A stretch of DNA of 64,000 nt. It comes from Asanoa iriomotensis. GTDB lineage: Bacteria; Actinomycetota; Actinomycetes; Mycobacteriales; Micromonosporaceae. Shown in pieces: positions 1-64,000 of the stretch. The notes under the pieces are model-generated. The model had not been told where the DNA came from. It saw nothing but the letters and a program-made list of their open reading frames with translations, and did not search any database. Location of the stretch: assembly GCF_016862515.1 (NCBI RefSeq), contig NZ_BONC01000013.1, positions 62,001-126,000 on the forward strand, in the 5' to 3' direction. The position numbers and the translations under genes are program-made. Positions within the stretch are counted from its first letter, which is position 1. Each line of letters starts with the position of its first letter.

Positions 1-538
1 TGCTGAACTTCGGAACGGTCAGCGCCTCGGGCACCGCGGCCGAATCCGCAGCGCCCCCGGCCGCGGACTCGGCGACCGTCGCGTTGTCGCGGGCCGACTG
101 ACTGATCCACAAACCTCCGAACGCCGCGACCAGCACCGCCACCACCGCCGGCGCCGCCCAGGTGATCCAGCGCGCCCGCCGCCGCGCCGCCGCCGTCGCG
201 CGAGGCCGGCCGGGCGGGCTGCCACCCTCGGGCCGGCGCGCACGGGGCGCCCGGTTGTCACGGGCGGGGCCGACGTCAGGCGCCCCAGCAACCCCCGAAG
301 AGGCCGGCAGCGCCGCCAGCAGCCGCGCGGCAACCTCATCAGGCATGGGTTCGGCAGTAGCCGACGCGAAGCTGGTCAGATCGTCGGCGGTCGCCGCGAG
401 CGCGGTGACCAACGCCGCGTGCTCCGCGCCCCAGACCGGATCGGACACGACCAGCGCGGCCACCCGCGACTCGTCAGGGGTGCCCGCGAGCGCGCCGCCG
501 ACGTAGTCGGCCAGCAGGTCGAAGTCGACCTCGCTCAT
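1..538 (-). CDS. Membrane anti-sigma factor, partial (C terminus off the left edge)
   Basis: Reading leftwards from the ATG at 538, the frame stays open to the window edge and gives 179 residues. A soluble N-terminal part (about 1-80) is followed by a Pro/Arg-rich linker and one membrane helix at about 124-145 (WITWAAPAVVAVLVAAFGGL), then the start of an external domain. This is the usual architecture of an ECF anti-sigma factor. The ATG overlaps the sigM stop codon as ATGA, so the two are translationally coupled and should be partners: this protein would hold SigM inactive at the membrane. The visible part contains no cysteine, so it lacks the HxxxCxxC zinc motif of ZAS-type anti-sigma factors. 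Family is inferred from context and topology. Confidence 0.84.
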   Translation of the reverse strand, partial: MSEVDFDLLADYVGGALAGTPDESRVAALVVSDPVWGAEHAALVTALAATADDLTSFASATAEPMPDEVAARLLAALPASSGVAGAPDVGPARDNRAPRARRPEGGSPPGRPRATAAARRRARWITWAAPAVVAVLVAAFGGLWISQSARDNATVAESAAGGAADSAAVPEALTVPKFS

Positions 539-1218
539 GACACCCCCTCTCCGCTGCTGTCGGTCACTGATCGGACGTCACCGCCGGGCGGCCGGTTCCG
601 TGCGGTGGCGGACGGCACGCCGGCACCGCCTGTGCCCGGCCGCAGGTGGCCGAGCAGCAGCGCCATCCGCGCGCGCCCCCGCGAGCACCGGCTCTTCACG
701 GTCCCTTCGGCGACACCGAGCAGCACGGCCGCCTCGGCGACCGGATAGCCCTGGACGTCGACCAGCACCAGCGCCGCCCGTTGGTCCTCGGGCAGCCGGG
801 CCAGTGCCTGCCGCACCACCAGCGCCGTGTCATGGTCGGTGACCGGGGCCGCGGGCTCGACGCCGGTCGGCCGGTCGGGGTCGGCGTTGCCGTCCGGGAG
901 CGGCACGGTCGGGTGGGCCTGGCGCCGCCGGATCCGGTCGAGGCAACAGTTGACGACGATCCGGTGCAGCCAGGTGGTGACCGCCGAGTCACCGCGGAAC
1001 CGTGGTGCCGCCCGGTGCGCCGAGAGCAGCGCCTCCTGCAGGGCGTCGGCCGCGTCCTCGCGATCGCCAAGGGTGCGCATCGCCACCGCCCACAGCCGGT
1101 CGCGGTGCCGGCGGAACAGCTCGGCGAACGCGTCCTGGTCACCCGCGACGTGGGCGCGCAGCAACGCCTCGTCGTCTGGCACGTCGAGGGAGTCGGGGTC
1201 GCGCCGGCCGGCGGTCAC
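535..1218 (-). CDS. sigM: ECF RNA polymerase sigma factor SigM
   Basis: A 227-residue ECF sigma factor. Region 2 spans about residues 30-100 (DREDAADALQEALLSAHR at 52-69, then the WLHRIVVN segment that melts the -10 region). Region 4, a helix-turn-helix for the -35 element, spans about 130-190 (LPEDQRAALVLVDVQGY, then EGTVKSRCSRGRARM). It redirects RNA polymerase to a stress regulon. The assignment to SigM rather than another ECF group comes from the neighbours: murJ and a pseudokinase gene upstream and a coupled anti-sigma gene downstream, as in the actinobacterial sigM locus. The start is GTG, six bases after a TAAGGT hexamer, so the mRNA may be leaderless. The C-terminal 30 residues are a Pro/Gly/Ser-rich tail. 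Confidence 0.92.
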   Translation of the reverse strand: MTAGRRDPDSLDVPDDEALLRAHVAGDQDAFAELFRRHRDRLWAVAMRTLGDREDAADALQEALLSAHRAAPRFRGDSAVTTWLHRIVVNCCLDRIRRRQAHPTVPLPDGNADPDRPTGVEPAAPVTDHDTALVVRQALARLPEDQRAALVLVDVQGYPVAEAAVLLGVAEGTVKSRCSRGRARMALLLGHLRPGTGGAGVPSATARNRPPGGDVRSVTDSSGEGVS

Positions 1219-1224
1219 GGCTGC

Positions 1225-1230
1225 ACCTTA
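1225..1230 (-). promoter_or_regulatory. Candidate leaderless -10 element of sigM
   Basis: TAAGGT on the minus strand, with a 6-nt spacer to the GTG start of sigM. It fits the TANNNT-N6-9-start pattern repeated at eleven other genes here. No clear -35 box was found. A Shine-Dalgarno reading (AAGG, 8 nt from GTG) is an alternative. Confidence 0.4.
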
Positions 1231-1261
1231 TCGTCGCCGCGCTATGCCCCGCGGGCCGGAA

Positions 1262-2833
1262 TCACCCCTCGGCCTGTACCGCGATCTCCTGGATCTCCAG
1301 GCGGAGCTTGCCCTCGGAGGTCTGCGGGAGCTTGGTGAACCAGATCAGCAGGTACTGGTGCTTCTGGTCCGGCGGGAATCCGCCGAACGTCAGCGTCGTC
1401 GCCTCGTGGTTCTCGATCGGCTCGCCGATGCGGGTCTTGTAGTCGGTGAGGATCTTCTTGTCACCCGCGCTGGTGTTGCCGCTGTCGCCCTGACCGGTGA
1501 ACAGCTCGGCCGACGCGCCGGTCGCGGACAGGTTGACCTGCACCGAGGTGACGTCGGTGGGCTCGGCGAACTTGATCAGCACGCCCATGCCGGACTTGTC
1601 GCCGAACGGCAGGTTCTTGTAGGTGTCGCTCTCCCAGGCGGTGTCCCGCTTGCCGTCGACCATCAGCGCCGCGTCACCGAGCTCGGTGCGGTCGCCGTCG
1701 GGGTCGACGATGCGGACCTGGTCACGGGTGAGGGGCACGGCCTTCGGCGCGGCCGGCGCGGTGGTGCCACCGGTCGGCTGCTCGGTCGTGGTGGCCGCGG
1801 CGCCACCCGGCCCCGGGGCCGCGTCGTTGGAGTCGCCGCGGTCGGCCAGCACGCTGATGCCGAGCAGCAGGCCGACGGTGGCGATGACCAGCAGGCTGGC
1901 CACCCCGATGATCAGCTTGCGGCGGGTCGCCGGCGGCTGCTCGGGCAGGCCCTCCTCGATCGCGGAAAAGCGCAGGGGGCCGGCGTCGACGATGAACGGC
2001 TCTTCGGCCGCCACGTCGAGCCGGTCGAGCTCGGCGGCCAGCACGTCCGCCGACGGCAGCGCGAGGCGCTCGTCGAGCAGGTCCATGGTCAGGTCGTCGA
2101 GGTACGCCGGCACGCCGGCGCGGACCATCCGGGGCGCCGCGATCGCGCCGGAGCCGTCGCGCACCGCGTCGGGCAGCGACGACGGGCCGACCTCGGCGTG
2201 CGGCCAGTGCCCGGTCAGGGCGAAGTAGAGGATGCCGCCGATCGCGCGGACGTCGGTGTCGGGTGTGTCGCCCTCGGTCGCGCGCGCGTCGGCCAGCACG
2301 ACCCGGCTGTCGTCGGCGACCATCACCGTGCCCGGGTGGACGTTGCCGTGCACCATGCCGGTGGCGTGCACGGCGGCCACCGCGCTGGCCACGGCGTGTG
2401 CGATGGAGGTGGCCCGCTCGGCGTCGAGTGGCCCCTCGACCACCAACTCCCGCAGGGCCTCGCCGTCGATCCACTCGCGCACGACATATGCGCGGGACTC
2501 CTCGTCGATCGCGTCGTAGACGCCGGCGAGGTTGGGGTGGATGACCCGGCTGGCGGTCACCGCGGCCTGGAGCATCTCCTGCGCGGAGTCGCCGCCCGGG
2601 TAACGCAGCACGACCGCCACCGGCCGCCGCAGCACCACGTCGACGCCCTGCCAGACCTGGCGGCCGGCGGCGTCGTCGTTGATGTGCTCGGCCAGCTCAT
2701 AGCGGTCCGCGAGCACCTCCCCGACATGCGGTGCCCCGACGGTCAGCACGGGCGGTGTGGTGGCCTCCTCGGCCTCCTGGCCCTCGCCGACCTGGGTCAC
2801 CGGTCCTCCTTCGGTGCTCTTCTCGCTCGCCAT
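1262..2833 (-). CDS. Membrane-anchored Ser/Thr pseudokinase with extracytoplasmic domain (MurJ partner)
   Basis: A 523-residue protein. Residues about 45-275 have a protein-kinase fold, but the catalytic residues are gone: the VAIK lysine is valine (VAVVLRY, 72-78), HRD is HGN (162-164) and DFG is ADA (181-183). One membrane helix lies at about 306-330, followed by a Thr/Pro/Gly linker and an external C-terminal domain with a discoidin-like pattern (RIVDPDGDRTELGD, DGKRDTAWESDTY). In Mycobacterium tuberculosis an equivalent pseudokinase and external domain are fused to the C terminus of MviN/MurJ and recruit the FHA protein FhaA when phosphorylated. Here the gene lies separately, downstream of murJ on the same strand. 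A role in gating lipid II export is inferred from that parallel. Confidence 0.87.
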   Translation of the reverse strand: MASEKSTEGGPVTQVGEGQEAEEATTPPVLTVGAPHVGEVLADRYELAEHINDDAAGRQVWQGVDVVLRRPVAVVLRYPGGDSAQEMLQAAVTASRVIHPNLAGVYDAIDEESRAYVVREWIDGEALRELVVEGPLDAERATSIAHAVASAVAAVHATGMVHGNVHPGTVMVADDSRVVLADARATEGDTPDTDVRAIGGILYFALTGHWPHAEVGPSSLPDAVRDGSGAIAAPRMVRAGVPAYLDDLTMDLLDERLALPSADVLAAELDRLDVAAEEPFIVDAGPLRFSAIEEGLPEQPPATRRKLIIGVASLLVIATVGLLLGISVLADRGDSNDAAPGPGGAAATTTEQPTGGTTAPAAPKAVPLTRDQVRIVDPDGDRTELGDAALMVDGKRDTAWESDTYKNLPFGDKSGMGVLIKFAEPTDVTSVQVNLSATGASAELFTGQGDSGNTSAGDKKILTDYKTRIGEPIENHEATTLTFGGFPPDQKHQYLLIWFTKLPQTSEGKLRLEIQEIAVQAEG

Positions 2834-3145
2834 GCTGACTCGCTCGCCGTCTCGCAGTCACCCCGGGGCAGCGCGCTGCGCCCCGTGTGAACCGAAGGGG
2901 CGGCGCCACCTCAATAGCGTAGGGGCTCGGCGCATCTGTCGGGAGCGACCTTACCTGGGACCGACCACACCTCCACAGGCCACGTTCACCCGTCATCGAG
3001 GACTCACCGTGTGCCCTGAGCACTGCGAATGGCATCAAATCAGCCTTTGCAGCGACATGCTGAGAACCCGAAAAACGTACGATTTGCTATTCGGCGAGTC
3101 GCGATGCGAGCCGTTGACCAGGTTCGGAACCGCCCGACCAAGCCG
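2834..3145. other. Intergenic region between murJ and the pseudokinase gene
   Basis: This 312-bp stretch has no convincing gene. On the minus strand there is a TACGCT hexamer (2921-2916) that could be a -10 box about 80 bases before the pseudokinase start, without a good -35. No strong terminator hairpin was seen after murJ, so read-through from murJ is possible. Confidence 0.35.
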
Positions 3146-4879
3146 CTAGCGGGCGAATCCCAGCCGCCGCCGGACCATACCGACCACACTGGTCACCTCG
3201 GTGATCCGCAGCGCCATCGCCAACCCGAGGTAGCTCAGGCAGATCGCGCCCCCGCCGACCACGAGCCGGGCCAGGGCGATCATCCGGTCGGCGGAGTCGT
3301 CGTCCGGCAGCAGGGCGAGCACCAGGTAGCCCACCAGCGCCGCGCCGACGGCCGCGACCAGCACCTTGCCGAACGTCGCCATGATCCGCCCGGCCCCGAT
3401 CGGGCCGATCCGGCGGCGCAGCAGCATCGCGAACACCACCGCGGCGGCCACGTAAGAGACTGCGTTGCCGAACATCAGGCCGGCCGCGACGGTCGAGGTG
3501 GACAACACCAGGAACAGCCCCACCTGTACGAGCACCCGCAGCGCGACCACCGGAATGTTGACCAGCGCCGGCGTCCGGGTGTCGGGCAGGGCGTAGAAGG
3601 CGAACGTGAACAGCTGGCTGATCGCGAACGGCACGAGCGCGAGGGCACCGGTGGCCAGCACCACTCCCGTGTCCGTCGCGTTGTCCGACGTGAACGCCCC
3701 GTAGTGGAACAGGATCACCGAGAGGGGGTACGAGAGCACGGCGTAACAGACCGCGATCGGCGCGAGCACCGCGGTGACCGTCCGCGTTCCACGTGAAACG
3801 TCGTCCGCGAAGTCGTGATAGCGCCCCTCGGCCGCCGCCGCGCTCATCCGGGGCAGCAGCGCGGTGATGATCGAGACCGCGATGATCCCGTGCGCGGTCA
3901 TCACCAGCAGGAAGACGTTGTTGTAGATCAGCGGGCCGGGGTCGCCCTTGGCGCTCGCCGCGTTGGCCAGCTTGATGACCACGATCAGGCCGAGTTGGCT
4001 GACCGCGACGTAACAGAACATCCAGCCGCCGAGCTGGCCCAGCTCGCGCAAGCCCAGCTCGCGCCACTGGCCGCGCCACCGGTAGTGGAAGCCCACCTTG
4101 CGCAGCACCGGGACCAGCCCGGCGACCTGGACGATGATGCCGAGCAGGGTGCCGCCGCCGACCAGCAGGATCATCGTGGCGCTCATGTCGCCCGAGGCCA
4201 GGTCCTCGCGGGCGCCGTACACGGCGATGAAAAGCCCGAACGAGGCGATCACGATGATGTTGTTGAGGATGGGCGTGAACATCGGTGCGGCGAAGTGGCC
4301 GCGCACGTTGAGGATCGCGCTCATCAGTGCCGACAGCCCGCTGAAGAAGATCATCGGCAGCATCAGCAGGGCCAGCAGGTTGATCAGGTTGCGGGTGTCG
4401 CCCGACGTGTCGCCGTCGATGTAGAGCAGGGTGAGCAGCGGTGCGGCCAGCACGGCGAGCACGGTCGCCACGAACAGGGCCACCACGGCCAGGCTCAGCA
4501 GCCGCTGGGTGTAGAGCTCGCCCCGGTCGTGGTCGGTGTCCCGCCGGCGGACCAGCACCGGGATCAGCACGCTGGTCAGCACGCCGCCCAGGAGAAACTC
4601 GAACACCATGCCGGGCAGGATCTGAGCTGTCGTGTACGCGTCGCCGACCGCGGTGCCCAGCGCGGCCGAGATCACCAGGGTGCGAAGAAAGCCCGTACCC
4701 CTGCTGACCAGGCTGCCGACCGCCATGATGGCGCTGTTGCCGGCGGCGCTCCCGCCGTCGGAAGATGGTTGCTCGATCGCCGGCGGACCCGCCGGCGGCG
4801 GTATGTCGACCGGATCAGCCCGGACGATGCCCTCGCCGCCGTGCGCGGCGTGCGCGCTCCGGTAAAGGCCGCTGCTCAC
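3146..4879 (-). CDS. murJ: Lipid II flippase MurJ (MviN)
   Basis: A 577-residue polytopic protein of the MOP superfamily that flips the peptidoglycan precursor lipid II across the membrane. About 14 hydrophobic helices begin near residue 40 (NSAIMAVGSLVSRGTGFLRT is the conserved first helix with its arginine). The frame stays open further upstream, but that extension runs antisense to cca. GTG at 4879 is chosen because GGAGG sits 4 nt before it. The protein ends shortly after the last helix, so the cytoplasmic pseudokinase module of mycobacterial MviN is absent; it is encoded by the next gene. It is divergent from cca across 102 bp. Confidence 0.95.
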   Translation of the reverse strand: MSSGLYRSAHAAHGGEGIVRADPVDIPPPAGPPAIEQPSSDGGSAAGNSAIMAVGSLVSRGTGFLRTLVISAALGTAVGDAYTTAQILPGMVFEFLLGGVLTSVLIPVLVRRRDTDHDRGELYTQRLLSLAVVALFVATVLAVLAAPLLTLLYIDGDTSGDTRNLINLLALLMLPMIFFSGLSALMSAILNVRGHFAAPMFTPILNNIIVIASFGLFIAVYGAREDLASGDMSATMILLVGGGTLLGIIVQVAGLVPVLRKVGFHYRWRGQWRELGLRELGQLGGWMFCYVAVSQLGLIVVIKLANAASAKGDPGPLIYNNVFLLVMTAHGIIAVSIITALLPRMSAAAAEGRYHDFADDVSRGTRTVTAVLAPIAVCYAVLSYPLSVILFHYGAFTSDNATDTGVVLATGALALVPFAISQLFTFAFYALPDTRTPALVNIPVVALRVLVQVGLFLVLSTSTVAAGLMFGNAVSYVAAAVVFAMLLRRRIGPIGAGRIMATFGKVLVAAVGAALVGYLVLALLPDDDSADRMIALARLVVGGGAICLSYLGLAMALRITEVTSVVGMVRRRLGFAR

Positions 4880-4966
4880 GGGACCTCCAGACGAGGGAAA
4901 CGACGTACGCCCGACCCTAACCTGGCGAACACAGCCCCGCGGCGTCGGCGACGCCGTACAGAAAGA

Positions 4967-4972
4967 TAGGCT
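4967..4972 (+). promoter_or_regulatory. Candidate leaderless -10 element of cca
   Basis: TAGGCT with a 9-nt spacer to the ATG of cca and no Shine-Dalgarno sequence between them. Part of the recurrent TANNNT pattern in this window. Confidence 0.42.
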
Positions 4973-4981
4973 GGCGGTCCC

Positions 4982-6436
4982 ATGTCCGGAACATCCTCTA
5001 CCCGCCGCCTCACCCAGGCTCAGGAGACCGCCGTGGCGGAACTCATCCGCGTCTCGCCGGTCGCCGACGAGCTGGGTCGCCGGTTTGCCAAGGCCGGCCA
5101 CGAGCTGCACCTCGTCGGCGGCTCCGTGCGCGACGCGCTGCTCGGGCGGCTCGGCGACGACCTCGACTTCGCCACCGACGCTCACCCCGAGCAGACGCTT
5201 GCCGTGCTCAAGGGCTGGGCGGAGGCCACCTGGGAGACCGGCCGGGAGTTCGGCACGATCGGGGCGCAGCGCGACGGCCTGCGCCTGGAGATCACCACGT
5301 TCCGGGCCGACGTCTACGACGGGGTCAGCCGCAACCCGGTGGTCCAGTGGGGCACGAGCCTCGCCGAGGATCTGCGCCGGCGCGACTTCACCGTCAACGC
5401 GATGGCGGTCAGCCTGCCGGACCATGTCTTCACCGACGCGTACGGCGGCCTGGCGGACCTGGCCGACAAGCGGCTACGCACGCCGGCGTCGCCGGAGGAG
5501 TCGTTCGGCGACGACCCGCTGCGGATGCTCCGGGCGGCCCGGTTCGCCGCCCAGCTCCGGTTCGCGGTCGATCCAGGTGTACGCGCGGCGATGGTCGCGA
5601 TGGCCGCCGACCTCGACCGGATCACCGCGGAGCGGATCCGCGACGAGTTCACCAAGCTGCTCTCCGGCGCCGACCCGGTGGCCGGCCTGCGGCTGCTGGT
5701 CGACACCGGGCTCGCCGACCGGTTCATGCCGGAGCTGTCCGGGCTCAAGCTGGAGATCGACGAGCACGCACAGCACAAGGACGTCTACGAGCACACGCTG
5801 ATCGTGGTCGCCAACGCCGTGCGCCTCGAGGGCGACAGCGGGCCCGACTTCGTGCTCCGGATGGCCGCCCTGATGCACGACGTCGGCAAGCCGGCGACCA
5901 AGGCCGTCTCCCCCGACGGCCGGGTCAGCTTCCACCACCACGAGGTGGTCGGCGCGCGGATGACCAAGCAGCGGATGAAGGCGATGCGGTACCCGAAGGA
6001 CGTCACCGCCGACGTCGTCGAGCTGGTCGCGCTGCACCTGCGGTTCTACGGCTACGGGCGGGGTGAGTGGACGGACTCGGCGGTGCGCCGGTACGTCACC
6101 GATGCCGGCCCGTTGCTGTCCCGGCTGCACAAGCTGACCCGCTCGGACGTGACCACCCGCAACCGGCGCAAGGCGGCGCAGCTCGCCGCCGACTACGACG
6201 CGCTGGAGGTGCGGATCGCCCGGATCGCGGAGGAGGAGGACCTCGCCCGGGTCCGGCCCGACCTCGACGGCAACGCGATCATGGAGCTGCTCGGCGTGCC
6301 GCCGGGTCCGGTCGTCGGGCGGGCCTGGCGCCACCTCAAGGAGCTGCGACTCGAGCACGGCCCCCTGGACCGCGACCAGGCCGAGGCGGAGCTGCTGCGC
6401 TGGGCCCGGGCGGAAGGCATCGTCGGCCCCGAATGA
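4982..6436 (+). CDS. cca: CCA tRNA nucleotidyltransferase (CCA-adding enzyme)
   Basis: A 484-residue class II nucleotidyltransferase that adds or repairs the 3' CCA of tRNAs. The N-terminal polymerase head has LVGGSVRDALLG (about 38-49) and the metal-binding DLDFATD, followed by the RRDFTVNAMA motif that reads the template nucleotide. A C-terminal HD domain carries ALMHDVGKPATKA near residue 300 and could act as a phosphohydrolase. The gene is often annotated pcnA in actinobacteria, but the CCA motifs and the neighbourhood (murJ, sigM) indicate CCA-adding activity. It is followed after 33 bp by a small membrane-protein gene on the same strand. The start is probably leaderless. Confidence 0.95.
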   Translation: MSGTSSTRRLTQAQETAVAELIRVSPVADELGRRFAKAGHELHLVGGSVRDALLGRLGDDLDFATDAHPEQTLAVLKGWAEATWETGREFGTIGAQRDGLRLEITTFRADVYDGVSRNPVVQWGTSLAEDLRRRDFTVNAMAVSLPDHVFTDAYGGLADLADKRLRTPASPEESFGDDPLRMLRAARFAAQLRFAVDPGVRAAMVAMAADLDRITAERIRDEFTKLLSGADPVAGLRLLVDTGLADRFMPELSGLKLEIDEHAQHKDVYEHTLIVVANAVRLEGDSGPDFVLRMAALMHDVGKPATKAVSPDGRVSFHHHEVVGARMTKQRMKAMRYPKDVTADVVELVALHLRFYGYGRGEWTDSAVRRYVTDAGPLLSRLHKLTRSDVTTRNRRKAAQLAADYDALEVRIARIAEEEDLARVRPDLDGNAIMELLGVPPGPVVGRAWRHLKELRLEHGPLDRDQAEAELLRWARAEGIVGPE

Positions 6437-6456
6437 CAGGGAGCGGCCGGGGTCGC

Positions 6457-6462
6457 TACGGT
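6457..6462 (+). promoter_or_regulatory. Candidate leaderless -10 element of the 186-residue membrane-protein gene
   Basis: TACGGT with a 7-nt spacer to the ATG at 6470; no Shine-Dalgarno sequence precedes the ATG. Confidence 0.42.
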
Positions 6463-6469
6463 CGCCGTT

Positions 6470-7030
6470 ATGCAGCCGAATCCCGGCGCCACACCGCGCT
6501 CGCACCGGGCGCCGATCGTGGTGCTGTCGGTGGTGCTGTTCCTCCTGCTCGGGGCGATCGTCGTGGTGCAGGCGAGCCGGGCCGGGCGACGGGCGGCGGA
6601 CCCGTGCCCCGTCGGCGAGTGGGACGTGGTCAGCTACCGCGAGGTCGTCGAACTCGATGACCTGCGCCAGACAGTGACCTTCGGCGGCGGCACGGGCACG
6701 GTGTTACGGCTGCGCGCGAACGGCACAGGCGAGACCGACTACGGCTCCGGCGTCACGTTCACGGCCGAGGCACCCGACGGGCGGCCGATCCGGCTGGAGG
6801 TTGCCGGGCCGGTGCGGTTCCGTTACTCACTCGCCACTGGTGGCGGCTCGATCTCCGTCAGCCCGGCCGGCAACGACGCGAGCAGCCAGCTCTTCATCAA
6901 CGACGCGGCGAACGGGCCGCGGGCCGGGTTCGTCGACCCGGTGGGCGCCCGGTCCTTCCGGATCGAGTGCGGGGGCGACTCGCTGACCCAGGACGACGGC
7001 CGGTTGGTGGTCGGCTACCGCCGGCGGTGA
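6470..7030 (+). CDS. Small membrane-anchored protein of unknown function
   Basis: A 186-residue protein not recognised at family level. A short basic N terminus (RSHRAP) precedes one membrane helix at about 15-35 (IVVLSVVLFLLLGAIVVVQA). A Cys at about 46 (DPCPVGEW) then opens an external domain rich in beta-prone, Gly-containing strands, with a second Cys near the C terminus (RIECGGD) that could pair with the first. The 'GEWDVVSY...' opening and the later 'LRANGTGETDYGSG' segment resemble a lipocalin-like fold with a GxW start, but this is only an impression. It lies between cca and ogt on the same strand, 22 bp before ogt. Confidence 0.8.
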   Translation: MQPNPGATPRSHRAPIVVLSVVLFLLLGAIVVVQASRAGRRAADPCPVGEWDVVSYREVVELDDLRQTVTFGGGTGTVLRLRANGTGETDYGSGVTFTAEAPDGRPIRLEVAGPVRFRYSLATGGGSISVSPAGNDASSQLFINDAANGPRAGFVDPVGARSFRIECGGDSLTQDDGRLVVGYRRR

Positions 7031-7052
7031 AATGTCGTACCCCCGAGGTTGA

Positions 7053-7547
7053 ATGGTTCTTATGCGTTGGAGTGTCGTCGACTCACCGATCGGGCCGCTG
7101 TCGCTGGCGGCCGACGAGACAGGCGTGTGCGGGCTGCGGTTCGAGGCGGTCGAGGGCGTCGAGGTCGCCCCACCGTCGGGTGCGCTCGCGGCGGCGGCCG
7201 AGCAGCTGTCGGCCTACTTCGCCGGTGACCTCACCGACTTCGACCTACCCCTGTCGGTCCGTCGCGGCTCCGAGTTCGAGCGGGCGGTCTGGCACCGGAT
7301 GACGACCATCCCCTACGGGCGCACCGAGACCTACGGCGAGGTGGCGGCGGCGGTCGGCGATCCGGGCGGTGCGCGCGCGGTCGGTGTCGCCTGCAACCGC
7401 AACCCGATCGCGGTGATCGTGCCCTGTCACCGCATCGTCGGCGCCGGCGGCAAGCTGGTCGGCTTCGGCGGCGGGCTGCCGCGCAAGAGCTTCCTGCTCG
7501 AGCTGGAGGCGCGGGTGGCCTTCCAGCGCGACTGGGCCGTCACCTGA
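7053..7547 (+). CDS. ogt: Methylated-DNA--protein-cysteine S-methyltransferase
   Basis: A 164-residue suicide alkyltransferase that removes O6-methyl groups from guanine onto its own cysteine. The active-site motif IVPCHRIVG is at about residues 120-128, preceded by the arginine-finger and helix-turn-helix region (YGRTETYGEVAAAVG). The N-terminal domain starts MRWSVVDSPIGPLSL. Two in-frame ATGs are possible (7053 and 7062); 7053 has GAGG 4 nt upstream. It converges with ino1, with a shared hairpin terminator between. The length is typical for Ogt, without an Ada-type regulatory domain. Confidence 0.93.
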   Translation: MVLMRWSVVDSPIGPLSLAADETGVCGLRFEAVEGVEVAPPSGALAAAAEQLSAYFAGDLTDFDLPLSVRRGSEFERAVWHRMTTIPYGRTETYGEVAAAVGDPGGARAVGVACNRNPIAVIVPCHRIVGAGGKLVGFGGGLPRKSFLLELEARVAFQRDWAVT

Positions 7548-7596
7548 CACGCCAAGGGGCGGCGACCCTGTTCGGATCACCGCCCCTACCGGCGTG
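7548..7596. terminator. Bidirectional hairpin terminator between ogt and ino1
   Basis: GGGGCGG (7556-7562) pairs with CCGCCCC (7580-7586). The stem is extended outside by CACGCC (7548-7553) pairing with GGCGTG (7591-7596). It begins directly after the ogt stop codon and lies just after the ino1 stop on the other strand. No U-tract follows, as is common in high-GC actinobacteria. Confidence 0.72.
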
Positions 7597-7605
7597 GTGC
7601 GTCGG

Positions 7606-8685
7606 TCAGCGCTCGATCTCGCCGCGGATGAACGCCTCGACGGCGTTGTGCGCGTCGTGGTCGGCGTACTGCTCCGGCGGCGACTTCATGAAGTAGCTCG
7701 AGGCCGACAGGATCGGGCCACCGATGCCCCGGTCGAGGGCGATCTTCGCTGCCCGCAGCGCGTCGATGATGACGCCCGCGGAGTTCGGCGAGTCCCAGAC
7801 CTCGAGCTTGAGCTCTGCGTTGAGCGGGGTGTCGCCGAACGACCGGCCCTCGAGCCGGATGTAGGCCCACTTGCGGTCGTCGAGCCACGGCACGTGGTCC
7901 GACGGGCCGATGTGCACGTCGCTCTTGGCCATCTCGTGCGGCACCTGGGACGTCACCGACTGGGTCTTCGAGATCTTCTTCGAGACCAGGCGGGTGCGTT
8001 CCAGCATGTTCATGAAGTCCATGTTGCCGCCGAAGTTGAGCTGGTAGGTGCGCAGCAGCTCGACACCGCGGTCCTCGAACAGCTTGGCCAGGGCACGGTG
8101 GACGATGGTCGCACCGACCTGGCTCTTGATGTCGTCGCCGACGATTGGCAGGCCGGCGTCGGTGAACTTCTGCGCCCAGACCGGGTCGGACGCGATGAAC
8201 ACCGGCAGGGCGTTGACGAACGCGCAACCGGCGTCGATGGCGGCCTGCGCGTAGAACTTGTCGGCCTGCTCGGAGCCCACCGGCAGGTAGGCGACCACCA
8301 CGTCGACGCGGGCGTCACGCAGCGCCTGTGCGACGTCGACCGCCGGGGCGTCCGACTCTTCGATGATCTCGCGGTAGTACTGCCCGAGACCGTCGAACGT
8401 CGGACCACGCTGGACGAGGACGCCGGTCGGCGGCACGTCACAGAGCTTGATGGTGTTGTTCTCGCTGGCGACGATCGCCTCCGCGAGGTCCATGCCGACC
8501 TTCTTGGCGTCCACGTCGAACGCCGCGACGAACTCCACGTCGGAGACGTGGTAGTCGCCGAAGGTGACGTGCATGAGACCCGGGACGCGGTCGTTGGGGT
8601 CGGCGTTCCGGTAGTACTCCACGCCCTGGACCAGGGACGAGGCGCAGTTACCCACACCGACGATGGCGACGCGGACGGAGCCCAT
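7606..8685 (-). CDS. ino1: myo-Inositol-1-phosphate synthase
   Basis: A 359-residue NAD-dependent enzyme that converts glucose 6-phosphate to 1D-myo-inositol 3-phosphate, the first step towards mycothiol and phosphatidylinositol. The N-terminal Rossmann motif is [16 protein letters not shown] (residues 6-21). Further family segments include the [19 protein letters not shown] region and a C-terminal [16 protein letters not shown] segment. The length matches other actinobacterial Ino1 proteins. The gene lies 19 bp downstream of a padR-family gene and is probably co-transcribed with it, the same pairing as in mycobacteria. It is likely controlled by the PadR protein through the palindrome at 9341-9363. 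Confidence 0.96.
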
Positions 8686-8704
8686 CGCGTTTGCCTCCTT
8701 CTTG

Positions 8705-9319
8705 TTACGGCCGCTCGTCCTGGACGTGCGGGCTGGTTTCTGCTGAGCCGTCGGCCTTGCGACCTTCGGGCTGCCGGCCGGAGCGCTCGTTGACGATCAG
8801 CTCCTCCAGCCAGCGCACCTCGCGCTCACAGGCGTCCAAACCATGACGCTGCAGTTCGAGGGTGTACGCGTCGAGGCGCTCGCCCGCCCGGGCGAGCACG
8901 TCGCGCATGCTTTCGCGCCGCTCTTCGACCTTGCGCCGGCGGCCTTCGAGGATCCGGAGGCGGGTGGCCTGGTCGGTGCGCGCGAAGAAAGCGAAGTGGA
9001 TCCCGAAACCGGCGTCGTCGTAGGTCTCGGGACCGGCCTGCGCGATCAGGTCGGCGAAGCGTTCCTTGCCCTCCGCCGTGATCTTGTAGACCACGCGGCC
9101 GCGCTTGCTGGTCAGCGCGGGCACCTCGGGGGTGGTCGGCGCCGCCTCGCCGGCTTCGGTGAGGTAGCCGGCCGACTGGAGCCGGCGCAACGTCGGGTAG
9201 AGCGAGCCGTAGCTGATCGCGGCGCGGATCGACCCGAGCTTCGCGGCGAGTTCCTTGCGCAGCTCGTACCCGTGCATCGGCGACTCGTGGAGGAGCCCGA
9301 GGATCGCGAACTCGAGCAA
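8705..9319 (-). CDS. PadR-family transcriptional regulator
   Basis: A 204-residue regulator with an N-terminal winged helix ([20 protein letters not shown], then [18 protein letters not shown]) and a C-terminal helical dimerisation domain from about residue 105 with charged heptads ([17 protein letters not shown]). The frame is open further upstream, but TTG at 9319 is preferred: it gives the family opening [10 protein letters not shown] and has GGAGG 6 nt before it; a GTG three bases earlier would be too close. It probably represses its own operon, including ino1. A perfect 11-bp inverted repeat lies 22 bp upstream of the start. The effector is unknown. Confidence 0.89.
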
Positions 9320-9340
9320 CACCGACCTCCTTCGCGCCCT

Positions 9341-9363
9341 CGATGTATCGCGGCGATACATCG
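9341..9363. promoter_or_regulatory. Probable PadR operator upstream of padR-ino1
   Basis: A 23-bp sequence with two perfect 11-bp arms (CGATGTATCGC and GCGATACATCG) around one central G. It contains the ATGT...ACAT ends known from PadR operators. It lies 22 bp upstream of the padR start codon, so binding would block the padR-ino1 promoter. The protein-site pairing is inferred from position. Confidence 0.68.
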
Positions 9364-9466
9364 CTTCGCCCACGGTAAGACACGTGGACGGCGCGCGCAA
9401 ACCCCCTGATTTGCTGCCGGGGAATCACGCTCTGTAGCGGTTGTCGCCTCTGTCGTCTTGACCGCG

Positions 9467-9472
9467 TACCCT
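9467..9472 (+). promoter_or_regulatory. Candidate leaderless -10 element of the DUF5318 gene
   Basis: TACCCT with a 7-nt spacer to ATG at 9480. This spacing favours the ATG over the in-frame TTG at 9474. Confidence 0.4.
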
Positions 9473-9479
9473 CTTGCGC

Positions 9480-9896
9480 ATGCGCACGCAGCGCCAGGTC
9501 GTCGACTACTCGCTACAGAAGCGAGCGGTCCTGCGTGACGTCTATTCGGGCCGCGTCGGGACCTACGAGGTCTGCGACGCCTCGCCGTACCTGAAAAGCG
9601 CCGCTCGGTTCCACGGTGAGCCGACTGATGAGCGCTGTCCGATTTGTCGGCGAGAAAACCTCACGCACGTCCACTACATTTACGGCGATGAACTCAAGCA
9701 GTCGGCGGGACAGGCGCGCACACTGGCCGAGCTGCCGGTGCTCGCGATGACTCTCCGTGAGTTCCAGGTCTACGTAGTGGAGATCTGTGCGGGCTGCTCC
9801 TGGAACCACCTGGTCGAGCAGTATCTGCTCGGTCGCGACGGTTTGGCCGCGCCCGAGGTGCAGACTGGCGCGCGAAGGCGAGAGGCGCGACGGTGA
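9480..9896 (+). CDS. DUF5318 family protein
   Basis: A 138-residue soluble protein with a conserved zinc-ribbon-like arrangement: CPICRRENLTHVHYIYGDEL near residues 58-77 and a second Cys pair in EICAGCSWNHLVEQYLLG near 102-119. Function is unknown. The gene sits just before the class A penicillin-binding protein gene, an arrangement I recall from mycobacteria (Rv0049-ponA1), which suggests a link to cell-wall synthesis. TTG at 9474 is an alternative start; ATG at 9480 is preferred because of the upstream TACCCT. The C terminus is basic (ARRREARR). Confidence 0.85.
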   Translation: MRTQRQVVDYSLQKRAVLRDVYSGRVGTYEVCDASPYLKSAARFHGEPTDERCPICRRENLTHVHYIYGDELKQSAGQARTLAELPVLAMTLREFQVYVVEICAGCSWNHLVEQYLLGRDGLAAPEVQTGARRREARR

Positions 9897-9897
9897 C

Positions 9898-9946
9898 AAC
9901 GATTCGCCCCCCAGACGCTAGGTCTTTGAGGGAAGGGCGAATCGTT
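9898..9946. terminator. 12-bp inverted repeat after the DUF5318 gene
   Basis: AACGATTCGCCC (9898-9909) is perfectly complementary to GGGCGAATCGTT (9935-9946), with a 25-nt loop. It starts directly after the DUF5318 stop codon and is followed by a short AACC/GGTT hairpin ending in a run of T. It may terminate transcription, or regulate ponA, which starts 135 bp later. Confidence 0.5.
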
Positions 9947-10081
9947 AACCAGATAAGTCCGGTTTTTTCGGATATGTCGGCGGCGGAACGACGTAACCGG
10001 AGGACCGCACGACGTGGTCCAACTCACGGCAACCCGGTGGCAGCGCGGACGCGCACCACCGCGACCGGCAGGGTGTGACAA

Positions 10082-12793
10082 ATGAACTCGTACGACGACT
10101 CCGGTTCTGCGCGCGGCCACGCCCGCCCCACGGGCAACAGTGGCAACAGCGGACGAGGGTCAGGCGACGACGGCCACTGGCAGAGCGGCGACGGTCTGGG
10201 CGGCTGGTCCGACGGCGGGCAGGCGCCCGCGGCTCGGGGCTCGGCCTCGGGCGGGCGGGCGTCGGTGCCACGCGCGTCGGCCTCCGTGCCTTCCTCCCCG
10301 GCCGGTTCCGCGGCTGTTCCGCCGTCGTCGGCGGGCCGGGCGACCGTCGGTCGCGCCTCGGCCTCGGTGCCCGGGTCGTCGTCCGCGGGTCGCGCCTCGG
10401 TCGGCAGTGCCTCCGTCGGCAGCGCGTCCGTTGGCAGCGCCTCCGTCGGCAGTGCCTCCGTCGGGAGCGCGGCGGCCGGTGGTCGGGCGCGGGTCGGTCG
10501 TGCTTCGGTTTCCGGCCCGGGTGGGCCCGGCGGCACCGGTCCCGGTGGCCCTGGTGGTCCCGGCGCTCCCGGCGGGCGGGGTCGCGGCAAGCGGCCCGAG
10601 CGCAGCCGCCGCCGCAAGATGATCAACTGGGCCATAGCCGGCTTCGCGGTGCTGGTCATCCTGGCCGGCGCCGGTCTGGTGGGAGGCACGTACTACACCA
10701 CGAACGTCGTCGTGCCAGAGAAGATCAACTTGCCGCTGGCGAGCACGATCTACGCCGCGGACGGCAAGACCCAGATCGCGAAGCTGGGCGAGGTCAACCG
10801 CACGTTCGTCTCGATCAAGCAGATCCCCGAGTTCGTCCAGCGCGCGGTGGCGTCGGCCGAGGACCGCAAGTTCTACGAGCACGACGGCGTCGACTACGTC
10901 GGCATCGCGCGCGCCGCATGGAACAACTTCACCGGCGGCGAGCGGCAGGGTGCCTCGACGATCACGCAGCAGTACGCGCGTAACGCCATCGACGGCCTGG
11001 AGGGCGCGACCTACGCCCGCAAGGTGCGCGAGGCGGTCATGGCGTCGAAGCTGAACGACGAGTACTCCAAAGACCAGATCATGGAGATGTACCTCAACAC
11101 GATCTACTTCGGTCGGGGTGCCTACGGGATCGAGGCCGCGTCGTACGCGTACTTCGGCAAGACGGTGAGCAAGCTGAGCGTCGCCGAGGGCGCGGTGCTG
11201 GCCGCCGTGATCAAGCAGCCGCAGCCGTCGTCGACGCACAAGGGCTACGACCCGGGCTACAACCTCGACGCGGCCAAGGAGCGCTGGGGCTACGTACTCC
11301 AGGGAATGGTGGAGAAGACCTGGCTCACCGCTGACAAGAAGCCGGCGGAGTACCCGAAGGTCAACGCGCTCCCGAAGGACAACGCCTGCTTCACCGACTG
11401 CGGCGTCAACACCCCGCTGGGCAACGTGATCAACTACGTCCGCGACGAGATGATCGGCATGAACATCCCGGGCTGCGACGCGGCGAACTGCGCGCGCCTG
11501 ATCAAGGATGGCGGCTTCAAGATCAGGACGACCATCAACTACACCCGGCAGAAAGAGCTGGAAGCCGCGATCCAGCGGAAGTCCAAGGGCTCGGAGCTCG
11601 CCGGGCAACCCAGCAACCTGATGGCGGCAGGCGTCGCGGTCAATCCGGCGAACGGCCGGGTGGAGGCGTACTACGGCGGCGACAACGGCACTGGTCACGA
11701 CTTCGCCGGCAAGAACATCGAGGGCGGCGCGCTCACCGGTGGTCACGCGCCTGGTTCGTCGTTCAAGATCTACACGCTCGCGGCGGCGCTGGACTCGAAC
11801 ATCTCGCTCGACTCCCGGTGGGACGCGCGGGACTACGAGGTGCCCGGCACCGAGATCAAGGTCATCAACGCGGGGCGGAACCCTCCGTGTGGGCAGAGCT
11901 GCACGTTGCGCCAGTCGACCATCTCGTCGTACAACGTGCCCTTCTACCACATCACGGACCAGATCGGCGCCGACAAGGTGATCGACATGGCCCGTCGGGC
12001 CGGCGTCACCACCATGTGGACGAACAACCCGGTCAAGCCGTACGACCTCAACAGCAAGAGCACCAAGATCGGCAAGAGCGACCCGTTCTACTACGTCGTC
12101 GGCTACGGCGCGTACCCGATCACCGTGCTCGACCACGCCAACGGCCTGGCGACGATCACCAACCGCGGCCTCTACAACAAGGCGCACTTCGTCATCTCGG
12201 TGGAGCAGAAGGACGCCACGGGTGCGTGGAAGAAGGTCGGCGGCGAGCAGCTGAAGCCGCGGCAGACCATCCGGCAGGAGGTCGCCGACGACGTCAACGA
12301 CGTGCTGCAGGAGATCTCCGGCGGGCTTGACGGCGGCCGGAAGGCGACCGGCAAGACCGGCACCTGGGAGCTCAACGAGAAGAGCTCCGACAACGCGCAC
12401 GCCTGGATGCTCGGCGCGACCCCGCAACTCGCGACCGCGATCTGGGTCGGCAACGTCGGCAAGGAAAAGGCGATCCGCGACAAGAACGGCGACAAGATCC
12501 AGGGTTCGAGCCTGCCGAAGGACATCTGGAAGCGGTTCATGAACGACGCCCTCAAGGGCACCGAGGAGCTGAAGTTCCCGCCGGGCACCCACATCGGCGA
12601 CCCCGAGGCGGGCAACGGCAAGAAGCAGGACTCCCCGCTGTGCTTCCCCGGCGAGGACTGCAACCTCCCCGGCGGCCCGGGCGGCAACGCCGGCGGTGGC
12701 AATGGCAACGGCCCTGGACGCCGTGACAACACCGCCCCGACGACGACGCAGGATACGAACCCGTTCACGGTCATACCACCACCAGGCGGCTGA
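10082..12793 (+). CDS. ponA: Bifunctional class A penicillin-binding protein (PBP1A type)
   Basis: A 903-residue peptidoglycan glycosyltransferase/transpeptidase. The N-terminal cytoplasmic region (1-175) is low complexity, with runs of a SVGSA repeat and a Gly/Pro stretch. A membrane helix follows at about 182-204. The GT51 domain (about 240-420) shows ASAEDRKFYEHDGVDY with the catalytic Glu and GASTITQQYARN. The transpeptidase domain has SSFK of SxxK (GHAPGSSFKIYT, about 557), SYN (SSYNVPF) and KTG (ATGKTGTWE). The C-terminal tail is Gly/Asn/Pro/Thr-rich. It polymerises and cross-links the wall outside the membrane. The start follows AGGGTG with a 7-nt gap. The gene lies between the DUF5318 and GT87-like genes, as in the mycobacterial ponA1 region. 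Confidence 0.95.
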   Translation: MNSYDDSGSARGHARPTGNSGNSGRGSGDDGHWQSGDGLGGWSDGGQAPAARGSASGGRASVPRASASVPSSPAGSAAVPPSSAGRATVGRASASVPGSSSAGRASVGSASVGSASVGSASVGSASVGSAAAGGRARVGRASVSGPGGPGGTGPGGPGGPGAPGGRGRGKRPERSRRRKMINWAIAGFAVLVILAGAGLVGGTYYTTNVVVPEKINLPLASTIYAADGKTQIAKLGEVNRTFVSIKQIPEFVQRAVASAEDRKFYEHDGVDYVGIARAAWNNFTGGERQGASTITQQYARNAIDGLEGATYARKVREAVMASKLNDEYSKDQIMEMYLNTIYFGRGAYGIEAASYAYFGKTVSKLSVAEGAVLAAVIKQPQPSSTHKGYDPGYNLDAAKERWGYVLQGMVEKTWLTADKKPAEYPKVNALPKDNACFTDCGVNTPLGNVINYVRDEMIGMNIPGCDAANCARLIKDGGFKIRTTINYTRQKELEAAIQRKSKGSELAGQPSNLMAAGVAVNPANGRVEAYYGGDNGTGHDFAGKNIEGGALTGGHAPGSSFKIYTLAAALDSNISLDSRWDARDYEVPGTEIKVINAGRNPPCGQSCTLRQSTISSYNVPFYHITDQIGADKVIDMARRAGVTTMWTNNPVKPYDLNSKSTKIGKSDPFYYVVGYGAYPITVLDHANGLATITNRGLYNKAHFVISVEQKDATGAWKKVGGEQLKPRQTIRQEVADDVNDVLQEISGGLDGGRKATGKTGTWELNEKSSDNAHAWMLGATPQLATAIWVGNVGKEKAIRDKNGDKIQGSSLPKDIWKRFMNDALKGTEELKFPPGTHIGDPEAGNGKKQDSPLCFPGEDCNLPGGPGGNAGGGNGNGPGRRDNTAPTTTQDTNPFTVIPPPGG

Positions 12794-12947
12794 CCCTCGG
12801 CCGAGGTTCCGTCCCGGGCGGTGAGCGCTTCGGCTCCCGCCCGGGCGAGCGGGCGCTCGCGTACCATCCGATGCGACAAAATCGGCGTTCCGGATGGGGC
12901 ACAACGGGTGGCATGCGGAAAGATGCGTTTTCGTGGGTGCAAACCTG

Positions 12948-14396
12948 ATGCGTGAGGACGCAGAGCCGGTCGACCAGCCGTCGCGCTCCGACGGGTTCGT
13001 CCGCGGGCTCTCCGAGGTGATCGGCGGGCCGGTCGGCGAGCACGCCGTGGACCGGGCGGGCGGTGCGCGCTCCGGCGGCGGCTTCTGGACCGCTTCCCGG
13101 ATCGTGCTGGCGTTGGTCTGCCTGACCCTGGCGCTGCACTGGGTGCAGAAGTCACCGTGTCAGGACGGAGCGTGGCGGGACTTCCAGCAGTACAAGCAGT
13201 TCTGCTACACCGACGTGCTGGCGCTCTACTACGCCGAGGGCCTCAACGAGGGCAAGGTCCCTTACGCCGACCATCCGGTCGAGTATCCGGTGCTGACCGG
13301 TGCGTTCATGGGCGCACTCGGGCTGCCTGTCCACGAGCTCGGCAAGGACAACCCGGAGATCAACCAGGGGCAGTGGTTCTACAACCTCAACGCCCTCGTG
13401 CTCGGTGCGATCGCGGTCGGCGCGGTCGGCGCGCTGCTGGCCCTGCGCAAGAGACGCCCCTGGGACGCCGCGATGTTCGCCCTGTCCCCGGCGTTGCTGG
13501 TCACCGCGACCGTCAACTGGGATCTGCTGGCCATCGGGCTCGCGGTGTTCGGCATGCTCGCCTGGGCCCGGCACAGACCGGTCGCGGCCGGCGTCCTGCT
13601 CGGGCTCGGCTGCGCGGCGAAGCTCTGGCCGCTGTTCATCCTCGGCCCGATCCTGGTGCTGGCGTTCCGCACCAAGCGCTGGCGCGCGGCGATGACCACG
13701 CTGGGCACGGGCATCGCCACGGTGCTGGCCGTCAACATCCCGGTCGCGCTGCTGTTCACCGAGAGCTGGAAGCGGTTCTTCGACCTCAACAGCACCAGGC
13801 CGATCGACTGGGGCACGTTCTGGTACATCGGCCGCTACCTGGACAACAAGTGGTCCCCGAACTCGGCCGGGCCGTTCCAGTGGCTGAGTGACCACGTCTC
13901 GACGCTCAACCTCTTGACATACCTCCTGTTCGGTCTCGCCTGCATCGGCATCGCGGCGCTCGGCGTCTACGCGCCGCGCCGCCCACGCCTGGCGTCGCTG
14001 GCCTTCCTGGTCGTGGCGGCGTTCCTGATCTTCAGCAAGGTCTGGTCGCAGCAGTACGTGCTGTGGCTGCTCCCCCTGGCCGTGCTCGCCCGCCCGCGCT
14101 GGGGAGCGTTCCTGGTGTGGCAGCTCGCGGAGGTCGCGTACTTCCTGGCCTTCTACGGCGAGCTGCTCGGCGCCGAGGGCAAGCAGGTCTTCCCGGAGGG
14201 CGTGTTCGTGCTGGCCGCGACGCTGCGCCTGGCCGGCGTGGTGGCGATGTGCTACTTCGTCGTCCGCGACATCCTGCGGCCGGAGCTGGACCCGGTCCGT
14301 GAGACGTACGCCGACGACCCTGATGGCGGGGATTTCGACGGCGCCCCTGATCCCGACGTTCTTCACGAACCGGAGCGGGTGCCCGTCCGGGCCTGA
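12948..14396 (+). CDS. Polytopic membrane glycosyltransferase-like protein (GT87/DUF2029 type)
   Basis: A 482-residue integral membrane protein with about ten helices. After a hydrophilic N terminus it has an external loop with YYAEGLNEGKVPYADHPVEY, whose acidic residues sit where GT-C enzymes bind a polyprenyl-phosphate sugar. LLGLGCAAKLWPLFILGPIL and SKVWSQQYVLWLLPLAVLAR resemble GT87 mannosyltransferases. The substrate cannot be told. The frame is open from 12894; ATG at 12948 is chosen because the earlier part looks non-coding, but no clear Shine-Dalgarno supports either start. It follows ponA by 154 bp, matching the position of mycobacterial Rv0051, and converges with the next gene. Confidence 0.84.
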   Translation: MREDAEPVDQPSRSDGFVRGLSEVIGGPVGEHAVDRAGGARSGGGFWTASRIVLALVCLTLALHWVQKSPCQDGAWRDFQQYKQFCYTDVLALYYAEGLNEGKVPYADHPVEYPVLTGAFMGALGLPVHELGKDNPEINQGQWFYNLNALVLGAIAVGAVGALLALRKRRPWDAAMFALSPALLVTATVNWDLLAIGLAVFGMLAWARHRPVAAGVLLGLGCAAKLWPLFILGPILVLAFRTKRWRAAMTTLGTGIATVLAVNIPVALLFTESWKRFFDLNSTRPIDWGTFWYIGRYLDNKWSPNSAGPFQWLSDHVSTLNLLTYLLFGLACIGIAALGVYAPRRPRLASLAFLVVAAFLIFSKVWSQQYVLWLLPLAVLARPRWGAFLVWQLAEVAYFLAFYGELLGAEGKQVFPEGVFVLAATLRLAGVVAMCYFVVRDILRPELDPVRETYADDPDGGDFDGAPDPDVLHEPERVPVRA

Positions 14397-14412
14397 CCGC
14401 TGGGGTTCACCG

Positions 14413-14440
14413 CGGGCGGCAGTCGAGTCGCTGCCGCCCG
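14413..14440. terminator. Bidirectional terminator hairpin
   Basis: CGGGCGGCAG (14413-14422) pairs perfectly with CTGCCGCCCG (14431-14440) around an 8-nt loop, in the 53-bp gap between two convergent genes. Confidence 0.75.
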
Positions 14441-14449
14441 TTCTGGTCG

Positions 14450-17400
14450 TCAGAGCCCGTAGACCACCGCGTTGCCGACGTCCTGGCGGGTGATGCCGAG
14501 GGAGTCGACCGGCAGGTCGATCGCGGTCCGCAGCGGCGAGCCCTCCTGGACCTGGTCGCGGACCACGATGACGTTGCGCACGCCGAGTTGGCGCAGGTAG
14601 TCGATGCTCGGCTGGTCCGGGAACGTCGCCGTCACCCGGCGGACCTCGTCGAGCTTCTGCGGCACGAAGCCGCTGCCGCCGTTGACGATGTCCTGGTAGT
14701 TGGTCGTCGACCAGAGCATCACGTTCTCGTCGTGCAACTGGTCGCTGGGCAACACCAGGAGCGGACCCTCGACGGTACGCATCGCGGCCGGCTGGGCCGG
14801 GACGATCGGGTGCGGGGTGGTGTTGATGCCCTCGACGAGGACGAGCGCCAGCGGGATCAGCGTGACCAGGCGCAGCCAGGGGCTGGGCCATGGCGGGATC
14901 CGGTTGGCTGAGATGTCCTTGACCCGCTCGACGAACGCGCACACCGCGCCGGCGGCCAGGATGCCGAGCATCAGCGTCACCCAGAGCATGAGCCGGCCGG
15001 GCGTACGGATGCCGTCCCAGCCGGGCGCGTGCTCGAGCAGCGGGATGTAGGTGTACTTGCCGTCCAGGAACTCGCTGCCCATCGCGAAGATCGTCGTGAC
15101 CGCGATGCCGAGCAGGAGCAGCACGCGCTGCCGGATGGTCCAGATGCTGAAGAACAAGCCGGCGAGGGCCAGGCCGATCAGCGCGAAGCCGGGCAACAGG
15201 GTCATCTCGGGCGCCCAGCCGAGCGAGTCGCGCAGCGGCTGGTGCAGCCCACCCCACAACCACGACTCCTGCGGCGCGGTGAAGAAGCCACGCAGCGGCG
15301 GTGAGTAGAGGCCGATCTCCTCGACCCCACGCCGGGCGTACGGGTGATCGGCCGCGACCTCGAAGTAGGGGATCGAGAGCAGGCCACCCACGGCGGCGAA
15401 GACCGCGGCACCGCCGAGATCGGCGAAGAACAGCTTCCAACCGAAGGGCCGGCGCACCGCCCAGAACCAGATGCGCTGGATGCGCCAACCGATCAGCGCG
15501 CCGACACAGAGCAGGGCCAGCACGTACGCGAAGGCGAGCCCGATCCCGAAACCGAGGCTGAGCTGCCACGCGGCGACCAACCACCCGGCCAGCGCCCACC
15601 CGGCATGCCGGCGTTCGGGGCGATAGCCGTTCTTGAACGAGTAGCCGTGCCCTCGGGCGAGCATCGCGAGCGCGAGTGGGATGCCACCGTTGGAGATGAT
15701 GTGCAGGTGCCCGGCCTGCGCGAGCAGCCAGGGCGCGAAGGTGTAGCCGGCCGCCGCGACCGCGCTGCCGGTGCGCCCGCCGCCGAGCTGGCGCACGAGC
15801 ACGTAGGCACCGAACACGGCGAGCGCGTGGGCGAGCACGAACACGATGTTGTACCGCACGATCGCCGCGACGGGCCCCTCACCGATCATGCCGAGCGGTG
15901 CGTAGCCGAGCAGCGAGTCCGAGAAGGCGAAGCTCCACAGCTCCGGGTAGAAGGCGTTGGAGTGCCAGATCCGCCCGGGGTCGGTCAGCAGGCTGTGGCC
16001 GGACCACGACATCTGCCAGGCTTGCAGGGTCGGATCCCAGATGTCCTGCGGGATGGTGTGCCGCGGATAGCGCAGCGTCGGCCAGGTCATCACCACCGCC
16101 GCGGCCATGGAGATCAGCGCGGCCAGGGTCCACTCGTGCCGGAGGAACCGCCCGACCCGCCGCCCGACCCGCACGGCCACGTTCGGCGGCGGCTCCGCCC
16201 GCCCAGCGAACTCCGCCCACCGGTCAGGTTCCTTATCGGCCCCTTCGCCGTCCTTCTCCGCAACGGCGGTAGCAACACCGGCACCGGCCTTAGCCGGCGC
16301 GTCGCCGTCCCCGCTGGCCACTGTGCTCTTGTCACCGGCCTGACTCGCCGCGTCGGCGGTCTTGCCGCCGTCCCCGCTTGCCGCATCGGTCGTCTTGGCG
16401 TGGGCCTGGCCGTCTGTGCTGGTCGCGGTGTCAGTGGTCTTAGCCTCGGCGTGGCCGTCTTCGCTGGTCGCTGAATTCTCGTCGCCCGGGTCGCTCGCCG
16501 TGGCGGCGGTTTTGGCCGGGGCGTCGGCTTCAGGGATGGTCTTCTCTTCGTCTTGCTTACGCATGCCGGCATCGGACGTCTCGGCGGCGTGCCGACCGCG
16601 ATGATCGGCGTCGCGGTCGGGGGCTACGGCTTCCGGCTTGACCGCGTGGCGTCCGGTCTTGTCCTCGACGGCCGCCGCCGGCGAACCTTCGACTACCGCG
16701 CCGGCACCGGGCTGGCCCGCCGCCTGAATCGCGGCCCCGCCGACCGCCGCGGTGCTGACCGTCGCCGAACGCCGAAATGGCCACCAACGCCGGCGGGGTC
16801 TGGCCTTGGCAGGGGTCTCCTGCTGCGCAGTTTCGCCTTCCCGGCTCGACCGCGCGTCGGCTTCACCTGTGGTCCGTGTCGGAACCGCAGCTTCGCCCGC
16901 ACCGGTTGTCGCCGTGTTGGCCGCCGTCGGTTCGCTGTCGCCCCGAGCTGCCGCGCTGCCGTCCTCGACATCGCCGCTGCGTGGTTGCGGAGCGGCGGCT
17001 GCTCGCGACATTTCACGCGGCTCGGGCGACGAGCCTGCGTCGTCTGTGCCCGCCGTGCCGGCGTCGGCCCGCCGACTGCCCGCGGCTGCCTCAGCGGGCT
17101 CGCGGATGCCGTCCGCAGCCTCGGCCTCACCGCTGCGGGCAGCGACCAGGTCGCCATGTTCATTCCCGGGCGGCGTCCCGCCAGTATCCGTGCCCGAACT
17201 GCCGCGGCGAGCCCGGCTCCGGGCCTTCGGCGCGCTGGTCTTGGCGGTCGTTTCCGTTGCGCCTGCCGTGGCCTGCGCCTCGCCCGACTCCGCCCCATCG
17301 GCAACCGGAACACTGTCCGCGTCAGCCTGACCGATGACCGGCCGATCGGATATGCCAGCCGCGTTCGCCGCGACATCGTCCGCCGCCGCGCCCGCCGAGC

Positions 17401-18340
17401 GCTTCCGCGGCGCGCGCCGGCTTCGCCCACCAGCCGCCGCCGCAGCGCCGCTGGCTGCACCAGCCGCCGCGATCGCGCCGGCGGAGATCGTGCTCGCCGC
17501 AGCTGTGCTCGCTCCGCTCGCACGCGCCGGGGCATCCACTTCGGAGCTCACGCCCGCGTGAATCGGCGCGCCGGAGGTCTCGCCATCAGCCCCGGTGGGG
17601 CCTCCGCGCGCGGCCCGCGCTGCGACCTCTGCTTCGGAGGTCGCGTCTGCTCGGCTGCCGGGCGCCTGACCTGCGGCGGCCTGTGCTTCGGAGGTCGCGT
17701 CTGCTCGGCTGCCGGGCGCCTGACCTGCGGCGGCCTCTGCTTCGGAGGTCGCGTCTGGGTGGCTGGGCCTGCCGGAGGTCTCGGTATGCGCCCCTGCTGC
17801 GCTGCCGCCCGCCAGCCCCGTGGCGACCCCTGCATCGGGGGACGCGCCCGGGTGGCTGGGCATGCGGGCGGCTTCGTCGGCTGGCGCTGTGCCGTCCTTG
17901 GGTGCCTCCCCCGCACCGACTTCTGCTTCGGAGGTGGACGCTTCGCCGCTCCCCTGCGCGGCTCCCGCCGCCGCGACCGCTGCGGCCAAAACCGCCGAGT
18001 CGGCCGGCGCGCCGGCGCCTGGCAGCGGCCCAGCGGCCGAGCGCTGCGTCGCATCAAGATCCCGCCCGACGGGGGAAAGAGCTGCGCTCGCAGGCGTCGA
18101 CTCGTCGGCGCCGGTCACGACGACGGCTTCGTCGGCGGTCGTCAGGCCGCCGGCCTGACCGTTGGTGCCGGCGGCGGCGGCTGATGGCGCTCTGCTCGGG
18201 GGCACCGCGGGCTCGGTGGTGTCCGACTCGCCCACGTAGGGCTCGTCGGGTTCCTCCTCGCTGGCGATGGAGGGCCTGCGGGTGGGCTCGGGTCCGGGTG
18301 CCGCACGTCGTGCGGACATCGGCGGTTGTTCCGAGTTCAT
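14450..18340 (-). CDS. Very large membrane protein with a 700-residue low-complexity N terminus
   Basis: A 1296-residue protein. Residues about 1-715 are disordered and Ala/Glu/Thr/Gly/Asp-rich, with an 18-residue repeat (EAQAAAGQAPGSRADATS). Residues about 716-1296 form a polytopic domain with 10-12 helices; the first follows VGRRVGRFLRHEWTLAALIS. An external loop (TIPQDIWDPTLQAWQMSW, then the SNAFYPELWSFAFSD segment) carries Asp/Trp residues typical of GT-C or YfhO-like glycosyltransferase-related proteins. The final external domain ends at VGNAVVYGL. Function is unknown; a lipid-linked sugar transferase is possible. ATG at 18340 (MNSEQPPMSARR) is chosen because the upstream extension does not look coding. 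It converges with the preceding GT87-like gene. Confidence 0.84.
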   Translation of the reverse strand: MNSEQPPMSARRAAPGPEPTRRPSIASEEEPDEPYVGESDTTEPAVPPSRAPSAAAAGTNGQAGGLTTADEAVVVTGADESTPASAALSPVGRDLDATQRSAAGPLPGAGAPADSAVLAAAVAAAGAAQGSGEASTSEAEVGAGEAPKDGTAPADEAARMPSHPGASPDAGVATGLAGGSAAGAHTETSGRPSHPDATSEAEAAAGQAPGSRADATSEAQAAAGQAPGSRADATSEAEVAARAARGGPTGADGETSGAPIHAGVSSEVDAPARASGASTAAASTISAGAIAAAGAASGAAAAAGGRSRRAPRKRSAGAAADDVAANAAGISDRPVIGQADADSVPVADGAESGEAQATAGATETTAKTSAPKARSRARRGSSGTDTGGTPPGNEHGDLVAARSGEAEAADGIREPAEAAAGSRRADAGTAGTDDAGSSPEPREMSRAAAAPQPRSGDVEDGSAAARGDSEPTAANTATTGAGEAAVPTRTTGEADARSSREGETAQQETPAKARPRRRWWPFRRSATVSTAAVGGAAIQAAGQPGAGAVVEGSPAAAVEDKTGRHAVKPEAVAPDRDADHRGRHAAETSDAGMRKQDEEKTIPEADAPAKTAATASDPGDENSATSEDGHAEAKTTDTATSTDGQAHAKTTDAASGDGGKTADAASQAGDKSTVASGDGDAPAKAGAGVATAVAEKDGEGADKEPDRWAEFAGRAEPPPNVAVRVGRRVGRFLRHEWTLAALISMAAAVVMTWPTLRYPRHTIPQDIWDPTLQAWQMSWSGHSLLTDPGRIWHSNAFYPELWSFAFSDSLLGYAPLGMIGEGPVAAIVRYNIVFVLAHALAVFGAYVLVRQLGGGRTGSAVAAAGYTFAPWLLAQAGHLHIISNGGIPLALAMLARGHGYSFKNGYRPERRHAGWALAGWLVAAWQLSLGFGIGLAFAYVLALLCVGALIGWRIQRIWFWAVRRPFGWKLFFADLGGAAVFAAVGGLLSIPYFEVAADHPYARRGVEEIGLYSPPLRGFFTAPQESWLWGGLHQPLRDSLGWAPEMTLLPGFALIGLALAGLFFSIWTIRQRVLLLLGIAVTTIFAMGSEFLDGKYTYIPLLEHAPGWDGIRTPGRLMLWVTLMLGILAAGAVCAFVERVKDISANRIPPWPSPWLRLVTLIPLALVLVEGINTTPHPIVPAQPAAMRTVEGPLLVLPSDQLHDENVMLWSTTNYQDIVNGGSGFVPQKLDEVRRVTATFPDQPSIDYLRQLGVRNVIVVRDQVQEGSPLRTAIDLPVDSLGITRQDVGNAVVYGL
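17631..17756 (-). repeat. 54-bp in-frame tandem repeat in the low-complexity N terminus
   Basis: The unit starting GCTTCGGAGGTCGCGTCTG recurs at 17631, 17685 and 17739, a period of 54 bp. The first two copies are almost identical and the third is partial. On the minus strand each unit encodes 18 residues, so copy-number changes keep the frame. Confidence 0.75.
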
Positions 18341-18583
18341 GCCGCTCTTTCTCTCGACCGACCGTGGCCGGGTCTCGCCGGTGACGGCACCGCCGCATCG
18401 CGGTCCCCTCGCCCAACCGAGACACCCTTCAGAGGCTGTCTTGTGGGTCAGGGTGGCATTCCGCCGGGCTGGCACGACGACCGGCCCCACGCGGCGCACG
18501 ATCTCCGCGTGTGCCCGGACGCCGACTGGACCTCGCCGGCATGCCGCCCGGATCCACGAGACACCCCCTAATGGCGCCTAACG

Positions 18584-19354
18584 TCACACCTTGCCGCGTA
18601 GAAACGCGATGTCGGTCGCTTGGCCGTCGGCCTCGTCGGGTGTTTCGACGATGACCGGGGCGCCGGCCGCGCGTACGACCGCGATGAGCAGCTCGGGGTC
18701 GATCATCCCGGAACCTAGGTTGTCGTGTCGATCCCGGCCCGAGTCGAACGGGTCCTTGGAGTCGTTGCAGTGGATCAGGTCGATGCGGCCGGTGATGGCC
18801 TTGACCCGGTCGACCAGGCCGAGCAGGTCTTCGCCGCCGGCGTGGGCGTGGCAGGTGTCGAGGCAGAAACCGACCTCGTAGTCGCCGACCGCGTCCCATA
18901 GTCGCGCCAGCATGTCGAGCTTGCGGGCGCAGGCGTGGTCGCCGCCCGCGGTGTTCTCGATCAGCACGGGAGTGGCGAAACCACCGTTCTCCTGCGCGTA
19001 CGCGAAAGTTTTCCGCCAGTTGTCGAAGCCGGTGGCCAACTCGTCGACCGCGCCCACGTGTCCGCCGTGGACGATCACCGCCTTGGCGCCGATGTCGGCG
19101 GCACCGGCCGCGTGGGCCAGCAGCAGCTTGCGGCTCGGGATCCGGATCTTGTTGTTGAGCGTGGCGACGTTGATCAGGTAGGGCGCGTGGATGTAGATGT
19201 CCACCTCGGACGCCTTGAGCGCCTCGGCGTCGGCGCGTGGCTTCGGCGACTTGTAGCCCTGCGGGTCGGTGAGGAAGAACTGCACCGCGTCGGCCTCGCG
19301 GGCTGCCGCGGCCGCCAACGGGTCCGTCGAGTCAACGTGAGCTCCGATGCGCAT
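18584..19354 (-). CDS. nfo: Deoxyribonuclease IV (AP endonuclease, Nfo family)
   Basis: A 256-residue TIM-barrel endonuclease that cuts DNA 5' of abasic sites. The zinc ligands are in their family contexts: [61 protein letters not shown] and VIVETPDE. The start is ATG at 19354 (MRIGAHVD), where the conserved N terminus begins; the longer open frame upstream lacks family similarity. There is no Shine-Dalgarno; instead TAGGCT lies 7 nt before the ATG. It is slightly shorter than E. coli Nfo (285 residues), as is common for actinobacterial versions. Confidence 0.92.
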
Positions 19355-19361
19355 GGGGGCG

Positions 19362-19367
19362 AGCCTA
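19362..19367 (-). promoter_or_regulatory. Candidate leaderless -10 element of nfo
   Basis: TAGGCT on the minus strand with a 7-nt spacer to the ATG; only C-rich sequence lies between, with no Shine-Dalgarno. Confidence 0.42.
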
Positions 19368-19539
19368 CGTCGCGGGTACGACAACCGCGCACTGGCGCCC
19401 GCTTCCGGAATTCCTCGCAAATCGCCCAGTGGCCCGCGTCACCGTCCCGGCTTCCGCCTCGTTAGCGGGATAGACCAGCAGGAGGCCGCTGAACCAGCAG
19501 GAGCCTCCGAGTACCGGCCGACCACGGGAGTTGTGAACG

Positions 19540-20418
19540 TTGCACGCCATCCGACGCCGTACCGGTGCGTCCGCGCTCGCCGCCTTTTTTGTCGCGGCAC
19601 CGCTGGCCATCGGGGGCGCCGCCCTCGCCGCGGAGCCGGCGGAGACCAACAGCCAGGTCGTCTTCACCGGCGACGGGCTGCTCGGGGTGGCCTGCGGCGC
19701 CAAGCCGAGCGCCGCCTCGGTGACCGTGCCCGCGGAGAGCACGCTGCGCGTGGTCAACAAGACGGGCCGCAAGGCGAAGCTCCTGCTCGACGGCGCGACC
19801 CGCGGTGAGGTGGCGTCCGGCGCGACCGCGGACGTGCTCTTCCACCGCGGCCCGGTGGAGCTCGCGCTCAAGCCGGACTGCGTGCTCGCGGACGAGAAGG
19901 CCGTGCGGGTCGAGGTGCTCGCGCCGCCGCCGCCCGCCGCGACCGGCAACGACACGCCGGCCAACCCGCCGACCGCTCCGCGCGGGGGCGGCGGCAGCGG
20001 AACTGGCAACAACACTGGCAACAGCGGCGGCTCGGCTGACAACGCCGACAACCCGACCGCGGCGGGCGGCGATCGGCAGTCTCCGGAACGGCCGGCCGGC
20101 GACAACCCGGATGCCGCCGCCACGCCCGGCGCGGCGGACCCGGGCGCCGACCCGGCGAACTCGGACGAACAGGCCGACCCGGACGCGGCAGCGCTCGCGG
20201 TGGACAGCTTCGTCAACCCCGACGGGGGTACGGGGGTCGACGGCGCGACCACGATCGCCGGCGCGGCGGCCGAGCCGCTGGCCTCGGTCGACCCGGTCAG
20301 TGACAGCGCGCCGACGGGGCTGCTGGCGTTGATCGCGACAGTCTGCGTCGTCGGCGTATCGGCTGGGGCAATTAGGGCGATTATCGCTCAACGTGCAAGT
20401 CGGACCCGAGCCGCGTAA
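19540..20418 (+). CDS. Secreted or wall-anchored protein of unknown function
   Basis: A 292-residue exported protein. A signal peptide runs from 1 to about 31 (RRRTGASALAAFF, then the AIGGAALAAEPAE cleavage region). Residues 32-130 form a beta-rich domain with two cysteines (VACGAKP and KPDCVLAD), reminiscent of cupredoxin-like modules. Residues about 130-245 are disordered and rich in Gly, Asn, Asp, Pro and Ala. A C-terminal hydrophobic segment (GLLALIATVCVVGVSAGAIR) with a basic tail is preceded by SAPTG, close to the LAxTG signal of class E sortases but lacking its leucine. The TTG start has GGAG 9 nt upstream. Family not recognised. Confidence 0.8.
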   Translation: MHAIRRRTGASALAAFFVAAPLAIGGAALAAEPAETNSQVVFTGDGLLGVACGAKPSAASVTVPAESTLRVVNKTGRKAKLLLDGATRGEVASGATADVLFHRGPVELALKPDCVLADEKAVRVEVLAPPPPAATGNDTPANPPTAPRGGGGSGTGNNTGNSGGSADNADNPTAAGGDRQSPERPAGDNPDAAATPGAADPGADPANSDEQADPDAAALAVDSFVNPDGGTGVDGATTIAGAAAEPLASVDPVSDSAPTGLLALIATVCVVGVSAGAIRAIIAQRASRTRAA

Positions 20419-20535
20419 ACTAAATATCAGTCACAAGGCTCCGCGGGGCGCCTGCGTCCAACCTCGTCGGTGTGGTCGTTCCTCCCCAGGTCCCACCCAA
20501 AGAATGCGGATTCAAGGCGCTCCGCGGCTCTGCGA

Positions 20536-20565
20536 AAGGGCCCCTTCCTCAGCGAAGGGGCCCTT
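20536..20565 (+). terminator. Strong hairpin terminator before rpsF
   Basis: AAGGGCCCCTT (20536-20546) and AAGGGGCCCTT (20555-20565) form a perfect 11-bp stem with an 8-nt loop. It lies 117 bp after the secreted-protein gene and about 150 bp before rpsF, insulating the ribosomal operon from upstream transcription. Confidence 0.8.
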
Positions 20566-20669
20566 AGCACGTCCGGACGACCCGTATGACTCGTACGCAG
20601 GGGCTCTCCGGTATTGTGGTGGGGTTGTCCGCACCGGCAGGGTGCCTGGGCAACGACGCACGACCTCCT

Positions 20670-20688
20670 GCCGCGGAAGGACCGCGGC
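20670..20688 (+). promoter_or_regulatory. Hairpin in the rpsF leader
   Basis: GCCGCGG (20670-20676) and CCGCGGC (20682-20688) flank an AAGGA loop, about 28 nt before the rpsF start. Its place in the leader would suit an S6:S18 autoregulatory RNA, but I could not confirm the consensus CCG bulge by eye. Confidence 0.3.
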
Positions 20689-20716
20689 CGCTTAGCCCAC
20701 AGGAGGTGAGCACGTC

Positions 20717-21007
20717 TTGCGTCATTACGAAGTCATGGTGATCCTCGACCCCAGTCTCGAGGAGCGCACCGTCGCCCCGTCGCTCGACACGTACCTGAAC
20801 GTGATTCGGACCGCGGGCGGCTCGGTGGAGAAGCTCGACGTGTGGGGCCGCCGGCGCCTCTCGTTCGAGATCAACAAGAAGGCCGAGGGCATCTACGCCG
20901 TCATCGATCTGCAGGCGGAGCCCGCGGCGGTGGCTGAGCTGGACCGTCAGCTGCGACTCAACGAGTCCGTGCTGCGCACCAAGGTCATCCGGCCCGAGAC
21001 GCGTTAA
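20717..21007 (+). CDS. rpsF: 30S ribosomal protein S6
   Basis: A 96-residue bacterial S6 protein ([34 protein letters not shown]). S6 binds S18 and the central domain of 16S rRNA in the small-subunit platform. The start codon is TTG, 10 nt after AGGAGG; no other in-frame start fits the family N terminus. It is first in the conserved rpsF-ssb-rpsR-rplI operon and follows a strong terminator, so its promoter must lie in 20566-20700. A TATTGT hexamer at 20612 is a possible -10 box. Confidence 0.97.
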
Positions 21008-21104
21008 AGCGTCCAGGCCAGTCCGAACCAAGCCTCACAAACTCTGTCGTACGGCTCTGGCAGCCTGTACGGCAGTGACTCGATGAGTGCACGAGGAGAC
21101 GGTC

Positions 21105-21641
21105 ATGGCAGCAGGAGACACCACCATCACGGTCATCGGGAACCTGACCGACGACCCCGAGTTGCGCTTCACTCCGTCTGGCGCGGCGGTCGCCAAGTTC
21201 CGCGTGGCATCGACCCCGCGGATCATGGATCGCCAGACCAACGAGTGGAAAGACGGCGAGCCACTCTTCCTCTCTTGCACCGTGTGGCGGCAGGCGGCTG
21301 AAAACGTCGCCGAGTCGCTGCAGCGGGGCTCCCGGGTCATCGTCTCGGGCCGGCTCAAGCAGCGGTCCTACGAGACCCGCGAGGGCGAGAAGCGCACCGT
21401 CATCGAGCTCGAGGTCGACGAGATCGGCCCATCGCTGCGCTACGCCACGGCGAAGGTGCAGAAGATGTCCCGCTCTGGCGGCGGTGGTGGCGGCTTCGGC
21501 TCCGGTTCCGGCGGTGGCGGCGGCCAGGGAGGCGGCGGAGGCAACAACTTCGACGACCCCTGGGCGACAGCCCAGCCGGCAGGCGCCTCGAGTGGTTCGG
21601 GCCGATCGAACAGCTACTCCGATGACGAGCCCCCGTTCTAA
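21105..21641 (+). CDS. ssb: Single-stranded DNA-binding protein
   Basis: A 178-residue SSB. An N-terminal OB fold (about 1-110) contains [23 protein letters not shown]-type strands and [20 protein letters not shown] Gly-rich linker (about 117-145) leads to the acidic tail ending SDDEPPF, which recruits replication and repair partners. It coats single-stranded DNA as a tetramer. ATG at 21105 is chosen for the GAGGAG Shine-Dalgarno just upstream; an in-frame start 18 nt earlier would add six residues not typical of the family. It lies between rpsF and rpsR. Confidence 0.97.
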
Positions 21642-21660
21642 ATCACCAGGAGCACGAGCA

Positions 21661-21900
21661 ATGGCTAAGGCTGCCGCGCTGCGCAAGCCGAAGAAGAAGG
21701 TGAACCCGCTCGACAAGGAGGGGATCACCTACATCGATTACAAAGACACCGCGCTGCTGCGCAAGTTCATCTCCGACCGGGGCAAGATCCGCGCCCGCCG
21801 GGTCACGGGTGTGACGTCCCAGCAGCAGCGTCAGATCGCGCGTGCTGTCAAGAACGCGCGCGAGATGGCGCTCCTCCCCTACACCGCCACGGCTCGCTGA
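21661..21900 (+). CDS. rpsR: 30S ribosomal protein S18, cysteine-free form
   Basis: A 79-residue S18 ([38 protein letters not shown]). It binds S6 in the 30S platform. Where the zinc-binding form has a CxxC motif (as in the mycobacterial rpsR1 product, KCVFC), this protein reads [19 protein letters not shown] and contains no cysteine. It therefore belongs to the C-minus class that works without zinc, although it occupies the main operon position. The start follows CAGGAGCACGAGCA, with rplI 14 bp downstream. Confidence 0.96.
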
Positions 21901-21914
21901 GAGGAGGCACCGAC

Positions 21915-22364
21915 ATGAAGGTCATCCTGACCCAGGAGGTGTCCGGCCTCGGCACGCCCGGCGACGTGGTGGACGTCAAGGACGGCTACGGCCGCAACTA
22001 CCTCCTCCCCCAGGGCTTCGGCATCCGCTGGAGCAAGGGTGCGGAGAAAGAGGTCACCAACATCAAGCGGGCCCGCGGGGCTCGTGAGATCCGCGACCTC
22101 GGCCACGCCAACGAGGTGAAGACCCAGCTCCAGAGCCTCAAGGTCTCCCTGCAGGTCCGCGCCGGCGACGGCGGCCGCCTGTTCGGCTCGGTCACCCCGG
22201 CGGAAATCGTCGACGCGGTCAAGGCCGCGGGCGGCCCGTCGCTGGACCGGCGCCGCCTCGAGCTGCCGGGTCACATCAAGTCGACCGGCAGCTACCCGGT
22301 GAAGGTCAAGCTTCACCCCGAGGTGACCGCCACGTTCGACGTGAACGTCAACCGCAGCAAGTAA
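21915..22364 (+). CDS. rplI: 50S ribosomal protein L9
   Basis: A 149-residue L9 with the N-terminal rRNA-binding domain [20 protein letters not shown] and [14 protein letters not shown], a long connecting helix (about 45-75) and a C-terminal domain starting near [17 protein letters not shown]. It spans the L1 side of the large subunit and helps keep the reading frame. GAGGAGG precedes the ATG. It is the last gene of the operon; a hairpin terminator begins 15 bp after the stop codon. Confidence 0.97.
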
Positions 22365-22379
22365 TAAGCACCACCACAC

Positions 22380-22416
22380 AAGGGCGTCGCCACCGCGCAA
22401 GCGGTGCGGCGCCCTT
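22380..22416 (+). terminator. Terminator hairpin of the rpsF-rplI operon
   Basis: The arm at 22380-22396 (starting AAGGGCG) pairs with the arm at 22401-22416 (ending GCCCTT) around a GCAA tetraloop, with one mismatch and one bulge. It lies 15 bp after the rplI stop codon. Confidence 0.75.
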
Positions 22417-22800
22417 CGTGTATCGCGATCGCGCAGGTGGGTGGGCGCGGTTCATGCTCCGTGCCCGCGGACCCGGTTCGTGTATCGCGATCGCGCAGGC
22501 GTGCAACGCGGCTCGCGTGCCGCGACCGCGCAGGTGGGTGGGCGTGGTTTGTGGTTCGCGGTCGCGCAGGTGGGTGGGCGCGGTGCGTGTGTCGCGGTCG
22601 CGCAGCCGAGCGGCGCGGTTCGTGTATCGCGAAGGCACAGGCGGGCGGCGCCCTTCGTGTATCGCGGTCGCGCAGTGGGTCGGCGCGGTTCGTGCGTCGT
22701 GACCGTTCAAGCGGGTGGGCGCGGTTCGCGCTTCGTGACCGCGCAAGCGGTGCGGGGCCGTTCGTGCGTCGGGTGCCAGGCAGTCGGCGCGAGTCGCGTT
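22395..22800. repeat. Array of about 11 degenerate ~35-bp direct repeats
   Basis: Imperfect contiguous units of about 31-36 bp share a core such as CGCGGTTCGTGTATCGCG followed by TCGCGCAGGTGGGTGG. The series begins inside the 3' arm of the rplI terminator, and a late copy near 22741 matches that arm closely (GCGCAAGCGGTGCGG). Open frames cross it on both strands but lack family similarity or ribosome sites. No constant spacers exist, so it is not a CRISPR array. It fills the gap between rplI and the large repeat-protein gene. Confidence 0.7.
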
Positions 22801-22891
22801 CGGTTCGCGGTGTGGGGCGGTCGGTGGCGTGACCCGCGGCGTGTGGGCGGCGAGGTCGATTCCAAGACGAGCCGCGGGCCCGATCTCGGCC

Positions 22892-25800
22892 TTAGCCGAG
22901 TGGTTGGCCGGTGAGGACGCTGTTGAGGACCGCGGCCAGGCCGCCGCCGACGACCGCGGCCGCGAGGCCGACGCTGCCCGCGCGCCAGCTGTGGCCCAGC
23001 CAGCGCAGGGCGACCGCGGCGATCAGGCTGATGCCCAGCGCGACGCCGAAGTGCGGCACCCCCGAGAGCAGGCCCTCCAAGGCCTGCGCACGGGGCGAGT
23101 CGCAGCCGCCGCCGGTGACGTCGCTGACGCAGTCGTCCACGGCGACGGCGGGCAAGGTCATGAGCCAGATGCCAAAGGCCAGCACGGGTACGGCGTACCA
23201 GGCGGCCGCGTACAGCACCGCCGCCAGGAAGCCGCCGTTGTCCGTGTCCAGCTGTTCGAATTCCTCCTGCTGCCAGCGCATCGGGCGGCGCTGCGGCTGC
23301 GGCTGCGCCTGCCTGGGTGGCGCCGGAGCCTGGCGTGCGGCGCGGGCCGGGGCTCCCCAGCCCGGGTCGGTGGCGTCCAGAGCAGGCGGCACCGCCGCGC
23401 GGGCCATTGCTTCCGCGCGGTCGGCCTCGGACTGCGACCGGCCGCGGCGCGGGCCGCCGTCGTCGTAGCCGTCCGGTTCCGGGCGGCGCGGCTCAGGCAG
23501 GCCTATGGCGGGCGAGCGGGGTGCCGTCGCCGGCGTCTCCACCCAGCGCGGGTCGTCGCCGGCCAGGCGGTGGCCCGACCAGAAGGCCTCGAACTTCTCC
23601 TCGGCCTCGTCGTCGATGCTGCCGACCAGCCGGTCCCACTCGCCGGTCGAGGTCGTGCTGTCGTACTGGCCCGTGTCCGTCATCCGCTCCCACGAGCCGG
23701 TGTCCACACCGTCGTCGCTCGGGCGGTGCCCGGAGTCCCGGCGCGCGCGCCCCCCGGCGCGCCAGTCACCGGTTTCCGTGCCGGCCGCGTCGCGGGTCGC
23801 CCTCGAGCGGCCGTGTCGTCCGTCGTCGGGTCCGGGGCGGTCGTCCCTGGTCCGCTGGTCGTCGGGCCGCTCCTGATCGGGCTCGATGGGCGCCATGGCC
23901 CGGCGCGACCACTCCCCGGTCATGTCCGGGTGGCGCCACCGGTCCGAGTCCGGCTCGCCGGCCCAGGAACCGCGGCGGGGGTCGGACGCGTCGCCGCCCG
24001 CGGGCGGGTCGCCGTCATCGCGGGCACGGCGTCGCTGCGTGGGTACGTCGCCGCGTGCCCCCTCGCCCCGCCAACCACGGGCGGCGGGGTCCTCATCGCG
24101 GCCTCGGCCGCGCGGGTCGCGCTCGGCGGCCCGGCGACCGTGCCCGGTCTGCTCGGCCTCGTCCCGCCAGCCACGCGGGTCGGCGTCGGTCTCGTCCTGC
24201 CGGGCGCGGCGGCTCCGGCTGGGCGGGTCGACCGGGTCGGCCTCAGCGTGCCGGCTGCGGCCGCGTGGGCGGTCGTCGGCCCGTTCGCTCCAGGTGCGGC
24301 CGTGGCCCGTCGACTCGATCGGGTCGGGCTCGCCGTGCCGCCGGCGGCCCCGGGCCGGTGGCGCCTCGTCCTCGGCGGCCCGCCGGCTGAGCCGCGTGCC
24401 GGTCGTCTCCGGGTCGGTAGACCCGTCCGACCACCCTCGCCGGCTGCCGTCAGTGGTGTCGGTCTCGCCGTGCCGCCCGCGGCGGCCGCGACCGGCGGAC
24501 TCGCCGTGCCAGGTCTGGCTCGGTTCGTCGGCGTCCTCCGCGTGCCGGCTGGACCGCCCGCGCAGCGGCACCCGCATCGTGCCGGTGTCGCTCGGCCGGG
24601 AAAGGTCGGGCAGTTCGGTCTCGGTCGGCTCGGCCTGCCAGCCGCGCGATCCAGTCTCGTCGGCCGCGCCATGCCTCCGGCGCCGGCCGCGGCTCAGCGG
24701 TTCGTCGTCGGTACGCGCCCGACGGCCGCCAGGCGACGGCTCGACCGGTGCGGACGCCGCGTACCCGATGCTCGGCAGCTCCGTGTCCGTCGCCTCGTCG
24801 CGCCAGCTCCGGCGCCCGGTGTCGGCCTCACCGTCGTCGGTCCGGCGCCGGCCTCGACCGGCCGGCTCGACGCCGTCGGCCGCACGCCGCCGGCGCCCGC
24901 CGCTGGTCTGCTCGACGTCGGTGTCCCCGTCGTCCCACCGCCTGGCACGAGAATCGCCGGCGTCGAGGCGCCGGCGGCCGCCGCTCGACAGCTCGATGTC
25001 CGTGGAGCCATCGCTCCAGTCGCGCGCGGCGCGGGAATCGGTGACATCCCGCCGGCGCCGGCCGCCGCTCGACAGCTCGACGTCGCCGGTCTCGTCAAAC
25101 CTGCCGGCCCGCGAGTCGCTGGCGTCAAGGCGCCGTCGTCCGCCGCTGGCTAGTTCGATCTCGCCTTCGATGGCCCGGCCGGCGCGGGAATCGGTCACAT
25201 CCCGCCGGCGCCGGCCGCCGCTCGACAGCTCGACGTCGCCGGTCTCGTCAAACCTGCCGGCCCGCGAGTCGCTGGCGTCAAGGCGCCGTCGTCCGCCGCC
25301 GGCTAGTTCGATCTCGCCCTCGATCGCCCGGCCGCCGCCGTCGCGGCGACGCCGTCCGCCGTTCGTGAGCTCGATGTCGCTGTCGTCGTCGAATCTGTCC
25401 GCTCGGGAGTCACTCGCACTGCGGCGGCGTCCTCCGCCGCTGGTCAGCTCGATGTCGCCGGCGTCGTCGAACCGGCCGGCCCTGGAGTCGCCAGCCTCGC
25501 GTCGGCGCCGTCCGCCGCTGGATAGCTCGATGTCGTCGTCGACCGCCCGCGAACCCGCGACGTCCCGACGGCGTCGCCCGCCGCTGGTCAGCTCGACGTC
25601 GTCAGCCCAATCGCCTGCGGCACGCGAATCCGAAATATCCCGCCGACGTCGACCACCACTGGACAACTCGACGTCGTCGGCCCGAACGCGCGCCGCGCGG
25701 GAGTCGGAGACGTCACGCCGGCGCCGGCCACCGCTGGACAGCTCGATCTCGTCGTCCGCGTCGTCATCACGTCGCCGGCGGCTGCGTGTCGGGGGCTCGT

Positions 25801-26119
25801 CGCGCGAGCCACGCCAGCTGCCACCCGTCGGCACGATCACCATGTCGCCGTCGTCGGCGTCGGGTGGGCCGCCCTCGAACAGGTCCTTCGGCAGCTTGAA
25901 CGATGCCGTGTCCTCGAGCTGCGTGATCGCCGCCAACTCGCCGCCGGACGCGCCCAGCGGATCCCACTGGGACACCGCATCAGGGTTGGGCTCGGCCGCC
26001 GTCGGTCGGACGCCGCGGCGGGTGCCTGTGCGGCGCGGCCGCTCCTCGGATCGGGACGAACGAGACCGAGGCGACGACACTGGGTTGTCGTCACCGCGCG
26101 CCCAATCCCGATAGTCCAC
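22892..26119 (-). CDS. Large arginine-rich repeat protein with C-terminal membrane domain
   Basis: A 1075-residue protein of unknown function. Residues about 1-90 are hydrophilic and carry SQWDPLGASGGELAAITQLE. Residues about 110-410 hold at least eleven copies of a 21-28-residue repeat, consensus D(V/I)EL(S/T)SGGRRRRDxSDSRAxR. A longer disordered, Arg/Asp/Glu-rich region follows to about 880 and includes DSTTSTGEWDRLVGSIDDEA. The C-terminal about 130 residues contain three to four membrane helices (FLAAVLYAAAWYAVPVLAFG; VAALRWLGHSWR-like loop). GTG at 26119 (MDYRDWARGDD) is the preferred start; no strong ribosome site was seen. It is divergent from dnaB across 404 bp. The protein would be a long charged cytoplasmic tail on a small membrane anchor. 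Confidence 0.82.
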   Translation of the reverse strand: MDYRDWARGDDNPVSSPRSRSSRSEERPRRTGTRRGVRPTAAEPNPDAVSQWDPLGASGGELAAITQLEDTASFKLPKDLFEGGPPDADDGDMVIVPTGGSWRGSRDEPPTRSRRRRDDDADDEIELSSGGRRRRDVSDSRAARVRADDVELSSGGRRRRDISDSRAAGDWADDVELTSGGRRRRDVAGSRAVDDDIELSSGGRRRREAGDSRAGRFDDAGDIELTSGGGRRRSASDSRADRFDDDSDIELTNGGRRRRDGGGRAIEGEIELAGGGRRRLDASDSRAGRFDETGDVELSSGGRRRRDVTDSRAGRAIEGEIELASGGRRRLDASDSRAGRFDETGDVELSSGGRRRRDVTDSRAARDWSDGSTDIELSSGGRRRLDAGDSRARRWDDGDTDVEQTSGGRRRRAADGVEPAGRGRRRTDDGEADTGRRSWRDEATDTELPSIGYAASAPVEPSPGGRRARTDDEPLSRGRRRRHGAADETGSRGWQAEPTETELPDLSRPSDTGTMRVPLRGRSSRHAEDADEPSQTWHGESAGRGRRGRHGETDTTDGSRRGWSDGSTDPETTGTRLSRRAAEDEAPPARGRRRHGEPDPIESTGHGRTWSERADDRPRGRSRHAEADPVDPPSRSRRARQDETDADPRGWRDEAEQTGHGRRAAERDPRGRGRDEDPAARGWRGEGARGDVPTQRRRARDDGDPPAGGDASDPRRGSWAGEPDSDRWRHPDMTGEWSRRAMAPIEPDQERPDDQRTRDDRPGPDDGRHGRSRATRDAAGTETGDWRAGGRARRDSGHRPSDDGVDTGSWERMTDTGQYDSTTSTGEWDRLVGSIDDEAEEKFEAFWSGHRLAGDDPRWVETPATAPRSPAIGLPEPRRPEPDGYDDGGPRRGRSQSEADRAEAMARAAVPPALDATDPGWGAPARAARQAPAPPRQAQPQPQRRPMRWQQEEFEQLDTDNGGFLAAVLYAAAWYAVPVLAFGIWLMTLPAVAVDDCVSDVTGGGCDSPRAQALEGLLSGVPHFGVALGISLIAAVALRWLGHSWRAGSVGLAAAVVGGGLAAVLNSVLTGQPLG
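24880..25775 (-). repeat. In-frame repeats encoding SGGRRRRD units
   Basis: At least eleven 63-84-bp units encode the SGGRRRRD repeat. Between about 25030 and 25335 two consecutive blocks of about 153 bp (51 residues, two protein units each) are nearly identical, indicating a recent duplication. Confidence 0.8.
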
Positions 26120-26310
26120 GGCTCGAGCGTGACCTTCCTGTATCGGATCGCAATCGCCCGGTGCGTCAAAGACAAGCAACGGACGCGTAGATGGTAGTCG
26201 ACCCAGGCAGCCGTGGCCTGTCCTGGATACCGCATATTTCTTTCGTCCACACATTGGGGATTGAGGAACCGCACGTCAGACGCACCTTGCCGGGCCGTTC
26301 ACAGTGGTCG

Positions 26311-26384
26311 TACACAGGCTGTGCACAGGTCTCCACACACCCTCTGGCCTGCTTTCCACAGGTTGTCCAAAGGTTCATCCACGT
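26311..26384. promoter_or_regulatory. Run of DnaA-box-like sites upstream of dnaB
   Basis: Six sequences ending in CACA/CCAC-type cores occur within 75 bp: around 26311 (TACACAGG), 26320 (TGTGCACAGG), 26329 (GTCTCCACA), 26353 (TTTCCACAGG), 26363 (TTGTCCAAA) and 26375 (TCATCCACG). Each of the last five differs by about one or two bases from TTGTCCACA or TTATCCACA. Most are spaced by about one helical turn (10-12 bp), with one gap of about two turns. Confidence 0.45.
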
Positions 26385-26489
26385 GTCTTTTTGCCCTGAC
26401 ACGGCACGGGCTCATATCGTTGCCGTTCGGTTCGAGGTGGAACCGACGCGGCATCCCCCAGTCGTGTCGGGGGAAAACCGATCATGTTT

Positions 26490-26506
26490 CGGTTATAGTA
26501 CAACCG
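26490..26506 (+). promoter_or_regulatory. Probable dnaB promoter with overlapping inverted repeat
   Basis: TATAGT at 26494-26499 is a good -10 box, about 25 bases before the GTG start. It lies inside an inverted repeat, CGGTT (26490-26494) and AACCG (26502-26506), so a repressor bound there would cover the -10. No clear -35 box was seen. Confidence 0.42.
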
Positions 26507-26523
26507 TACGAGAGGGGGCTCCC

Positions 26524-27936
26524 GTGTCGATCACCGACGACGTGCGCGGTGGCCGCCCGTCCGGCCCGCCGCAGGACCCCCCGCCCCCGCAACAGCGCGA
26601 CGGCGGTGGCTACGACAAGACGCCGCCGCAGGACGTCGCCGCCGAGCAGAGCGTCCTGGGCGGCATGCTGCTCTCCAAGGACGCGATCGCCGACGTCGTC
26701 GAGATCCTCAAGACCGGCGACTTCTACCGCCCCATCCACGCGACCGTCTTCGACGCGATCCTCGACCTGTACGGCCGAGGCGAGCCCGCGGACGGCGTGA
26801 CCGTGGCCGCGAAGCTCGCCGACGACGGCGACCTGATGCGCATCGGCGGCGCGCCCTACCTGCAGACCCTGATGGCCAGCGTGCCGACCGCGGCCAACGC
26901 CGGCTACTACGCCCGCATCGTCGCCGAGCGCGCCGTGCTGCGCCGCCTGGTCGAGGCCGGCACCCGGATCGTCCAGCTCGGCTACGGCTCCGCCGCGGGC
27001 GGCGGCCGCGACGTCGACGACGTGGTCGACCTGGCCCAGCAGGCGATCTACGACGTCACCGAGAAGCGGGTCAGCGAAGACTTCGCGATCCTCGCCGACA
27101 TGCTGCAGCCGACCCTCGACGAGATCGAGGCCGTCGGTGCGCAGGGCGGCGTGATGACCGGCGTGCCGACCGGCTTCACCGACCTCGACCGCCTGCTCAA
27201 CGGCCTGCACCCCGGCCAGCTCGTGATCGTCGCCGGCCGACCGGGTCTCGGCAAGAGCACGGCGAGCATGGACTTCGCCAGAAATGCCGCTATTCGCCAC
27301 AACTGCGCGAGTGCGATCTTCTCGCTCGAAATGAGCAAAGTGGAGATTGTCATGCGGCTTTTGTCCGCCGAGGCCCGGGTGCCCCTCCACGTGCTGCGCT
27401 CCGGGCAGCTCTCCGACGACGACTGGACCAAGCTGGCCCGCCGGATGGGCGAGATCAGCGAGGCGCCGCTGTTCGTCGACGACACGCCCAACATGAACCT
27501 CATGGAGATCCGGGCCAAGGCCCGCCGGCTCAAGCAGCGCCACGACCTCAAGATGATCGTGGTCGACTACCTCCAACTCATGAGCTCACCGAAGCGCACC
27601 GAGAGCCGCCAGCAGGAGGTCGCCGAGCTGTCCCGTGGCCTCAAGCTGCTGGCCAAAGAGGTCGAGTGCCCGGTCATCGCCGTGAGTCAGCTCAACCGTG
27701 GCCCCGAGCAGCGCACCGACAAGCGGCCCCAACTCTCCGACCTGCGCGAGTCGGGCTCGATCGAGCAGGACGCCGACGTCGTGATCCTGCTGCACCGCGA
27801 CGACTACTACGACAAGGAGTCGCCGCGGGCCGGTGAGGCCGACTTCATCGTGGCCAAGCACCGGAACGGGCCGACCGACACCGTGACGGTCGCGGCCCAG
27901 CTCCACCTCTCCCGCTTCGTCGACATGGCCATCTAG
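26524..27936 (+). CDS. dnaB: Replicative DNA helicase DnaB
   Basis: A 470-residue hexameric 5'-3' helicase that drives the replication fork. The N-terminal domain begins PPQDVAAEQSVLGGMLLSKD and ends near 180. The RecA-like C-terminal domain has Walker A GRPGLGKST (about residues 239-247), Walker B MIVVDYLQLM, and DLRESGSIEQDADVVILLHR with the arginine-finger region. No intein is present, unlike several mycobacterial dnaB genes. GTG at 26524 is chosen for the purine-rich GAGAGGGGG just upstream; the longer open frame covers the regulatory region. It overlaps the next, convergent gene by 4 bp at the stop codons. Confidence 0.96.
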   Translation: MSITDDVRGGRPSGPPQDPPPPQQRDGGGYDKTPPQDVAAEQSVLGGMLLSKDAIADVVEILKTGDFYRPIHATVFDAILDLYGRGEPADGVTVAAKLADDGDLMRIGGAPYLQTLMASVPTAANAGYYARIVAERAVLRRLVEAGTRIVQLGYGSAAGGGRDVDDVVDLAQQAIYDVTEKRVSEDFAILADMLQPTLDEIEAVGAQGGVMTGVPTGFTDLDRLLNGLHPGQLVIVAGRPGLGKSTASMDFARNAAIRHNCASAIFSLEMSKVEIVMRLLSAEARVPLHVLRSGQLSDDDWTKLARRMGEISEAPLFVDDTPNMNLMEIRAKARRLKQRHDLKMIVVDYLQLMSSPKRTESRQQEVAELSRGLKLLAKEVECPVIAVSQLNRGPEQRTDKRPQLSDLRESGSIEQDADVVILLHRDDYYDKESPRAGEADFIVAKHRNGPTDTVTVAAQLHLSRFVDMAI

Positions 27937-28604
27937 GAAAGCAGCGGAAACCAGCCCGCCGCCTCGCCGAGTGCCACCCGGTCCCGCGGCGTCAGCGGTT
28001 CGCGGCCGCTGGCCTTCAGCAGGTATTCCGTCGGCGACCAGCTCATCGGCCGCACGACCTCGTCGCTCAGCAGACCATCCATCGTGGACACGGCGACGTC
28101 CAGCGCGACCGCCGGCGGCGCGGCCGCGGCCGGCAGCGACACGCTGAGGTCCAGGTGGTGCACGACCGCCTCGGTGACCAGCGTCGCGACGAAGTCCGGC
28201 ACTGAAAGCACGTGGCCCTGCGTCGCCACGAACGAGGCGGCGTCGGCATCCGCGGCTGCCCGCGCGGCCGCCGGCGCCGTCTCCGCCCACACCGCCACGA
28301 TCGCCGACGGTCGGTCGAAGGCGCTCGCCGCGCGCCGCGTCAACCAGGCGTTGTGCCGGCTGGCAACCGGATCCGAGCTGCCCGGGTACGCCGACCAGTA
28401 GCTCACATGATCCACATCGGACGGACCCGGCACGGTGCTGGCGAACGTCACCAGCGCACGCCGCGCGTCGTCGAGCAGATGGTGCAGCACGTCGGCGACC
28501 ACCCAGCCCCGACACCGCGTGCCCCGCACCAGGTCGTCGTCGGTCAAACCGAGCACCGTCGCGGTGATCGCGTCATATGCGGCGGCAAGGGCGGGAGCCG
28601 TCAT
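27933..28604 (-). CDS. Maleylpyruvate isomerase-type mycothiol-dependent (DinB-fold) protein
   Basis: A 223-residue protein of the MDMPI/DinB-like superfamily. The N-terminal four-helix bundle carries the metal-binding histidines in VLHHLLDDARRALVTF and AVVHHLDLSVSL. A C-terminal segment (TPRDRVALGEAAGWFPLLS) ends the protein. Known relatives use mycothiol as cofactor for isomerisation or thiol transfer; the substrate here is unknown. It ends a minus-strand run after the zinc-ribbon gene (71 bp gap) and meets dnaB tail to tail. Confidence 0.87.
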   Translation of the reverse strand: MTAPALAAAYDAITATVLGLTDDDLVRGTRCRGWVVADVLHHLLDDARRALVTFASTVPGPSDVDHVSYWSAYPGSSDPVASRHNAWLTRRAASAFDRPSAIVAVWAETAPAAARAAADADAASFVATQGHVLSVPDFVATLVTEAVVHHLDLSVSLPAAAAPPAVALDVAVSTMDGLLSDEVVRPMSWSPTEYLLKASGREPLTPRDRVALGEAAGWFPLLS

Positions 28605-28675
28605 ATCTAGACGATCTCATGCGAAGAGGGGGCCGGCAGCCGACAAACGGCCACCGACCCCCGCGCATCAAGAAC

Positions 28676-29068
28676 TCAGTCGAAGAGCTCGCCCAGGAAG
28701 CCCTTGTGACGCTTGTTGCGGTAGTGGCCGTGGTAGCCGTAGTGCCCACCATGCCCGCCGTAGGCCGGCTGCGGCGGGTAGTGCGCCGGCGGGGGCGGCG
28801 GCGGCACGTGGCTCGGCTGCGCGTAGCCGGGTTGCCCGTGCCCACCCGGCGGGGGCGGCGGCGGGGGCGCGTATCCGGCCGGCGTTGGCTGGCCCGGCGC
28901 CGGAGCGCCGCCATGCTGACGGTTCCAGTTGGCCTCGGCCTCGAAGAGCTTCTCCAGCTCGCCGCGGTCGAGGAAGATCCCACGACACTCGCCGCACTGG
29001 TCGATGGTCACGCCACTGCGTTCGTAGGTACGCATCTCGCCACGACACTTCGGACAGGTCATCTGCAT
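28676..29068 (-). CDS. Zinc-ribbon (zf-TFIIB) protein with Pro/Gly/Tyr/His-rich tail
   Basis: A 130-residue protein. Residues 3-45 form a TFIIB-type zinc ribbon: CPKCRGEM, then CGECRGIFLDRGELEKLFE. The remainder is a low-complexity tail of Pro, Gly, Tyr and His (about 60-115) ending RNKRHKGFLGELFD. The family probably binds nucleic acid or acts as a metal-binding adaptor; its role is unknown. ATG at 29068 follows the stop codon of the phosphoribosyltransferase gene almost directly (TAGTGATG), so translation is coupled. An internal ATG two codons later is an alternative. Confidence 0.87.
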   Translation of the reverse strand: MQMTCPKCRGEMRTYERSGVTIDQCGECRGIFLDRGELEKLFEAEANWNRQHGGAPAPGQPTPAGYAPPPPPPPGGHGQPGYAQPSHVPPPPPPAHYPPQPAYGGHGGHYGYHGHYRNKRHKGFLGELFD

Positions 29069-29070
29069 CA

Positions 29071-29718
29071 CTAGACGGTACCGGGTGGACGCACATCGAG
29101 CGCCTCGGCCACTTCGCGGTCGGTCACCTGGTGGAAGTCGTCGTAGAACTCGCTGACCGCGCCGAACGACGGTGGCCGCATCGGGCAGACGAGCTCGTCG
29201 ACCAGTGGCACCAACACATCCAGCGCACGCCCGGAGCCGACCGGCACGGCGAGCACGACCCGGTCGGCGGCCAGCGCGCGGGCCACCGCCACCGCTGCCC
29301 GGGCCGACGCGCCGGTCGCCAGCCCGTCGTCGACCAGCACCGCGACCTTGCCGGCCAACGCCAGCGGCGGGCGCCCACCCCGGTAGTGAGCCGAACGCCG
29401 GGCCAGCTCGGCGGTCTCCCGCTCGAGCACCCCGTCCATCTCGCCCTGCTCCAGCCGCGCGGTCACGTCGTCGTTGCGCACCACGACACCGCCGGGGCCC
29501 AGCGCACCGAACGCGACCTCCGGCGCCCACGGCACGCCCAGCTTGCGGATGACCAGGGCGTCCAGCGCGACGCCGAGCCGCCGGGCCACGGCCGCCGCGA
29601 CCGGCATGCCGCCGCGGACCAGGCCGAGCACGACGACGTCGGGCCGGCCCGCGTAGCCGGCCAACGCGTCAGCGAGCGCCGCGCCCGCCGCTGCCCGGTT
29701 GGGATAAGAAGACCCCAC
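29071..29718 (-). CDS. Type I phosphoribosyltransferase
   Basis: A 215-residue protein with the PRPP-binding loop VAVLVDDGLATGASARAAV at about 122-140 and an N-terminal ALAGYAGRPDVVVLGLVRGG segment. Proteins of this shape are usually annotated simply as phosphoribosyltransferases, and the base substrate is unknown. It starts 4 bp after the membrane-protein gene and runs into the zinc-ribbon gene, so the three are probably one operon. Confidence 0.88.
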   Translation of the reverse strand: MGSSYPNRAAAGAALADALAGYAGRPDVVVLGLVRGGMPVAAAVARRLGVALDALVIRKLGVPWAPEVAFGALGPGGVVVRNDDVTARLEQGEMDGVLERETAELARRSAHYRGGRPPLALAGKVAVLVDDGLATGASARAAVAVARALAADRVVLAVPVGSGRALDVLVPLVDELVCPMRPPSFGAVSEFYDDFHQVTDREVAEALDVRPPGTV

Positions 29719-29722
29719 CCAT

Positions 29723-30976
29723 TCAGGTGTACGCCGTCGCGCGCCCGCCCGTCCCCTCTTCCACCCGATCGCGTGCCTCGGCGGACCCGCCCAGCGCCAG
29801 CGCCGGCGCCCAGGCCAACAACGCCACCGGGTAGAGCAGGTACCCGAACCGCGTCGACGGCATCAGCAGGATCGCGGCGAGCAGCCCGTACCCGCAGAAA
29901 AGGGCTGCCGCGTAAGCGGTCCGCGGCGGCCGCCGCACGAGCCACACCGCGATCGCGACACCGGCCAGCCCGAGTAGGCCCGCGGCGATCAACCGCCCGC
30001 CCGGCAACCCGGAGGCGATCAAGTGACCGGGGAACGGCGACGCCGCCGGACTGGTGACCACACCGTGCCCGAGCGGGAACCCGATCACGTTGTCGAACAG
30101 CGCACCCGGATCGCGCACCAGCGGCGGCAGGATCGCCAGCACCGGCAACGCGACCGCCCCGATCGCGAACCGCCCCAGCCGTCGCCGGGTCAGGGCGTGG
30201 ATCAACAGCACCGCCACGATCGGGAGCGCGAACAGCTTGAGCGCGGCGGCCAGGCCGGCGGCGACCCCGGCCCACCCCCACCGCGAACGGGCGCACAACG
30301 CGAGCGAGAGCAGGCACAACGCCAGGACCGGCAGATCGTCACCGCCGGTCGCGACGGTCAACGCGCAAACCGGCAGCACCGTTGTCAGCTGCACGGCACG
30401 CAACACCCGCGGACCGCGCACCAACGCCACGGCCAGCGCCAGCGCAACGGTCGTGGCCAGCAGGAACCAGACCCGGGCGTCGGTCACCCAGGAGTCGCCC
30501 GCCACGGCCCGCGGCAGCCCGAAGAGCGACATACCGGGTTGGTACGGCAGATAGCCGAGCAACCGTTCGTCGGCCGGGAGGCGGGCGATCGTGTCGTCGG
30601 AGAGGTACGGCGTCGCGTGGTGCAGCAGGCGACTCCCGCCGTCCTCGACGACCAGCACTTCCTCCTGTGCGCGGTCGGTGCGCCCGCCGGCCCGCTCGAC
30701 GCTCTGGATCAGCATCGGCAACCAGGCTGTGGCGATCCAGACGACGCCGGTGATCGCGGCGCGCAGCCGCGGGTCGCGGTTGCCGGCGAGCCACTGCACG
30801 AGCACGGCGATCGCGGCGGCGGCGTACCCCCAGGCGGCGACCGCGCCCCACGCCCGGTGCGGCAACAGCGTCGAGGTGACCGCGGTGATCGCGGCGAATC
30901 CCGCCGAGACGGCGTACAACCCGAGGTCGAAGGCCAGGCCGCCGGCCGCACGGTCGAGCCGGGACCAGGTGATCAT
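29723..30976 (-). CDS. Polytopic membrane protein, GT87/DUF2029-like
   Basis: A 417-residue protein with about ten membrane helices. An external loop holds RLLHHATPYLSDDTIARLPA, resembling the donor-binding loop of GT-C mannosyltransferases; GVAAGLAAALKLFALPIVAV and PSTRFGYLLYPVALLAW match the later helices of such proteins. ATG at 30976 overlaps the stop codon of the upstream cyclic-di-GMP enzyme gene as ATGA. Frame extension further upstream is antisense shadow. The coupling suggests that its activity or amount is tied to cyclic-di-GMP signalling, which is inference. Confidence 0.82.
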   Translation of the reverse strand: MITWSRLDRAAGGLAFDLGLYAVSAGFAAITAVTSTLLPHRAWGAVAAWGYAAAAIAVLVQWLAGNRDPRLRAAITGVVWIATAWLPMLIQSVERAGGRTDRAQEEVLVVEDGGSRLLHHATPYLSDDTIARLPADERLLGYLPYQPGMSLFGLPRAVAGDSWVTDARVWFLLATTVALALAVALVRGPRVLRAVQLTTVLPVCALTVATGGDDLPVLALCLLSLALCARSRWGWAGVAAGLAAALKLFALPIVAVLLIHALTRRRLGRFAIGAVALPVLAILPPLVRDPGALFDNVIGFPLGHGVVTSPAASPFPGHLIASGLPGGRLIAAGLLGLAGVAIAVWLVRRPPRTAYAAALFCGYGLLAAILLMPSTRFGYLLYPVALLAWAPALALGGSAEARDRVEEGTGGRATAYT

Positions 30977-33507
30977 CCGCCCAAGTGTGGCAAACGCTCG
31001 CCGCGCTGTCGCGGCGCCGCCCGCCGGTGCGGGCTGAGTCGGATGACCGCGCCCTCGTCGTGCAGTGCCGGCGCGAGCGTGCCGGGCCGGCCGCCGGAGC
31101 CCCGGTGCAGCGACACCAGCAGCCGCGCGGCGCTCATCGGCCGGGCGAACAGCTGGCCCTGGCCTGCGGCGCAGCCGAGCTCCCACAGCGCGCGTCGCTG
31201 CGGCTCACTGTCGACGCCCTCCGCGACCACGGCGAGGTCGAGGCTGCGCCCGAGGTCGACGGTGGACCGGATGACCGCGCCGGCCTCCGGGGAGGTCTCC
31301 ATCGCGGTGACGAACTGACTGTCGATCTTCAGCTCGTGTACCGGTATCCGGGATAGCACCGACAACGACGAGTAGCCGGTGCCGAAGTCGTCGAGCGCCA
31401 GCCGGACACCCTCGTCGCGCAGCCGGCCGAGCACCTGGTCGACCACCTCGAGCTGGCTGATCGTCAACGTCTCGGTCAGCTCCAGGATGAGCCGGTCGGG
31501 CGGCAGGTCGTGGGTGCGCAGCCGGGTCATCACGGAGCCCGGGAACCGCGGGTCGAGCAGGCTGCGCGGCGCGACGTTGACCGCGACCGGCAGGTCGAAG
31601 CCGGCCTCCCGCCAGGAGACGCAGGCCAGCAGCGCCTGGTCGAGGACGGCCTCGGCGAATGCCGGCAGCAGGCCGCTGCGCTCGACCGTCTCGAGGAACC
31701 GCAGGGGATCGACGGTGCCGTGGTCGGGGTGGTGCCAGCGGGCCAGCGCCTCCGCCGCGCGGACCTCGCCGCTGACCAGGTCGACGATCGGCTGGAAGTC
31801 GACGGTCAGCGTGCCGTCGGCGACCGCACTGGACATGCTGCCCGTGATCGCGAACCGGCCGATGTCGGCGGTGTCGCGGGCGTGCGAGTAGGTCGCGATC
31901 CGTCCACCGGACCGCTTGGCCTGGTACATGGCGACGTCGGCGCGGCGGAGCAACTCGGCGATGCCGCCGCTGCTCGGCGCGGTCGCGATGCCGCCGCTGG
32001 CCTCGACGCTGATCCGCATGCCCTCGACCTCGATCGGCTCGCGCAGGGCGGCGACCAGCCGTTCGGCCCGGTGCGCGGCGACCGCCGGTGCCGGCAGGCC
32101 GGTCAGCAGCACCGCGAACTCGTCACCGCCGAGCCGGGAGACCAGGTCGCCGTCGCGGGCGGCCGCCTTGAGCCGGTCGGCCACCTGCTTGAGCACGTCG
32201 TCACCGGCCGCGTGGCCGAGCGTGTCGTTGACCTCTTTGAAGTGGTTGAGGTCGAGCAGCAGCAGGGCGATCACACCGTCGGCGTGCCCCTGGGCGATCT
32301 TCTTCTGGCCCTCGTCTAGCAGTTGCCGGCGGTTGGCCAAGCCGGTGAGCGCGTCGTGCGCCGCGTCGTGCGCGTGCACGACCGCCACCCGCTGGAGTTC
32401 GGAGTAAGCAGACGCGTTGTGTATCGCCGTGTTGAGCGCGGACGCGAACGTCCGGAGCTTGTAGTTCTCCATCTCGTTGAGCGTCACCGCGCCGCGGAAA
32501 TGAAGGCGGAACTCGCCGACCGGCCGTTTGTCGGCGCGGCCCTCGAGAACGGTTGTGATCACGAATGCGTCGGTCCGCCGTGTGTCGTCGTTGTTGGTGT
32601 CGATCTTGCCGCCGGTGCCGCGGACGAGACGGGGTGGATCGCCGTCGAACAGTTCCACCTCGGCGCCGTCGGCGGAGAAGAGCTCAGGTGCCCATTTGAC
32701 GGCGACTTCCAGCACCCGCCCCAGGTCGACGTCGTTGAGTGCCTCGGCCGAGGTGGCCAGCCGTTGCCAGGAGATGCGTTCGTCGCGTTTGCGGATCCGG
32801 CCCGAATACCAGAGATGCAGGGTCAGGATCAGCAGTGGTGCGACAAGAAGGAGTTGAGCGTCGCGGTTGACGGACAGGAGCCAGACCACGAACACCGCCA
32901 CCACCAGGCGCGCGGCGCCGAAACCGACACGAATGTCGAGATAGCGGAGAAAGAACTGCCGAAGTGGCGTACGCGTGCCGAGTGCGATTACCGGATTGGC
33001 GATTAATTCGTCGACAACAGTCAGTGCGATGAAGGCGAGCACCAGAGCGGCGGCGTGGAACTCTGGAGCACCACCACGGAAATCGGCGCCATAGGCGTAG
33101 AGAACGCCCGCACCGACAGATGCCCAGACCGTGTCCTTGGCCGCACCGAAAGCGATCTTGATTGGGCTGACGCGGGCGAGCAGGCGGCCGATCGCGACAC
33201 CGACCACGGTGCAGAGCACCACCCAGGGCGGCGGGGCGATGGTCAGTCCGACCAGGACGACGATGTCGGTCCAGGACTGGCCCCACTTGTTGGACCGCAA
33301 CCGCACGTTCACCTTGGCGCGGTTGGAGGCGATCACCGCGGCGATCAATCCGATGACGACGAGGATCGACGTGTCGTGCGACCGGCCGGAGGCGATGGCA
33401 TAGGCGGAGGCACCGATGGGTATCGACGCCACAAACACCACGAGACCGACTAGCAGCCGCAGCTGCCGATCGGTCGCGTTGTGGTGGGGATTTGATCTGT
33501 CGGTCAA
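30973..33507 (-). CDS. Membrane GGDEF-EAL cyclic-di-GMP enzyme
   Basis: An 844-residue protein. About eight membrane helices (residues about 10-260) precede a GAF-like sensor region (about 275-400). A GGDEF domain has intact SRLGGDEFAVLL with an RDGD inhibitory I-site five residues before it. A C-terminal EAL domain has AAEALARWHHP, LELTETL, DDFGTGYSSLSVL, KIDSQFV and VAEGVD, all catalytic positions present. It can therefore make and break cyclic-di-GMP. TTG at 33507 is preferred (GAGGG 4 nt upstream, and upstream sequence looks non-coding); a GTG at 33651 would add 48 residues. It is first in a minus-strand run with a coupled membrane protein. Confidence 0.9.
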   Translation of the reverse strand: MTDRSNPHHNATDRQLRLLVGLVVFVASIPIGASAYAIASGRSHDTSILVVIGLIAAVIASNRAKVNVRLRSNKWGQSWTDIVVLVGLTIAPPPWVVLCTVVGVAIGRLLARVSPIKIAFGAAKDTVWASVGAGVLYAYGADFRGGAPEFHAAALVLAFIALTVVDELIANPVIALGTRTPLRQFFLRYLDIRVGFGAARLVVAVFVVWLLSVNRDAQLLLVAPLLILTLHLWYSGRIRKRDERISWQRLATSAEALNDVDLGRVLEVAVKWAPELFSADGAEVELFDGDPPRLVRGTGGKIDTNNDDTRRTDAFVITTVLEGRADKRPVGEFRLHFRGAVTLNEMENYKLRTFASALNTAIHNASAYSELQRVAVVHAHDAAHDALTGLANRRQLLDEGQKKIAQGHADGVIALLLLDLNHFKEVNDTLGHAAGDDVLKQVADRLKAAARDGDLVSRLGGDEFAVLLTGLPAPAVAAHRAERLVAALREPIEVEGMRISVEASGGIATAPSSGGIAELLRRADVAMYQAKRSGGRIATYSHARDTADIGRFAITGSMSSAVADGTLTVDFQPIVDLVSGEVRAAEALARWHHPDHGTVDPLRFLETVERSGLLPAFAEAVLDQALLACVSWREAGFDLPVAVNVAPRSLLDPRFPGSVMTRLRTHDLPPDRLILELTETLTISQLEVVDQVLGRLRDEGVRLALDDFGTGYSSLSVLSRIPVHELKIDSQFVTAMETSPEAGAVIRSTVDLGRSLDLAVVAEGVDSEPQRRALWELGCAAGQGQLFARPMSAARLLVSLHRGSGGRPGTLAPALHDEGAVIRLSPHRRAAPRQRGERLPHLGG

Positions 33508-34087
33508 TCGTCCCTCATCAGAGCGCCACCCAAGAGTGACGTCAGCATACCGGAACGTGACCTCTTTGCTGCTTGTCGTCAGTCCCACTCGTGAGTCTTG
33601 GGCATGTCCCGCTCCCGCCTGTGCTTTGCCGGCTTGTTCCGGCGATGGCACAACTGTAGGTTGAGATCGGCGGGATTTGAACCGGGATATGTCAATATGA
33701 GCAGCATTCGCTAATTGGGTGCCCTTTTGTCACGATGCGTCCCGTCGTGAATGCGTAGCGCGTTGGACGCGGTGCGGTTTGTACGATTCGGTCGGGAGTG
33801 TTCGAGGAAATCGAACTCCACCGCCGGCTCGGTGATTGTGTGGGCGCGCGGGCAATGAACATTCTCGACCCAGATGAGGTAAGGAACCACCCCCGGTCGC
33901 GTGACTTATGTCAACGCTCCGCATCTGCATACTTGGACCAATCTCCATAACTCGGGAGCAATTCCACTGGGCTGACCGTCAATCTGACACGCTGCGTAGC
34001 CGATCGGTTAACGGTCTATGCTCCTTCCGGACCGGCGGCAAATGCATTCAGCGTGCATTAGCAAACCGTGCGGCCGGCGGACAAAAT

Positions 34088-34115
34088 TTGTGCGATAGTA
34101 CGAGATCGATATAAC
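34088..34115 (+). promoter_or_regulatory. Candidate sigma-70-type promoter upstream of moaC
   Basis: TTGTGC (34088-34093) and TATAAC (34110-34115) are separated by 16 bp, giving a transcript with a leader of about 50 nt. It is one of two candidate moaC promoters. Confidence 0.4.
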
Positions 34116-34159
34116 TGAGCGGGAAAGCGTCGGTACCGCACGGTGTCGGTGGGCCCCGA

Positions 34160-34165
34160 TAGGCT
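34160..34165 (+). promoter_or_regulatory. Candidate leaderless -10 element of moaC
   Basis: TAGGCT with a 6-nt spacer to the GTG start of moaC and no Shine-Dalgarno. The same GATAGGCTCG context precedes moeA. Confidence 0.45.
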
Positions 34166-34171
34166 CGAAGC

Positions 34172-34657
34172 GTGGGTGAGACCAACCTGACGCACGTCGA
34201 CGAGAGCGGAGCGGCCCGCATGGTCGACGTCTCCGCCAAGGACGTCTCCGCTCGGCGCGCCACCGCTGCCGGCCAGCTCCGCACCACGGCCGAGGTGATC
34301 GACCTGCTGCGCCGCGACGGCCTGCCCAAGGGCGACGCTCTCGCGGTGGCCCGGATCGCCGGCATCATGGGCGCCAAGAAGACGCCCGACATCGTGCCGC
34401 TCTGCCATCCGATCGCGTTGACCGGCGTCACCGTCGACTTCACGCTCGGCGAGACCACCGTCGAGATCACCGCGGTCACCCGCACCACCGACCGCACCGG
34501 GGTCGAGATGGAGGCGTTGACCGCGGTCGCCGCCGCCGGGCTGGCGCTCGTCGACATGGTCAAGGCCGTCGACCCGGCCGCGTCCATCAGCGACGTGCGG
34601 GTGTTGCGCAAGGAAGGCGGCAAGACCGGCCTGTGGAGCAGGGAGGACGAGCAGTGA
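34172..34657 (+). CDS. moaC: Cyclic pyranopterin monophosphate synthase MoaC
   Basis: A 161-residue enzyme that, with MoaA, turns GTP into cyclic pyranopterin monophosphate in molybdenum cofactor synthesis. Family segments are present: ARMVDVSAKDVSARRATA, the active-site region KKTPDIVPLCHPIALTGV and GVEMEALTAVAAAGLALVDM. It starts with GTG, and its stop codon overlaps the start of mog (GTGA). It opens a four-gene plus-strand Moco cluster. Confidence 0.96.
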   Translation: MGETNLTHVDESGAARMVDVSAKDVSARRATAAGQLRTTAEVIDLLRRDGLPKGDALAVARIAGIMGAKKTPDIVPLCHPIALTGVTVDFTLGETTVEITAVTRTTDRTGVEMEALTAVAAAGLALVDMVKAVDPAASISDVRVLRKEGGKTGLWSREDEQ

Positions 34658-35139
34658 TACGCGCCCGCGTCATCGTCGCGTCGAACCGGGCGGCCGCCGG
34701 GGTTTACGAGGACACCAGTGGGCCGATCCTGGTCGAGGGCCTCCGGCAGATCGGGTGCGAGGTCGGCGAGCCGATCGTGGTGCCCGACGGCGAGCCGGTC
34801 GCCCAGGCCCTGCGGATGTCCATCGCCGAGGGCATCGAGGTGGTGGTGACCAGCGGCGGCACCGGCATCACGCCGACCGACCAGACGCCCGAGATGACCA
34901 AGGTGCTGCTCGACTACGAGGTGCCGGGCATCGCCGAGGCGATCCGGGCGCACAGCCGCGAGAAGATCCCGGCCGCCGCGCTGTCCCGCGGTGTCGCTGG
35001 TGTCGCCGGCCGCACCCTCGTGATCAACCTGCCCGGTTCGAAGGGCGGCGCCCGCGACGGCCTCGCCGTGCTCGGCCCGATCCTGATCCACGCGGTCGAC
35101 CAGCTCCGCGGCGGGGATCATCCGGTGCCCAACCTCTGA
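34654..35139 (+). CDS. mog: Molybdopterin adenylyltransferase, MogA/MoaB family
   Basis: A 161-residue protein that adenylylates molybdopterin before metal insertion. It has the family motifs VTSGGTGITPTDQTPE (about 67-82) and the later VINLPGSKGG. GTG at 34654 overlaps the moaC stop codon, so the two are coupled. It might be called moaB in some schemes; the reaction is the same. Confidence 0.93.
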   Translation: MIRARVIVASNRAAAGVYEDTSGPILVEGLRQIGCEVGEPIVVPDGEPVAQALRMSIAEGIEVVVTSGGTGITPTDQTPEMTKVLLDYEVPGIAEAIRAHSREKIPAAALSRGVAGVAGRTLVINLPGSKGGARDGLAVLGPILIHAVDQLRGGDHPVPNL

Positions 35140-35155
35140 GCGGCCCACGCGGCGA

Positions 35156-35161
35156 TAGGCT
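35156..35161 (+). promoter_or_regulatory. Candidate leaderless -10 element of moeA
   Basis: TAGGCT with a 6-nt spacer to the GTG of moeA. It lies in the 28-bp gap after mog, so moeA could be transcribed separately as well as by read-through. Confidence 0.4.
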
Positions 35162-35167
35162 CGCAGG

Positions 35168-36403
35168 GTGACCGCCGAGACCGTCGCGACCACCGCGCCG
35201 ACCGCGTGGGGCGAGGCCCGCAACCAGATGTACGAGGCGGGCCGCGCGGCCGCGCTGGCACCCGTCGAGCTGCCGGTCGAGGAGGCCGACGGGCTGACCC
35301 TCGCGCAGGACCTGGTCACGCTGACCACGCTGCCGGCCTTCCCGACGTCGAGTGTGGACGGCTTCGCCGTCCGTGGCGACGCGCCGTGGACCGTGGTCGG
35401 CAAAGTGCTGGCGGGACACTCCCCCGCACCGCTGACCGGCGACAGCACCGCGGTCGAGATCGCCACCGGCGGGATGCTGCCGCCCGGCGCCGAGGGCGTG
35501 CTCCGGGTCGAGGAGTCGCGGCACACCGGCGACGGCCGGATCACCGGCCGGCTGCGGGAGACCATCGAGTGGCGCCGGCCCGGCGAGGAGGCCGAGCTGG
35601 GTGAGCTGCTCGTCCCGGCCGGCACGCCGGTCGACCCGGGCGTGCTCGGGCTCGCCGCCTCCTGCGGCTACGACACGCTGCGCGTGCACCCGCGACCCCG
35701 CGCCGCGCTGCGGGTCTTCGGCGACGAGCTGCTCACCCAGGGTCCGCCGGGCGACGGCCGGGTCCGGGACGCGCTCGGTCCGAACGTCCCGGCCCTGCTT
35801 CGGCGGCTCGGGTGCCAGCTCGCGCCCGGTGCCGTCGGGCCGGTCGAGGACACCCTAGAAGCACACGTGGCGGCGATCCGCTCGGCGCTGGCCGGCGCCG
35901 ACCTGGTCTGCACCACCGGCGGCACCATGCACGGCCCGGTCGACCACCTGCACCCGGCGCTCGCCGAGCTGGGCGCCGAATACCTGGTCAACACCGTCGC
36001 GGTGCGGCCCGGCTTCCCGATGCTGGTCGCCCGGGTGGTCGGCGACGACGGCCGGGCGCGGTTCATCGCGGGTCTGCCGGGCAATCCACAGTCGGCACTG
36101 GTCGCCCTCGCGTCGCTGGTCGAGCCGTTGCTGGCCGGCCTGCGCGGGCGGGCCCTGCCGGCGCTGGGCACGGTGGAACTGGCCGAGCCGGTGCCGGGGC
36201 GTGGCGACTTCACGCACCTGGCGCTCGTGCACGTGGACGCCGCCGCGGGCACGGCCCGGCCGATGCGGCACGTCGGTTCGGCGATGCTGCGCGGGCTGGC
36301 CCAGGCGCACGGCTTCGCGGTGATCGTGCCGGGCACGTCCGGCGAGCCGGGCGCGCGGGTACCGTTCGTACCGTTGCCGCTACTCCCGGGAGAACGACCG
36401 TGA
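35168..36403 (+). CDS. moeA: Molybdopterin molybdenumtransferase MoeA
   Basis: A 411-residue enzyme that inserts molybdate into adenylylated molybdopterin. TLPAFPTSSVDGFAVRGDAP and IATGGMLPPGAEGVLRVEE are typical N-terminal segments; the MPT-binding region has CTTGGTMHGPVDHLHPAL, where most MoeA proteins have SGGxSxGxxD, so this loop is divergent. RFIAGLPGNPQSALVAL and the C-terminal barrel follow. Its stop codon overlaps the moaE start (GTGA). Confidence 0.92.
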   Translation: MTAETVATTAPTAWGEARNQMYEAGRAAALAPVELPVEEADGLTLAQDLVTLTTLPAFPTSSVDGFAVRGDAPWTVVGKVLAGHSPAPLTGDSTAVEIATGGMLPPGAEGVLRVEESRHTGDGRITGRLRETIEWRRPGEEAELGELLVPAGTPVDPGVLGLAASCGYDTLRVHPRPRAALRVFGDELLTQGPPGDGRVRDALGPNVPALLRRLGCQLAPGAVGPVEDTLEAHVAAIRSALAGADLVCTTGGTMHGPVDHLHPALAELGAEYLVNTVAVRPGFPMLVARVVGDDGRARFIAGLPGNPQSALVALASLVEPLLAGLRGRALPALGTVELAEPVPGRGDFTHLALVHVDAAAGTARPMRHVGSAMLRGLAQAHGFAVIVPGTSGEPGARVPFVPLPLLPGERP

Positions 36404-36810
36404 TCGTCAACGTGACGGCGGAGCCGCTCGACCTGGCCGCGCACGAGGCGGCGGTGGCCGACCCGCGGGCCGGCGCGGTCGTCTCGTTCCAGGGCGTGGT
36501 CCGCGACCACGACGGCGGCCGGCCGGTGGTCTCGCTCGACTACGAGGGACATCCCACGGCGCTCGACGTGCTGCGCGAGGTCGCTGCCGAGATCGCCAAG
36601 GATCCCGAGGTGTACGCGGTTGCGGTGTCACACCGGGTCGGCGCACTGAAGATCGGTGACGTGGCCCTGGTGGCCGCGGTCAGCACCGCACACCGCGGTG
36701 CCGCGTTCGCGGCCTGCGGCCGGCTGGTCGACGAGGCCAAGGCCCGCCTGCCGATCTGGAAGCGCCAGGTCTTCACCGACGGCACCGAGGAATGGGTCAA
36801 CTGTCCATAG
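36400..36810 (+). CDS. moaE: Molybdopterin synthase catalytic subunit MoaE
   Basis: A 136-residue large subunit of MPT synthase, which adds two sulphurs from MoaD thiocarboxylate to cyclic pyranopterin. SFQGVVRDHDGGRPVVSLDY and the active-site KARLPIWKRQVF with its lysines are present. The start codon is GTG, coupled to moeA. Its partner MoaD is encoded 9.5 kb away on the other strand. Confidence 0.95.
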   Translation: MIVNVTAEPLDLAAHEAAVADPRAGAVVSFQGVVRDHDGGRPVVSLDYEGHPTALDVLREVAAEIAKDPEVYAVAVSHRVGALKIGDVALVAAVSTAHRGAAFAACGRLVDEAKARLPIWKRQVFTDGTEEWVNCP

Positions 36811-36907
36811 GGGCGGTCTGACCACCGCGGGCCTGGCAGCGAAGCGAAGCGAGCGGTGCCCGGCGGGAGCGACGGTCGCGCCCCCGACGGGCCCGGGCAA
36901 GCCTCTT

Positions 36908-38389
36908 TTACCGCTGGTGGATCTGTTGCTGCTGCTGGCGGATCGCACGGCGGTCGATGCGGAAGCGTTCCGGATAGAAGGCCGGCTCCGCGCCGGGCCG
37001 CCACGGCAGGGTGGCGACCAGGATGATCAGGGCGAGCGCCAGCGAGTTTTCCATGAGGGCGCCCCAGAGGCCGTCCTCGTAGTGGGAGAACTCGGGCAGT
37101 TGGTGCTCGTAGGGCCAGATCGGTGAGATCACGAAGAGCAGGTAGACCGCGACCGCGGCGCTGGCGTGGCGGAGGCCGGTCAGCGCGGGGAACCAGATGG
37201 GTGTGCGCAGCGGTGCCAGGCCGCCCATGCCGGCGCTGGGTGTCAGGCCGCGCCTGGTCAGGCGGCGGCCGCTCTCCAGGCCGCGGCTGGCGTCGCGGCG
37301 GCGCATCGCGGCGTCGGCCAGCACCAGGATCGCCGGGATCACGAAGACCAGGTGGTGGCTCCACGAGATCGGGCTGATCACGTTGGCGGTGAGTCCGACC
37401 AGGACGAACGCGGTGAGCTCGTCGCCGTCGGCGTGGGCGCGCGCGGCGCGGGACAGGCCGAGGGCGAAGACCAGCAGGGCGAACGACATCCACAGCAGGG
37501 TCGGCGCCTCGGTCGTGTCGTAGAGCCGCGCGAGTACGCCGGCCAGCGACTGGTTGGGCGTCATGTCGGCGGCGCCGACGCGTTCGGTCTCCCAGATCAC
37601 CCGCAGGAAGTACGCGGCGGAGTCCTTGCCGGCGACCATGAACGTCGCCGCGCTGACGCCGACGGCCGTGGCCATCGCCGTGAACGCCGCCCGCCACTGC
37701 TTGGTGACGATCAGGTAGACGACGAACAGCGCCGGGGTCAGCTTGATCGACGCGGCCAGGCCGATGCCGACGCCGGCCCACGAGCCACCGCGGATGAACC
37801 GGACCAGCGAGCCGCCGGTCGGCAGGAAGCCGGCGCTGGTGCGGGCGCGCCAGCGCAGCGCGACCAGGTCGGCCATGATCAGCAGGAACAGCAGGAGGTT
37901 GATCTGGCCGTAGCCGAGCGTCTCGCGGACCGGCTCGGTCGCCGCGGCGGCGGCCACCGTGAGGCCGACGGCGAACCAGCGTGACCAGCCGTAGCGGCGG
38001 GCGATCGGGCCCATCAGCGCCCACATCACGACCGCGAGCGCGATCAGGCTGGCGACCACGTTGATCCAGGCGGCCCCGCCGAACGGCACCTTCGACATCG
38101 GGAGCATGAGCACTCCCGCGAACGGCGGGTAGGTGAAACCTAACCCGGTGTCCGGCGCGGAATACGCGTAGAGATCATGTCCGCTCGCCCACCAGACAAC
38201 CGCACCGTGGTAGATCTTCATGTCGAAGAAGTTGTACGGCCTGCCGAACGCACCGATGGCGTACCAGGCCGTGACAAAAGCGCCGGCGAGGATGCCGAGG
38301 CGCACGACGTTCCGACTGAAGATCCCACCACGGACAGGGCTGCTGGGTTGGACGAGGCGGTCCATCCGTCTCCCGACGGTCGCCGGCAT
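36908..38389 (-). CDS. GT87-family polyprenol-phosphate glycosyltransferase, probably a mannosyltransferase
   Basis: A 493-residue protein with 10-11 membrane helices. The early external loop has FFDMKIYHGAVVWWASG and GFTYPPFAGVLMLP, the donor-binding signature of actinobacterial GT-C enzymes such as PimE and MptC relatives. LGYGQINLLLFLLIMADL and GIGLAASIKLTPALFVVYL are further GT87 hallmarks. These enzymes use polyprenyl-phosphate mannose on the outer face of the membrane to extend PIM, lipomannan or glycoproteins; the acceptor here is unknown. The C terminus ends in a Gln-rich tail. Start is uncertain; the whole open frame is reported. Confidence 0.88.
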   Translation of the reverse strand: MPATVGRRMDRLVQPSSPVRGGIFSRNVVRLGILAGAFVTAWYAIGAFGRPYNFFDMKIYHGAVVWWASGHDLYAYSAPDTGLGFTYPPFAGVLMLPMSKVPFGGAAWINVVASLIALAVVMWALMGPIARRYGWSRWFAVGLTVAAAAATEPVRETLGYGQINLLLFLLIMADLVALRWRARTSAGFLPTGGSLVRFIRGGSWAGVGIGLAASIKLTPALFVVYLIVTKQWRAAFTAMATAVGVSAATFMVAGKDSAAYFLRVIWETERVGAADMTPNQSLAGVLARLYDTTEAPTLLWMSFALLVFALGLSRAARAHADGDELTAFVLVGLTANVISPISWSHHLVFVIPAILVLADAAMRRRDASRGLESGRRLTRRGLTPSAGMGGLAPLRTPIWFPALTGLRHASAAVAVYLLFVISPIWPYEHQLPEFSHYEDGLWGALMENSLALALIILVATLPWRPGAEPAFYPERFRIDRRAIRQQQQQIHQR

Positions 38390-38585
38390 GGCGTGGCCAC
38401 CCCCGTACCCTTTGTAACGTGCCGTCCAGGTCCGTCATCGAGCCTAAAGGGGCCCGTGTTACGCCACCCGTCGCGTTATCTGACCGTGTCCGATCCCACA
38501 CTAGTTCGCGACATTTCGTCCACGTTAACGCAGGGCGACTGGTTCATGCGTTTCAGGTAGTTCCTGTCTGATTCACAGCTTAGGT

Positions 38586-39194
38586 TCAGCTTGGCAGGCG
38601 TCGTCCAGCGGCCGCGGCCCGATAGGCGATCTTCGCTTCCCGCTTGGCCGTCTTGGCTGCTCGGCGCAGGGACTGCCCGCTGTGCTCGACGGAGTGCAGA
38701 CCATGCTCCAGGTTGTGCCGGCCGTGCTCGAGAGCGTGCCGGCCGTGTCCCGCATAGTGGCTCGCCCGCCAGGCCAGACCCGGACGACCCTGGTTGTCGG
38801 CCGCGGCCATCAGCAGCCCGCCGAACAACCCGAGGTTCTTCATGAAGTGCGTCTCCTGGTGGCGTCGCTCGATCGGGTCCTTGATCGTCCAGAAGGGATG
38901 CCCGGCCAGCGTCGTCGGCACCAGCGTGCCGGCGAGCACCAGCGCGGCGGGCCGGGTGAACCGACCCGTCGCGAGCATGAGACCGGCCGCGACCTGCGCC
39001 GCACCGTTGAACCGCACGAGCGTCTCGGCGTCGGAAGGCAGGCTCTTGTTCGCCTTCTCGAACAGCGGCCCGACCTTCTCGGACACCTTCTGGGCCTTGG
39101 CCACATGCACCGTCGGCCGGGCGACCGAGCGGGCGCCGCTGACGACGAAGATCGTGCTGAGAAACAGGCGCGCGACCGTGCGTACGGGACTCAT
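38586..39194 (-). CDS. DoxX-family membrane protein
   Basis: A 202-residue protein with four membrane helices in the DoxX pattern (ARLFLSTIFVVSGARSVARP; VRFNGAAQVAAGLMLATGRF; NLGLFGGLLMAAADNQG). The last about 55 residues form a basic, His-rich tail (HYAGHGRHALEHGRHNLEHG) with an 8-residue repeat HxLEHGxH. DoxX relatives take part in redox or stress functions at the membrane, with no firm activity for this branch. It follows the ATPase gene by 44 bp and may be co-transcribed. Confidence 0.87.
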   Translation of the reverse strand: MSPVRTVARLFLSTIFVVSGARSVARPTVHVAKAQKVSEKVGPLFEKANKSLPSDAETLVRFNGAAQVAAGLMLATGRFTRPAALVLAGTLVPTTLAGHPFWTIKDPIERRHQETHFMKNLGLFGGLLMAAADNQGRPGLAWRASHYAGHGRHALEHGRHNLEHGLHSVEHSGQSLRRAAKTAKREAKIAYRAAAAGRRLPS

Positions 39195-39238
39195 GGCTTA
39201 ACTCATACCCTGTCGGGAGCCGCCGTATCCCCCAAACG

Positions 39239-40441
39239 CTAGGGCTGGGTGCGCAGATACCGTCCGAAGTGGGGGACCGTGAAGGCGACGGTGCCGCGTT
39301 CGCCGGAGTAGATCAGGCCCTTCTTGATCAGGGCGTCGCGGGCCGGTGACAGGCTGGCGGGCTTGCGGCCGAGTGCCTGTGCCACCTCGGCGGTGGCCAC
39401 CGCGATGTCCATGTCGTCGGTGCCGCTCGCGGCCAGGCTCGCCATCGCACGCATGTACTCGCGTTCGGCCGGCGTCGCGCGCTCGAACCTCGACCCGAAG
39501 AAGCCGACCGCCAACTCGGCCTCGGCCTCGGGTGCGGCGACCCGGACGTCGTCAGCGGTGATGGGGGTACGCGGGGCGTGGTCCCAGGTCGCCTTGCCGT
39601 AAGCCTGGACGAAGTAGGGGTATCCGCCCGACTTGTCATAGAGCAGGTCGAGCGCCTTCGGCTCGTACTCGACGTCCTCCCGCGCCGCCGGGGCGCCGAG
39701 CGCCTGGTCGGCCGCGATCCGGTCGAGCCGGTCGATCCGCTGGTAGCGGAACAGTCGCTCCGAGTAGGACTTGGCCGCGGACAGCACCGCGGGCAGGTGC
39801 GGCAGGCCGGCGCCGACCACGATCAACGGCGCGCCGAGCTGGGAAAGCTCGTGGCACGCCGCGCACAGGGCCGAGACGTCGTCGGGCGGCACGTCCTGCA
39901 TCTCGTCGATGAACAGCGCGACCCCGGTGCCCACGTCGGTGGCCACGGCCGCGGCGTCGGTGAACAGCTCGACCAGGTCGATCTCGATGTCGCCGGAGTC
40001 GGCCCGCCCGGCCTTCGCGGGCACGTCGATGCCGGGCTGCCAGCGGTCGCGCAGCTTGGCGTTGGCCTGGTTGGCCCGCAGGGCGAACGCCTTGAGCACG
40101 CCGAGGAACTCGTCGATCCGGTCCGGCGCGCGGTGCCGGGGTGCGAGCTCCCGCACGGCCATGTGCAGCGCGGCCGCGACCGGGCGGCGCAGCGACTGGT
40201 CGGGCCTTGCCTCGATCTTGCCGGTGCCCCAGAGCCGGCCGATCGCCTGGGAGCGCAGGGAGTTGAGCAGCACCGTCTTGCCGACCCCGCGCAGGCCGGT
40301 GAGCACCAGGCTGCGCTCGGGGCGGCCGCGGGCGACCCGTTCGAGCACCACGTCGAAGACGTCGAGCTCGCGGTCGCGCCCGGCCAGCTCCGGTGGCCGC
40401 TGGCCGGCACCGGGTGCGTAGGGGTTGCGCACCGGATCCAT
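39239..40441 (-). CDS. AAA ATPase with Orc1/Cdc6-like layout
   Basis: A 400-residue P-loop ATPase. Walker A is TGLRGVGKTVLLNSL (about 47-61) and Walker B GVALFIDEMQDV (about 172-183), followed by sensor-type segments (APLIVVGAG) and a lid region (YLFRYQRIDRLDRI-like). The last about 85 residues (TPAEREYMRAMASLA onwards) form a winged helix. This AAA_16-plus-wHTH layout resembles archaeal Orc1/Cdc6, but many bacterial ATPases of unknown role share it. No nuclease, toxin or transporter partner is adjacent. Start ATG lies 7 nt after TACGGT. The upstream region carries a CTAG cluster. Confidence 0.85.
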   Translation of the reverse strand: MDPVRNPYAPGAGQRPPELAGRDRELDVFDVVLERVARGRPERSLVLTGLRGVGKTVLLNSLRSQAIGRLWGTGKIEARPDQSLRRPVAAALHMAVRELAPRHRAPDRIDEFLGVLKAFALRANQANAKLRDRWQPGIDVPAKAGRADSGDIEIDLVELFTDAAAVATDVGTGVALFIDEMQDVPPDDVSALCAACHELSQLGAPLIVVGAGLPHLPAVLSAAKSYSERLFRYQRIDRLDRIAADQALGAPAAREDVEYEPKALDLLYDKSGGYPYFVQAYGKATWDHAPRTPITADDVRVAAPEAEAELAVGFFGSRFERATPAEREYMRAMASLAASGTDDMDIAVATAEVAQALGRKPASLSPARDALIKKGLIYSGERGTVAFTVPHFGRYLRTQP

Positions 40442-40448
40442 GTCGATG

Positions 40449-40454
40449 ACCGTA
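40449..40454 (-). promoter_or_regulatory. Candidate leaderless -10 element of the AAA ATPase gene
   Basis: TACGGT on the minus strand, 7 nt before the ATG at 40441, without a Shine-Dalgarno. Confidence 0.42.
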
Positions 40455-40463
40455 TCGGTCGAT

Positions 40464-40568
40464 CTAGCAAAGACCCTAGAAACGCGTAGATGTGGGTACG
40501 GCGTGTCGCGGTCTGGCTTCGTCTAGCGCTTTCTTTGGTTTGTGCTAGACGACGCTAGGTTCGACTAG
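40464..40568. promoter_or_regulatory. Cluster of six CTAG tetramers upstream of the AAA ATPase gene
   Basis: CTAG occurs at 40464, 40476, 40523, 40545, 40555 and 40565, six times in 105 bp, although it is one of the rarest tetramers in high-GC genomes. Two copies lie in an inverted repeat, GTCTAGC (40521-40527) and GCTAGAC (40544-40550). The cluster covers the region just upstream of the ATPase -10 element. Confidence 0.5.
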
Positions 40569-41449
40569 GTGTTGCGGAGCTTGAGGCAGAGCACGTAGTC
40601 GTTGAGGTCGAGCGGGCTGTCGAAGAAGTACCAGTCGGTGTAGCCCTCGACGTCCTTGCACTTCTTCTCCGCGTCGGCCTGCCCGGTGGTCGCCGCGTCG
40701 AAGCGGGCCAGCACCTGGTAGGTCTTCGCGGCGCACTTGGCGATCTCGAGCTTCGGGTCCTCCGCCGAGCCGACGTTCTTGACGCACTGGCCCTTCTTGA
40801 CGAAGCGGGCGTCCGCGGACGACTCGGGCTTCGGCGTCGCGGACTCCTGTGCCGCCTGCGTCGGACCGGCCGACGGGTCGGTCGTGCTCTGGGTGGAGAC
40901 CTGGTCGGTCTCGTCCGGGCGGCCGACGAAGTAGACCGCGGCCGCGCCGCCGCCGCAGACCAGCACGGCGAGGACGACCACCAGGGCGACGATGGGGCTG
41001 CGCTTCTTGCGCGGCGGCTCCTGCGGCGTGGTCCAGGCGGGCTCGGTGCCGTACTGCGGGAAGTTCTGGTCGTACTGCTGTGTCGACTGTCCGTAGTTCG
41101 GCTGGCCGTAGTCCTGCTGGGCGCCGTAGTTGGGCTGGCCGCCGTAGCCTGGCTGGCCACCGTAGGTGGGTTGGCCGCCGTAGCCGGGCTGGCCGCCGCC
41201 TTGGCCGTAGTTCGGCTGGCCGTAGTCGGGTTGGCCGTAGCCCGGGTCGTTCTGCCCGTAGCCCGGGTTGGTGTAGGTGGGTGAGCCGGGTCCGCCGGGT
41301 GGGCTGGACTGCGGCTGGCCACCCCACGGGTCCTGGCCACCCCATGGGTCCGACGGCTGCCCGTACGGGTCGTTCGACGGACGGCCCTGCCAGGGCTCCT
41401 GCGGCTGGCCGTGGTGCGGCCCACCGCTCGGCGGTCCGTAGTTCGACAT
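40565..41449 (-). CDS. LppU/SCO3897-like membrane protein with Tyr/Gly/Gln-rich N terminus
   Basis: A 294-residue protein. Residues 1-145 are low complexity, with repeats such as QPGYGGQPTYGGQPGYGG. A membrane helix follows (PIVALVVVLAVLVCGGGAAA, about 160-180), then a Thr/Ser/Glu linker and an external domain of about 85 residues with four cysteines (KKGQCVKNVG, IAKCAAKTYQV, KKCKDVEGYTDWYF, DYVLCLKL) that could form two disulphides. The final domain resembles the LppU/SCO3897 family. Function is unknown. ATG at 41449 has AGGAGG 8 nt upstream. Confidence 0.86.
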   Translation of the reverse strand: MSNYGPPSGGPHHGQPQEPWQGRPSNDPYGQPSDPWGGQDPWGGQPQSSPPGGPGSPTYTNPGYGQNDPGYGQPDYGQPNYGQGGGQPGYGGQPTYGGQPGYGGQPNYGAQQDYGQPNYGQSTQQYDQNFPQYGTEPAWTTPQEPPRKKRSPIVALVVVLAVLVCGGGAAAVYFVGRPDETDQVSTQSTTDPSAGPTQAAQESATPKPESSADARFVKKGQCVKNVGSAEDPKLEIAKCAAKTYQVLARFDAATTGQADAEKKCKDVEGYTDWYFFDSPLDLNDYVLCLKLRNT

Positions 41450-41567
41450 GGACGTTTCCTCCTGGCCGAGGGAGTCTTCATCGGTGGCTCTGGTCACCGT
41501 AGCGTCTGACCGGGTGGTGCTCACCTCCCGGAACCGCGCCAAACGTACCCCTGGCCGATGACGCGGT

Positions 41568-44500
41568 TCAGATCAGGCGCAGTTGCCGGTCCTTGGGTCG
41601 GCGTTCCTCGGTCGCGCCGAGCCGCTCGAAGAGGCCGGCGTCGATCGCGTCGAGGAACGGCGTCGGGCCGGTGTCCCGCTCGGAGCCGAGCCGGAACCGG
41701 CGCTGTGCGTGCGATATGTAGAGGCGGTCCTGCGCGCGGGTCACCCCGACGAAGAACAGCCGGCGCTCCTCCGCGACGTCGTCGTCCGTGTTCCGGTCGA
41801 ACATCCGCAGCGGCAGCAGGCCGTCCTCGCAGCCGACCAGGAAGACCACGGGGAACTCGAGGCCCTTGGCGGCGTGCAGGGTGAGCAGCGTGACGGCCTC
41901 GGCGCGGGGGTCGAGGGCGTCCACCTCGGCACCGGTGGCGAGTTGCGCGAGGAACTGCTCGAGGTCGTTGCCGCAACGCTGGGCCAGCGGGGTCAACACC
42001 TCGACGGCCGACCAGACATCGGCCGGGCTCGGGGCGTTGCCGGTGCTGTCCAGCGTGGGTGTCGCGAACCGTTCGGCCAGCAGTTGGCCGGCTCGGCGTA
42101 CGCGTGCGGGCAGTTCGGTCTGTGGGGTGTCGGTGTTCGCGAGCCGCAGCTCACGGGCGATTGCCGCAACGCCGGCGCGGTCGCGGAGCCGGTTGTGCGA
42201 GCGCTTCTGCACCGGGATGCCGGCCCGCGACAGCGCCTCGAGGATCGGGGCCGCCTGCTGGTCGGTGCGGTAGAGGACGGCGACGTCGGAGAACGAGACC
42301 CCGGCCGCGTTGCCGCTGATCCGGCCCGAGTCGAGGGAGCGGTGGGAGAGGCCACCGACCAGGTCGTCGATGGTACGGGCGACGAAGTCGGCCTCGTCCG
42401 TGGCCGTCGTGGCGGGGTAGCGGCCGACCAGGGGCGCCTCGGGGTCGAGCCGGGCCGGGTCGAGGCGGCGGCCGCGGACCAGCGACGAGGGCGCGATCGC
42501 CTGCACGGCGGCGGCCAGGATCGGCGCGGACGAGCGGTAGTTGCGGGTCAGCCGCACGAGGCGCGCGTCGGTGAAGTCCTCCCCGAAGCGCAGGAAGTAG
42601 CCGACGTCGGCGCCGCGGAACGAGTAGATCGCCTGGTCCGGGTCGCCGATCGCGCAGAGGTTGCCGTCGGGCGGGCAGAGCAGGCGCAGCAGCTCGTACT
42701 GCGTGTCGTCGACGTCCTGGTACTCGTCGACGAAGATCCACCGCCAGCGGCCCTGGTAGCGGTCGACCAGGTCCGGGTCCTTGCGCAGGAGCTGCAGCGG
42801 GAGCGTGACCAGCTCGTCGAGGTCGACCAGGTCCTGGCCGCGGAGCAGCTTGACGTAGGTCGCGTCGTCGTCGCCGGCCTCCTTGCGGGCGGCCTCGCGC
42901 TCGGTGTCGTCGGCGATCCGGAAGTCTTTCGGCAGGCCGGCGGCGGCCGCGTTCTCGCGCAGGATGGTCAGGCCGAGGGAGTGGAAGGTCGCGACGGTGA
43001 CGTCCTGGGCGACCGGGCCGAGCAGGCCGTCCAGTCTGGTGCGCAGCTCTTCGGCGGCCCGCCTCGTGAACGTGATCGCGAGGCAGTGCTCGGCGAAGAC
43101 GCCGAGCTCGGCGCAGAGGTACGCGATGCGGTGGGTGAGCGTGCGGGTCTTGCCGGTGCCGGGGCCGGCGACGATCAGCATGGGGCCGCCGGGTGCGGAG
43201 GCGGCGACGCGCTGCATGGCGTCGAGGCGGTCGAGCAGGCCGGTGCCGACCTCCTCCATGCCGGCGAGCATGGGCTCGAACGGCTCGTGGGGTGAAACCT
43301 GCGGTGGTGGCGGGATCGGGGGTTCGACGCGCTTGACCGGGCCGCGGCGGGCTGAGCCCTCGGAGGGGCGGTCCCGTGGCGTGGCTTTCTTCTTCGTCTG
43401 CTTCGGCACGTCGAAGAGGGTGTCGGCCTGTGGGGTGCTGCTGGGCAGCTCGTCCTTGTCGAAGACGCGGATGATGCCGTAGGCGCCGTCGTAGCCGGGT
43501 GTGCGGTGGACCTCGCCGCGGCGGAGGCGGCGGATGGCCTCTTCGAGGTGGTCGCCGCCCGTCTTCTTGATGTCGTCGAGCGGGGTGTCGCGGAGGACGG
43601 TCAGCTCGGGGCCCAGGTTGGCGACGAGGGTGTTGAGCTTGCCTTCCACGGTTTTGGATCTCGGACCGACGCCGTTTATCTCGCCGAGGATCTCGGCTAG
43701 GGCGAGGAGGTGCTGGGTCGGCTTCCGATTTTTGCGGATTTCTCCGTCATGTCGGTCGGCGAGGTCTTCGACTCGACTGAGGACGCCGATGGTCAAGGGT
43801 TTGTGGCATTGCGGGCACAGGCCGCCGGCCTGGCGGGTCTGCGCCGGTTCCCAGTTGACGCCGCAGAGGCGGTGGCCGTCGGCGTGGTACTTGCCCTCCT
43901 CGGGGAAGAACTCCAGCGTGCCGGCCAGGCCGTCGCCGGTTCTGAGGGCTTCGCGCACGGCGAAGTAGTCGAGGTCCGTGTCCAGGACGGTCGCTTCGCG
44001 GGCGAGGGCCGGCGGCGAGTGGGCGTCCGAGTTGGAGACCAGTTGGTAGCGGTCGAGGCTGGATACGCGCCAGTTCATCGCGGGGTCGGAGGACAGGCCG
44101 GTCTCGACGGCGAAGATGTGGTCGGCCAGGTCGGCGTAGCAGTCGGCGATCGCGTCGAAGCCGGACTTGCTGCCGAGGGCGGAGAACCAGGGGGTCCAGA
44201 TGTGGGCCGGGACGAGGTAGCCGTCCGGGCTCGCCTCCAGCGTGATCTCGAGGAGGTCGCGGGAGTCGAGGCCGAGGATCGGGCGCCCGTCGGAGGCGAG
44301 GTTGCCGACGCGGCCGAGCGCGGCGTTGAACCGGGCCACGGCCTCGAGGTCGGGCAGGTAGATCAGGTGGTGCACCTTGCGGGTGCGGTCGTCCCGCTTG
44401 TAGATCGTGGAGATCTCGACGGAGAGGGTGAACCGGATCTGTTCCTCGGTCGCTGCCAGCCTCGGCGGGAGCTGTTTCGTGGCGGCCTGCTCGGCGTCGC

Positions 44501-44720
44501 GGCTGAGTCGGAAGAGTCCGGGTTCGGCCGGTTGGAGGTTTTCCCTCAGGTGGTCGTACCAGGCCGGGTGGGTGAAGTCGCCGGTGCCGAGGAGGGTGAC
44601 GCCCTTGCGGCGCGCCCAGAGTGCGAGGTTGGGGAGGGTTAGGTCGCGACTGCAGGCGCGTGAGTACTTGGAGTGGATGTGCAGATCCGCGACGAAGGGT
44701 GCGGCGGCGTACGGAGGCAC
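41568..44720 (-). CDS. EndoQ-like PHP endonuclease fused to UvrD/PcrA-type helicase
   Basis: A 1050-residue fusion. Residues 1-440 match the EndoQ (TIGR00375) layout: PHP motif FVADLHIHSKYSRACS near the N terminus, GTGDFTHPAW, SNSDAHSPPALAREATVLD, and a zinc module CGVNWEPAQ...CPQCHKPLTIGV near 285-310, then a helical domain with the EINGVGPRSKTVEGKLN hairpin. A Pro/Lys linker leads to a superfamily 1A helicase (about 490-1050): AGPGTGKTRTLTHRIAYL (Walker A, about 515), WIFVDEYQDVDDTQYELL, GDPDQAIYSFRGAD, RLTRNYRSS and VTLLTLHAAKGLEFPVVFLV. EndoQ nicks DNA 5' of deaminated bases, and UvrD unwinds from nicks. GTG at 44720 is chosen by position; an upstream start would add 15 residues. It follows a metallophosphoesterase gene. 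Confidence 0.9.
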   Translation of the reverse strand: MPPYAAAPFVADLHIHSKYSRACSRDLTLPNLALWARRKGVTLLGTGDFTHPAWYDHLRENLQPAEPGLFRLSRDAEQAATKQLPPRLAATEEQIRFTLSVEISTIYKRDDRTRKVHHLIYLPDLEAVARFNAALGRVGNLASDGRPILGLDSRDLLEITLEASPDGYLVPAHIWTPWFSALGSKSGFDAIADCYADLADHIFAVETGLSSDPAMNWRVSSLDRYQLVSNSDAHSPPALAREATVLDTDLDYFAVREALRTGDGLAGTLEFFPEEGKYHADGHRLCGVNWEPAQTRQAGGLCPQCHKPLTIGVLSRVEDLADRHDGEIRKNRKPTQHLLALAEILGEINGVGPRSKTVEGKLNTLVANLGPELTVLRDTPLDDIKKTGGDHLEEAIRRLRRGEVHRTPGYDGAYGIIRVFDKDELPSSTPQADTLFDVPKQTKKKATPRDRPSEGSARRGPVKRVEPPIPPPPQVSPHEPFEPMLAGMEEVGTGLLDRLDAMQRVAASAPGGPMLIVAGPGTGKTRTLTHRIAYLCAELGVFAEHCLAITFTRRAAEELRTRLDGLLGPVAQDVTVATFHSLGLTILRENAAAAGLPKDFRIADDTEREAARKEAGDDDATYVKLLRGQDLVDLDELVTLPLQLLRKDPDLVDRYQGRWRWIFVDEYQDVDDTQYELLRLLCPPDGNLCAIGDPDQAIYSFRGADVGYFLRFGEDFTDARLVRLTRNYRSSAPILAAAVQAIAPSSLVRGRRLDPARLDPEAPLVGRYPATTATDEADFVARTIDDLVGGLSHRSLDSGRISGNAAGVSFSDVAVLYRTDQQAAPILEALSRAGIPVQKRSHNRLRDRAGVAAIARELRLANTDTPQTELPARVRRAGQLLAERFATPTLDSTGNAPSPADVWSAVEVLTPLAQRCGNDLEQFLAQLATGAEVDALDPRAEAVTLLTLHAAKGLEFPVVFLVGCEDGLLPLRMFDRNTDDDVAEERRLFFVGVTRAQDRLYISHAQRRFRLGSERDTGPTPFLDAIDAGLFERLGATEERRPKDRQLRLI

Positions 44721-44789
44721 GCCGCATAGTGCCACGCCCCGCCGCCGAACGGGGTGACCGTCCACCGTGGTGCGGCGTGTCGCACAGCG

Positions 44790-46016
44790 CTAACGGGTGC
44801 GAAGCTCCACAAGGGTGACTTGCGGCGGCGCGCCGACGCGTACCGGAGGGCCCCAGAATCCCGCGCCGTTGGTGACGTAGAGCTGGGTGTCGCCGAACTG
44901 GGCGTAACCGCGGATGACGGGCTGTTCGAGCCGCACCAGGTAGTTGAACGGGACCATCTGACCGCCGTGCGTGTGCCCGGAAAGCTGCAGGTCGACGCCG
45001 TGCTCGGCGGCTTCGTGCACCTGGACCGGCTGGTGGGCGAGCAGCACGACGGGGATGCTCCGATCGCGGTCGCGCAACGTGCCCGCGATGTCCGGCCCGC
45101 CGGTGCTGGAGCCTTCCCCGTCGACGTCGTTGACGCCGGCGAGGTCGATCGCTCCACCGGGCGCGGTGATGAGCTGGCGCTGGTTGCGCAGGGTGCGGAT
45201 GCCCAGCCGTTCCACCTCGGCCAGCCACTCCTCGGCGCCGGAGTAGTACTCGTGGTTGCCGGTCACGAAGAACGCGCCGTGGCGCGACTGGATGTCCCGC
45301 AGCGGTGCGGCGGCGGCGCCGAGCTCCTCGACGGAGCCGTCGACCAGGTCACCGACGACGGCGACGAGGTCGGCCTGGGTCCGGTTGATGACGTCGACGA
45401 CGCGCTGGGCGTGTGCGCGGCCGGCGAGGGGGCCGAGGTGGATGTCGGAGACGGTGGCGATGCGGAACCCGTCCATGCTGCGCGGCAGCTTGGCGAGGTT
45501 GATCTGGACGCGGTCGATTCGGGGTGCGCTCAGGGCGGTGCGGGTGCCGTACGCGGTGATGCCGGTAGCGGTGAGCCCGGCGAAGATGGCGGCACCGCGG
45601 GCGAGCAGCAGCCGGCGGTCGATGCCGTTGGGTTCGTCGCGCGGCGGTTCCGTGAGGGTGCTGGTGTTCTCGGTCTTGACCGCCGCCGCCTGCTCGGCCG
45701 CCTGAACTGTCGCGGTGGCGCGGTTGCGCAGCACGATGCGGGTGACCAGCATCGGGATCTCGAGCAGGGCCAGCACGACGAGCAGGTAGAACATCAGCGC
45801 GATCCACAGGTACCCGGGCCACGCCAGTGCGGTGACACCAAGGCGGGTGCCGATCAGCGTGGCCGGCACGAGCAGCCCGAGCACGAGCGTGGCTAGGGCG
45901 CCGACCCGGCGCCACTTCCCGGGTCGGGTCGTGTCCTTGACGAGCCGTTTCCAGAGATAGAAGTGGATCAGACCGATGACGGCGAACGCGAAGCCGACGA
46001 AGAGAACGATGCCCAC
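44790..46016 (-). CDS. Membrane-anchored metallophosphoesterase (YkuE-like)
   Basis: A 408-residue protein. Four helices occupy residues 1-125 and a further hydrophobic segment occurs near 150. The calcineurin-type domain has TVSDIHLGPL (metal ligands D, H), VVGDLVDGS, FVTGNHEYYSG, LLAHQP and LSGHTHGGQMVPF. Relatives hydrolyse phosphodiesters or lipid phosphates at the outer membrane face. Its GTG start directly follows the moaD stop codon (TAAGTG), so it is translated with moaD, although no role in Moco synthesis is known for it. Confidence 0.91.
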   Translation of the reverse strand: MGIVLFVGFAFAVIGLIHFYLWKRLVKDTTRPGKWRRVGALATLVLGLLVPATLIGTRLGVTALAWPGYLWIALMFYLLVVLALLEIPMLVTRIVLRNRATATVQAAEQAAAVKTENTSTLTEPPRDEPNGIDRRLLLARGAAIFAGLTATGITAYGTRTALSAPRIDRVQINLAKLPRSMDGFRIATVSDIHLGPLAGRAHAQRVVDVINRTQADLVAVVGDLVDGSVEELGAAAAPLRDIQSRHGAFFVTGNHEYYSGAEEWLAEVERLGIRTLRNQRQLITAPGGAIDLAGVNDVDGEGSSTGGPDIAGTLRDRDRSIPVVLLAHQPVQVHEAAEHGVDLQLSGHTHGGQMVPFNYLVRLEQPVIRGYAQFGDTQLYVTNGAGFWGPPVRVGAPPQVTLVELRTR

Positions 46017-46292
46017 TTACCCACCCGCGAAGGGCGGAAGGACGTCAACCTCGGCGCCGGCGGGCAACGGCCGGTGACCGTCCCGCCAGGCGACACCGTT
46101 GACCAGGAAGCTGGCGACCTTGAGCACGGTGGCGAGCCGCTCACCGTGTCGCCCTACCAGCTCGGCGACGAAGTCGTCCTGCGTCAGCCCGGCGACCACG
46201 CTGGTCTCCGAGACACCGGCAGCCGCCCGGGCCCCGGCGAAAAACCGCACGGTCACGACCCCGGACGCCGCCCCGCCAACGGCATTACCCAT
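46017..46292 (-). CDS. moaD: Molybdopterin synthase sulphur-carrier subunit MoaD
   Basis: A 91-residue ubiquitin-like protein: VVTVRFFAGARAAAGV at the start, VLKVASFLVNGV in the middle and the C-terminal ...LPPFAGG whose terminal diglycine becomes a thiocarboxylate. It donates sulphur to cyclic pyranopterin on MoaE. ATG at 46292 is preferred; an internal GTG would remove about 12 residues. It lies 43 bp after moaA and has its own TAGGCT element 7 nt before the ATG. Confidence 0.92.
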   Translation of the reverse strand: MGNAVGGAASGVVTVRFFAGARAAAGVSETSVVAGLTQDDFVAELVGRHGERLATVLKVASFLVNGVAWRDGHRPLPAGAEVDVLPPFAGG

Positions 46293-46299
46293 GCCGATC

Positions 46300-46305
46300 A
46301 GCCTA
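46300..46305 (-). promoter_or_regulatory. Candidate leaderless -10 element of moaD
   Basis: TAGGCT on the minus strand with a 7-nt spacer to the ATG, in the moaA-moaD gap. Confidence 0.42.
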
Positions 46306-46335
46306 TCCGGTGCCGCCCACGGTGGTTTCAGGTCG

Positions 46336-47373
46336 CTAGCCGCCGATGGCGGACATCGGGCGGGCCGGCTGGAGGAACGACGGGTCGTCGATGCCGTGGC
46401 CGGGTCGCTTGACCCACATCGCGGCCTGCCAGCGCTTGGCCAGCTCGTCGTCGGTAGCGCCGGCGCGCAGCGCGCCACGCAGGTCTGATTCGTCGGTCGC
46501 GAACAGACAGTTGCGGACCTGCCCGTCAGCGGTGAGCCGGGTGCGGTCGCAGTCACCGCAGAACGGCCGCGTCACGCTGCCGATCACCCCGACCCGCGCG
46601 GGCCCACCGTCACTGGCGGTGTAGCCGTCGACCACCCACGTCTCGGCCGGCGCCCCGCCACGCTCGACCGGGTCGGGCAACAGCGTGTAACTCGCCTTCA
46701 ACGACTCGAGAATCTCGTCGGCCGTCACCATCGTCGCGCGATCCCAGCTGTGCTGCGCGTCGAGCGGCATCTGCTCGATGAACCGCAGCTCGTAGCCGTG
46801 CGCCAACGCGAACCGCACCAACTCCGGCGCCTCGTCGTCATTGATCCCACGCATCAGCACGGAGTTGATTTTCACGGGCACGAGCCCAGCGGCGGCCGCC
46901 GCCTTGAGCCCGGAAATCACCGCGGCATGCCGATCACGCCGGGTCAGCGTTTTGAACCGCGCCGGATCCAGCGTGTCCAACGAAACGTTGACCCGATCAA
47001 GCCCGGCACTCTTGAGGGCGCCCGCCAGCCGATCGAGCCCGATCCCGTTGGTGGTGACAGACATCTTCGGCCGGGGCCGCAGCTCCGCACAGGCCCCGAC
47101 GATGTCGACAAGCCCGGGCCGAATCAACGGCTCGCCACCGGTGAACCGGACATCAGTCACACCGAGCCGCTCCACCGCGACCCGCACCAACCGCACAATC
47201 TCGGCGTCGCTCAACAACTCTTCCCGCGGCAGCCACGCCAGCCCCTCAGCGGGCATGCAGTAGCTGCAGCGGAGGTTGCACCGATCCGTAAGCGAGACCC
47301 GCAGATCGGTAGCTACCCGCCCGAAGCGGTCGGCCAGCACCCCTTCCGTGGCCCGGACCTCGGATATCGTCAC
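46336..47373 (-). CDS. moaA: GTP 3',8-cyclase MoaA
   Basis: A 345-residue radical SAM enzyme that starts Moco synthesis from GTP. The N-terminal cluster motif CNLRCSYCMPAEG (CxxxCxxC) is at about 24-36. FTGGEPLIRPGLVDIVG follows, then the second [4Fe-4S] site FCGDCDRTRLTADGQVRNCLFA near 265-285. The protein ends in GG (SAIGG), which is needed for activity in MoaA. GTG at 47373 is chosen because the family begins just before the radical SAM motif and a TACGGT lies 6 nt upstream. Confidence 0.96.
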   Translation of the reverse strand: MTISEVRATEGVLADRFGRVATDLRVSLTDRCNLRCSYCMPAEGLAWLPREELLSDAEIVRLVRVAVERLGVTDVRFTGGEPLIRPGLVDIVGACAELRPRPKMSVTTNGIGLDRLAGALKSAGLDRVNVSLDTLDPARFKTLTRRDRHAAVISGLKAAAAAGLVPVKINSVLMRGINDDEAPELVRFALAHGYELRFIEQMPLDAQHSWDRATMVTADEILESLKASYTLLPDPVERGGAPAETWVVDGYTASDGGPARVGVIGSVTRPFCGDCDRTRLTADGQVRNCLFATDESDLRGALRAGATDDELAKRWQAAMWVKRPGHGIDDPSFLQPARPMSAIGG

Positions 47374-47379
47374 CGTTCG

Positions 47380-47385
47380 ACCGTA
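47380..47385 (-). promoter_or_regulatory. Candidate leaderless -10 element of moaA
   Basis: TACGGT on the minus strand with a 6-nt spacer to the GTG start. Confidence 0.43.
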
Positions 47386-47866
47386 TCGCGTAATCGTCGA
47401 TCTCGTGGATTCCCGCAATGGCCAGCCCCACCACCCGCTCGGCCCACCCAACCCAGGCCCACGATCGAAAACGGTCGCTGCTGGCCGATCAGATACCCGC
47501 CCAATCCGACGGCGCCGCGGCCGCGATCACTCCGAACATGACCGCTGCGCCGCAGCGAGACGCGGATTTGATTACCGCACAACCCCCGCCCAACGCACTC
47601 GCGAAGGCCGGTGACCAGGCCCAACCGCGGAGACCGGCGGATCGGCTGCCGGGCGAGGACCTGCGGCTGGGCGATCTGCGAGGACGGGAGGCGTTCCTAC
47701 CAGCCATGATCGCAGGTGCGGTGGACCTGTGAGACGAGTGTGCAGGCCCCTCCTGCGATCGCCTGCGGCTCGGCGCACGTGCGAGGACGCCGGCCCATGC
47801 CTAACTGCTCGGCCCCACCTTGTGACCGGGTGCCCGCGTGGCGCGGCCGGCCCGCGAAGGCCGCCG

Positions 47867-47985
47867 GCCGGGCTTCACCTGCGGTGGCCGGTGGCCGGGC
47901 TTCACGCGCGGTGGCCGGTGGCCGGGCTTCACCCGCGGTGGCCGGTGGCCGGGCCTCACCCGCGGTGGCCGGTGGCCGGCCTCAT
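47867..47985. repeat. 27-bp tandem repeat, about 4.4 copies
   Basis: Units start with GCCGGGCTTCACCCGCGG and end GTGGCCGGTG. Full copies occupy 47867-47893, 47894-47920, 47921-47947 and 47948-47974, then a partial copy. They differ by one or two bases. The period is a multiple of three, but the encoded 9-residue repeat (GGRWPGFTR) resembles no known protein. Confidence 0.85.
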
Positions 47986-48025
47986 CGGCGAAGGCCGGCG
48001 CCTGGGCCGGCCGGCACGGGTTGGC

Positions 48026-48916
48026 CTAGGAGCGCAGCAACGTGTCGACCGCCTGGCGGACCGCGGAGCGATAGGCCGAACCGAACAGCGCGGTGTGCAC
48101 CAGCAGCAGGTGCAGTTGATGCAACGGCACCCGTCGCTGCCAACCGTCGGCGAGTGGCCACTCCTCCTGGTAGGCGTCGAGGATCCGGGCCAGCTCGGGC
48201 GCCCCACCCCAGAGGGCGAGCTGCGCCAGGTCGGTCTCCCGGTGGCCACCGTGCGCCGCCGGGTCGATCAGCCAGGCGCGGCCGTCCGCGGCCCAGTAGA
48301 GGTTGCCCGGCCACAGGTCGCCGTGGATACGCGACGGCGGCTCGGCACCGCCGTACCCGTCGATCTGGTCGATCAGCCGCTCCGTCGCCGCCACGTCTTC
48401 CGCGGAGAGCGCCCCACCATCCGCTGAGAGCCGCAGATAGGGCAACAGCCGCGAAGCGGCGAACCACTGCGGCCAAGCCTGCGCCGAGAGCGTGTTGTCC
48501 TGGGGCAATGCGCCGATGTAGCCAGGCCAGCCCGCGCCGAACGCCGGCGCACCCACGCGATGCATGATCGCCAACTCGCGGCCGAAGCGCTCGGCGGCCG
48601 CCTTCGTCGGCGACCCCGCGTCGAGCCATTCCAGCGCCAGCATCTCGGGCAGCGCCACCAGCACCTCGGGCAGCGGCGGGCCACCCGGGGTCCGCAGCCA
48701 ATCGATGCCTGCCGCCTCCGACGTGAAAAACCCTTCGGGCGTCGGCGCCGACGCCTGCTCGGGCCAGGTCTTGACGAACAGCGACGCGCCATCGTCGAGC
48801 GTCAACCGGGCGGCGGCGGAGATGCTGCCACCCGCCACCGGCGTCTCGCGGATGCGCTGGTGCTTGAGGAACGTCGGCAGTTGTTGCGGATGTGACCGGA
48901 GGTAGGCCAAGTCCAT
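48026..48916 (-). CDS. Fructosamine kinase family protein
   Basis: A 296-residue aminoglycoside-phosphotransferase-like kinase. GGSISAAARLTLDDGASLFVK holds the glycine-rich strand and ATP-binding lysine, LALEWLDAGSPT the hinge, SRIHGDLWPGNLYW the catalytic loop (HGD) and WLIDPAAHGGHRETDLAQL the metal-binding aspartate. Family members phosphorylate sugars attached to amines, either to remove glycation from proteins or to act on ketosamines and ribulosamines. ATG at 48916 (MDLAYLRSH) fits the family start. It is divergent from a GNAT gene across 70 bp. Confidence 0.9.
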   Translation of the reverse strand: MDLAYLRSHPQQLPTFLKHQRIRETPVAGGSISAAARLTLDDGASLFVKTWPEQASAPTPEGFFTSEAAGIDWLRTPGGPPLPEVLVALPEMLALEWLDAGSPTKAAAERFGRELAIMHRVGAPAFGAGWPGYIGALPQDNTLSAQAWPQWFAASRLLPYLRLSADGGALSAEDVAATERLIDQIDGYGGAEPPSRIHGDLWPGNLYWAADGRAWLIDPAAHGGHRETDLAQLALWGGAPELARILDAYQEEWPLADGWQRRVPLHQLHLLLVHTALFGSAYRSAVRQAVDTLLRS

Positions 48917-48986
48917 GACGCCCAAGTCTGGACCCCTGTCGTGCGTCGGGTTTCGCCGGGTCGCTTCGGAGAGTAAGCATGAGGAC

Positions 48987-49493
48987 ATGACGGATGTGGT
49001 GGTCCGCCCCTATCGTCCCGGAGACCACGCGGCAGCCCGGGCACTGTGGGTCGAGCTCGCGGAGCGACGGAGCGGTCTTTACGGGCGGTCGGCGGGCGCG
49101 GACCCTGGCGCCGGCTTCGAGGACTATCTGACCAGGCTCGACCTGTCGGGAATCTGGGTGGCCGACGACCCGAACGAGGGCGTCATCGGGCTCGTGGGGT
49201 TGCTCATGCAGGGCACCAGCGGCGAGGTGGAGCCCATCGTCGTCGCCGCGCGGCGCCGCGGGTCGGGCATAGGCGCGGCACTGCTGAAGCACGTGACGGG
49301 CGAGGCGAAGAAACGCTCTCTGGCGCGGCTCACCATCCGACCCGAGTCGCGCAACGTCGAAGCTATGAAGTCGCTTCATGCTGCTGGTTTCGACCTCCTC
49401 TCCGCTGTCGAGCTCAGCCTTGACCTGCACCCGGCGCCGTCCACCGTGGACGACATCGAGATCCAACTGCACGGGCTGCGCTTCCGGGGCTGA
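48987..49493 (+). CDS. GNAT-family N-acetyltransferase
   Basis: A 168-residue acetyltransferase: VVVRPYRPGDHAAARALW at the start, then the acetyl-CoA loop VEPIVVAARRRGSGIGAALL (RxxGxGxxL, about 86-105) and NVEAMKSLHAAGFD near the end. The substrate is unknown. ATG at 48987 has GAGGAC just upstream. Confidence 0.86.
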   Translation: MTDVVVRPYRPGDHAAARALWVELAERRSGLYGRSAGADPGAGFEDYLTRLDLSGIWVADDPNEGVIGLVGLLMQGTSGEVEPIVVAARRRGSGIGAALLKHVTGEAKKRSLARLTIRPESRNVEAMKSLHAAGFDLLSAVELSLDLHPAPSTVDDIEIQLHGLRFRG

Positions 49494-49535
49494 GTCTCCC
49501 GGGCGGAGGCATGCGCCGGGGGATCTTCGCCAGCG

Positions 49536-49574
49536 CCTGTGGATAACTTGTGCCACCACGAAGTTATCCACAGG
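49536..49574. promoter_or_regulatory. Inverted pair of perfect DnaA boxes
   Basis: CCTGTGGATAACTT (49536-49549) and its exact reverse complement AAGTTATCCACAGG (49561-49574) are separated by 11 bp. Each arm contains the consensus DnaA box TTATCCACA. The site lies between the GNAT gene and the DUF4192 gene, 54 bp before the latter's ATG. A hairpin role in RNA is possible but the arms are AT-rich and no U-tract follows. Confidence 0.75.
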
Positions 49575-49627
49575 TTGCCGTTCGTACCCTGGCGATCACC
49601 CACCGGCATCGACCACTCTTTCGCGCC

Positions 49628-50773
49628 ATGACCGCTACCGAGGCGCCACCCATCACCGTGCGTTCCTGCGCCGACCTCATCGCGTCGGTGCCCTACCTGC
49701 TCGGGTTCCATCCGACCGAGAGCATCGTGGTCATCGCGATCGTGGGCGATCGCGTGCGTTTCGTGGCGCGCGGCGACCTACCGGCGGCGGTCCCGCCGAG
49801 CCAGATCGCCCGCCGCCTGGCGTCGCTGCTGTTCCGCGACCCGGTCGACGCGATCGCGATCATCGGGTACGGCCCGTCGACGGCGGTCACTCCGATCGCC
49901 GAGGCGGTGTGCGACGCGCTGCGCCCCACCGACGTCACGGTGGTCGACGTTCTCCGGGTGGACGAAGGTCGCTACTGGTCCTACGTGTGCGCCAACCCGA
50001 GCTGCTGCCCGCCGGAGGGCAAGCTGTTCGACCTGACGACGACGTGCGTGGGCGCCGCAGCCGTCTACGCGGGTCGCGTCGCGCTGCCCGACCGGGAATC
50101 CGTCGCCACGTCGATCGCCCCGGTCGCCGGAGCCGCGCGCGCGGCGATGACCGAGGCGACGGCCAGGGCCGACACGCGCCTGACAGCACTGGTCGACGCG
50201 GCCCGGGCCGCCGGCGAGATCGGTTCGACCCGGCTCCGGTCGATGGCGCCGCGAATGGTCGCCGCTGCCGTCCACGCGAACACCCGGGTGGCGAAGGCGT
50301 TGCGCGCCGCGGGCGACGAGGCCGTCGACGAGGCAGTGGCGCGCTATCGCGTCGGCCGCACGCTCTCCGACGACGAGGTGGCCTGGCTGAGCGTGCTGCT
50401 GGTCCACCTGCCGGCACGCGATCACGCATGGGAGCACACCACCGACGACGAGTGGCACGTCGACCTGTGGAGCGACGTCGTGCGCCGGGTCGACCCGCCG
50501 CTGGCCGCGGCACCGGCCAGCCTGCTCGCCTTCGCGGCGTGGCGGGCCGGATACGGAGCATTGGCGACCATCGCCGTCGAGCGGGCGTTGGCGGTCGACC
50601 CCGACTACGCCCTGGCCCGCATGATCGACGAGATCCTCGAGCAGTGCCTGCCACCCTCGATCATGGTCGACGCCGCGGAGCAGCCCCACCTGGCGCCGCC
50701 CCGACGTGACCAACGCCGGCGGCGACGCTGGATCGGTCCGCACGTCGGCCCCGGCCACGACCAGGCGAGCTGA
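49628..50773 (+). CDS. DUF4192 family protein
   Basis: A 381-residue protein of an actinobacterial family without known function. The family opening TVRSCADLIASVPYLLGFHP is followed by VVIAIVGDRVRFVARGDLP. A Cys-containing segment near 120 (YVCANPSCCPPEGKLFD) may bind metal. The C-terminal half is helical (AFAAWRAGYGALATIAVERA) and the extreme C terminus basic. ATG at 49628 is used; the open frame further upstream crosses the DnaA-box pair. It converges with fdhD. Confidence 0.85.
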   Translation: MTATEAPPITVRSCADLIASVPYLLGFHPTESIVVIAIVGDRVRFVARGDLPAAVPPSQIARRLASLLFRDPVDAIAIIGYGPSTAVTPIAEAVCDALRPTDVTVVDVLRVDEGRYWSYVCANPSCCPPEGKLFDLTTTCVGAAAVYAGRVALPDRESVATSIAPVAGAARAAMTEATARADTRLTALVDAARAAGEIGSTRLRSMAPRMVAAAVHANTRVAKALRAAGDEAVDEAVARYRVGRTLSDDEVAWLSVLLVHLPARDHAWEHTTDDEWHVDLWSDVVRRVDPPLAAAPASLLAFAAWRAGYGALATIAVERALAVDPDYALARMIDEILEQCLPPSIMVDAAEQPHLAPPRRDQRRRRRWIGPHVGPGHDQAS

Positions 50774-50863
50774 GGGCGGTGCGGGATGCCGTTTCCCTGG
50801 GCCGCATGCGCGTGGATCGCGGTCACGCTGCTGCTGGCGGCGGCCGACATCGCCAGGCGACGG

Positions 50864-51739
50864 TCAGCCTGCCGCCGGCGTCACGGCTTGGTCCCGCTCG
50901 GGCTGGATGATCCGGTGGGCACCGCAGTAGACGTTCATCGTGGCGCCACGCAGGAAGCCGACCAGCGTCATCCCCGCCTCCTGGGCGAGATCGACGGCAA
51001 GCGAGCTCGGCGCCGACACGGCCGCGAGCACCGGAATGCCCGCCATCCAAGCTTTCTGGGTGAGCTCGAAACTGGCCCGCCCGGAGACGAGCAGCACGTG
51101 CTCGCTCAGCGGCAGCAGACGCTCGGCGACCGCCCGACCGATGACCTTGTCGACGGCGTTGTGCCGCCCGACGTCCTCGCGCACCAACACCGCCTCACCG
51201 TCGGCGGTGAACAGACCGGCGGCATGCAGCCCACCGGTACGGTCGAAGGTCCGCTGAGCTGCCCGGAGCCGATCGGGCAGACCGGCCAACGACGCCGCGG
51301 AAACCGTCAGCGAGCAGTCGCCAAGCTCCCAAGGCGAGCGGGTACGAATGGCGTCGATGCTCGCCTTCCCGCACACGCCGCAGGAACTGGTCGTGTAGAA
51401 CGCCCGAGCGGGATCGGTATCGGGCGCGGGCACCCCATCGGCCAACACGACGTCGACCACGTTGTAGGTGTTGGGCGTGTCCGTCCCAGCACACAGCTGA
51501 GCGGTGACGACGTCGTCGGCGTCCCGGATGACCCCTTCGGTCAACAGAAACCCGATGGCGAGATCGATGTCATCACCGGGGGTACGCATAGTGACCGCGA
51601 GCGGCCGCCTCCCCTCGGCGCGGGTGCCCACCCGGATCTCGAGCGGCTCCTCACCGGAGAGGGAGTCCATCCGGCGCGCGGTGCTCCCGGTCGAGAGATC
51701 GATGCGAACAACCTCACGGCGATCGGTAACGCGTCCCAC
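50864..51739 (-). CDS. fdhD: Formate dehydrogenase accessory sulfurtransferase FdhD
   Basis: A 291-residue protein that passes sulphur from a cysteine desulphurase to the bis-MGD cofactor of formate dehydrogenases. The CxxC motif lies in [17 protein letters not shown] (about 125). Other family segments are [35 protein letters not shown] and [19 protein letters not shown] at 51739 is preferred to an earlier ATG because no family residues precede it. No formate dehydrogenase gene lies in the window. mobA, which makes bis-MGD, is 0.9 kb away on the same strand. Confidence 0.93.
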
Positions 51740-52380
51740 GCCCCCATCCTGCCCTCGCTCGCCACCGCTCGCGTAGGGATGCACGCCAAACGAGCTCCTT
51801 CGACCGCTCGCGGCCCACGCAGCGCGGCGCGTCTCGGCCTAGCACCACCCTCCGCGATGCGCCCCGAGCGCATCAACGGCCAAGCGGGCCGCTGGATCGC
51901 GACCGCCGTCCGCTGCGGCGAAAGGAGGGACCAATAACGGGTGGCTCTCGGTACCGCCGACGGCGCGGCCAGCGCCGCAAGATCCCGGCCGAGCACGTCG
52001 CGACGGGGCCGCGGTCACGAGGCGACGCGGTGGTCGTCCCGGCCAGGCACGTCGCGACGGGCACGGCAGGCGGCCGGAGTCCGGCGCGCCGTGCTCGTCG
52101 CGGCCAGGCACACTGTCACGGCGCGGTGGCCCCGCCGCGGTTGGGCGGCGGCGCGGTGGTCGTCCTGGTCGGGCACGTCGGGACGGAATAACGCCGGCTG
52201 CGACGTGGTGGCGCCGCGGTGGTCGGGCGGGGCAGGTCGTGGCGGCACGGCGGGCGGCTGCGGCACGGTGGTCGGTCGTCCGGCGGGGCAGGTCGCGACG
52301 GGCATGGCCGGCTGGTGACGGCACCGCGCGGTCGGCCCGGTCGGGGCAGATCGCGGCCGGAGTGGCGAGCACGCAGATGG
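51740..52380. repeat. GC-rich intergenic region with degenerate repeats
   Basis: From about 51950 to 52370 short elements such as CGGCCAGGCACGTCGCGACGG and GCGCGGTGGTCGTCC recur irregularly, about every 50-110 bp. No supported gene occurs between fdhD and the DUF6457 gene. The composition and style resemble the array at 22.4-22.8 kb, but the units differ. Confidence 0.5.
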
Positions 52381-52650
52381 TCAGCGGTCGTCGGTGTCGG
52401 GGTGGGGTTGCTGGGTCGCGAGGGCGGTCAGGGCCGCGGCGGCATCGCGAGGGTTCGCGCCGCGACCTACCGCAAGGCCGAGCAGGTATGCGGTGACCGG
52501 TGCCGCCGGGCGCACCGTGTTGTGGGCGACGTCTCTTGCCAGGTTGAGTACCAGCGACACCGGGGCGTCAGACGGCGCGATGTTCAGCTCGGCGCACGCG
52601 GCCTGCACCCACTCGTCGAGCTTTATCCCGCTCTTTTCGCTGTCAGCCAT
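52381..52650 (-). CDS. DUF6457 family protein
   Basis: An 89-residue helical protein (LDEWVQAACAELNIAP; LVLNLARDVAHNTVRPAAPV; YLLGLAVGRGANPRDAAAAL) of an actinobacterial family that typically sits beside mobA. Function is unknown; the constant pairing suggests an accessory role in Moco-GMP handling. Its start lies 28 bp inside the 3' end of mobA. Confidence 0.86.
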   Translation of the reverse strand: MADSEKSGIKLDEWVQAACAELNIAPSDAPVSLVLNLARDVAHNTVRPAAPVTAYLLGLAVGRGANPRDAAAALTALATQQPHPDTDDR

Positions 52651-53219
52651 TCCCGCACCATACGGAGGTCTTCTTCCGTGTCACAGTCGAACCACGGCGG
52701 TGGGCCGTCCCCGGCCCATGACACCTCGACCACCCGCAGCGGCTCGATCAACGCACGCATCGAGGCGCCGTGCCCTGCCGACGCCAACGCGGTCAGACGG
52801 CGGCGCAGGCTGTCCGGCCGCCACACTCCGCAGAGCAGTTGGCGCCGGCCGTCAGCATCGACGAACAGAGCACCGTCCGCAGTGGACAGCGCGTGACCCA
52901 GACCGGTCACGGCGGCCGTCGTGAGCATCGGCAGGTCGCCGGCGACGAGAGCTACCACCTGGGGCTCTGGGCCCACCGCCGCCAAGCCGGCGGCAACCGC
53001 GGCGACCGGGCCGCCGCCGGGTGGGTCCTCGCGGGTGTAACGCACGCCGGGCGGCACGTCGGTGCGTCCGCCGACCACCACCGTGGGGTCGGCGGCGGCC
53101 ACCGCGTCCAGGACCCGGTCGCGCAGCGACCGCCCGGCCACCACCAGCGACGGCTTGTCGGAGCCGCCCATCCGCCGGGCCGAGCCGCCCGCCAGCACGA
53201 CGGCCGCAAAACCCGCCAC
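52623..53219 (-). CDS. mobA: Molybdenum cofactor guanylyltransferase MobA
   Basis: A 198-residue nucleotidyltransferase that attaches GMP to Moco. The N-terminal signature AAVVLAGGSARRMGGSDKPS (LAGGxxxRMGxxDK) begins at residue 4; ALVAGDLPMLT holds the metal-binding aspartate, and CGVWRPDSL lies further on. GTG at 53219 is chosen because AGGAGG lies 6 nt upstream and it gives the family N terminus MAGFAAVVLAGG; longer starts at 53237 or 53240 are possible. It overlaps the DUF6457 gene. Confidence 0.94.
   Translation of the reverse strand: MAGFAAVVLAGGSARRMGGSDKPSLVVAGRSLRDRVLDAVAAADPTVVVGGRTDVPPGVRYTREDPPGGGPVAAVAAGLAAVGPEPQVVALVAGDLPMLTTAAVTGLGHALSTADGALFVDADGRRQLLCGVWRPDSLRRRLTALASAGHGASMRALIEPLRVVEVSWAGDGPPPWFDCDTEEDLRMVREWLTAKRAG
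52657..52662 (-). promoter_or_regulatory. Candidate leaderless -10 element of the DUF6457 gene, inside mobA
   Basis: TATGGT on the minus strand with a 6-nt spacer to the ATG at 52650. It lies within the mobA coding sequence. Confidence 0.4.
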
Positions 53220-53543
53220 GGCGATCCTCCTAGTCACCAACCTCCCATGACCCTACGGCGCCCTTCGCGGCAGGCGGGATGATCCGGGGCCACCGCAAAC
53301 CGCGCAATCCTCGCGTTGGCTTCCGATGTTGAACATCGCTGGTCGAACGGAGGCGTACGCGAGAGAAAGCGAGCCCGCGACCAGCGGCTGATCATGGGTC
53401 TGGCCAGGGTCGGAAACCGCATCGTCCGGGCTCGGCAAGCAGACTGGGTGGAAGCGCGGTGTAATGCGGTTATCCGACTCACACCGGCCTATCCGTGTGG
53501 CCCGGTGCCCTGGGTAGGGTGTGGCTGACGGACGGAGGCGATC

Positions 53544-54638
53544 ATGACGTCAGCGCAGCTAACGAGTACGGGGGACGACGGCTTTACCGACGCGATCCTG
53601 CTCGACGAGGCGAGCACGGCCGATTTGCGCGGCAAGGTCATCGAGGCTTGGCGTGACTTCGCGCGGGCGCTGTCGACGATGTTGGCCGAGTTGCCGGTCG
53701 GGTCGCGGGTGGAGTTGACGCTCGATCCGACGGCATCGGGCACCGGGGCCGCCGTTTACTCCGTCGAGCTGCAGATCGTCAGCGAGGACGCGGTGCGCGC
53801 GCTGGCGGTGGGCAACGCCTCGCTGCCGGAGGGGTACCGGCTCAACCGGGGCGCGGTCGCCGACCTCGTCGCGCTCGGCTGGTCGCCGCCGGGAGTGCTG
53901 CCCGATTCCGGTGAGCAGTTCGGGTTGCACGCGTCGATCAAGGACGCCTCCCGGATCGCCACGACCGTTTCGCGTACGTTGCGCGATGTCTACGGCGCGC
54001 CGCACCCCGCGTTCCTCGTCTACCTCGTGCACGACGCCGAGGACGAGCCGATCCCGGTCGAGCCGCTCGCGACCGCGCGGCCCGAGATCGCCGGCAACCT
54101 CGACCTCGACAGCGCGATAAAGACCGGCCAGGCGATCGCCGCCCGAGGTGACCAGGCGATCGCGGGTGATGACAGCATCGCCCTGGAAGAGCGCGTGCGG
54201 ACCGTGGTCGCCGCGCTGATGAAATCCGAGCCGGAGCAACTCAAGGTCGACTCCGACGGCGACATCGGCATCCGCGCGGGTTCCGCGATGGTCTTCGTAC
54301 GCGTCCGCGACAACCCGCCGCTGGTCGACGTCTTCTCGCCGGTGCTGACCGAGATCGAGCCGACGGAGCAGCTCTACGTCAAGCTCTCGGAGCTGACCAA
54401 CCGCATGCCGATCGGCCGCCTCTACTGCACCAACGACACCGTCTGGGCGTCGATCCCGGTGTTCGGCCGCAACTTCCAGGCGACCCACCTGATGCTCGCG
54501 GTCCAGGTCATGACGGGCCTGGCCGACGAGCTGGACGACCGCCTACACGGCGAGTTCGGCGGCAAACGCTTCTTCGGCGAAGGCGACAAGCCCGCCCAGC
54601 GCGGTTCCCAGGAGCCCAAGACCGGCATGTACTTGTAG
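53544..54638 (+). CDS. YbjN / TY-Chap (type III chaperone fold)-like protein
   Basis: A 364-residue soluble protein. The N-terminal about 190 residues carry KVIEAWRDFARALSTMLAEL and SASIKDASRIATTVSRTLR-type helices. The C-terminal part (about 215-345) has an alpha/beta pattern of the YbjN or type III secretion chaperone fold: VRTVVAALMKSEPEQLKVDS, AMVFVRVRDNPPLVDVFSPV, LTNRMPIGRLYCTNDTVWAS and HLMLAVQVMTGLADELDD. In actinobacteria such domains occur without type III secretion, probably as protein-binding modules. No secretion genes are adjacent. Function is unknown. Confidence 0.82.
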   Translation: MTSAQLTSTGDDGFTDAILLDEASTADLRGKVIEAWRDFARALSTMLAELPVGSRVELTLDPTASGTGAAVYSVELQIVSEDAVRALAVGNASLPEGYRLNRGAVADLVALGWSPPGVLPDSGEQFGLHASIKDASRIATTVSRTLRDVYGAPHPAFLVYLVHDAEDEPIPVEPLATARPEIAGNLDLDSAIKTGQAIAARGDQAIAGDDSIALEERVRTVVAALMKSEPEQLKVDSDGDIGIRAGSAMVFVRVRDNPPLVDVFSPVLTEIEPTEQLYVKLSELTNRMPIGRLYCTNDTVWASIPVFGRNFQATHLMLAVQVMTGLADELDDRLHGEFGGKRFFGEGDKPAQRGSQEPKTGMYL

Positions 54639-55027
54639 CGGTCGCCGCGAAGTCTTGGTTTCGCCGCATCCCGCCGGCCACCACCACGAAGACCGAAGGC
54701 AAACCCCGGGCCGACGCCGGTCGCTGAGGTCGGTGTGTGCGACGCCGCGACTGCGCCGCGCCAACAGATCCGCGCCGCTACGCCGATGTTTACGGCGGAG
54801 ATTGGTCGCAGGAGGGCTGGGCCCCGTCTGCGGATATCGCGCAGCGGCACTTGCGTCAGCCACGGATGCCCACCCGAACGCGGATATCGCGCGGCAAGGT
54901 GCTCCGAAGCGGCCCACGCGGCAAAGAGTCACCCCATGGCTGCCGCCCAACGAGATGCCCAGCCACGCCTCCGCCGCGCTGCCCCGCCAGGCCCACGCCA
55001 GGCCCCGGGTGCGGAGTACGCAGAGTG
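54639..55027. other. Convergent intergenic region without a gene
   Basis: Nothing convincing was seen in these 389 bp between two tail-to-tail genes. CGGATATCGCGC-type words occur twice (about 54832 and 54882), too few to call a repeat. Confidence 0.4.
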
Positions 55028-56902
55028 CTAGGAGAACGGCACCCAGTTCTCTTCCCGCAGTGACTGCGGATCCGTTGCCCGCATGCCGGAATCGGACACC
55101 GTCCACAATGTCCCCGAGACCATCAGCGACCGACGGATCGTCCAGTCGAAGCCCACCGTCGGATGCCGCACCTGCCCGACCTCCGCCAACCCAGACCCCG
55201 ACACCCGCAGCGCCAGCATCTCCTGGCTCGTCGGTGTGCTGACCGGGACCACGAGCAGGCCGGTCGGTGCCCAGTACAGGAACGCGTGCGGGTCGTTTTC
55301 CGCCTCTGAGTAGCCGTTGCGGATGTGGTGTTGCGCAACCCGGCGCGGATTGGACAGGTCAGACACGTCGAAGAGCGACACCTGTGTGCCCAGCACCCGC
55401 CCGCGGTCGTCCGCGTCCTGGCCCACGCCGATCAGGCGGCCGTCGTCCAGCGGGTGCAGGTACGCGGAATAGCCGTTGATCTTCAGCTCACCGCGCACCG
55501 CCGGCGATGACGGGTTGGACAGGTCCAGGGTGTAGAGCGGGTCCGTCTGCCGGAACGTCACCACATAGCCCACCGCGCCCGCGAAACGCACCGAATAGAT
55601 CCGCTCGCCCTTGCCGAGGCCGCCGACCATACCCACGCGGGCCAGGTCGCCCGCGCGCAGCACGTAGACGGCCGAGACGTTGGAATCGTTCGTCACCGCC
55701 ACCCGCAGGTGACCGTCGAACTCCGACATCGAGTACTGGTTGAGCAGGGCACCGGGCACCGATCCCGAGGCCACGTACCGCGGTTCGCCGGTGCCGGTGA
55801 TGTCGAACCGGTAGATGATCGTGTCCGGTTCCGTGGGAGCGGGCTTGGCCGCCACCCGCCAACCGCGCCACCGCTGGTCGTTGGCCACGTAAAGGCTGGT
55901 CTCGTTGCCGTAGACCAGGTCGCCGTCGGCCACGATCGTGACCGGATCGCCCGCGTCGTAGGCGCCACCGACGTCGAAGCTGAGCACCGTGAGCAGCGAC
56001 GTCCCCGAGAACGCGTCCGGCTTGCGCACCGCGCCGCAGTCGACCCGACCGCTCTCCGAAGCGCCGCCGTTGGTGGCCGACCAGCGTGGCAGCCAATCGT
56101 CGATTGTGGACCGATCTATGGTCCGCCGGTTGTCGCGCAGCCGTTGCGCGTCGGTCCCGTCGGCCCGGAACGGGAACTCGATCCGCGGCCGCGACCGCAC
56201 CACGATCCGCGCCGTCGCGCCCACCTGGCGCGCGTCGACCAGCGATCCATCGATCGTGTACGAGCCGACGACAGCGGGCCGCGTGCCGGACAGGTCGACG
56301 GTGACCAGGCGGAGGGTGGTGTCGACGGGCGCCACGAGACTCAACCGCGCGTTCTGCTCGACGGTGGCCGACCCCGTCATGAGCACCATCGCTCGGTCGC
56401 CCGACAGCAGCAGGCTCGGGTTGCCGAAGTAGGAGGTGTCGCCGTCCAGCTTGACGCTGCCGGTGACCCGGCGAGAGGCGGGGTCGACCACGCGCAGCAC
56501 TCCACCCACGACCGAGACGATCCGGCGCCCGTCGGTCTTGACCAGGTCGGGCTCGTCGGCGCCGGCCTCGTGGACGTTGGTGCCGGAGTAGTCGCCCTGG
56601 TCGGCCCCGCCTGGGGCCTTGGCGACGCCGTCGGCGAAGGCCTGCGGGACAGCACCACCGGTGGTCCGCACGGCGAAGCCGCCCTCGAAGCCCCACGGCG
56701 TCACCGACTCCTTCGCCGCCGCCTTCAACCCCGCCAGCACGTCGGCGCAGGAGTCGAACGCGACCAGCCGGAACGCGGGCGCCGGCAGTGCGGGCGCGGA
56801 AGGCGAAGAACCGGAAGCGGTGGGAGCAGGAGAAGCAGCCGTGCACCCGGACAACAGCAACAAAGCGACAACGGCGAGCGCGCCACCACGGGCCTTGGTC
56901 AT
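55028..56902 (-). CDS. Beta-propeller domain lipoprotein
   Basis: A 624-residue exported protein. A signal peptide with lipobox (VVALLLLSGC, Cys about 20) anchors it to the outer membrane face. After a Ser/Pro/Ala linker come repeated blades of a secreted beta-propeller family: GTNVHEAGADEPDLVKTDGR, VSVVGGVLRVVDPASRRV, DLVYGNETSLYVAND, MSEFDGHLRVAVTNDS, KGERIYSVRFAGAVGYVVTF and HPLDDGRLIGVGQDAD. Function is unknown; such proteins are thought to bind partners or ligands on the surface. It follows the lrp-type gene by 43 bp on the same strand. Confidence 0.9.
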   Translation of the reverse strand: MTKARGGALAVVALLLLSGCTAASPAPTASGSSPSAPALPAPAFRLVAFDSCADVLAGLKAAAKESVTPWGFEGGFAVRTTGGAVPQAFADGVAKAPGGADQGDYSGTNVHEAGADEPDLVKTDGRRIVSVVGGVLRVVDPASRRVTGSVKLDGDTSYFGNPSLLLSGDRAMVLMTGSATVEQNARLSLVAPVDTTLRLVTVDLSGTRPAVVGSYTIDGSLVDARQVGATARIVVRSRPRIEFPFRADGTDAQRLRDNRRTIDRSTIDDWLPRWSATNGGASESGRVDCGAVRKPDAFSGTSLLTVLSFDVGGAYDAGDPVTIVADGDLVYGNETSLYVANDQRWRGWRVAAKPAPTEPDTIIYRFDITGTGEPRYVASGSVPGALLNQYSMSEFDGHLRVAVTNDSNVSAVYVLRAGDLARVGMVGGLGKGERIYSVRFAGAVGYVVTFRQTDPLYTLDLSNPSSPAVRGELKINGYSAYLHPLDDGRLIGVGQDADDRGRVLGTQVSLFDVSDLSNPRRVAQHHIRNGYSEAENDPHAFLYWAPTGLLVVPVSTPTSQEMLALRVSGSGLAEVGQVRHPTVGFDWTIRRSLMVSGTLWTVSDSGMRATDPQSLREENWVPFS

Positions 56903-56945
56903 GCCGGGTTTGACGCCGTCAGTCGCGCGGCCGTTCCACCCGGTC

Positions 56946-57404
56946 TCAGTTCGGCGTGGGCACCACGTTGGGCGCGTCCACCAGCCGGCTCAGCACGATC
57001 ATGCTCCGCGTCGATGTCACGAACGGCTCCGCCCGCAGCCGCTCCAGGGCCTGCTCCAGGTGCGCGATGTCGGCGGCCCGCAGGTGCACGAGAGCGTCGG
57101 CCTCGCCCGACACCGTGTACGCGCCCACCACCTCCGGATGCCGCCGCGTCGCGACCGTGAGCTGGGCCGGCGTCGTGCGCCCCGTGCAGTAGAGCTCCAC
57201 GAACGCCTCCGTCGTCCACCCCACCGCGGCCGGGTCGACCACCGCCGTGAACCCGCGGATCACGCCCGCGGCGCGCAGGCGATCGACGCGCCTCTTTACC
57301 GCCGGGGCGGAGAGCGAGACCCGTTCACCGATCTCCGAGTACGAGGCCCGAGCGTCGGCGACGAGCGACGCAATGATTCGCTGGTCTACGTCGTCGATCT
57401 GCAA
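56946..57404 (-). CDS. Lrp/AsnC-family transcriptional regulator
   Basis: A 152-residue regulator. Helix-turn-helix residues 1-60 read IDDVDQRIIASLVADARASY then LSAPAVKRRVDRLRAAGVI. The C-terminal RAM domain for amino-acid binding and octamer formation includes VVGAYTVSGEADALVHLRA. TTG at 57404 is chosen for its GAGG 7 nt upstream and the normal Lrp length; the open frame further upstream crosses the divergent promoter region. It probably controls the divergent dimethylargininase gene 82 bp away and senses arginine or a related amino acid, which is inferred from the pairing. Confidence 0.92.
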   Translation of the reverse strand: MQIDDVDQRIIASLVADARASYSEIGERVSLSAPAVKRRVDRLRAAGVIRGFTAVVDPAAVGWTTEAFVELYCTGRTTPAQLTVATRRHPEVVGAYTVSGEADALVHLRAADIAHLEQALERLRAEPFVTSTRSMIVLSRLVDAPNVVPTPN

Positions 57405-57486
57405 CGTTTCGCCTCTTCCAAGCAAGAGATTCGGCTGTCTTGACCACGAAGAGTACCTGATCATGGTGATCGTGAAGGACGAGCGG

Positions 57487-58296
57487 ATGTCACGTAAGCG
57501 GACATATCTGATGTGCCCGCCGGAGCGGTTCACGGTGGCCTACGCGATCAACCCGTGGATGGACACCAGCGCGCCCGTCGACGTCGAGCTGGCCCTCAAA
57601 CAGTGGCAACTCCTCCGGGAGACCCTTGCCCGGCTCGGGCACACCGTGCACGTGCTCCCGGCCGAGGACGGCCTCCCTGACATGGTCTACGCCGCCAACG
57701 GCGCGTTCACCGTCGACGGCACGGCGTTCGGCGCCCGCTTCCGCTACCCGCAGCGCGCCGCCGAGGCCGAAGCCCACCGTGCCTTCTATGCCGAGCAGGG
57801 CTGGGCCTACGTCGAGCCCACCGAGATCAACGAGGGCGAGGGCGACTTCGCCTACCTGCCCGACGCGTACGGCGGGATGATCCTCGCCGGGTACGGCTTC
57901 CGCACCGAGCCGACCGCGCACAGCCACGCCCAGGAGGCCCTCGGCCGCCCGGTGATCTCCCTGCAGCTCGTGGACCCACGCTTCTACCACCTCGACGTGG
58001 CCCTGGCCGCCCTCGACGACAAGCGGATCACCTACTACCCGGGCGCCTTCTCCGCCGGCTCCCAGCGGGTGCTGGCCCAGCTCTTCCCCGACGCGGTGGT
58101 CGCCGACGAGGCCGACGCCCTCGCCTTCGGCCTCAACTTGGTCAGCGACGGCCGCAACGTGGTCCTCAACTCCGAGGCTACGGCTCTCGCGGCCAAGCTG
58201 ACCTCGGCCGGCTACACGCCCGTCCCGGTCGAGCTGGGCGAGCTCAAGAAGGGCGGCGGCAGCGTCAAGTGCTGCGTCGCCGAGCTACGCCGCTGA
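57487..58296 (+). CDS. ddaH: Dimethylargininase (DDAH) / amidinotransferase-fold hydrolase
   Basis: A 269-residue guanidine-modifying enzyme that converts dimethylarginine to citrulline and dimethylamine. The early segment DMVYAANGAFTVDG (N/D substrate contact), EINEGEGDFAYLPD, the catalytic His region DPRFYHLDVALAALDD and the C-terminal GGGSVKCCVAEL with the nucleophilic Cys are all present. Two adjacent cysteines occur where most relatives have one. ATG at 57487 has AAGGA 8 nt upstream. The Lrp regulator gene is divergent. The arginine-deiminase-like fold also allows other guanidine substrates. Confidence 0.88.
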   Translation: MSRKRTYLMCPPERFTVAYAINPWMDTSAPVDVELALKQWQLLRETLARLGHTVHVLPAEDGLPDMVYAANGAFTVDGTAFGARFRYPQRAAEAEAHRAFYAEQGWAYVEPTEINEGEGDFAYLPDAYGGMILAGYGFRTEPTAHSHAQEALGRPVISLQLVDPRFYHLDVALAALDDKRITYYPGAFSAGSQRVLAQLFPDAVVADEADALAFGLNLVSDGRNVVLNSEATALAAKLTSAGYTPVPVELGELKKGGGSVKCCVAELRR

Positions 58297-58315
58297 ACCA
58301 GCCGAGGAAACCGCG

Positions 58316-59518
58316 TCAGCCCAGCGTCGCCAGCTCGTTGATCACCACGTTCGACAACACGGGCCCGTCCTGGCGCACCTGGCGGAGGTACCACTTCTGC
58401 TGCGGCGTCCGGGTCTGGTTGAACTGCCACTCACCGCGAGGGCTGGCGATCAGACCGATTTTGCCCATCGCCAGGTTCACGTCCTGCGGCGACGGGTTCA
58501 CCCCGGCGAGCCGCACCGCCTTGTCGATCGCCTGCGCTGCGTCGTAGGACGCGACCGCGTAGGTGGTCGGCGTCGACTTGTAGGCCGCCCGGTATGCCGT
58601 GCCGAACTCGCGGTTGGCGGCGTTGTTGAGGTCCGGCGAGTAGTTCATCGCCGTGAACACGCCGTCCGCCTCGTTGTCCTTGAGCTCGCCGAGCACCGTG
58701 CCCTCGGTGAGGAAGCCGGGCGCGTAGACGTCGCCCGCGTAGCCGTCGGCGTGCAGCTGCCGCAGGAACTCGACCGCCGACTGTCCACTGTAGAAGCAGT
58801 AGATGGCGGCGGGGTTGTTCCGCCGCACCTGGTCGATCTTGGCGCGGAAGAACGTCCTGGTGGGCTCGGCCACGTACTCCGTCCACACCAGATTCGACAC
58901 GAGGTTCGAGTTCACCTGCCGGTACGACTCGCGGAAGCCCCGCACCGCGTCCTGCCCGGCCTCGTTGTCCGGCGCGATGATGCCGATCCGGCCCTTGACG
59001 TTGCCGGCGACGTAGCTGCCGAGCGCCTTGCCCGCCTCGTCGTTCACATAGGACGTGCGCCAGATGTAGACCACGCTCTGCAGCGACGACGGCGAGGCGG
59101 CCGAGCCGATCAGCGGGATCCGTGCCTGCTCGACGGTGTCCCGGATGCCGAGCATCACGGCCGAGTTGGCGACCCCGGTCAGCGCCAGCACACCCTGCTT
59201 GAGCAACCCGTCCAGCGCCGCCTTGCCGGACTCGACGGTCTCGCCCTCGTCGGCGACGAGAAGCTGCACCTGGTGGCCGCCCAGGCGTTGGTCGTGCCGG
59301 TCGAGAAACAGGTTGAAGCCACGGGCGATCTCGTCGCCGATGTCCTTCGTGCCCGCCGTCTGCGGCGCGATCAGACCGATTTTGATCGGTTCGTCGCTGA
59401 CCAGCTCGTTGGCCGCCGCGGCACCGTCGGTGGAGCCGTTGCCGCAAGCGGCCAGCAGGCCTGCGGCTCCCACGCCCGCGAACAACCGCAACGCCTGACG
59501 GCGATCCATCTGCGACAC
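58316..59518 (-). CDS. ABC transporter substrate-binding lipoprotein (branched-chain amino-acid type)
   Basis: A 400-residue periplasmic-binding-protein family member of the Leu/Ile/Val/amide type (IKIGLIAPQTAGTKDIGDE; HQVQLLVADEGETVESGKAA; DAVRGFRESYRQ). The N terminus DRRQALRLFAGVGAAGLLAAC combines a twin-arginine motif with a lipobox, so it is probably exported by Tat and lipid-anchored. The ligand is unknown. GTG at 59518 has GGGGAGGG 9 nt upstream; a start at 59557 would add 13 residues. No permease or ATPase genes are adjacent. Confidence 0.92.
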   Translation of the reverse strand: MSQMDRRQALRLFAGVGAAGLLAACGNGSTDGAAAANELVSDEPIKIGLIAPQTAGTKDIGDEIARGFNLFLDRHDQRLGGHQVQLLVADEGETVESGKAALDGLLKQGVLALTGVANSAVMLGIRDTVEQARIPLIGSAASPSSLQSVVYIWRTSYVNDEAGKALGSYVAGNVKGRIGIIAPDNEAGQDAVRGFRESYRQVNSNLVSNLVWTEYVAEPTRTFFRAKIDQVRRNNPAAIYCFYSGQSAVEFLRQLHADGYAGDVYAPGFLTEGTVLGELKDNEADGVFTAMNYSPDLNNAANREFGTAYRAAYKSTPTTYAVASYDAAQAIDKAVRLAGVNPSPQDVNLAMGKIGLIASPRGEWQFNQTRTPQQKWYLRQVRQDGPVLSNVVINELATLG

Positions 59519-59606
59519 GGAAAACGACCCTCCCCGACCGGTGGGCTTGGTTGCCACACTCCCACGGGTTCCTACCGCCTCAACGACGCTGCGTCAATGA
59601 AAATGA

Positions 59607-60419
59607 TCACCGCCGCAACGACCGCAACGCCTCCGTCACCTTTCCCCATGCGGCCGACCTCGGATCGATCAACTCGAAATGCCCCACTTCAGGCAGTTCC
59701 CACAGCGCGATTTCGTTGTCAACCGCGCCGGCCGCCGCCACGAACCGGCGGCTCAGCTCGATCGGCACCTGCACATCCTTCGTTCCATGAAGGATCACTG
59801 TGGGTAACCGTAGCGGTGTGGAAGGCAGAGGATCGGCCGCCGCGTAGGCCGCGGGCCGCTCGTCCGGGCCGCCACCCAGCAATGCGGAGACCGCGCCGTC
59901 GTCGAGATCCAGCCGGTGCGCCTCCACCAGGTCCGCGACGGGCGCCAGGGCCAACACCCCAGCGGGCGCGGCGGACGCCGGAGCGTGGGCCGCGTACCAG
60001 AGCGCCAGGTGTCCGCCGGCCGAATGCCCGACCAGCAGCGGCGGCCCGGCAAGAGGTGCCGGCCGGCCCAGCGACCGGGCGGCCGAAGCGACCAGCGCCG
60101 GCAGGGCACCGACTCCGGCCAGGACGTCGTCGAAGGTCGTGGGCCAGCCACCCGGGGCACCGGGTCCGGTGCGCCGGTACTCGAGCTGCGCGACCGCATA
60201 CCCCGCGGCAACCAGCGCCGCGGCGAGATGACCGGTGTGCGCACGGTCGTACTCCGAACGCCAGAACCCCCCGTGGATCACCACGACGAGCGGCCCGGGT
60301 GCCGAGGGGAGTCGGACGTCGGCCACGTTGTCCTCGTGCGGCCCGTAGCGCACCACGGCATTCGGCGGCGGCGCCGGCAGGATCAGCACGTCGCGTGGGT
60401 CGGGCTCGCGCGATGACAT
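59607..60419 (-). CDS. Alpha/beta hydrolase
   Basis: A 270-residue serine hydrolase. VVVIHGGFWRSEYD carries the HGG oxyanion region, PLLVGHSAGGHLALWYA the nucleophile elbow (GHSAG), LPTVILHGTKDVQVPIE the acid loop and LPEVGHFELIDP the catalytic histidine. It resembles esterase/peptidase-type hydrolases of the kynurenine formamidase group; the substrate is unknown. ATG at 60419 has TAGCGT 7 nt upstream. Confidence 0.89.
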   Translation of the reverse strand: MSSREPDPRDVLILPAPPPNAVVRYGPHEDNVADVRLPSAPGPLVVVIHGGFWRSEYDRAHTGHLAAALVAAGYAVAQLEYRRTGPGAPGGWPTTFDDVLAGVGALPALVASAARSLGRPAPLAGPPLLVGHSAGGHLALWYAAHAPASAAPAGVLALAPVADLVEAHRLDLDDGAVSALLGGGPDERPAAYAAADPLPSTPLRLPTVILHGTKDVQVPIELSRRFVAAAGAVDNEIALWELPEVGHFELIDPRSAAWGKVTEALRSLRR

Positions 60420-60426
60420 GCGCGGA

Positions 60427-60432
60427 ACGCTA
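60427..60432 (-). promoter_or_regulatory. Candidate leaderless -10 element of the alpha/beta hydrolase gene
   Basis: TAGCGT on the minus strand with a 7-nt spacer to the ATG. Confidence 0.4.
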
Positions 60433-60484
60433 GCGTGCCGGGTCCGGCGAGCACATGCGCCGGCCGTTGGGGAAAGATGGGGAG

Positions 60485-61081
60485 ATGACCGAGACCCCAG
60501 GAGCGCCGGACCAGCAGGCCGAAACCAACCGTCGGTCGGGCACCGTGGTGGTGGTCGGGCCGGACGGCCGGCCGGTCGGCACGGTCGACGCCGACGGCGC
60601 CGACACCGACGAGGACCCGGGCCGCCAGATCGAGCAGCCCGCCAAGGTCATGCGCATCGGCAGCATGATCAAGCAACTGCTGGAGGAGGTACGCGCGGCG
60701 CCGCTCGACGAGGCCAGCCGGGTCCGCCTGCGCGACATCCACCAGCGGTCGATCGTCGAGCTCGAGGACGGCCTGGCGCCGGAGCTGCGCGACGAGCTGG
60801 AGCGGCTGTCGCTGCCGTTTAGCGAGACGTCGACGCCCAGCGAGGGTGAGCTGCGGGTCGCGCAGGCTCAGCTCGTCGGCTGGCTGGAGGGCCTGTTCCA
60901 CGGCATCCAGGCGGCCCTGGTGGCCCAGCAGATGGCCGCCCGGATGCAGCTGGAGCAGATGCGCGGCGGCCGCCCCGCCCTGCCGCCCGGCGCCGTGCCC
61001 GGCGTGATCCCGGGCATCCCCGGCCCCGGCGGCAACCAGCAGCCCGGCACGGAAGGCCGCGGCACCGGCCAATATCTCTAG
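60485..61081 (+). CDS. bpa: Bacterial proteasome activator Bpa (PafE)
   Basis: A 198-residue protein. A four-helix region (about 60-155; PAKVMRIGSMIKQLLEEVRA, then HQRSIVELEDGLAPELRDEL and ELRVAQAQLVGWLEGLFHGI) forms a ring in known Bpa. The flexible Gly/Pro tail ends in GQYL, the motif that docks into 20S proteasome pockets and opens its gate without ATP. It feeds unfolded proteins to the actinobacterial proteasome. ATG at 60485 has GGGGAG 3-8 nt upstream. Confidence 0.94.
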   Translation: MTETPGAPDQQAETNRRSGTVVVVGPDGRPVGTVDADGADTDEDPGRQIEQPAKVMRIGSMIKQLLEEVRAAPLDEASRVRLRDIHQRSIVELEDGLAPELRDELERLSLPFSETSTPSEGELRVAQAQLVGWLEGLFHGIQAALVAQQMAARMQLEQMRGGRPALPPGAVPGVIPGIPGPGGNQQPGTEGRGTGQYL

Positions 61082-61180
61082 GTCCGGTCAGCACGGCGTG
61101 CGACTGGCCGGGCAATCCCGGCCGCCACCAGCCGACACCCGGACTCCGTCTCGGCTCGCACTGACCCCGTCGGGCGGGAC

Positions 61181-61975
61181 CTAGGGGAGCAGAGTCTCCA
61201 GATAACCGGCGACGCCGTCGTCCTCGTTGGTGGCGACCACCTCGTCGGCGATCTCCTTCACCGCCGGGTGTGCGTTGCCCACCGCCACCGCGCGGCCGGC
61301 CCAGGCCAGCATTGGCACGTCGTTGGGCATGTCGCCGAACGCCGTCACGGCCGAGGACGGCACGCCGAGCCGGTCGCAGTACCAAGCCAGCCCCGCGGCC
61401 TTGGTGACGCCCGCCGCGGACACCTCGACGAGCCCGGTCGACGACGAGTGGGTCGCCTCGCCCACCCCGGCCAGGGTCTTGCCGACCAGGGCGCTGAACT
61501 CGTCGGGATCGCGTTCGCCCGCCCGCACCAGCAGCTTCACCGCGGGCTCCCGCAGCAGCCCGGCCACCGCCGAGACCGACCGCGCGCCGCCGTGCTCGCT
61601 GTCCCACCGCAGCGGGTAGTCGATGTGGTGGATCATCTGCCGGCCGTCCATGACCTCGACCGCGAGCACCGCCTCCGGCACCTCTTCGGTCAGCCGGCGG
61701 GCGATCTCCTCCAGCGCCTCCGGCGTCAACGGGTCGGCCCGCAGCACCTGGTCCCGCAGCGGGTCGTAGACCACCGCGCCGTTGGCGCAGACGGCCGGCA
61801 GCGGGGTCTCCAGCTGCTGGTAGACCATGCGGAGCCAGCGGATCGGCCGCCCGGTCACCAGCACCACCGGCAGGTCGGCCGCGGCGGCCCGCTCGAGCGC
61901 GGCGGACGTGCGCGCGCTGATCGTCTTGTCGGCACGCAGAAGCGTGCCGTCGAGGTCCGTGGCGATCAACATCAT
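61181..61975 (-). CDS. HAD-superfamily Cof-type phosphatase
   Basis: A 264-residue phosphatase: LIATDLDGTLL (motif I with nucleophilic Asp), VVLVTGRP (motif II), a large cap domain and TAFGDMPNDVPMLAWAG (motif IV). The family dephosphorylates sugar phosphates or flavin/pyridoxal phosphates; the substrate is unknown. Its ATG overlaps the stop codon of the upstream HAD gene (ATGA). The two proteins are similar, so they probably arose by duplication. Confidence 0.9.
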   Translation of the reverse strand: MMLIATDLDGTLLRADKTISARTSAALERAAAADLPVVLVTGRPIRWLRMVYQQLETPLPAVCANGAVVYDPLRDQVLRADPLTPEALEEIARRLTEEVPEAVLAVEVMDGRQMIHHIDYPLRWDSEHGGARSVSAVAGLLREPAVKLLVRAGERDPDEFSALVGKTLAGVGEATHSSSTGLVEVSAAGVTKAAGLAWYCDRLGVPSSAVTAFGDMPNDVPMLAWAGRAVAVGNAHPAVKEIADEVVATNEDDGVAGYLETLLP

Positions 61976-62793
61976 CGTGACAGTAGCCGGTCGAGGTAAA
62001 CCGCCACACCGTCCTCGTCGTTGGTCAAAGTGATCTCGTCGGCGGCGGCCCGCACCAGCGGGTGCGCATTGGCCACCGCCACGCGGCCCCAGCCGGCCCA
62101 CGCGAACATCCCCAGGTCGTTGGGCATGTCGCCGAACACGAGCACGTCGCCGGGGTCGACGCCGATCGCCTCGGTGATCACCGCGAGACCCGTCGCCTTG
62201 TCGACGCCCGGCGGCAGGATCTCGACGAAGCCGAGCCCGGCCTGGGTGACGGTCGCGACCGAGGGCGACACGATCCGAGCGGCCGCGGCGAGCAGTTCGT
62301 CGACGTCGTGGCCCGGGGCACGGGCGAACGCCTTGATCACGTCGCCGGCGAAACAGTCGTCCCGGCTGCGGGCCTCGAACCGGTCGGGGTAGCGCCAGGA
62401 CGGGTCCGGGTCGCCCCAGAGCGGGTCCTCGTGACCGTCGAGCGCCTCGACCATCACGGTGAGCGGCCCGACCGCGGACTCCAGCTCGGCGATCACGGAG
62501 GCCAGCACCCGGCCGGAGAGCCGCGCGTCGCGCAGCACGATCGGGTCGAGCGGGTCGGTCTGGTCGACGACCCGGCCGCCGTTGGCCATCACCAGGAAGT
62601 CGGCGTCGCGGATGTCGTTGCGGGTCAACTCGGCCAGCCGCGGGCCACGGCCCGTGGCGCCGACGACCGGGATGCCGGCGGCGCGCACCCGGTCCAGGAC
62701 CTCATGGGTGTACGCGGACACGGTGTCGTCGTTGTGCACGATCGTGCCGTCGAGGTCGGTGGCGACCAGTTTCGGCAGGCCCGGTCGGGGCAT
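61972..62793 (-). CDS. HAD-superfamily phosphatase, paralogue of the downstream gene
   Basis: A 273-residue phosphatase with LVATDLDGTIVHND (motif I), VVGATGRGP (motif II), a cap domain and VLVFGDMPNDLGMFAWAG (motif IV). ATG at 62793 has GAGGAGGAGCC just upstream. It is translationally coupled to the second HAD gene and lies 132 bp after serS on the same strand. A tandem HAD pair near serS is also known in other actinobacteria. Confidence 0.91.
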   Translation of the reverse strand: MPRPGLPKLVATDLDGTIVHNDDTVSAYTHEVLDRVRAAGIPVVGATGRGPRLAELTRNDIRDADFLVMANGGRVVDQTDPLDPIVLRDARLSGRVLASVIAELESAVGPLTVMVEALDGHEDPLWGDPDPSWRYPDRFEARSRDDCFAGDVIKAFARAPGHDVDELLAAAARIVSPSVATVTQAGLGFVEILPPGVDKATGLAVITEAIGVDPGDVLVFGDMPNDLGMFAWAGWGRVAVANAHPLVRAAADEITLTNDEDGVAVYLDRLLSR

Positions 62794-62925
62794 GGCTCCT
62801 CCTCGCCCCGGACCCAGATCGGCTGCCGGGAGCGAGCCGCGAGCGGCCGGGCAGCAACCGTACCTCGCACCGGGTAGCCCAGCCATGACGTTTGGGAGAA
62901 ATCGTCGCGGCCGGGCGCAGAGCAG

Positions 62926-64000
62926 TCAGGCCCGCTTGACCGGCTCCAGAACGTCGCGACCACCCAGATAGGGCTGCAACGCCTTCGGCACGGCGACCGA
63001 ACCGTCGGGCCGCTGGTGGTTTTCGAGGATCGGCACGATCCACCGGGTGGTGGCCAGCGTGCCGTTGAGCGTCGCGGCGATCTGCGGCCGGCCGGCCTCG
63101 TCCCGGTAGCGGACGTTGAGCCGCCGGGCCTGGAACGTCGTGCAGTTGGACGTCGAGGTCACCTCGCGGTAGCGACCCTGCGACGGCACCCACGCCTCAC
63201 AGTCGTACTTGCGCGCCGCGCTGCTGCCGAGGTCGCCGGCAGCAGTGTCGATCACCCGGTAGGGGATCTCGACCTTGGCCAGCATCTCCTCTTCCCAGGC
63301 CAGCAGCCGCAGGTGCTCGTCGTGCGCCTGCTCGGGCCGGCAGTAGGAGAACATCTCGACTTTGTCGAACTGGTGGACGCGGATGATGCCGCGCACGTCC
63401 CGCCCGTACGAGCCGGCCTCCCGGCGGAAGCAGCTCGACCAGCCGGCATAGCGGGCGGGCTCGCCGAGATCGAGGATCTCGTTGCTGTGGTAGGCGGCCA
63501 GCGGGACCTCGCTGGTGCCGACCAGATAGAGGTCGTCGGCCTCGAGCCGGTAGACCTCGCTGGCGTGCGCGCCGAGGAAGCCGGTGCCCTCCATGGCCTC
63601 CGGCTTGACCAGCGCCGGCACGATCGACGGGGTCAGGCCGTATTCGACGGCCTGGGCGATGGCCATCTGCAGCAGGCCGAGCTGGAGCAGCGCGCCGACG
63701 CCGGTCAGGTAGTAGAACCGGCTGCCCGACACCTTGGCGCCGCGCTCGACGTCGATCGCGCCGAGCAGCTCGCCGAGCTCGAGATGGTCGCGGGGCGCCT
63801 CGATCTCGGGCTTGGTGCCCACCTCGCGCAGCACGACGTAGTCGTCCTCGCCGCCGGCGGGCGCGCCCTCCTCGACCACGTTGGGGATCCGCAACTGGGC
63901 CGCGCGCAGCGCCGCTTCGGCGTCACCGACGGCCGCTTCGGCCGCCTTGACGTCGGCCGAGAGCTCCTTGGTGCGCCCGAGCAGGGTCTCCTTCTCGGCT
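62926..64000 (-). CDS. serS: Seryl-tRNA synthetase, partial (N terminus off the right edge)
   Basis: The C-terminal about 357 residues of a class IIa synthetase that charges tRNA-Ser. At the window edge the coiled-coil tRNA-binding arm is visible ([20 protein letters not shown]). Then come [31 protein letters not shown], motif 2 [33 protein letters not shown]-type residues, [20 protein letters not shown] and motif 3 [20 protein letters not shown]. Without the window edge it should be about 425 residues. It continues beyond position 64000. Confidence 0.96.

Follow-up and report, generated by a model that had tools for sequence, protein, structure and literature searches.

Joined in one reading frame of the soil bacterium Asanoa iriomotensis are an EndoQ-like endonuclease and a UvrD-type helicase, and the question raised by this locus is whether the two halves act as one repair enzyme and, if so, where on DNA it would work. 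The window analysed here, a stretch of 64,000 nucleotides, carries the fusion gene on its minus strand at 41568..44720 (1050 codons plus a stop, read from a GTG start at 44720 down to 41568, giving 1050 aa). An alternative in-frame GTG start is possible at 44765, the conserved stretch beginning only at about residue 11, and a neighbouring gene lies at 40565-41542.

A conserved fusion family and its two modules

The EndoQ-UvrD fusion is a conserved protein family in which both modules are intact. Among the A. iriomotensis fusion and 80 loci from other genome contigs, a frame could be read in 80 of 81 cases, and 79 of these 80 frames encode both modules, the exception (L045) being cut by a contig end, while the 81st locus (L090) is a stand-alone EndoQ. 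The single frame reported in the earlier note thus recurs across loci and is no assembly accident; an assembly or frame artefact was ruled out on the same count. In a second phylum, all 20 long frames fetched hold both modules. Within the host's family, EndoQ was found in 105 of the 121 genomes sampled, 98 of them in frames of at least 950 aa, and in one bacterial phylum 162 of 247 sampled genomes have an EndoQ match with an E value of at most 0.001, weak in a few cases, which makes the enzyme less rare than the "few bacteria" of the earlier note. The ortholog of Asanoa siamensis (L011) shows 91% identity over the aligned region. Three actinobacterial genomes encode EndoQ alone, the helicase having apparently been lost. 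No report of an EndoQ-UvrD fusion was found in the literature searched.

The EndoQ module spans 43461..44699 on the minus strand (approximately residues 8-420, delimited by phmmer, Foldseek and a confident structure model) and comprises PHP catalytic, zinc-binding and helical domains. It matches PfuEndoQ (5zb8/7k30) with a phmmer E value of 6e-45 in two stretches, and the predicted structure aligns to 5zb8 with a TM score of 0.88 (by target length, 435 columns) and to the dU-DNA complex 7k30 with 0.86, both the zinc-binding and the C-terminal helical domain being retained in the Foldseek comparison. The fusion resembles archaeal and Bacillus EndoQ in its whole fold and active site, as well as in the clamp-directing motif that closes the module (a PIP box to PCNA in archaea), whereas known EndoQ proteins are stand-alone, of about 400 aa and with a CCCC zinc site, and the fusion has an HCCC site and a UvrD-type helicase after the motif.

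Residues of the PHP active site (44025..44681, minus strand) align to PfuEndoQ as H14=H8, H16=H10, D48=D42, E102=E76, H117=H84, H173=H139 and D232=D193, with H234=H195 just outside this span; E102 was assigned from alignments A1-A3 and residue order, as HMMER left that loop unaligned. The uracil/hypoxanthine pocket is completed by G208 and S210, corresponding to Pfu G169 and S171. The roles of E76, H84, H139, G169 and S171, and of these only, are taken from PMC8307549. The metal ligands and catalytic Glu, His and Asp residues are invariant in all 55 aligned fusions (A2) and in the 22 rows of A3, as are the pocket residues H173, G208 and S210 and the zinc ligands H283, C286, C302 and C305 (43806..43874, minus strand; placed by alignment to PfuEndoQ), in which His replaces the first Pfu Cys, C249. 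The complete PHP/zinc/helical module proposed from the sequence, with every active-site ligand in place and close structural similarity to known EndoQ, is thereby upheld.

These residues bear on the improbable alternative that the EndoQ half has lost recognition of deaminated bases and has drifted, in the manner of PHP domains associated with polymerases, towards processing nothing but 3' ends or AP sites. Such drift would be in line with the His-for-Cys exchange and with a match to NCBIfam TIGR00375 (E=2e-43, 149 bits) that stays under the curated cut-off of 326.6 bits, a cut-off that no match in the 247 bacterial genomes of the sampled phylum, stand-alone EndoQ included, exceeds in this hypothetical-equivalog model. 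However, the positions of Pfu H139, G169, S171, E76 and H84 show no variation in the 55 fusions and the 22 A3 rows, the EndoQ zinc and helical domains are retained, and the bacterial EndoQ proteins that stand alone in A3 (21 rows) have the same His-for-Cys exchange.

The second half holds a complete SF1A helicase in the same frame, as the earlier note had read it. Its core (approximately residues 493-1037; 41610..43244, minus strand; bounded by Pfam and the structure model) matches Pfam UvrD-helicase (E=9e-63) and UvrD_C (E=1e-33), and 13 residues of motifs I, II, III, V and VI are invariant in 55 of 55 aligned fusions, including those of motif I or Walker A (GPGTGKT, residues 519-525, 43146..43166), motif II (DEYQD, residues 665-669, 42714..42728) and motif VI (EERRLFFVGVTRA, residues 984-996, 41733..41771), all on the minus strand. 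The predicted half resembles the UvrD-DNA complex 2is1 with a Foldseek TM score of 0.72. The fold and the tested residues of the core motifs are shared with UvrD, PcrA and Rep, whereas the helicase half of the fusion, of about 560 aa, ends in a clamp-type motif and gives no match to the C-terminal Tudor domain of PcrA/UvrD (PF21196) at E values up to 1. Since this domain is missing from the fusion, the protein is regarded as a UvrD-family helicase rather than a PcrA/UvrD ortholog; the domain is present in the PcrA-like protein of the same genome (L160), and a tree places the fusion helicase outside a group of 30 conventional UvrD/PcrA/UvrD2 rows.

The combination of a nuclease with a UvrD-type helicase also recalls the defence system Gabija (GajA-GajB), and a role against phage DNA that contains uracil or inosine or is unusual in other ways was weighed but is judged highly improbable. 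In PADLOC the helicase half indeed scores best against the profile of GajB, the UvrD-type helicase of Gabija (E=2e-72), and among the 25 of 52 families listed from the scan of the fusion protein, 24 were GajB and one a DRT helicase, all on the helicase half; moreover, a review holds that bacterial EndoQ may participate in antiviral defence. However, the GajB match is generic, because PcrA scores higher (369 versus 243 bits), and the nuclease half is an EndoQ of PHP fold, GajA being an unrelated nuclease. Gabija is not known to carry a clamp motif. In tblastn searches, the EndoQ half had no relative in 72,556 plasmid records (E 1e-10) or in 50,697 phage records (E 1e-5). Its chromosomal context is conserved, with a relative of the upstream phosphoesterase gene present in 45 of 80 loci and one of the downstream AAA_16 gene in 38 of 80, and its prevalence in the host's family likewise argues against defence. 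A defence-island gene was rejected on synteny.

Clamp-binding-like motifs at the ends of both halves

In the structure model the two halves are joined by a disordered, hypervariable linker (residues 429-492; 43245..43436, minus strand; pLDDT < 50), with a pTM of 0.57 and no confident interdomain placement; over residues 438-492 the mean top-residue fraction is 0.20. At the start of this linker lies the motif QADTLFD (residues 431-437; 43410..43430, minus strand), which aligns in A3 with the C-terminal clamp-type motif at which stand-alone EndoQ proteins end. L435 is kept in 54 and F436 in 50 of 55 fusions, and both in all 22 rows of A3. A Gln 3-4 residues ahead of LF occurs in only 43 of 77 fusions and is absent in many lineages; according to PMC11139829, this residue of the clamp motif raises affinity yet is not essential. 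Among stand-alone EndoQ proteins, a loose clamp pattern falls within the last 12 residues in 33 of 38 (the exceptions being L090, L143, L151, L153 and L217), compared with 4 of 891 controls.

The helicase half terminates in QLRLI (residues 1046-1050; 41571..41585, minus strand). Its Gln is present in 55 of 55 aligned fusions and L1049 in 53, while the preceding 20 columns have a mean top-residue fraction of 0.43. QLxL[LFIM] stands at the extreme C-terminus of 68 of 77 full-length fusions, with near variants in eight of the remaining nine, and of none of 583 control C-termini. This tail, disordered in the model (pLDDT < 50), conforms to the beta-clamp pentapeptide, defined in PMC11139829 as Q-aliphatic-x-[LM]-[FL], the A. 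iriomotensis sequence departing from the published form by Ile at position 5, a position occupied in A2 by L (24), F (18), I (11), W (1) and V (1). The loose pattern is missing from six of 74 fused-frame ends: one frame ends early (L020), four have variant endings (L044, L058, L071 and L125), and in L119 the motif lies 10 residues ahead of the end. A model with a single clamp motif was dropped, as the linker motif is separately conserved.

Both halves of the fusion thus end in a sliding-clamp-binding-like motif, through which putative binding to DnaN is suggested by sequence comparison. Precedents exist: archaeal EndoQ binds PCNA via a C-terminal PIP motif that is required for its stimulation (PMC4858679), and clamp binding by actinobacterial NucS requires its C-terminal region (PMC8228993), which in A. 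iriomotensis ends in ELTLF. EndoMS/NucS of Actinomycetota is likewise an endonuclease acting at wrong bases and activated by the clamp via a C-terminal pentapeptide (PMC8228993), but it has a different nuclease fold, makes double-strand breaks at mismatches and lacks a helicase.

Separately encoded EndoQ and clamp-tailed helicase

Separate genes encode EndoQ and a clamp-tailed UvrD-type helicase in another phylum, where the two are adjacent and on the same strand in five genomes; two of these pairs (L207 and L211) rest on search coordinates and, like L106, are absent from the tree. A separate clamp-tailed helicase was confirmed in 29 of 72 genomes with stand-alone EndoQ versus 2 of 80 without EndoQ (Fisher p=2e-9, relatedness ignored), and in 21 of 57 versus 2 of 80 (p=9e-8) once the 15 genomes inspected before model building were removed. 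Eight of the helicases in the search model came from genomes of the set of 72, a bias in favour of these genomes; the draft genomes compared can miss genes, and at least 16 further stand-alone-EndoQ genomes were left out. The 29 include two with LF but no Gln (G581, G543), one with FF (G705), a frame without the motif I stretch (G548), one split over frames (G620) and two cut at a contig edge (G761, G553). A match extending to the last position of model A5 did not by itself count as a clamp tail, so that G567, whose match extends that far but whose actual terminus has no clamp motif, was excluded, as was G602, whose contig stops inside the helicase tail.

The two EndoQ-less genomes with such a helicase, G753 and G522, contain contig-edge fragments and were counted against the link. 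G753 is probably a cut fusion, because its helicase is a near-copy of that of fusion L134 (branch lengths 0.02 and 0.03) on a short contig. Another 24 regions from EndoQ-less genomes had no clamp tail wherever the end was present; that of G722, which ends in MELFY behind a Tudor-like tail, was not counted as one. Together, co-occurrence and adjacency of the separate genes provide independent support for a functional link between incision and unwinding.

This distribution also bears on the view that the two activities are mostly independent and share one chain for co-delivery to the clamp, with no hand-off of the nick: EndoQ would deal with deaminated bases, and the helicase would serve as a general accessory motor held on the clamp, one that might, for instance, remove obstacles at the fork or behind it. 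The long disordered linker, with halves not confidently placed relative to each other, and a separate clamp-like motif on each half are compatible with this, as are the lineages with EndoQ alone and the 43 of 72 stand-alone-EndoQ genomes in which a clamp-tailed helicase was not confirmed (the contig-cut G602 among them), from which EndoQ seems not to need the helicase. On the other hand, a general motor would not explain why the clamp-tailed helicase is nearly absent from EndoQ-less genomes, and co-delivery without hand-off is considered unlikely.

A candidate clamp-tethered nick-and-unwind enzyme

The reading preferred here, and judged somewhat probable, is that the fusion is a repair enzyme for deaminated bases that nicks and unwinds DNA while tethered to the sliding clamp. 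The EndoQ half would flip out a deaminated base (uracil, hypoxanthine or xanthine) or meet an AP site and would cut the strand 5' of the lesion, leaving a 3'-OH and a 5'-phosphate on the lesion nucleotide. The attached motor, presumed to move 3'-to-5', would load at this nick, most probably onto the undamaged strand, and peel the lesion-bearing strand away as a 5' flap. The linker and C-terminal motifs would keep the enzyme on the beta clamp, so that a polymerase on the clamp could take over the 3'-OH and a 5' nuclease the flap. The intact, conserved and fused modules, the clamp-like motif on each and the five adjacent pairs of separate genes are observed; the base specificity, the polarity of the motor and the strand on which it loads, binding to the clamp and the order of events are inferred.

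UvrD moves 3'-to-5' and strips damaged segments in excision repair (PMC7776575). MutL-UvrD mismatch repair follows a similar logic, in which one specific strand is nicked, UvrD then unwinds the DNA, and in many bacteria the clamp takes part (PMC8744996). There the proteins are separate and the targets are mismatches, whereas nick and motor share one chain in the fusion and deamination is its proposed target. The route would be redundant in A. iriomotensis, given four UDG superfamily matches in its genome. Nor does the fusion appear to be the self-contained repair route proposed earlier: a Pfam domain search of the protein found no flap nuclease or polymerase part, and the two clamp-binding-like motifs found instead imply hand-off to other proteins.

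The joining of nickase and motor, with clamp-like tags on both halves, suggests an undescribed route of bacterial DNA repair. In a broader and evenly balanced proposal, EndoQ and a clamp-tailed, Tudor-less UvrD-family helicase constitute an undescribed bacterial clamp-directed pathway of alternative excision repair, encoded by unlinked genes, by adjacent genes or by one protein with two clamp motifs, the last of which may have arisen by a single fusion followed by later splits. By analogy with NucS on mismatches, the pathway may be directed to one strand and act on dU or dI that arises in new DNA by deamination or misincorporation. The literature consulted names no bacterial protein for the processing of the nick left by EndoQ. 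The fusion family offers a concrete candidate, a helicase attached permanently or encoded separately, together with the sliding clamp as its place of action. Through this family the EndoQ pathway can be put to the test in mesophilic bacteria, and the range of clamp-directed repair systems is extended in Actinomycetota, where NucS already depends on the clamp.

Domain architecture and active sites

The EndoQ-UvrD fusion gene lies on the minus strand (44720..41568) and encodes 1050 residues from a GTG start, with the GTG at 44720 numbered here as residue 1. Residues ~8-420 match TIGR00375 and archaeal PfuEndoQ (5zb8, E=6e-45; also 7k30, a dU-DNA complex), and residues ~493-1037 match UvrD/PcrA. 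An AlphaFold2 model, built on an alignment of 55 fusions (A2), contains two confident bodies (mean pLDDT 86.7, pTM 0.57), with the linker (429-492) and the tail (1038-1050) predicted to be disordered; because pTM is 0.57, the placement of the EndoQ body relative to the helicase body is not predicted. When the model was compared with known EndoQ structures by Foldseek, as the earlier note had proposed, the EndoQ fold gave TM 0.88 to PfuEndoQ and 0.86 to 7k30, and the helicase fold matched UvrD bound to DNA (2is1, TM 0.72 when normalised by target length).

Residues H14, H16, D48, H117, H173, D232 and H234 align to Pfu H8, H10, D42, H84, H139, D193 and H195, and G208 and S210 to Pfu G169 and S171; E102 occupies the position of Pfu E76, in a loop left unaligned by HMMER. 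In the Pfu enzyme, Glu76, His84 and His139 are described as coordinating the catalytic zinc, with the alanine mutant of each being dead, and T and A are hindered by His139, Gly169 and Ser171 (PMC8307549). All these EndoQ residues are invariant, both in the 55 fusions and in the 22 rows of alignment A3 (the window's protein plus 21 stand-alone EndoQ). The zinc-finger ligands are H283, C286, C302 and C305, and the replacement of one Cys by His is common to all 22 A3 rows. The 13 helicase residues checked (motifs I, II, III, V and VI) are also invariant. Given this invariance of active-site, pocket and helicase residues, neither half looks like a relic. Sequence matches, active-site residues and folds bear out the view of a complete EndoQ-like module joined to an SF1A helicase in one frame, and the PHP metal ligands, whose absence was to have counted against it, are present.

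The product of the downstream neighbour gene (40565-41542, minus strand) has an N-terminus rich in Gly, Tyr, Gln and Pro, followed by a single probable membrane helix and a small domain at the C-terminus. It has no Pfam match over cut-off, and its relatives were detected in 40/80 loci (tblastn, E 1e-5).

Distribution and history of the fusion

The suggested survey of domain fusions in actinobacteria found EndoQ matches in 105/121 genomes of the window's own family; judged by frame length alone, 98 of these matches lie in frames that reach 950 aa. Among 396 sampled Actinomycetota genomes, nine contained TIGR00375 matches: two weak PHP-only, one stand-alone EndoQ (G275), one running off its contig (G028), and five, including the window's, in frames that span 1073 aa or more. 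A scan of named genomes covered the best 80 of 585 loci encoding a relative, from Micromonosporaceae, Pseudonocardiaceae, Frankiaceae, Streptosporangiaceae and others, as well as MAGs labelled Acidobacteriota, Binatia and Proteobacteria. With the window included, a frame was read at 80 of the 81 loci, and both halves are present in 79 of them; L045 is truncated by a contig end, and the remaining locus, L090, encodes a stand-alone EndoQ. In the second phylum (that of the Binatia-labelled genome G517), 162/247 genomes match EndoQ at E 0.001 or better and many carry stand-alone EndoQ; 58 frames of at least 900 aa are among the matches listed, and the helicase is present in 20/20 of the long frames fetched.

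Such fusions are very likely present in public protein databases under generic helicase names. Within the literature searched, no published report was found of an EndoQ-UvrD fusion (a mention in the 2020 J. Bacteriol. EndoQ paper or in subscription papers is possible), nor of a clamp-tailed UvrD partner of EndoQ; in PMC7776575, which names both EndoQ and UvrD, no link between them was found.

In the EndoQ tree, the 52 fused rows all fall within a single group (99/97), which also includes four rows of stand-alone EndoQ and one from an adjacent pair, and the adjacent unfused pairs of loci L152 and L212 branch immediately outside it. As four changes of state explain this tree, one fusion followed by later splits or losses would fit, though short of proof. 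The Actinomycetota EndoQ-only genes of L090, L153 and L154 are nested among the fusions and terminate directly after the linker motif; no helicase frame was found in their fetched stretches, and the helicase has apparently been lost. In the helicase tree, a branch (99) separates the 30 conventional UvrD/PcrA/UvrD2 rows from the clamp-tailed helicases, both fused and separate; this tree was made by a quick method with SH-aLRT as its only support measure, and it has several long branches and uneven composition. Very divergent clamp-tailed UvrD-type helicases of ~500-570 aa from stand-alone-EndoQ genomes (L199, L200, L219, L220, L223, L224, L225) form a group distant from the others in this tree.

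Clamp-type motifs and separate helicase partners

The clamp-binding motif has been defined as Q-aliphatic-x-[L/M]-[F/L], with an alternative of six residues (PMC11139829); UvrD and EndoQ are absent from the main text of that source. Among 77 fusions that are full-length and closed at the 3' end, 68 terminate in an exact QLxL[LFIM], eight carry variant termini (QLRLV twice, QFRLW, QPKLI, QETLF, QQRLF, QPRLL, QMRLL), and L061 has QLSLL 12 residues upstream of its C-terminus. At this motif, Q is conserved in 55/55 and L1049 in 53/55 A2 rows, and the mean top-residue fraction over the 20 preceding columns is 0.43. The exact pattern occurs in 0/583 control proxy-gene C-termini of the same loci. In a wider control of C-termini, the strict clamp pattern was found in 0/891 and the loose one in 4/891, the corresponding counts for fused frames being 46/74 and 68/74. 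The fusion of L074, labelled Rhodococcus rhodnii, resembles that of Kibdelosporangium philippinense (L077) in linker and tail; the species label of L074 is possibly wrong, since its genome measures 12.4 Mb.

A second motif lies in the linker (QADTLFD in the window), with L435 in 54/55 and F436 in 50/55 A2 rows. Stand-alone EndoQ C-termini fall at this position or a few residues off; LF is found there in 22/22 A3 rows, Q at column 432, three residues ahead of L, in 18/22, and the loose clamp pattern within the last 12 residues of 33/38 stand-alone EndoQ. Because stand-alone EndoQ ends there with the same LF, the linker motif is most simply read as the former C-terminus of EndoQ. Its archaeal counterpart is the C-terminal site through which EndoQ binds PCNA, and the authors of that work pointed out that EndoQ homologs from bacteria carry clamp motifs as well (PMC4858679). 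The NucS of the window's genome ends in ELTLF, in agreement with the motif that PMC8228993 gives for NucS of actinobacteria.

A profile (A5) built from clamp-tailed helicases, fused as well as separate, was used to search 72 stand-alone-EndoQ genomes from the top of the list, leaving out at least 16 further such genomes, and 80 of 85 EndoQ-less second-phylum genomes, with clamp tails judged from C-termini in fetched loci. In 29/72 of the former, a UvrD-type helicase ending in a clamp-type tail is encoded separately, in frames of 495-732 aa save two broken or cut (369 and 249 aa); Q is missing from the tail in two of the 29 (G581, G543), and G602, truncated at a contig end, is excluded. Only 2/80 EndoQ-less genomes contain one, both at contig edges and one a near-copy of a fusion's helicase; the other candidate helicases examined there have no clamp tail. 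The difference is significant by Fisher's test (p = 2e-9, uncorrected for relatedness) and persists (21/57 vs 2/80, p = 9e-8) without 15 genomes inspected beforehand, eight of which contributed A5 rows. EndoQ and the clamp-tailed helicase are adjacent on the same strand in G654, G644 and G705 (read directly) and in G679 and G590 (adjacency taken from match coordinates); these unfused pairs include those at L152 2692-6407, L212 200-3170 and L217 2-3223. Both separate helicases tested (L198, L152) lack a Tudor match, unlike the PcrA-like protein of the window's genome.

Proposed repair route

EndoQ cleavage is reported to leave 3'-OH and 5'-phosphate ends (PMC4357722), and UvrD has 3'-to-5' polarity (PMC7776575). 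If a motor of this polarity loaded onto the intact strand at the EndoQ nick, it would displace the strand carrying the lesion as a 5' flap, and clamp tethering through the putative binding motifs would hand the 3'-OH to a polymerase. Because of this transfer, the fusion protein is probably not self-contained; the self-contained repair route of the earlier note was not borne out, as the two clamp-type motifs would imply transfer to partner proteins, and neither a flap nuclease nor a polymerase part was found in the protein. Since the same genome contains four matches to the UDG superfamily, the proposed EndoQ-UvrD route would likely operate in parallel to base excision.
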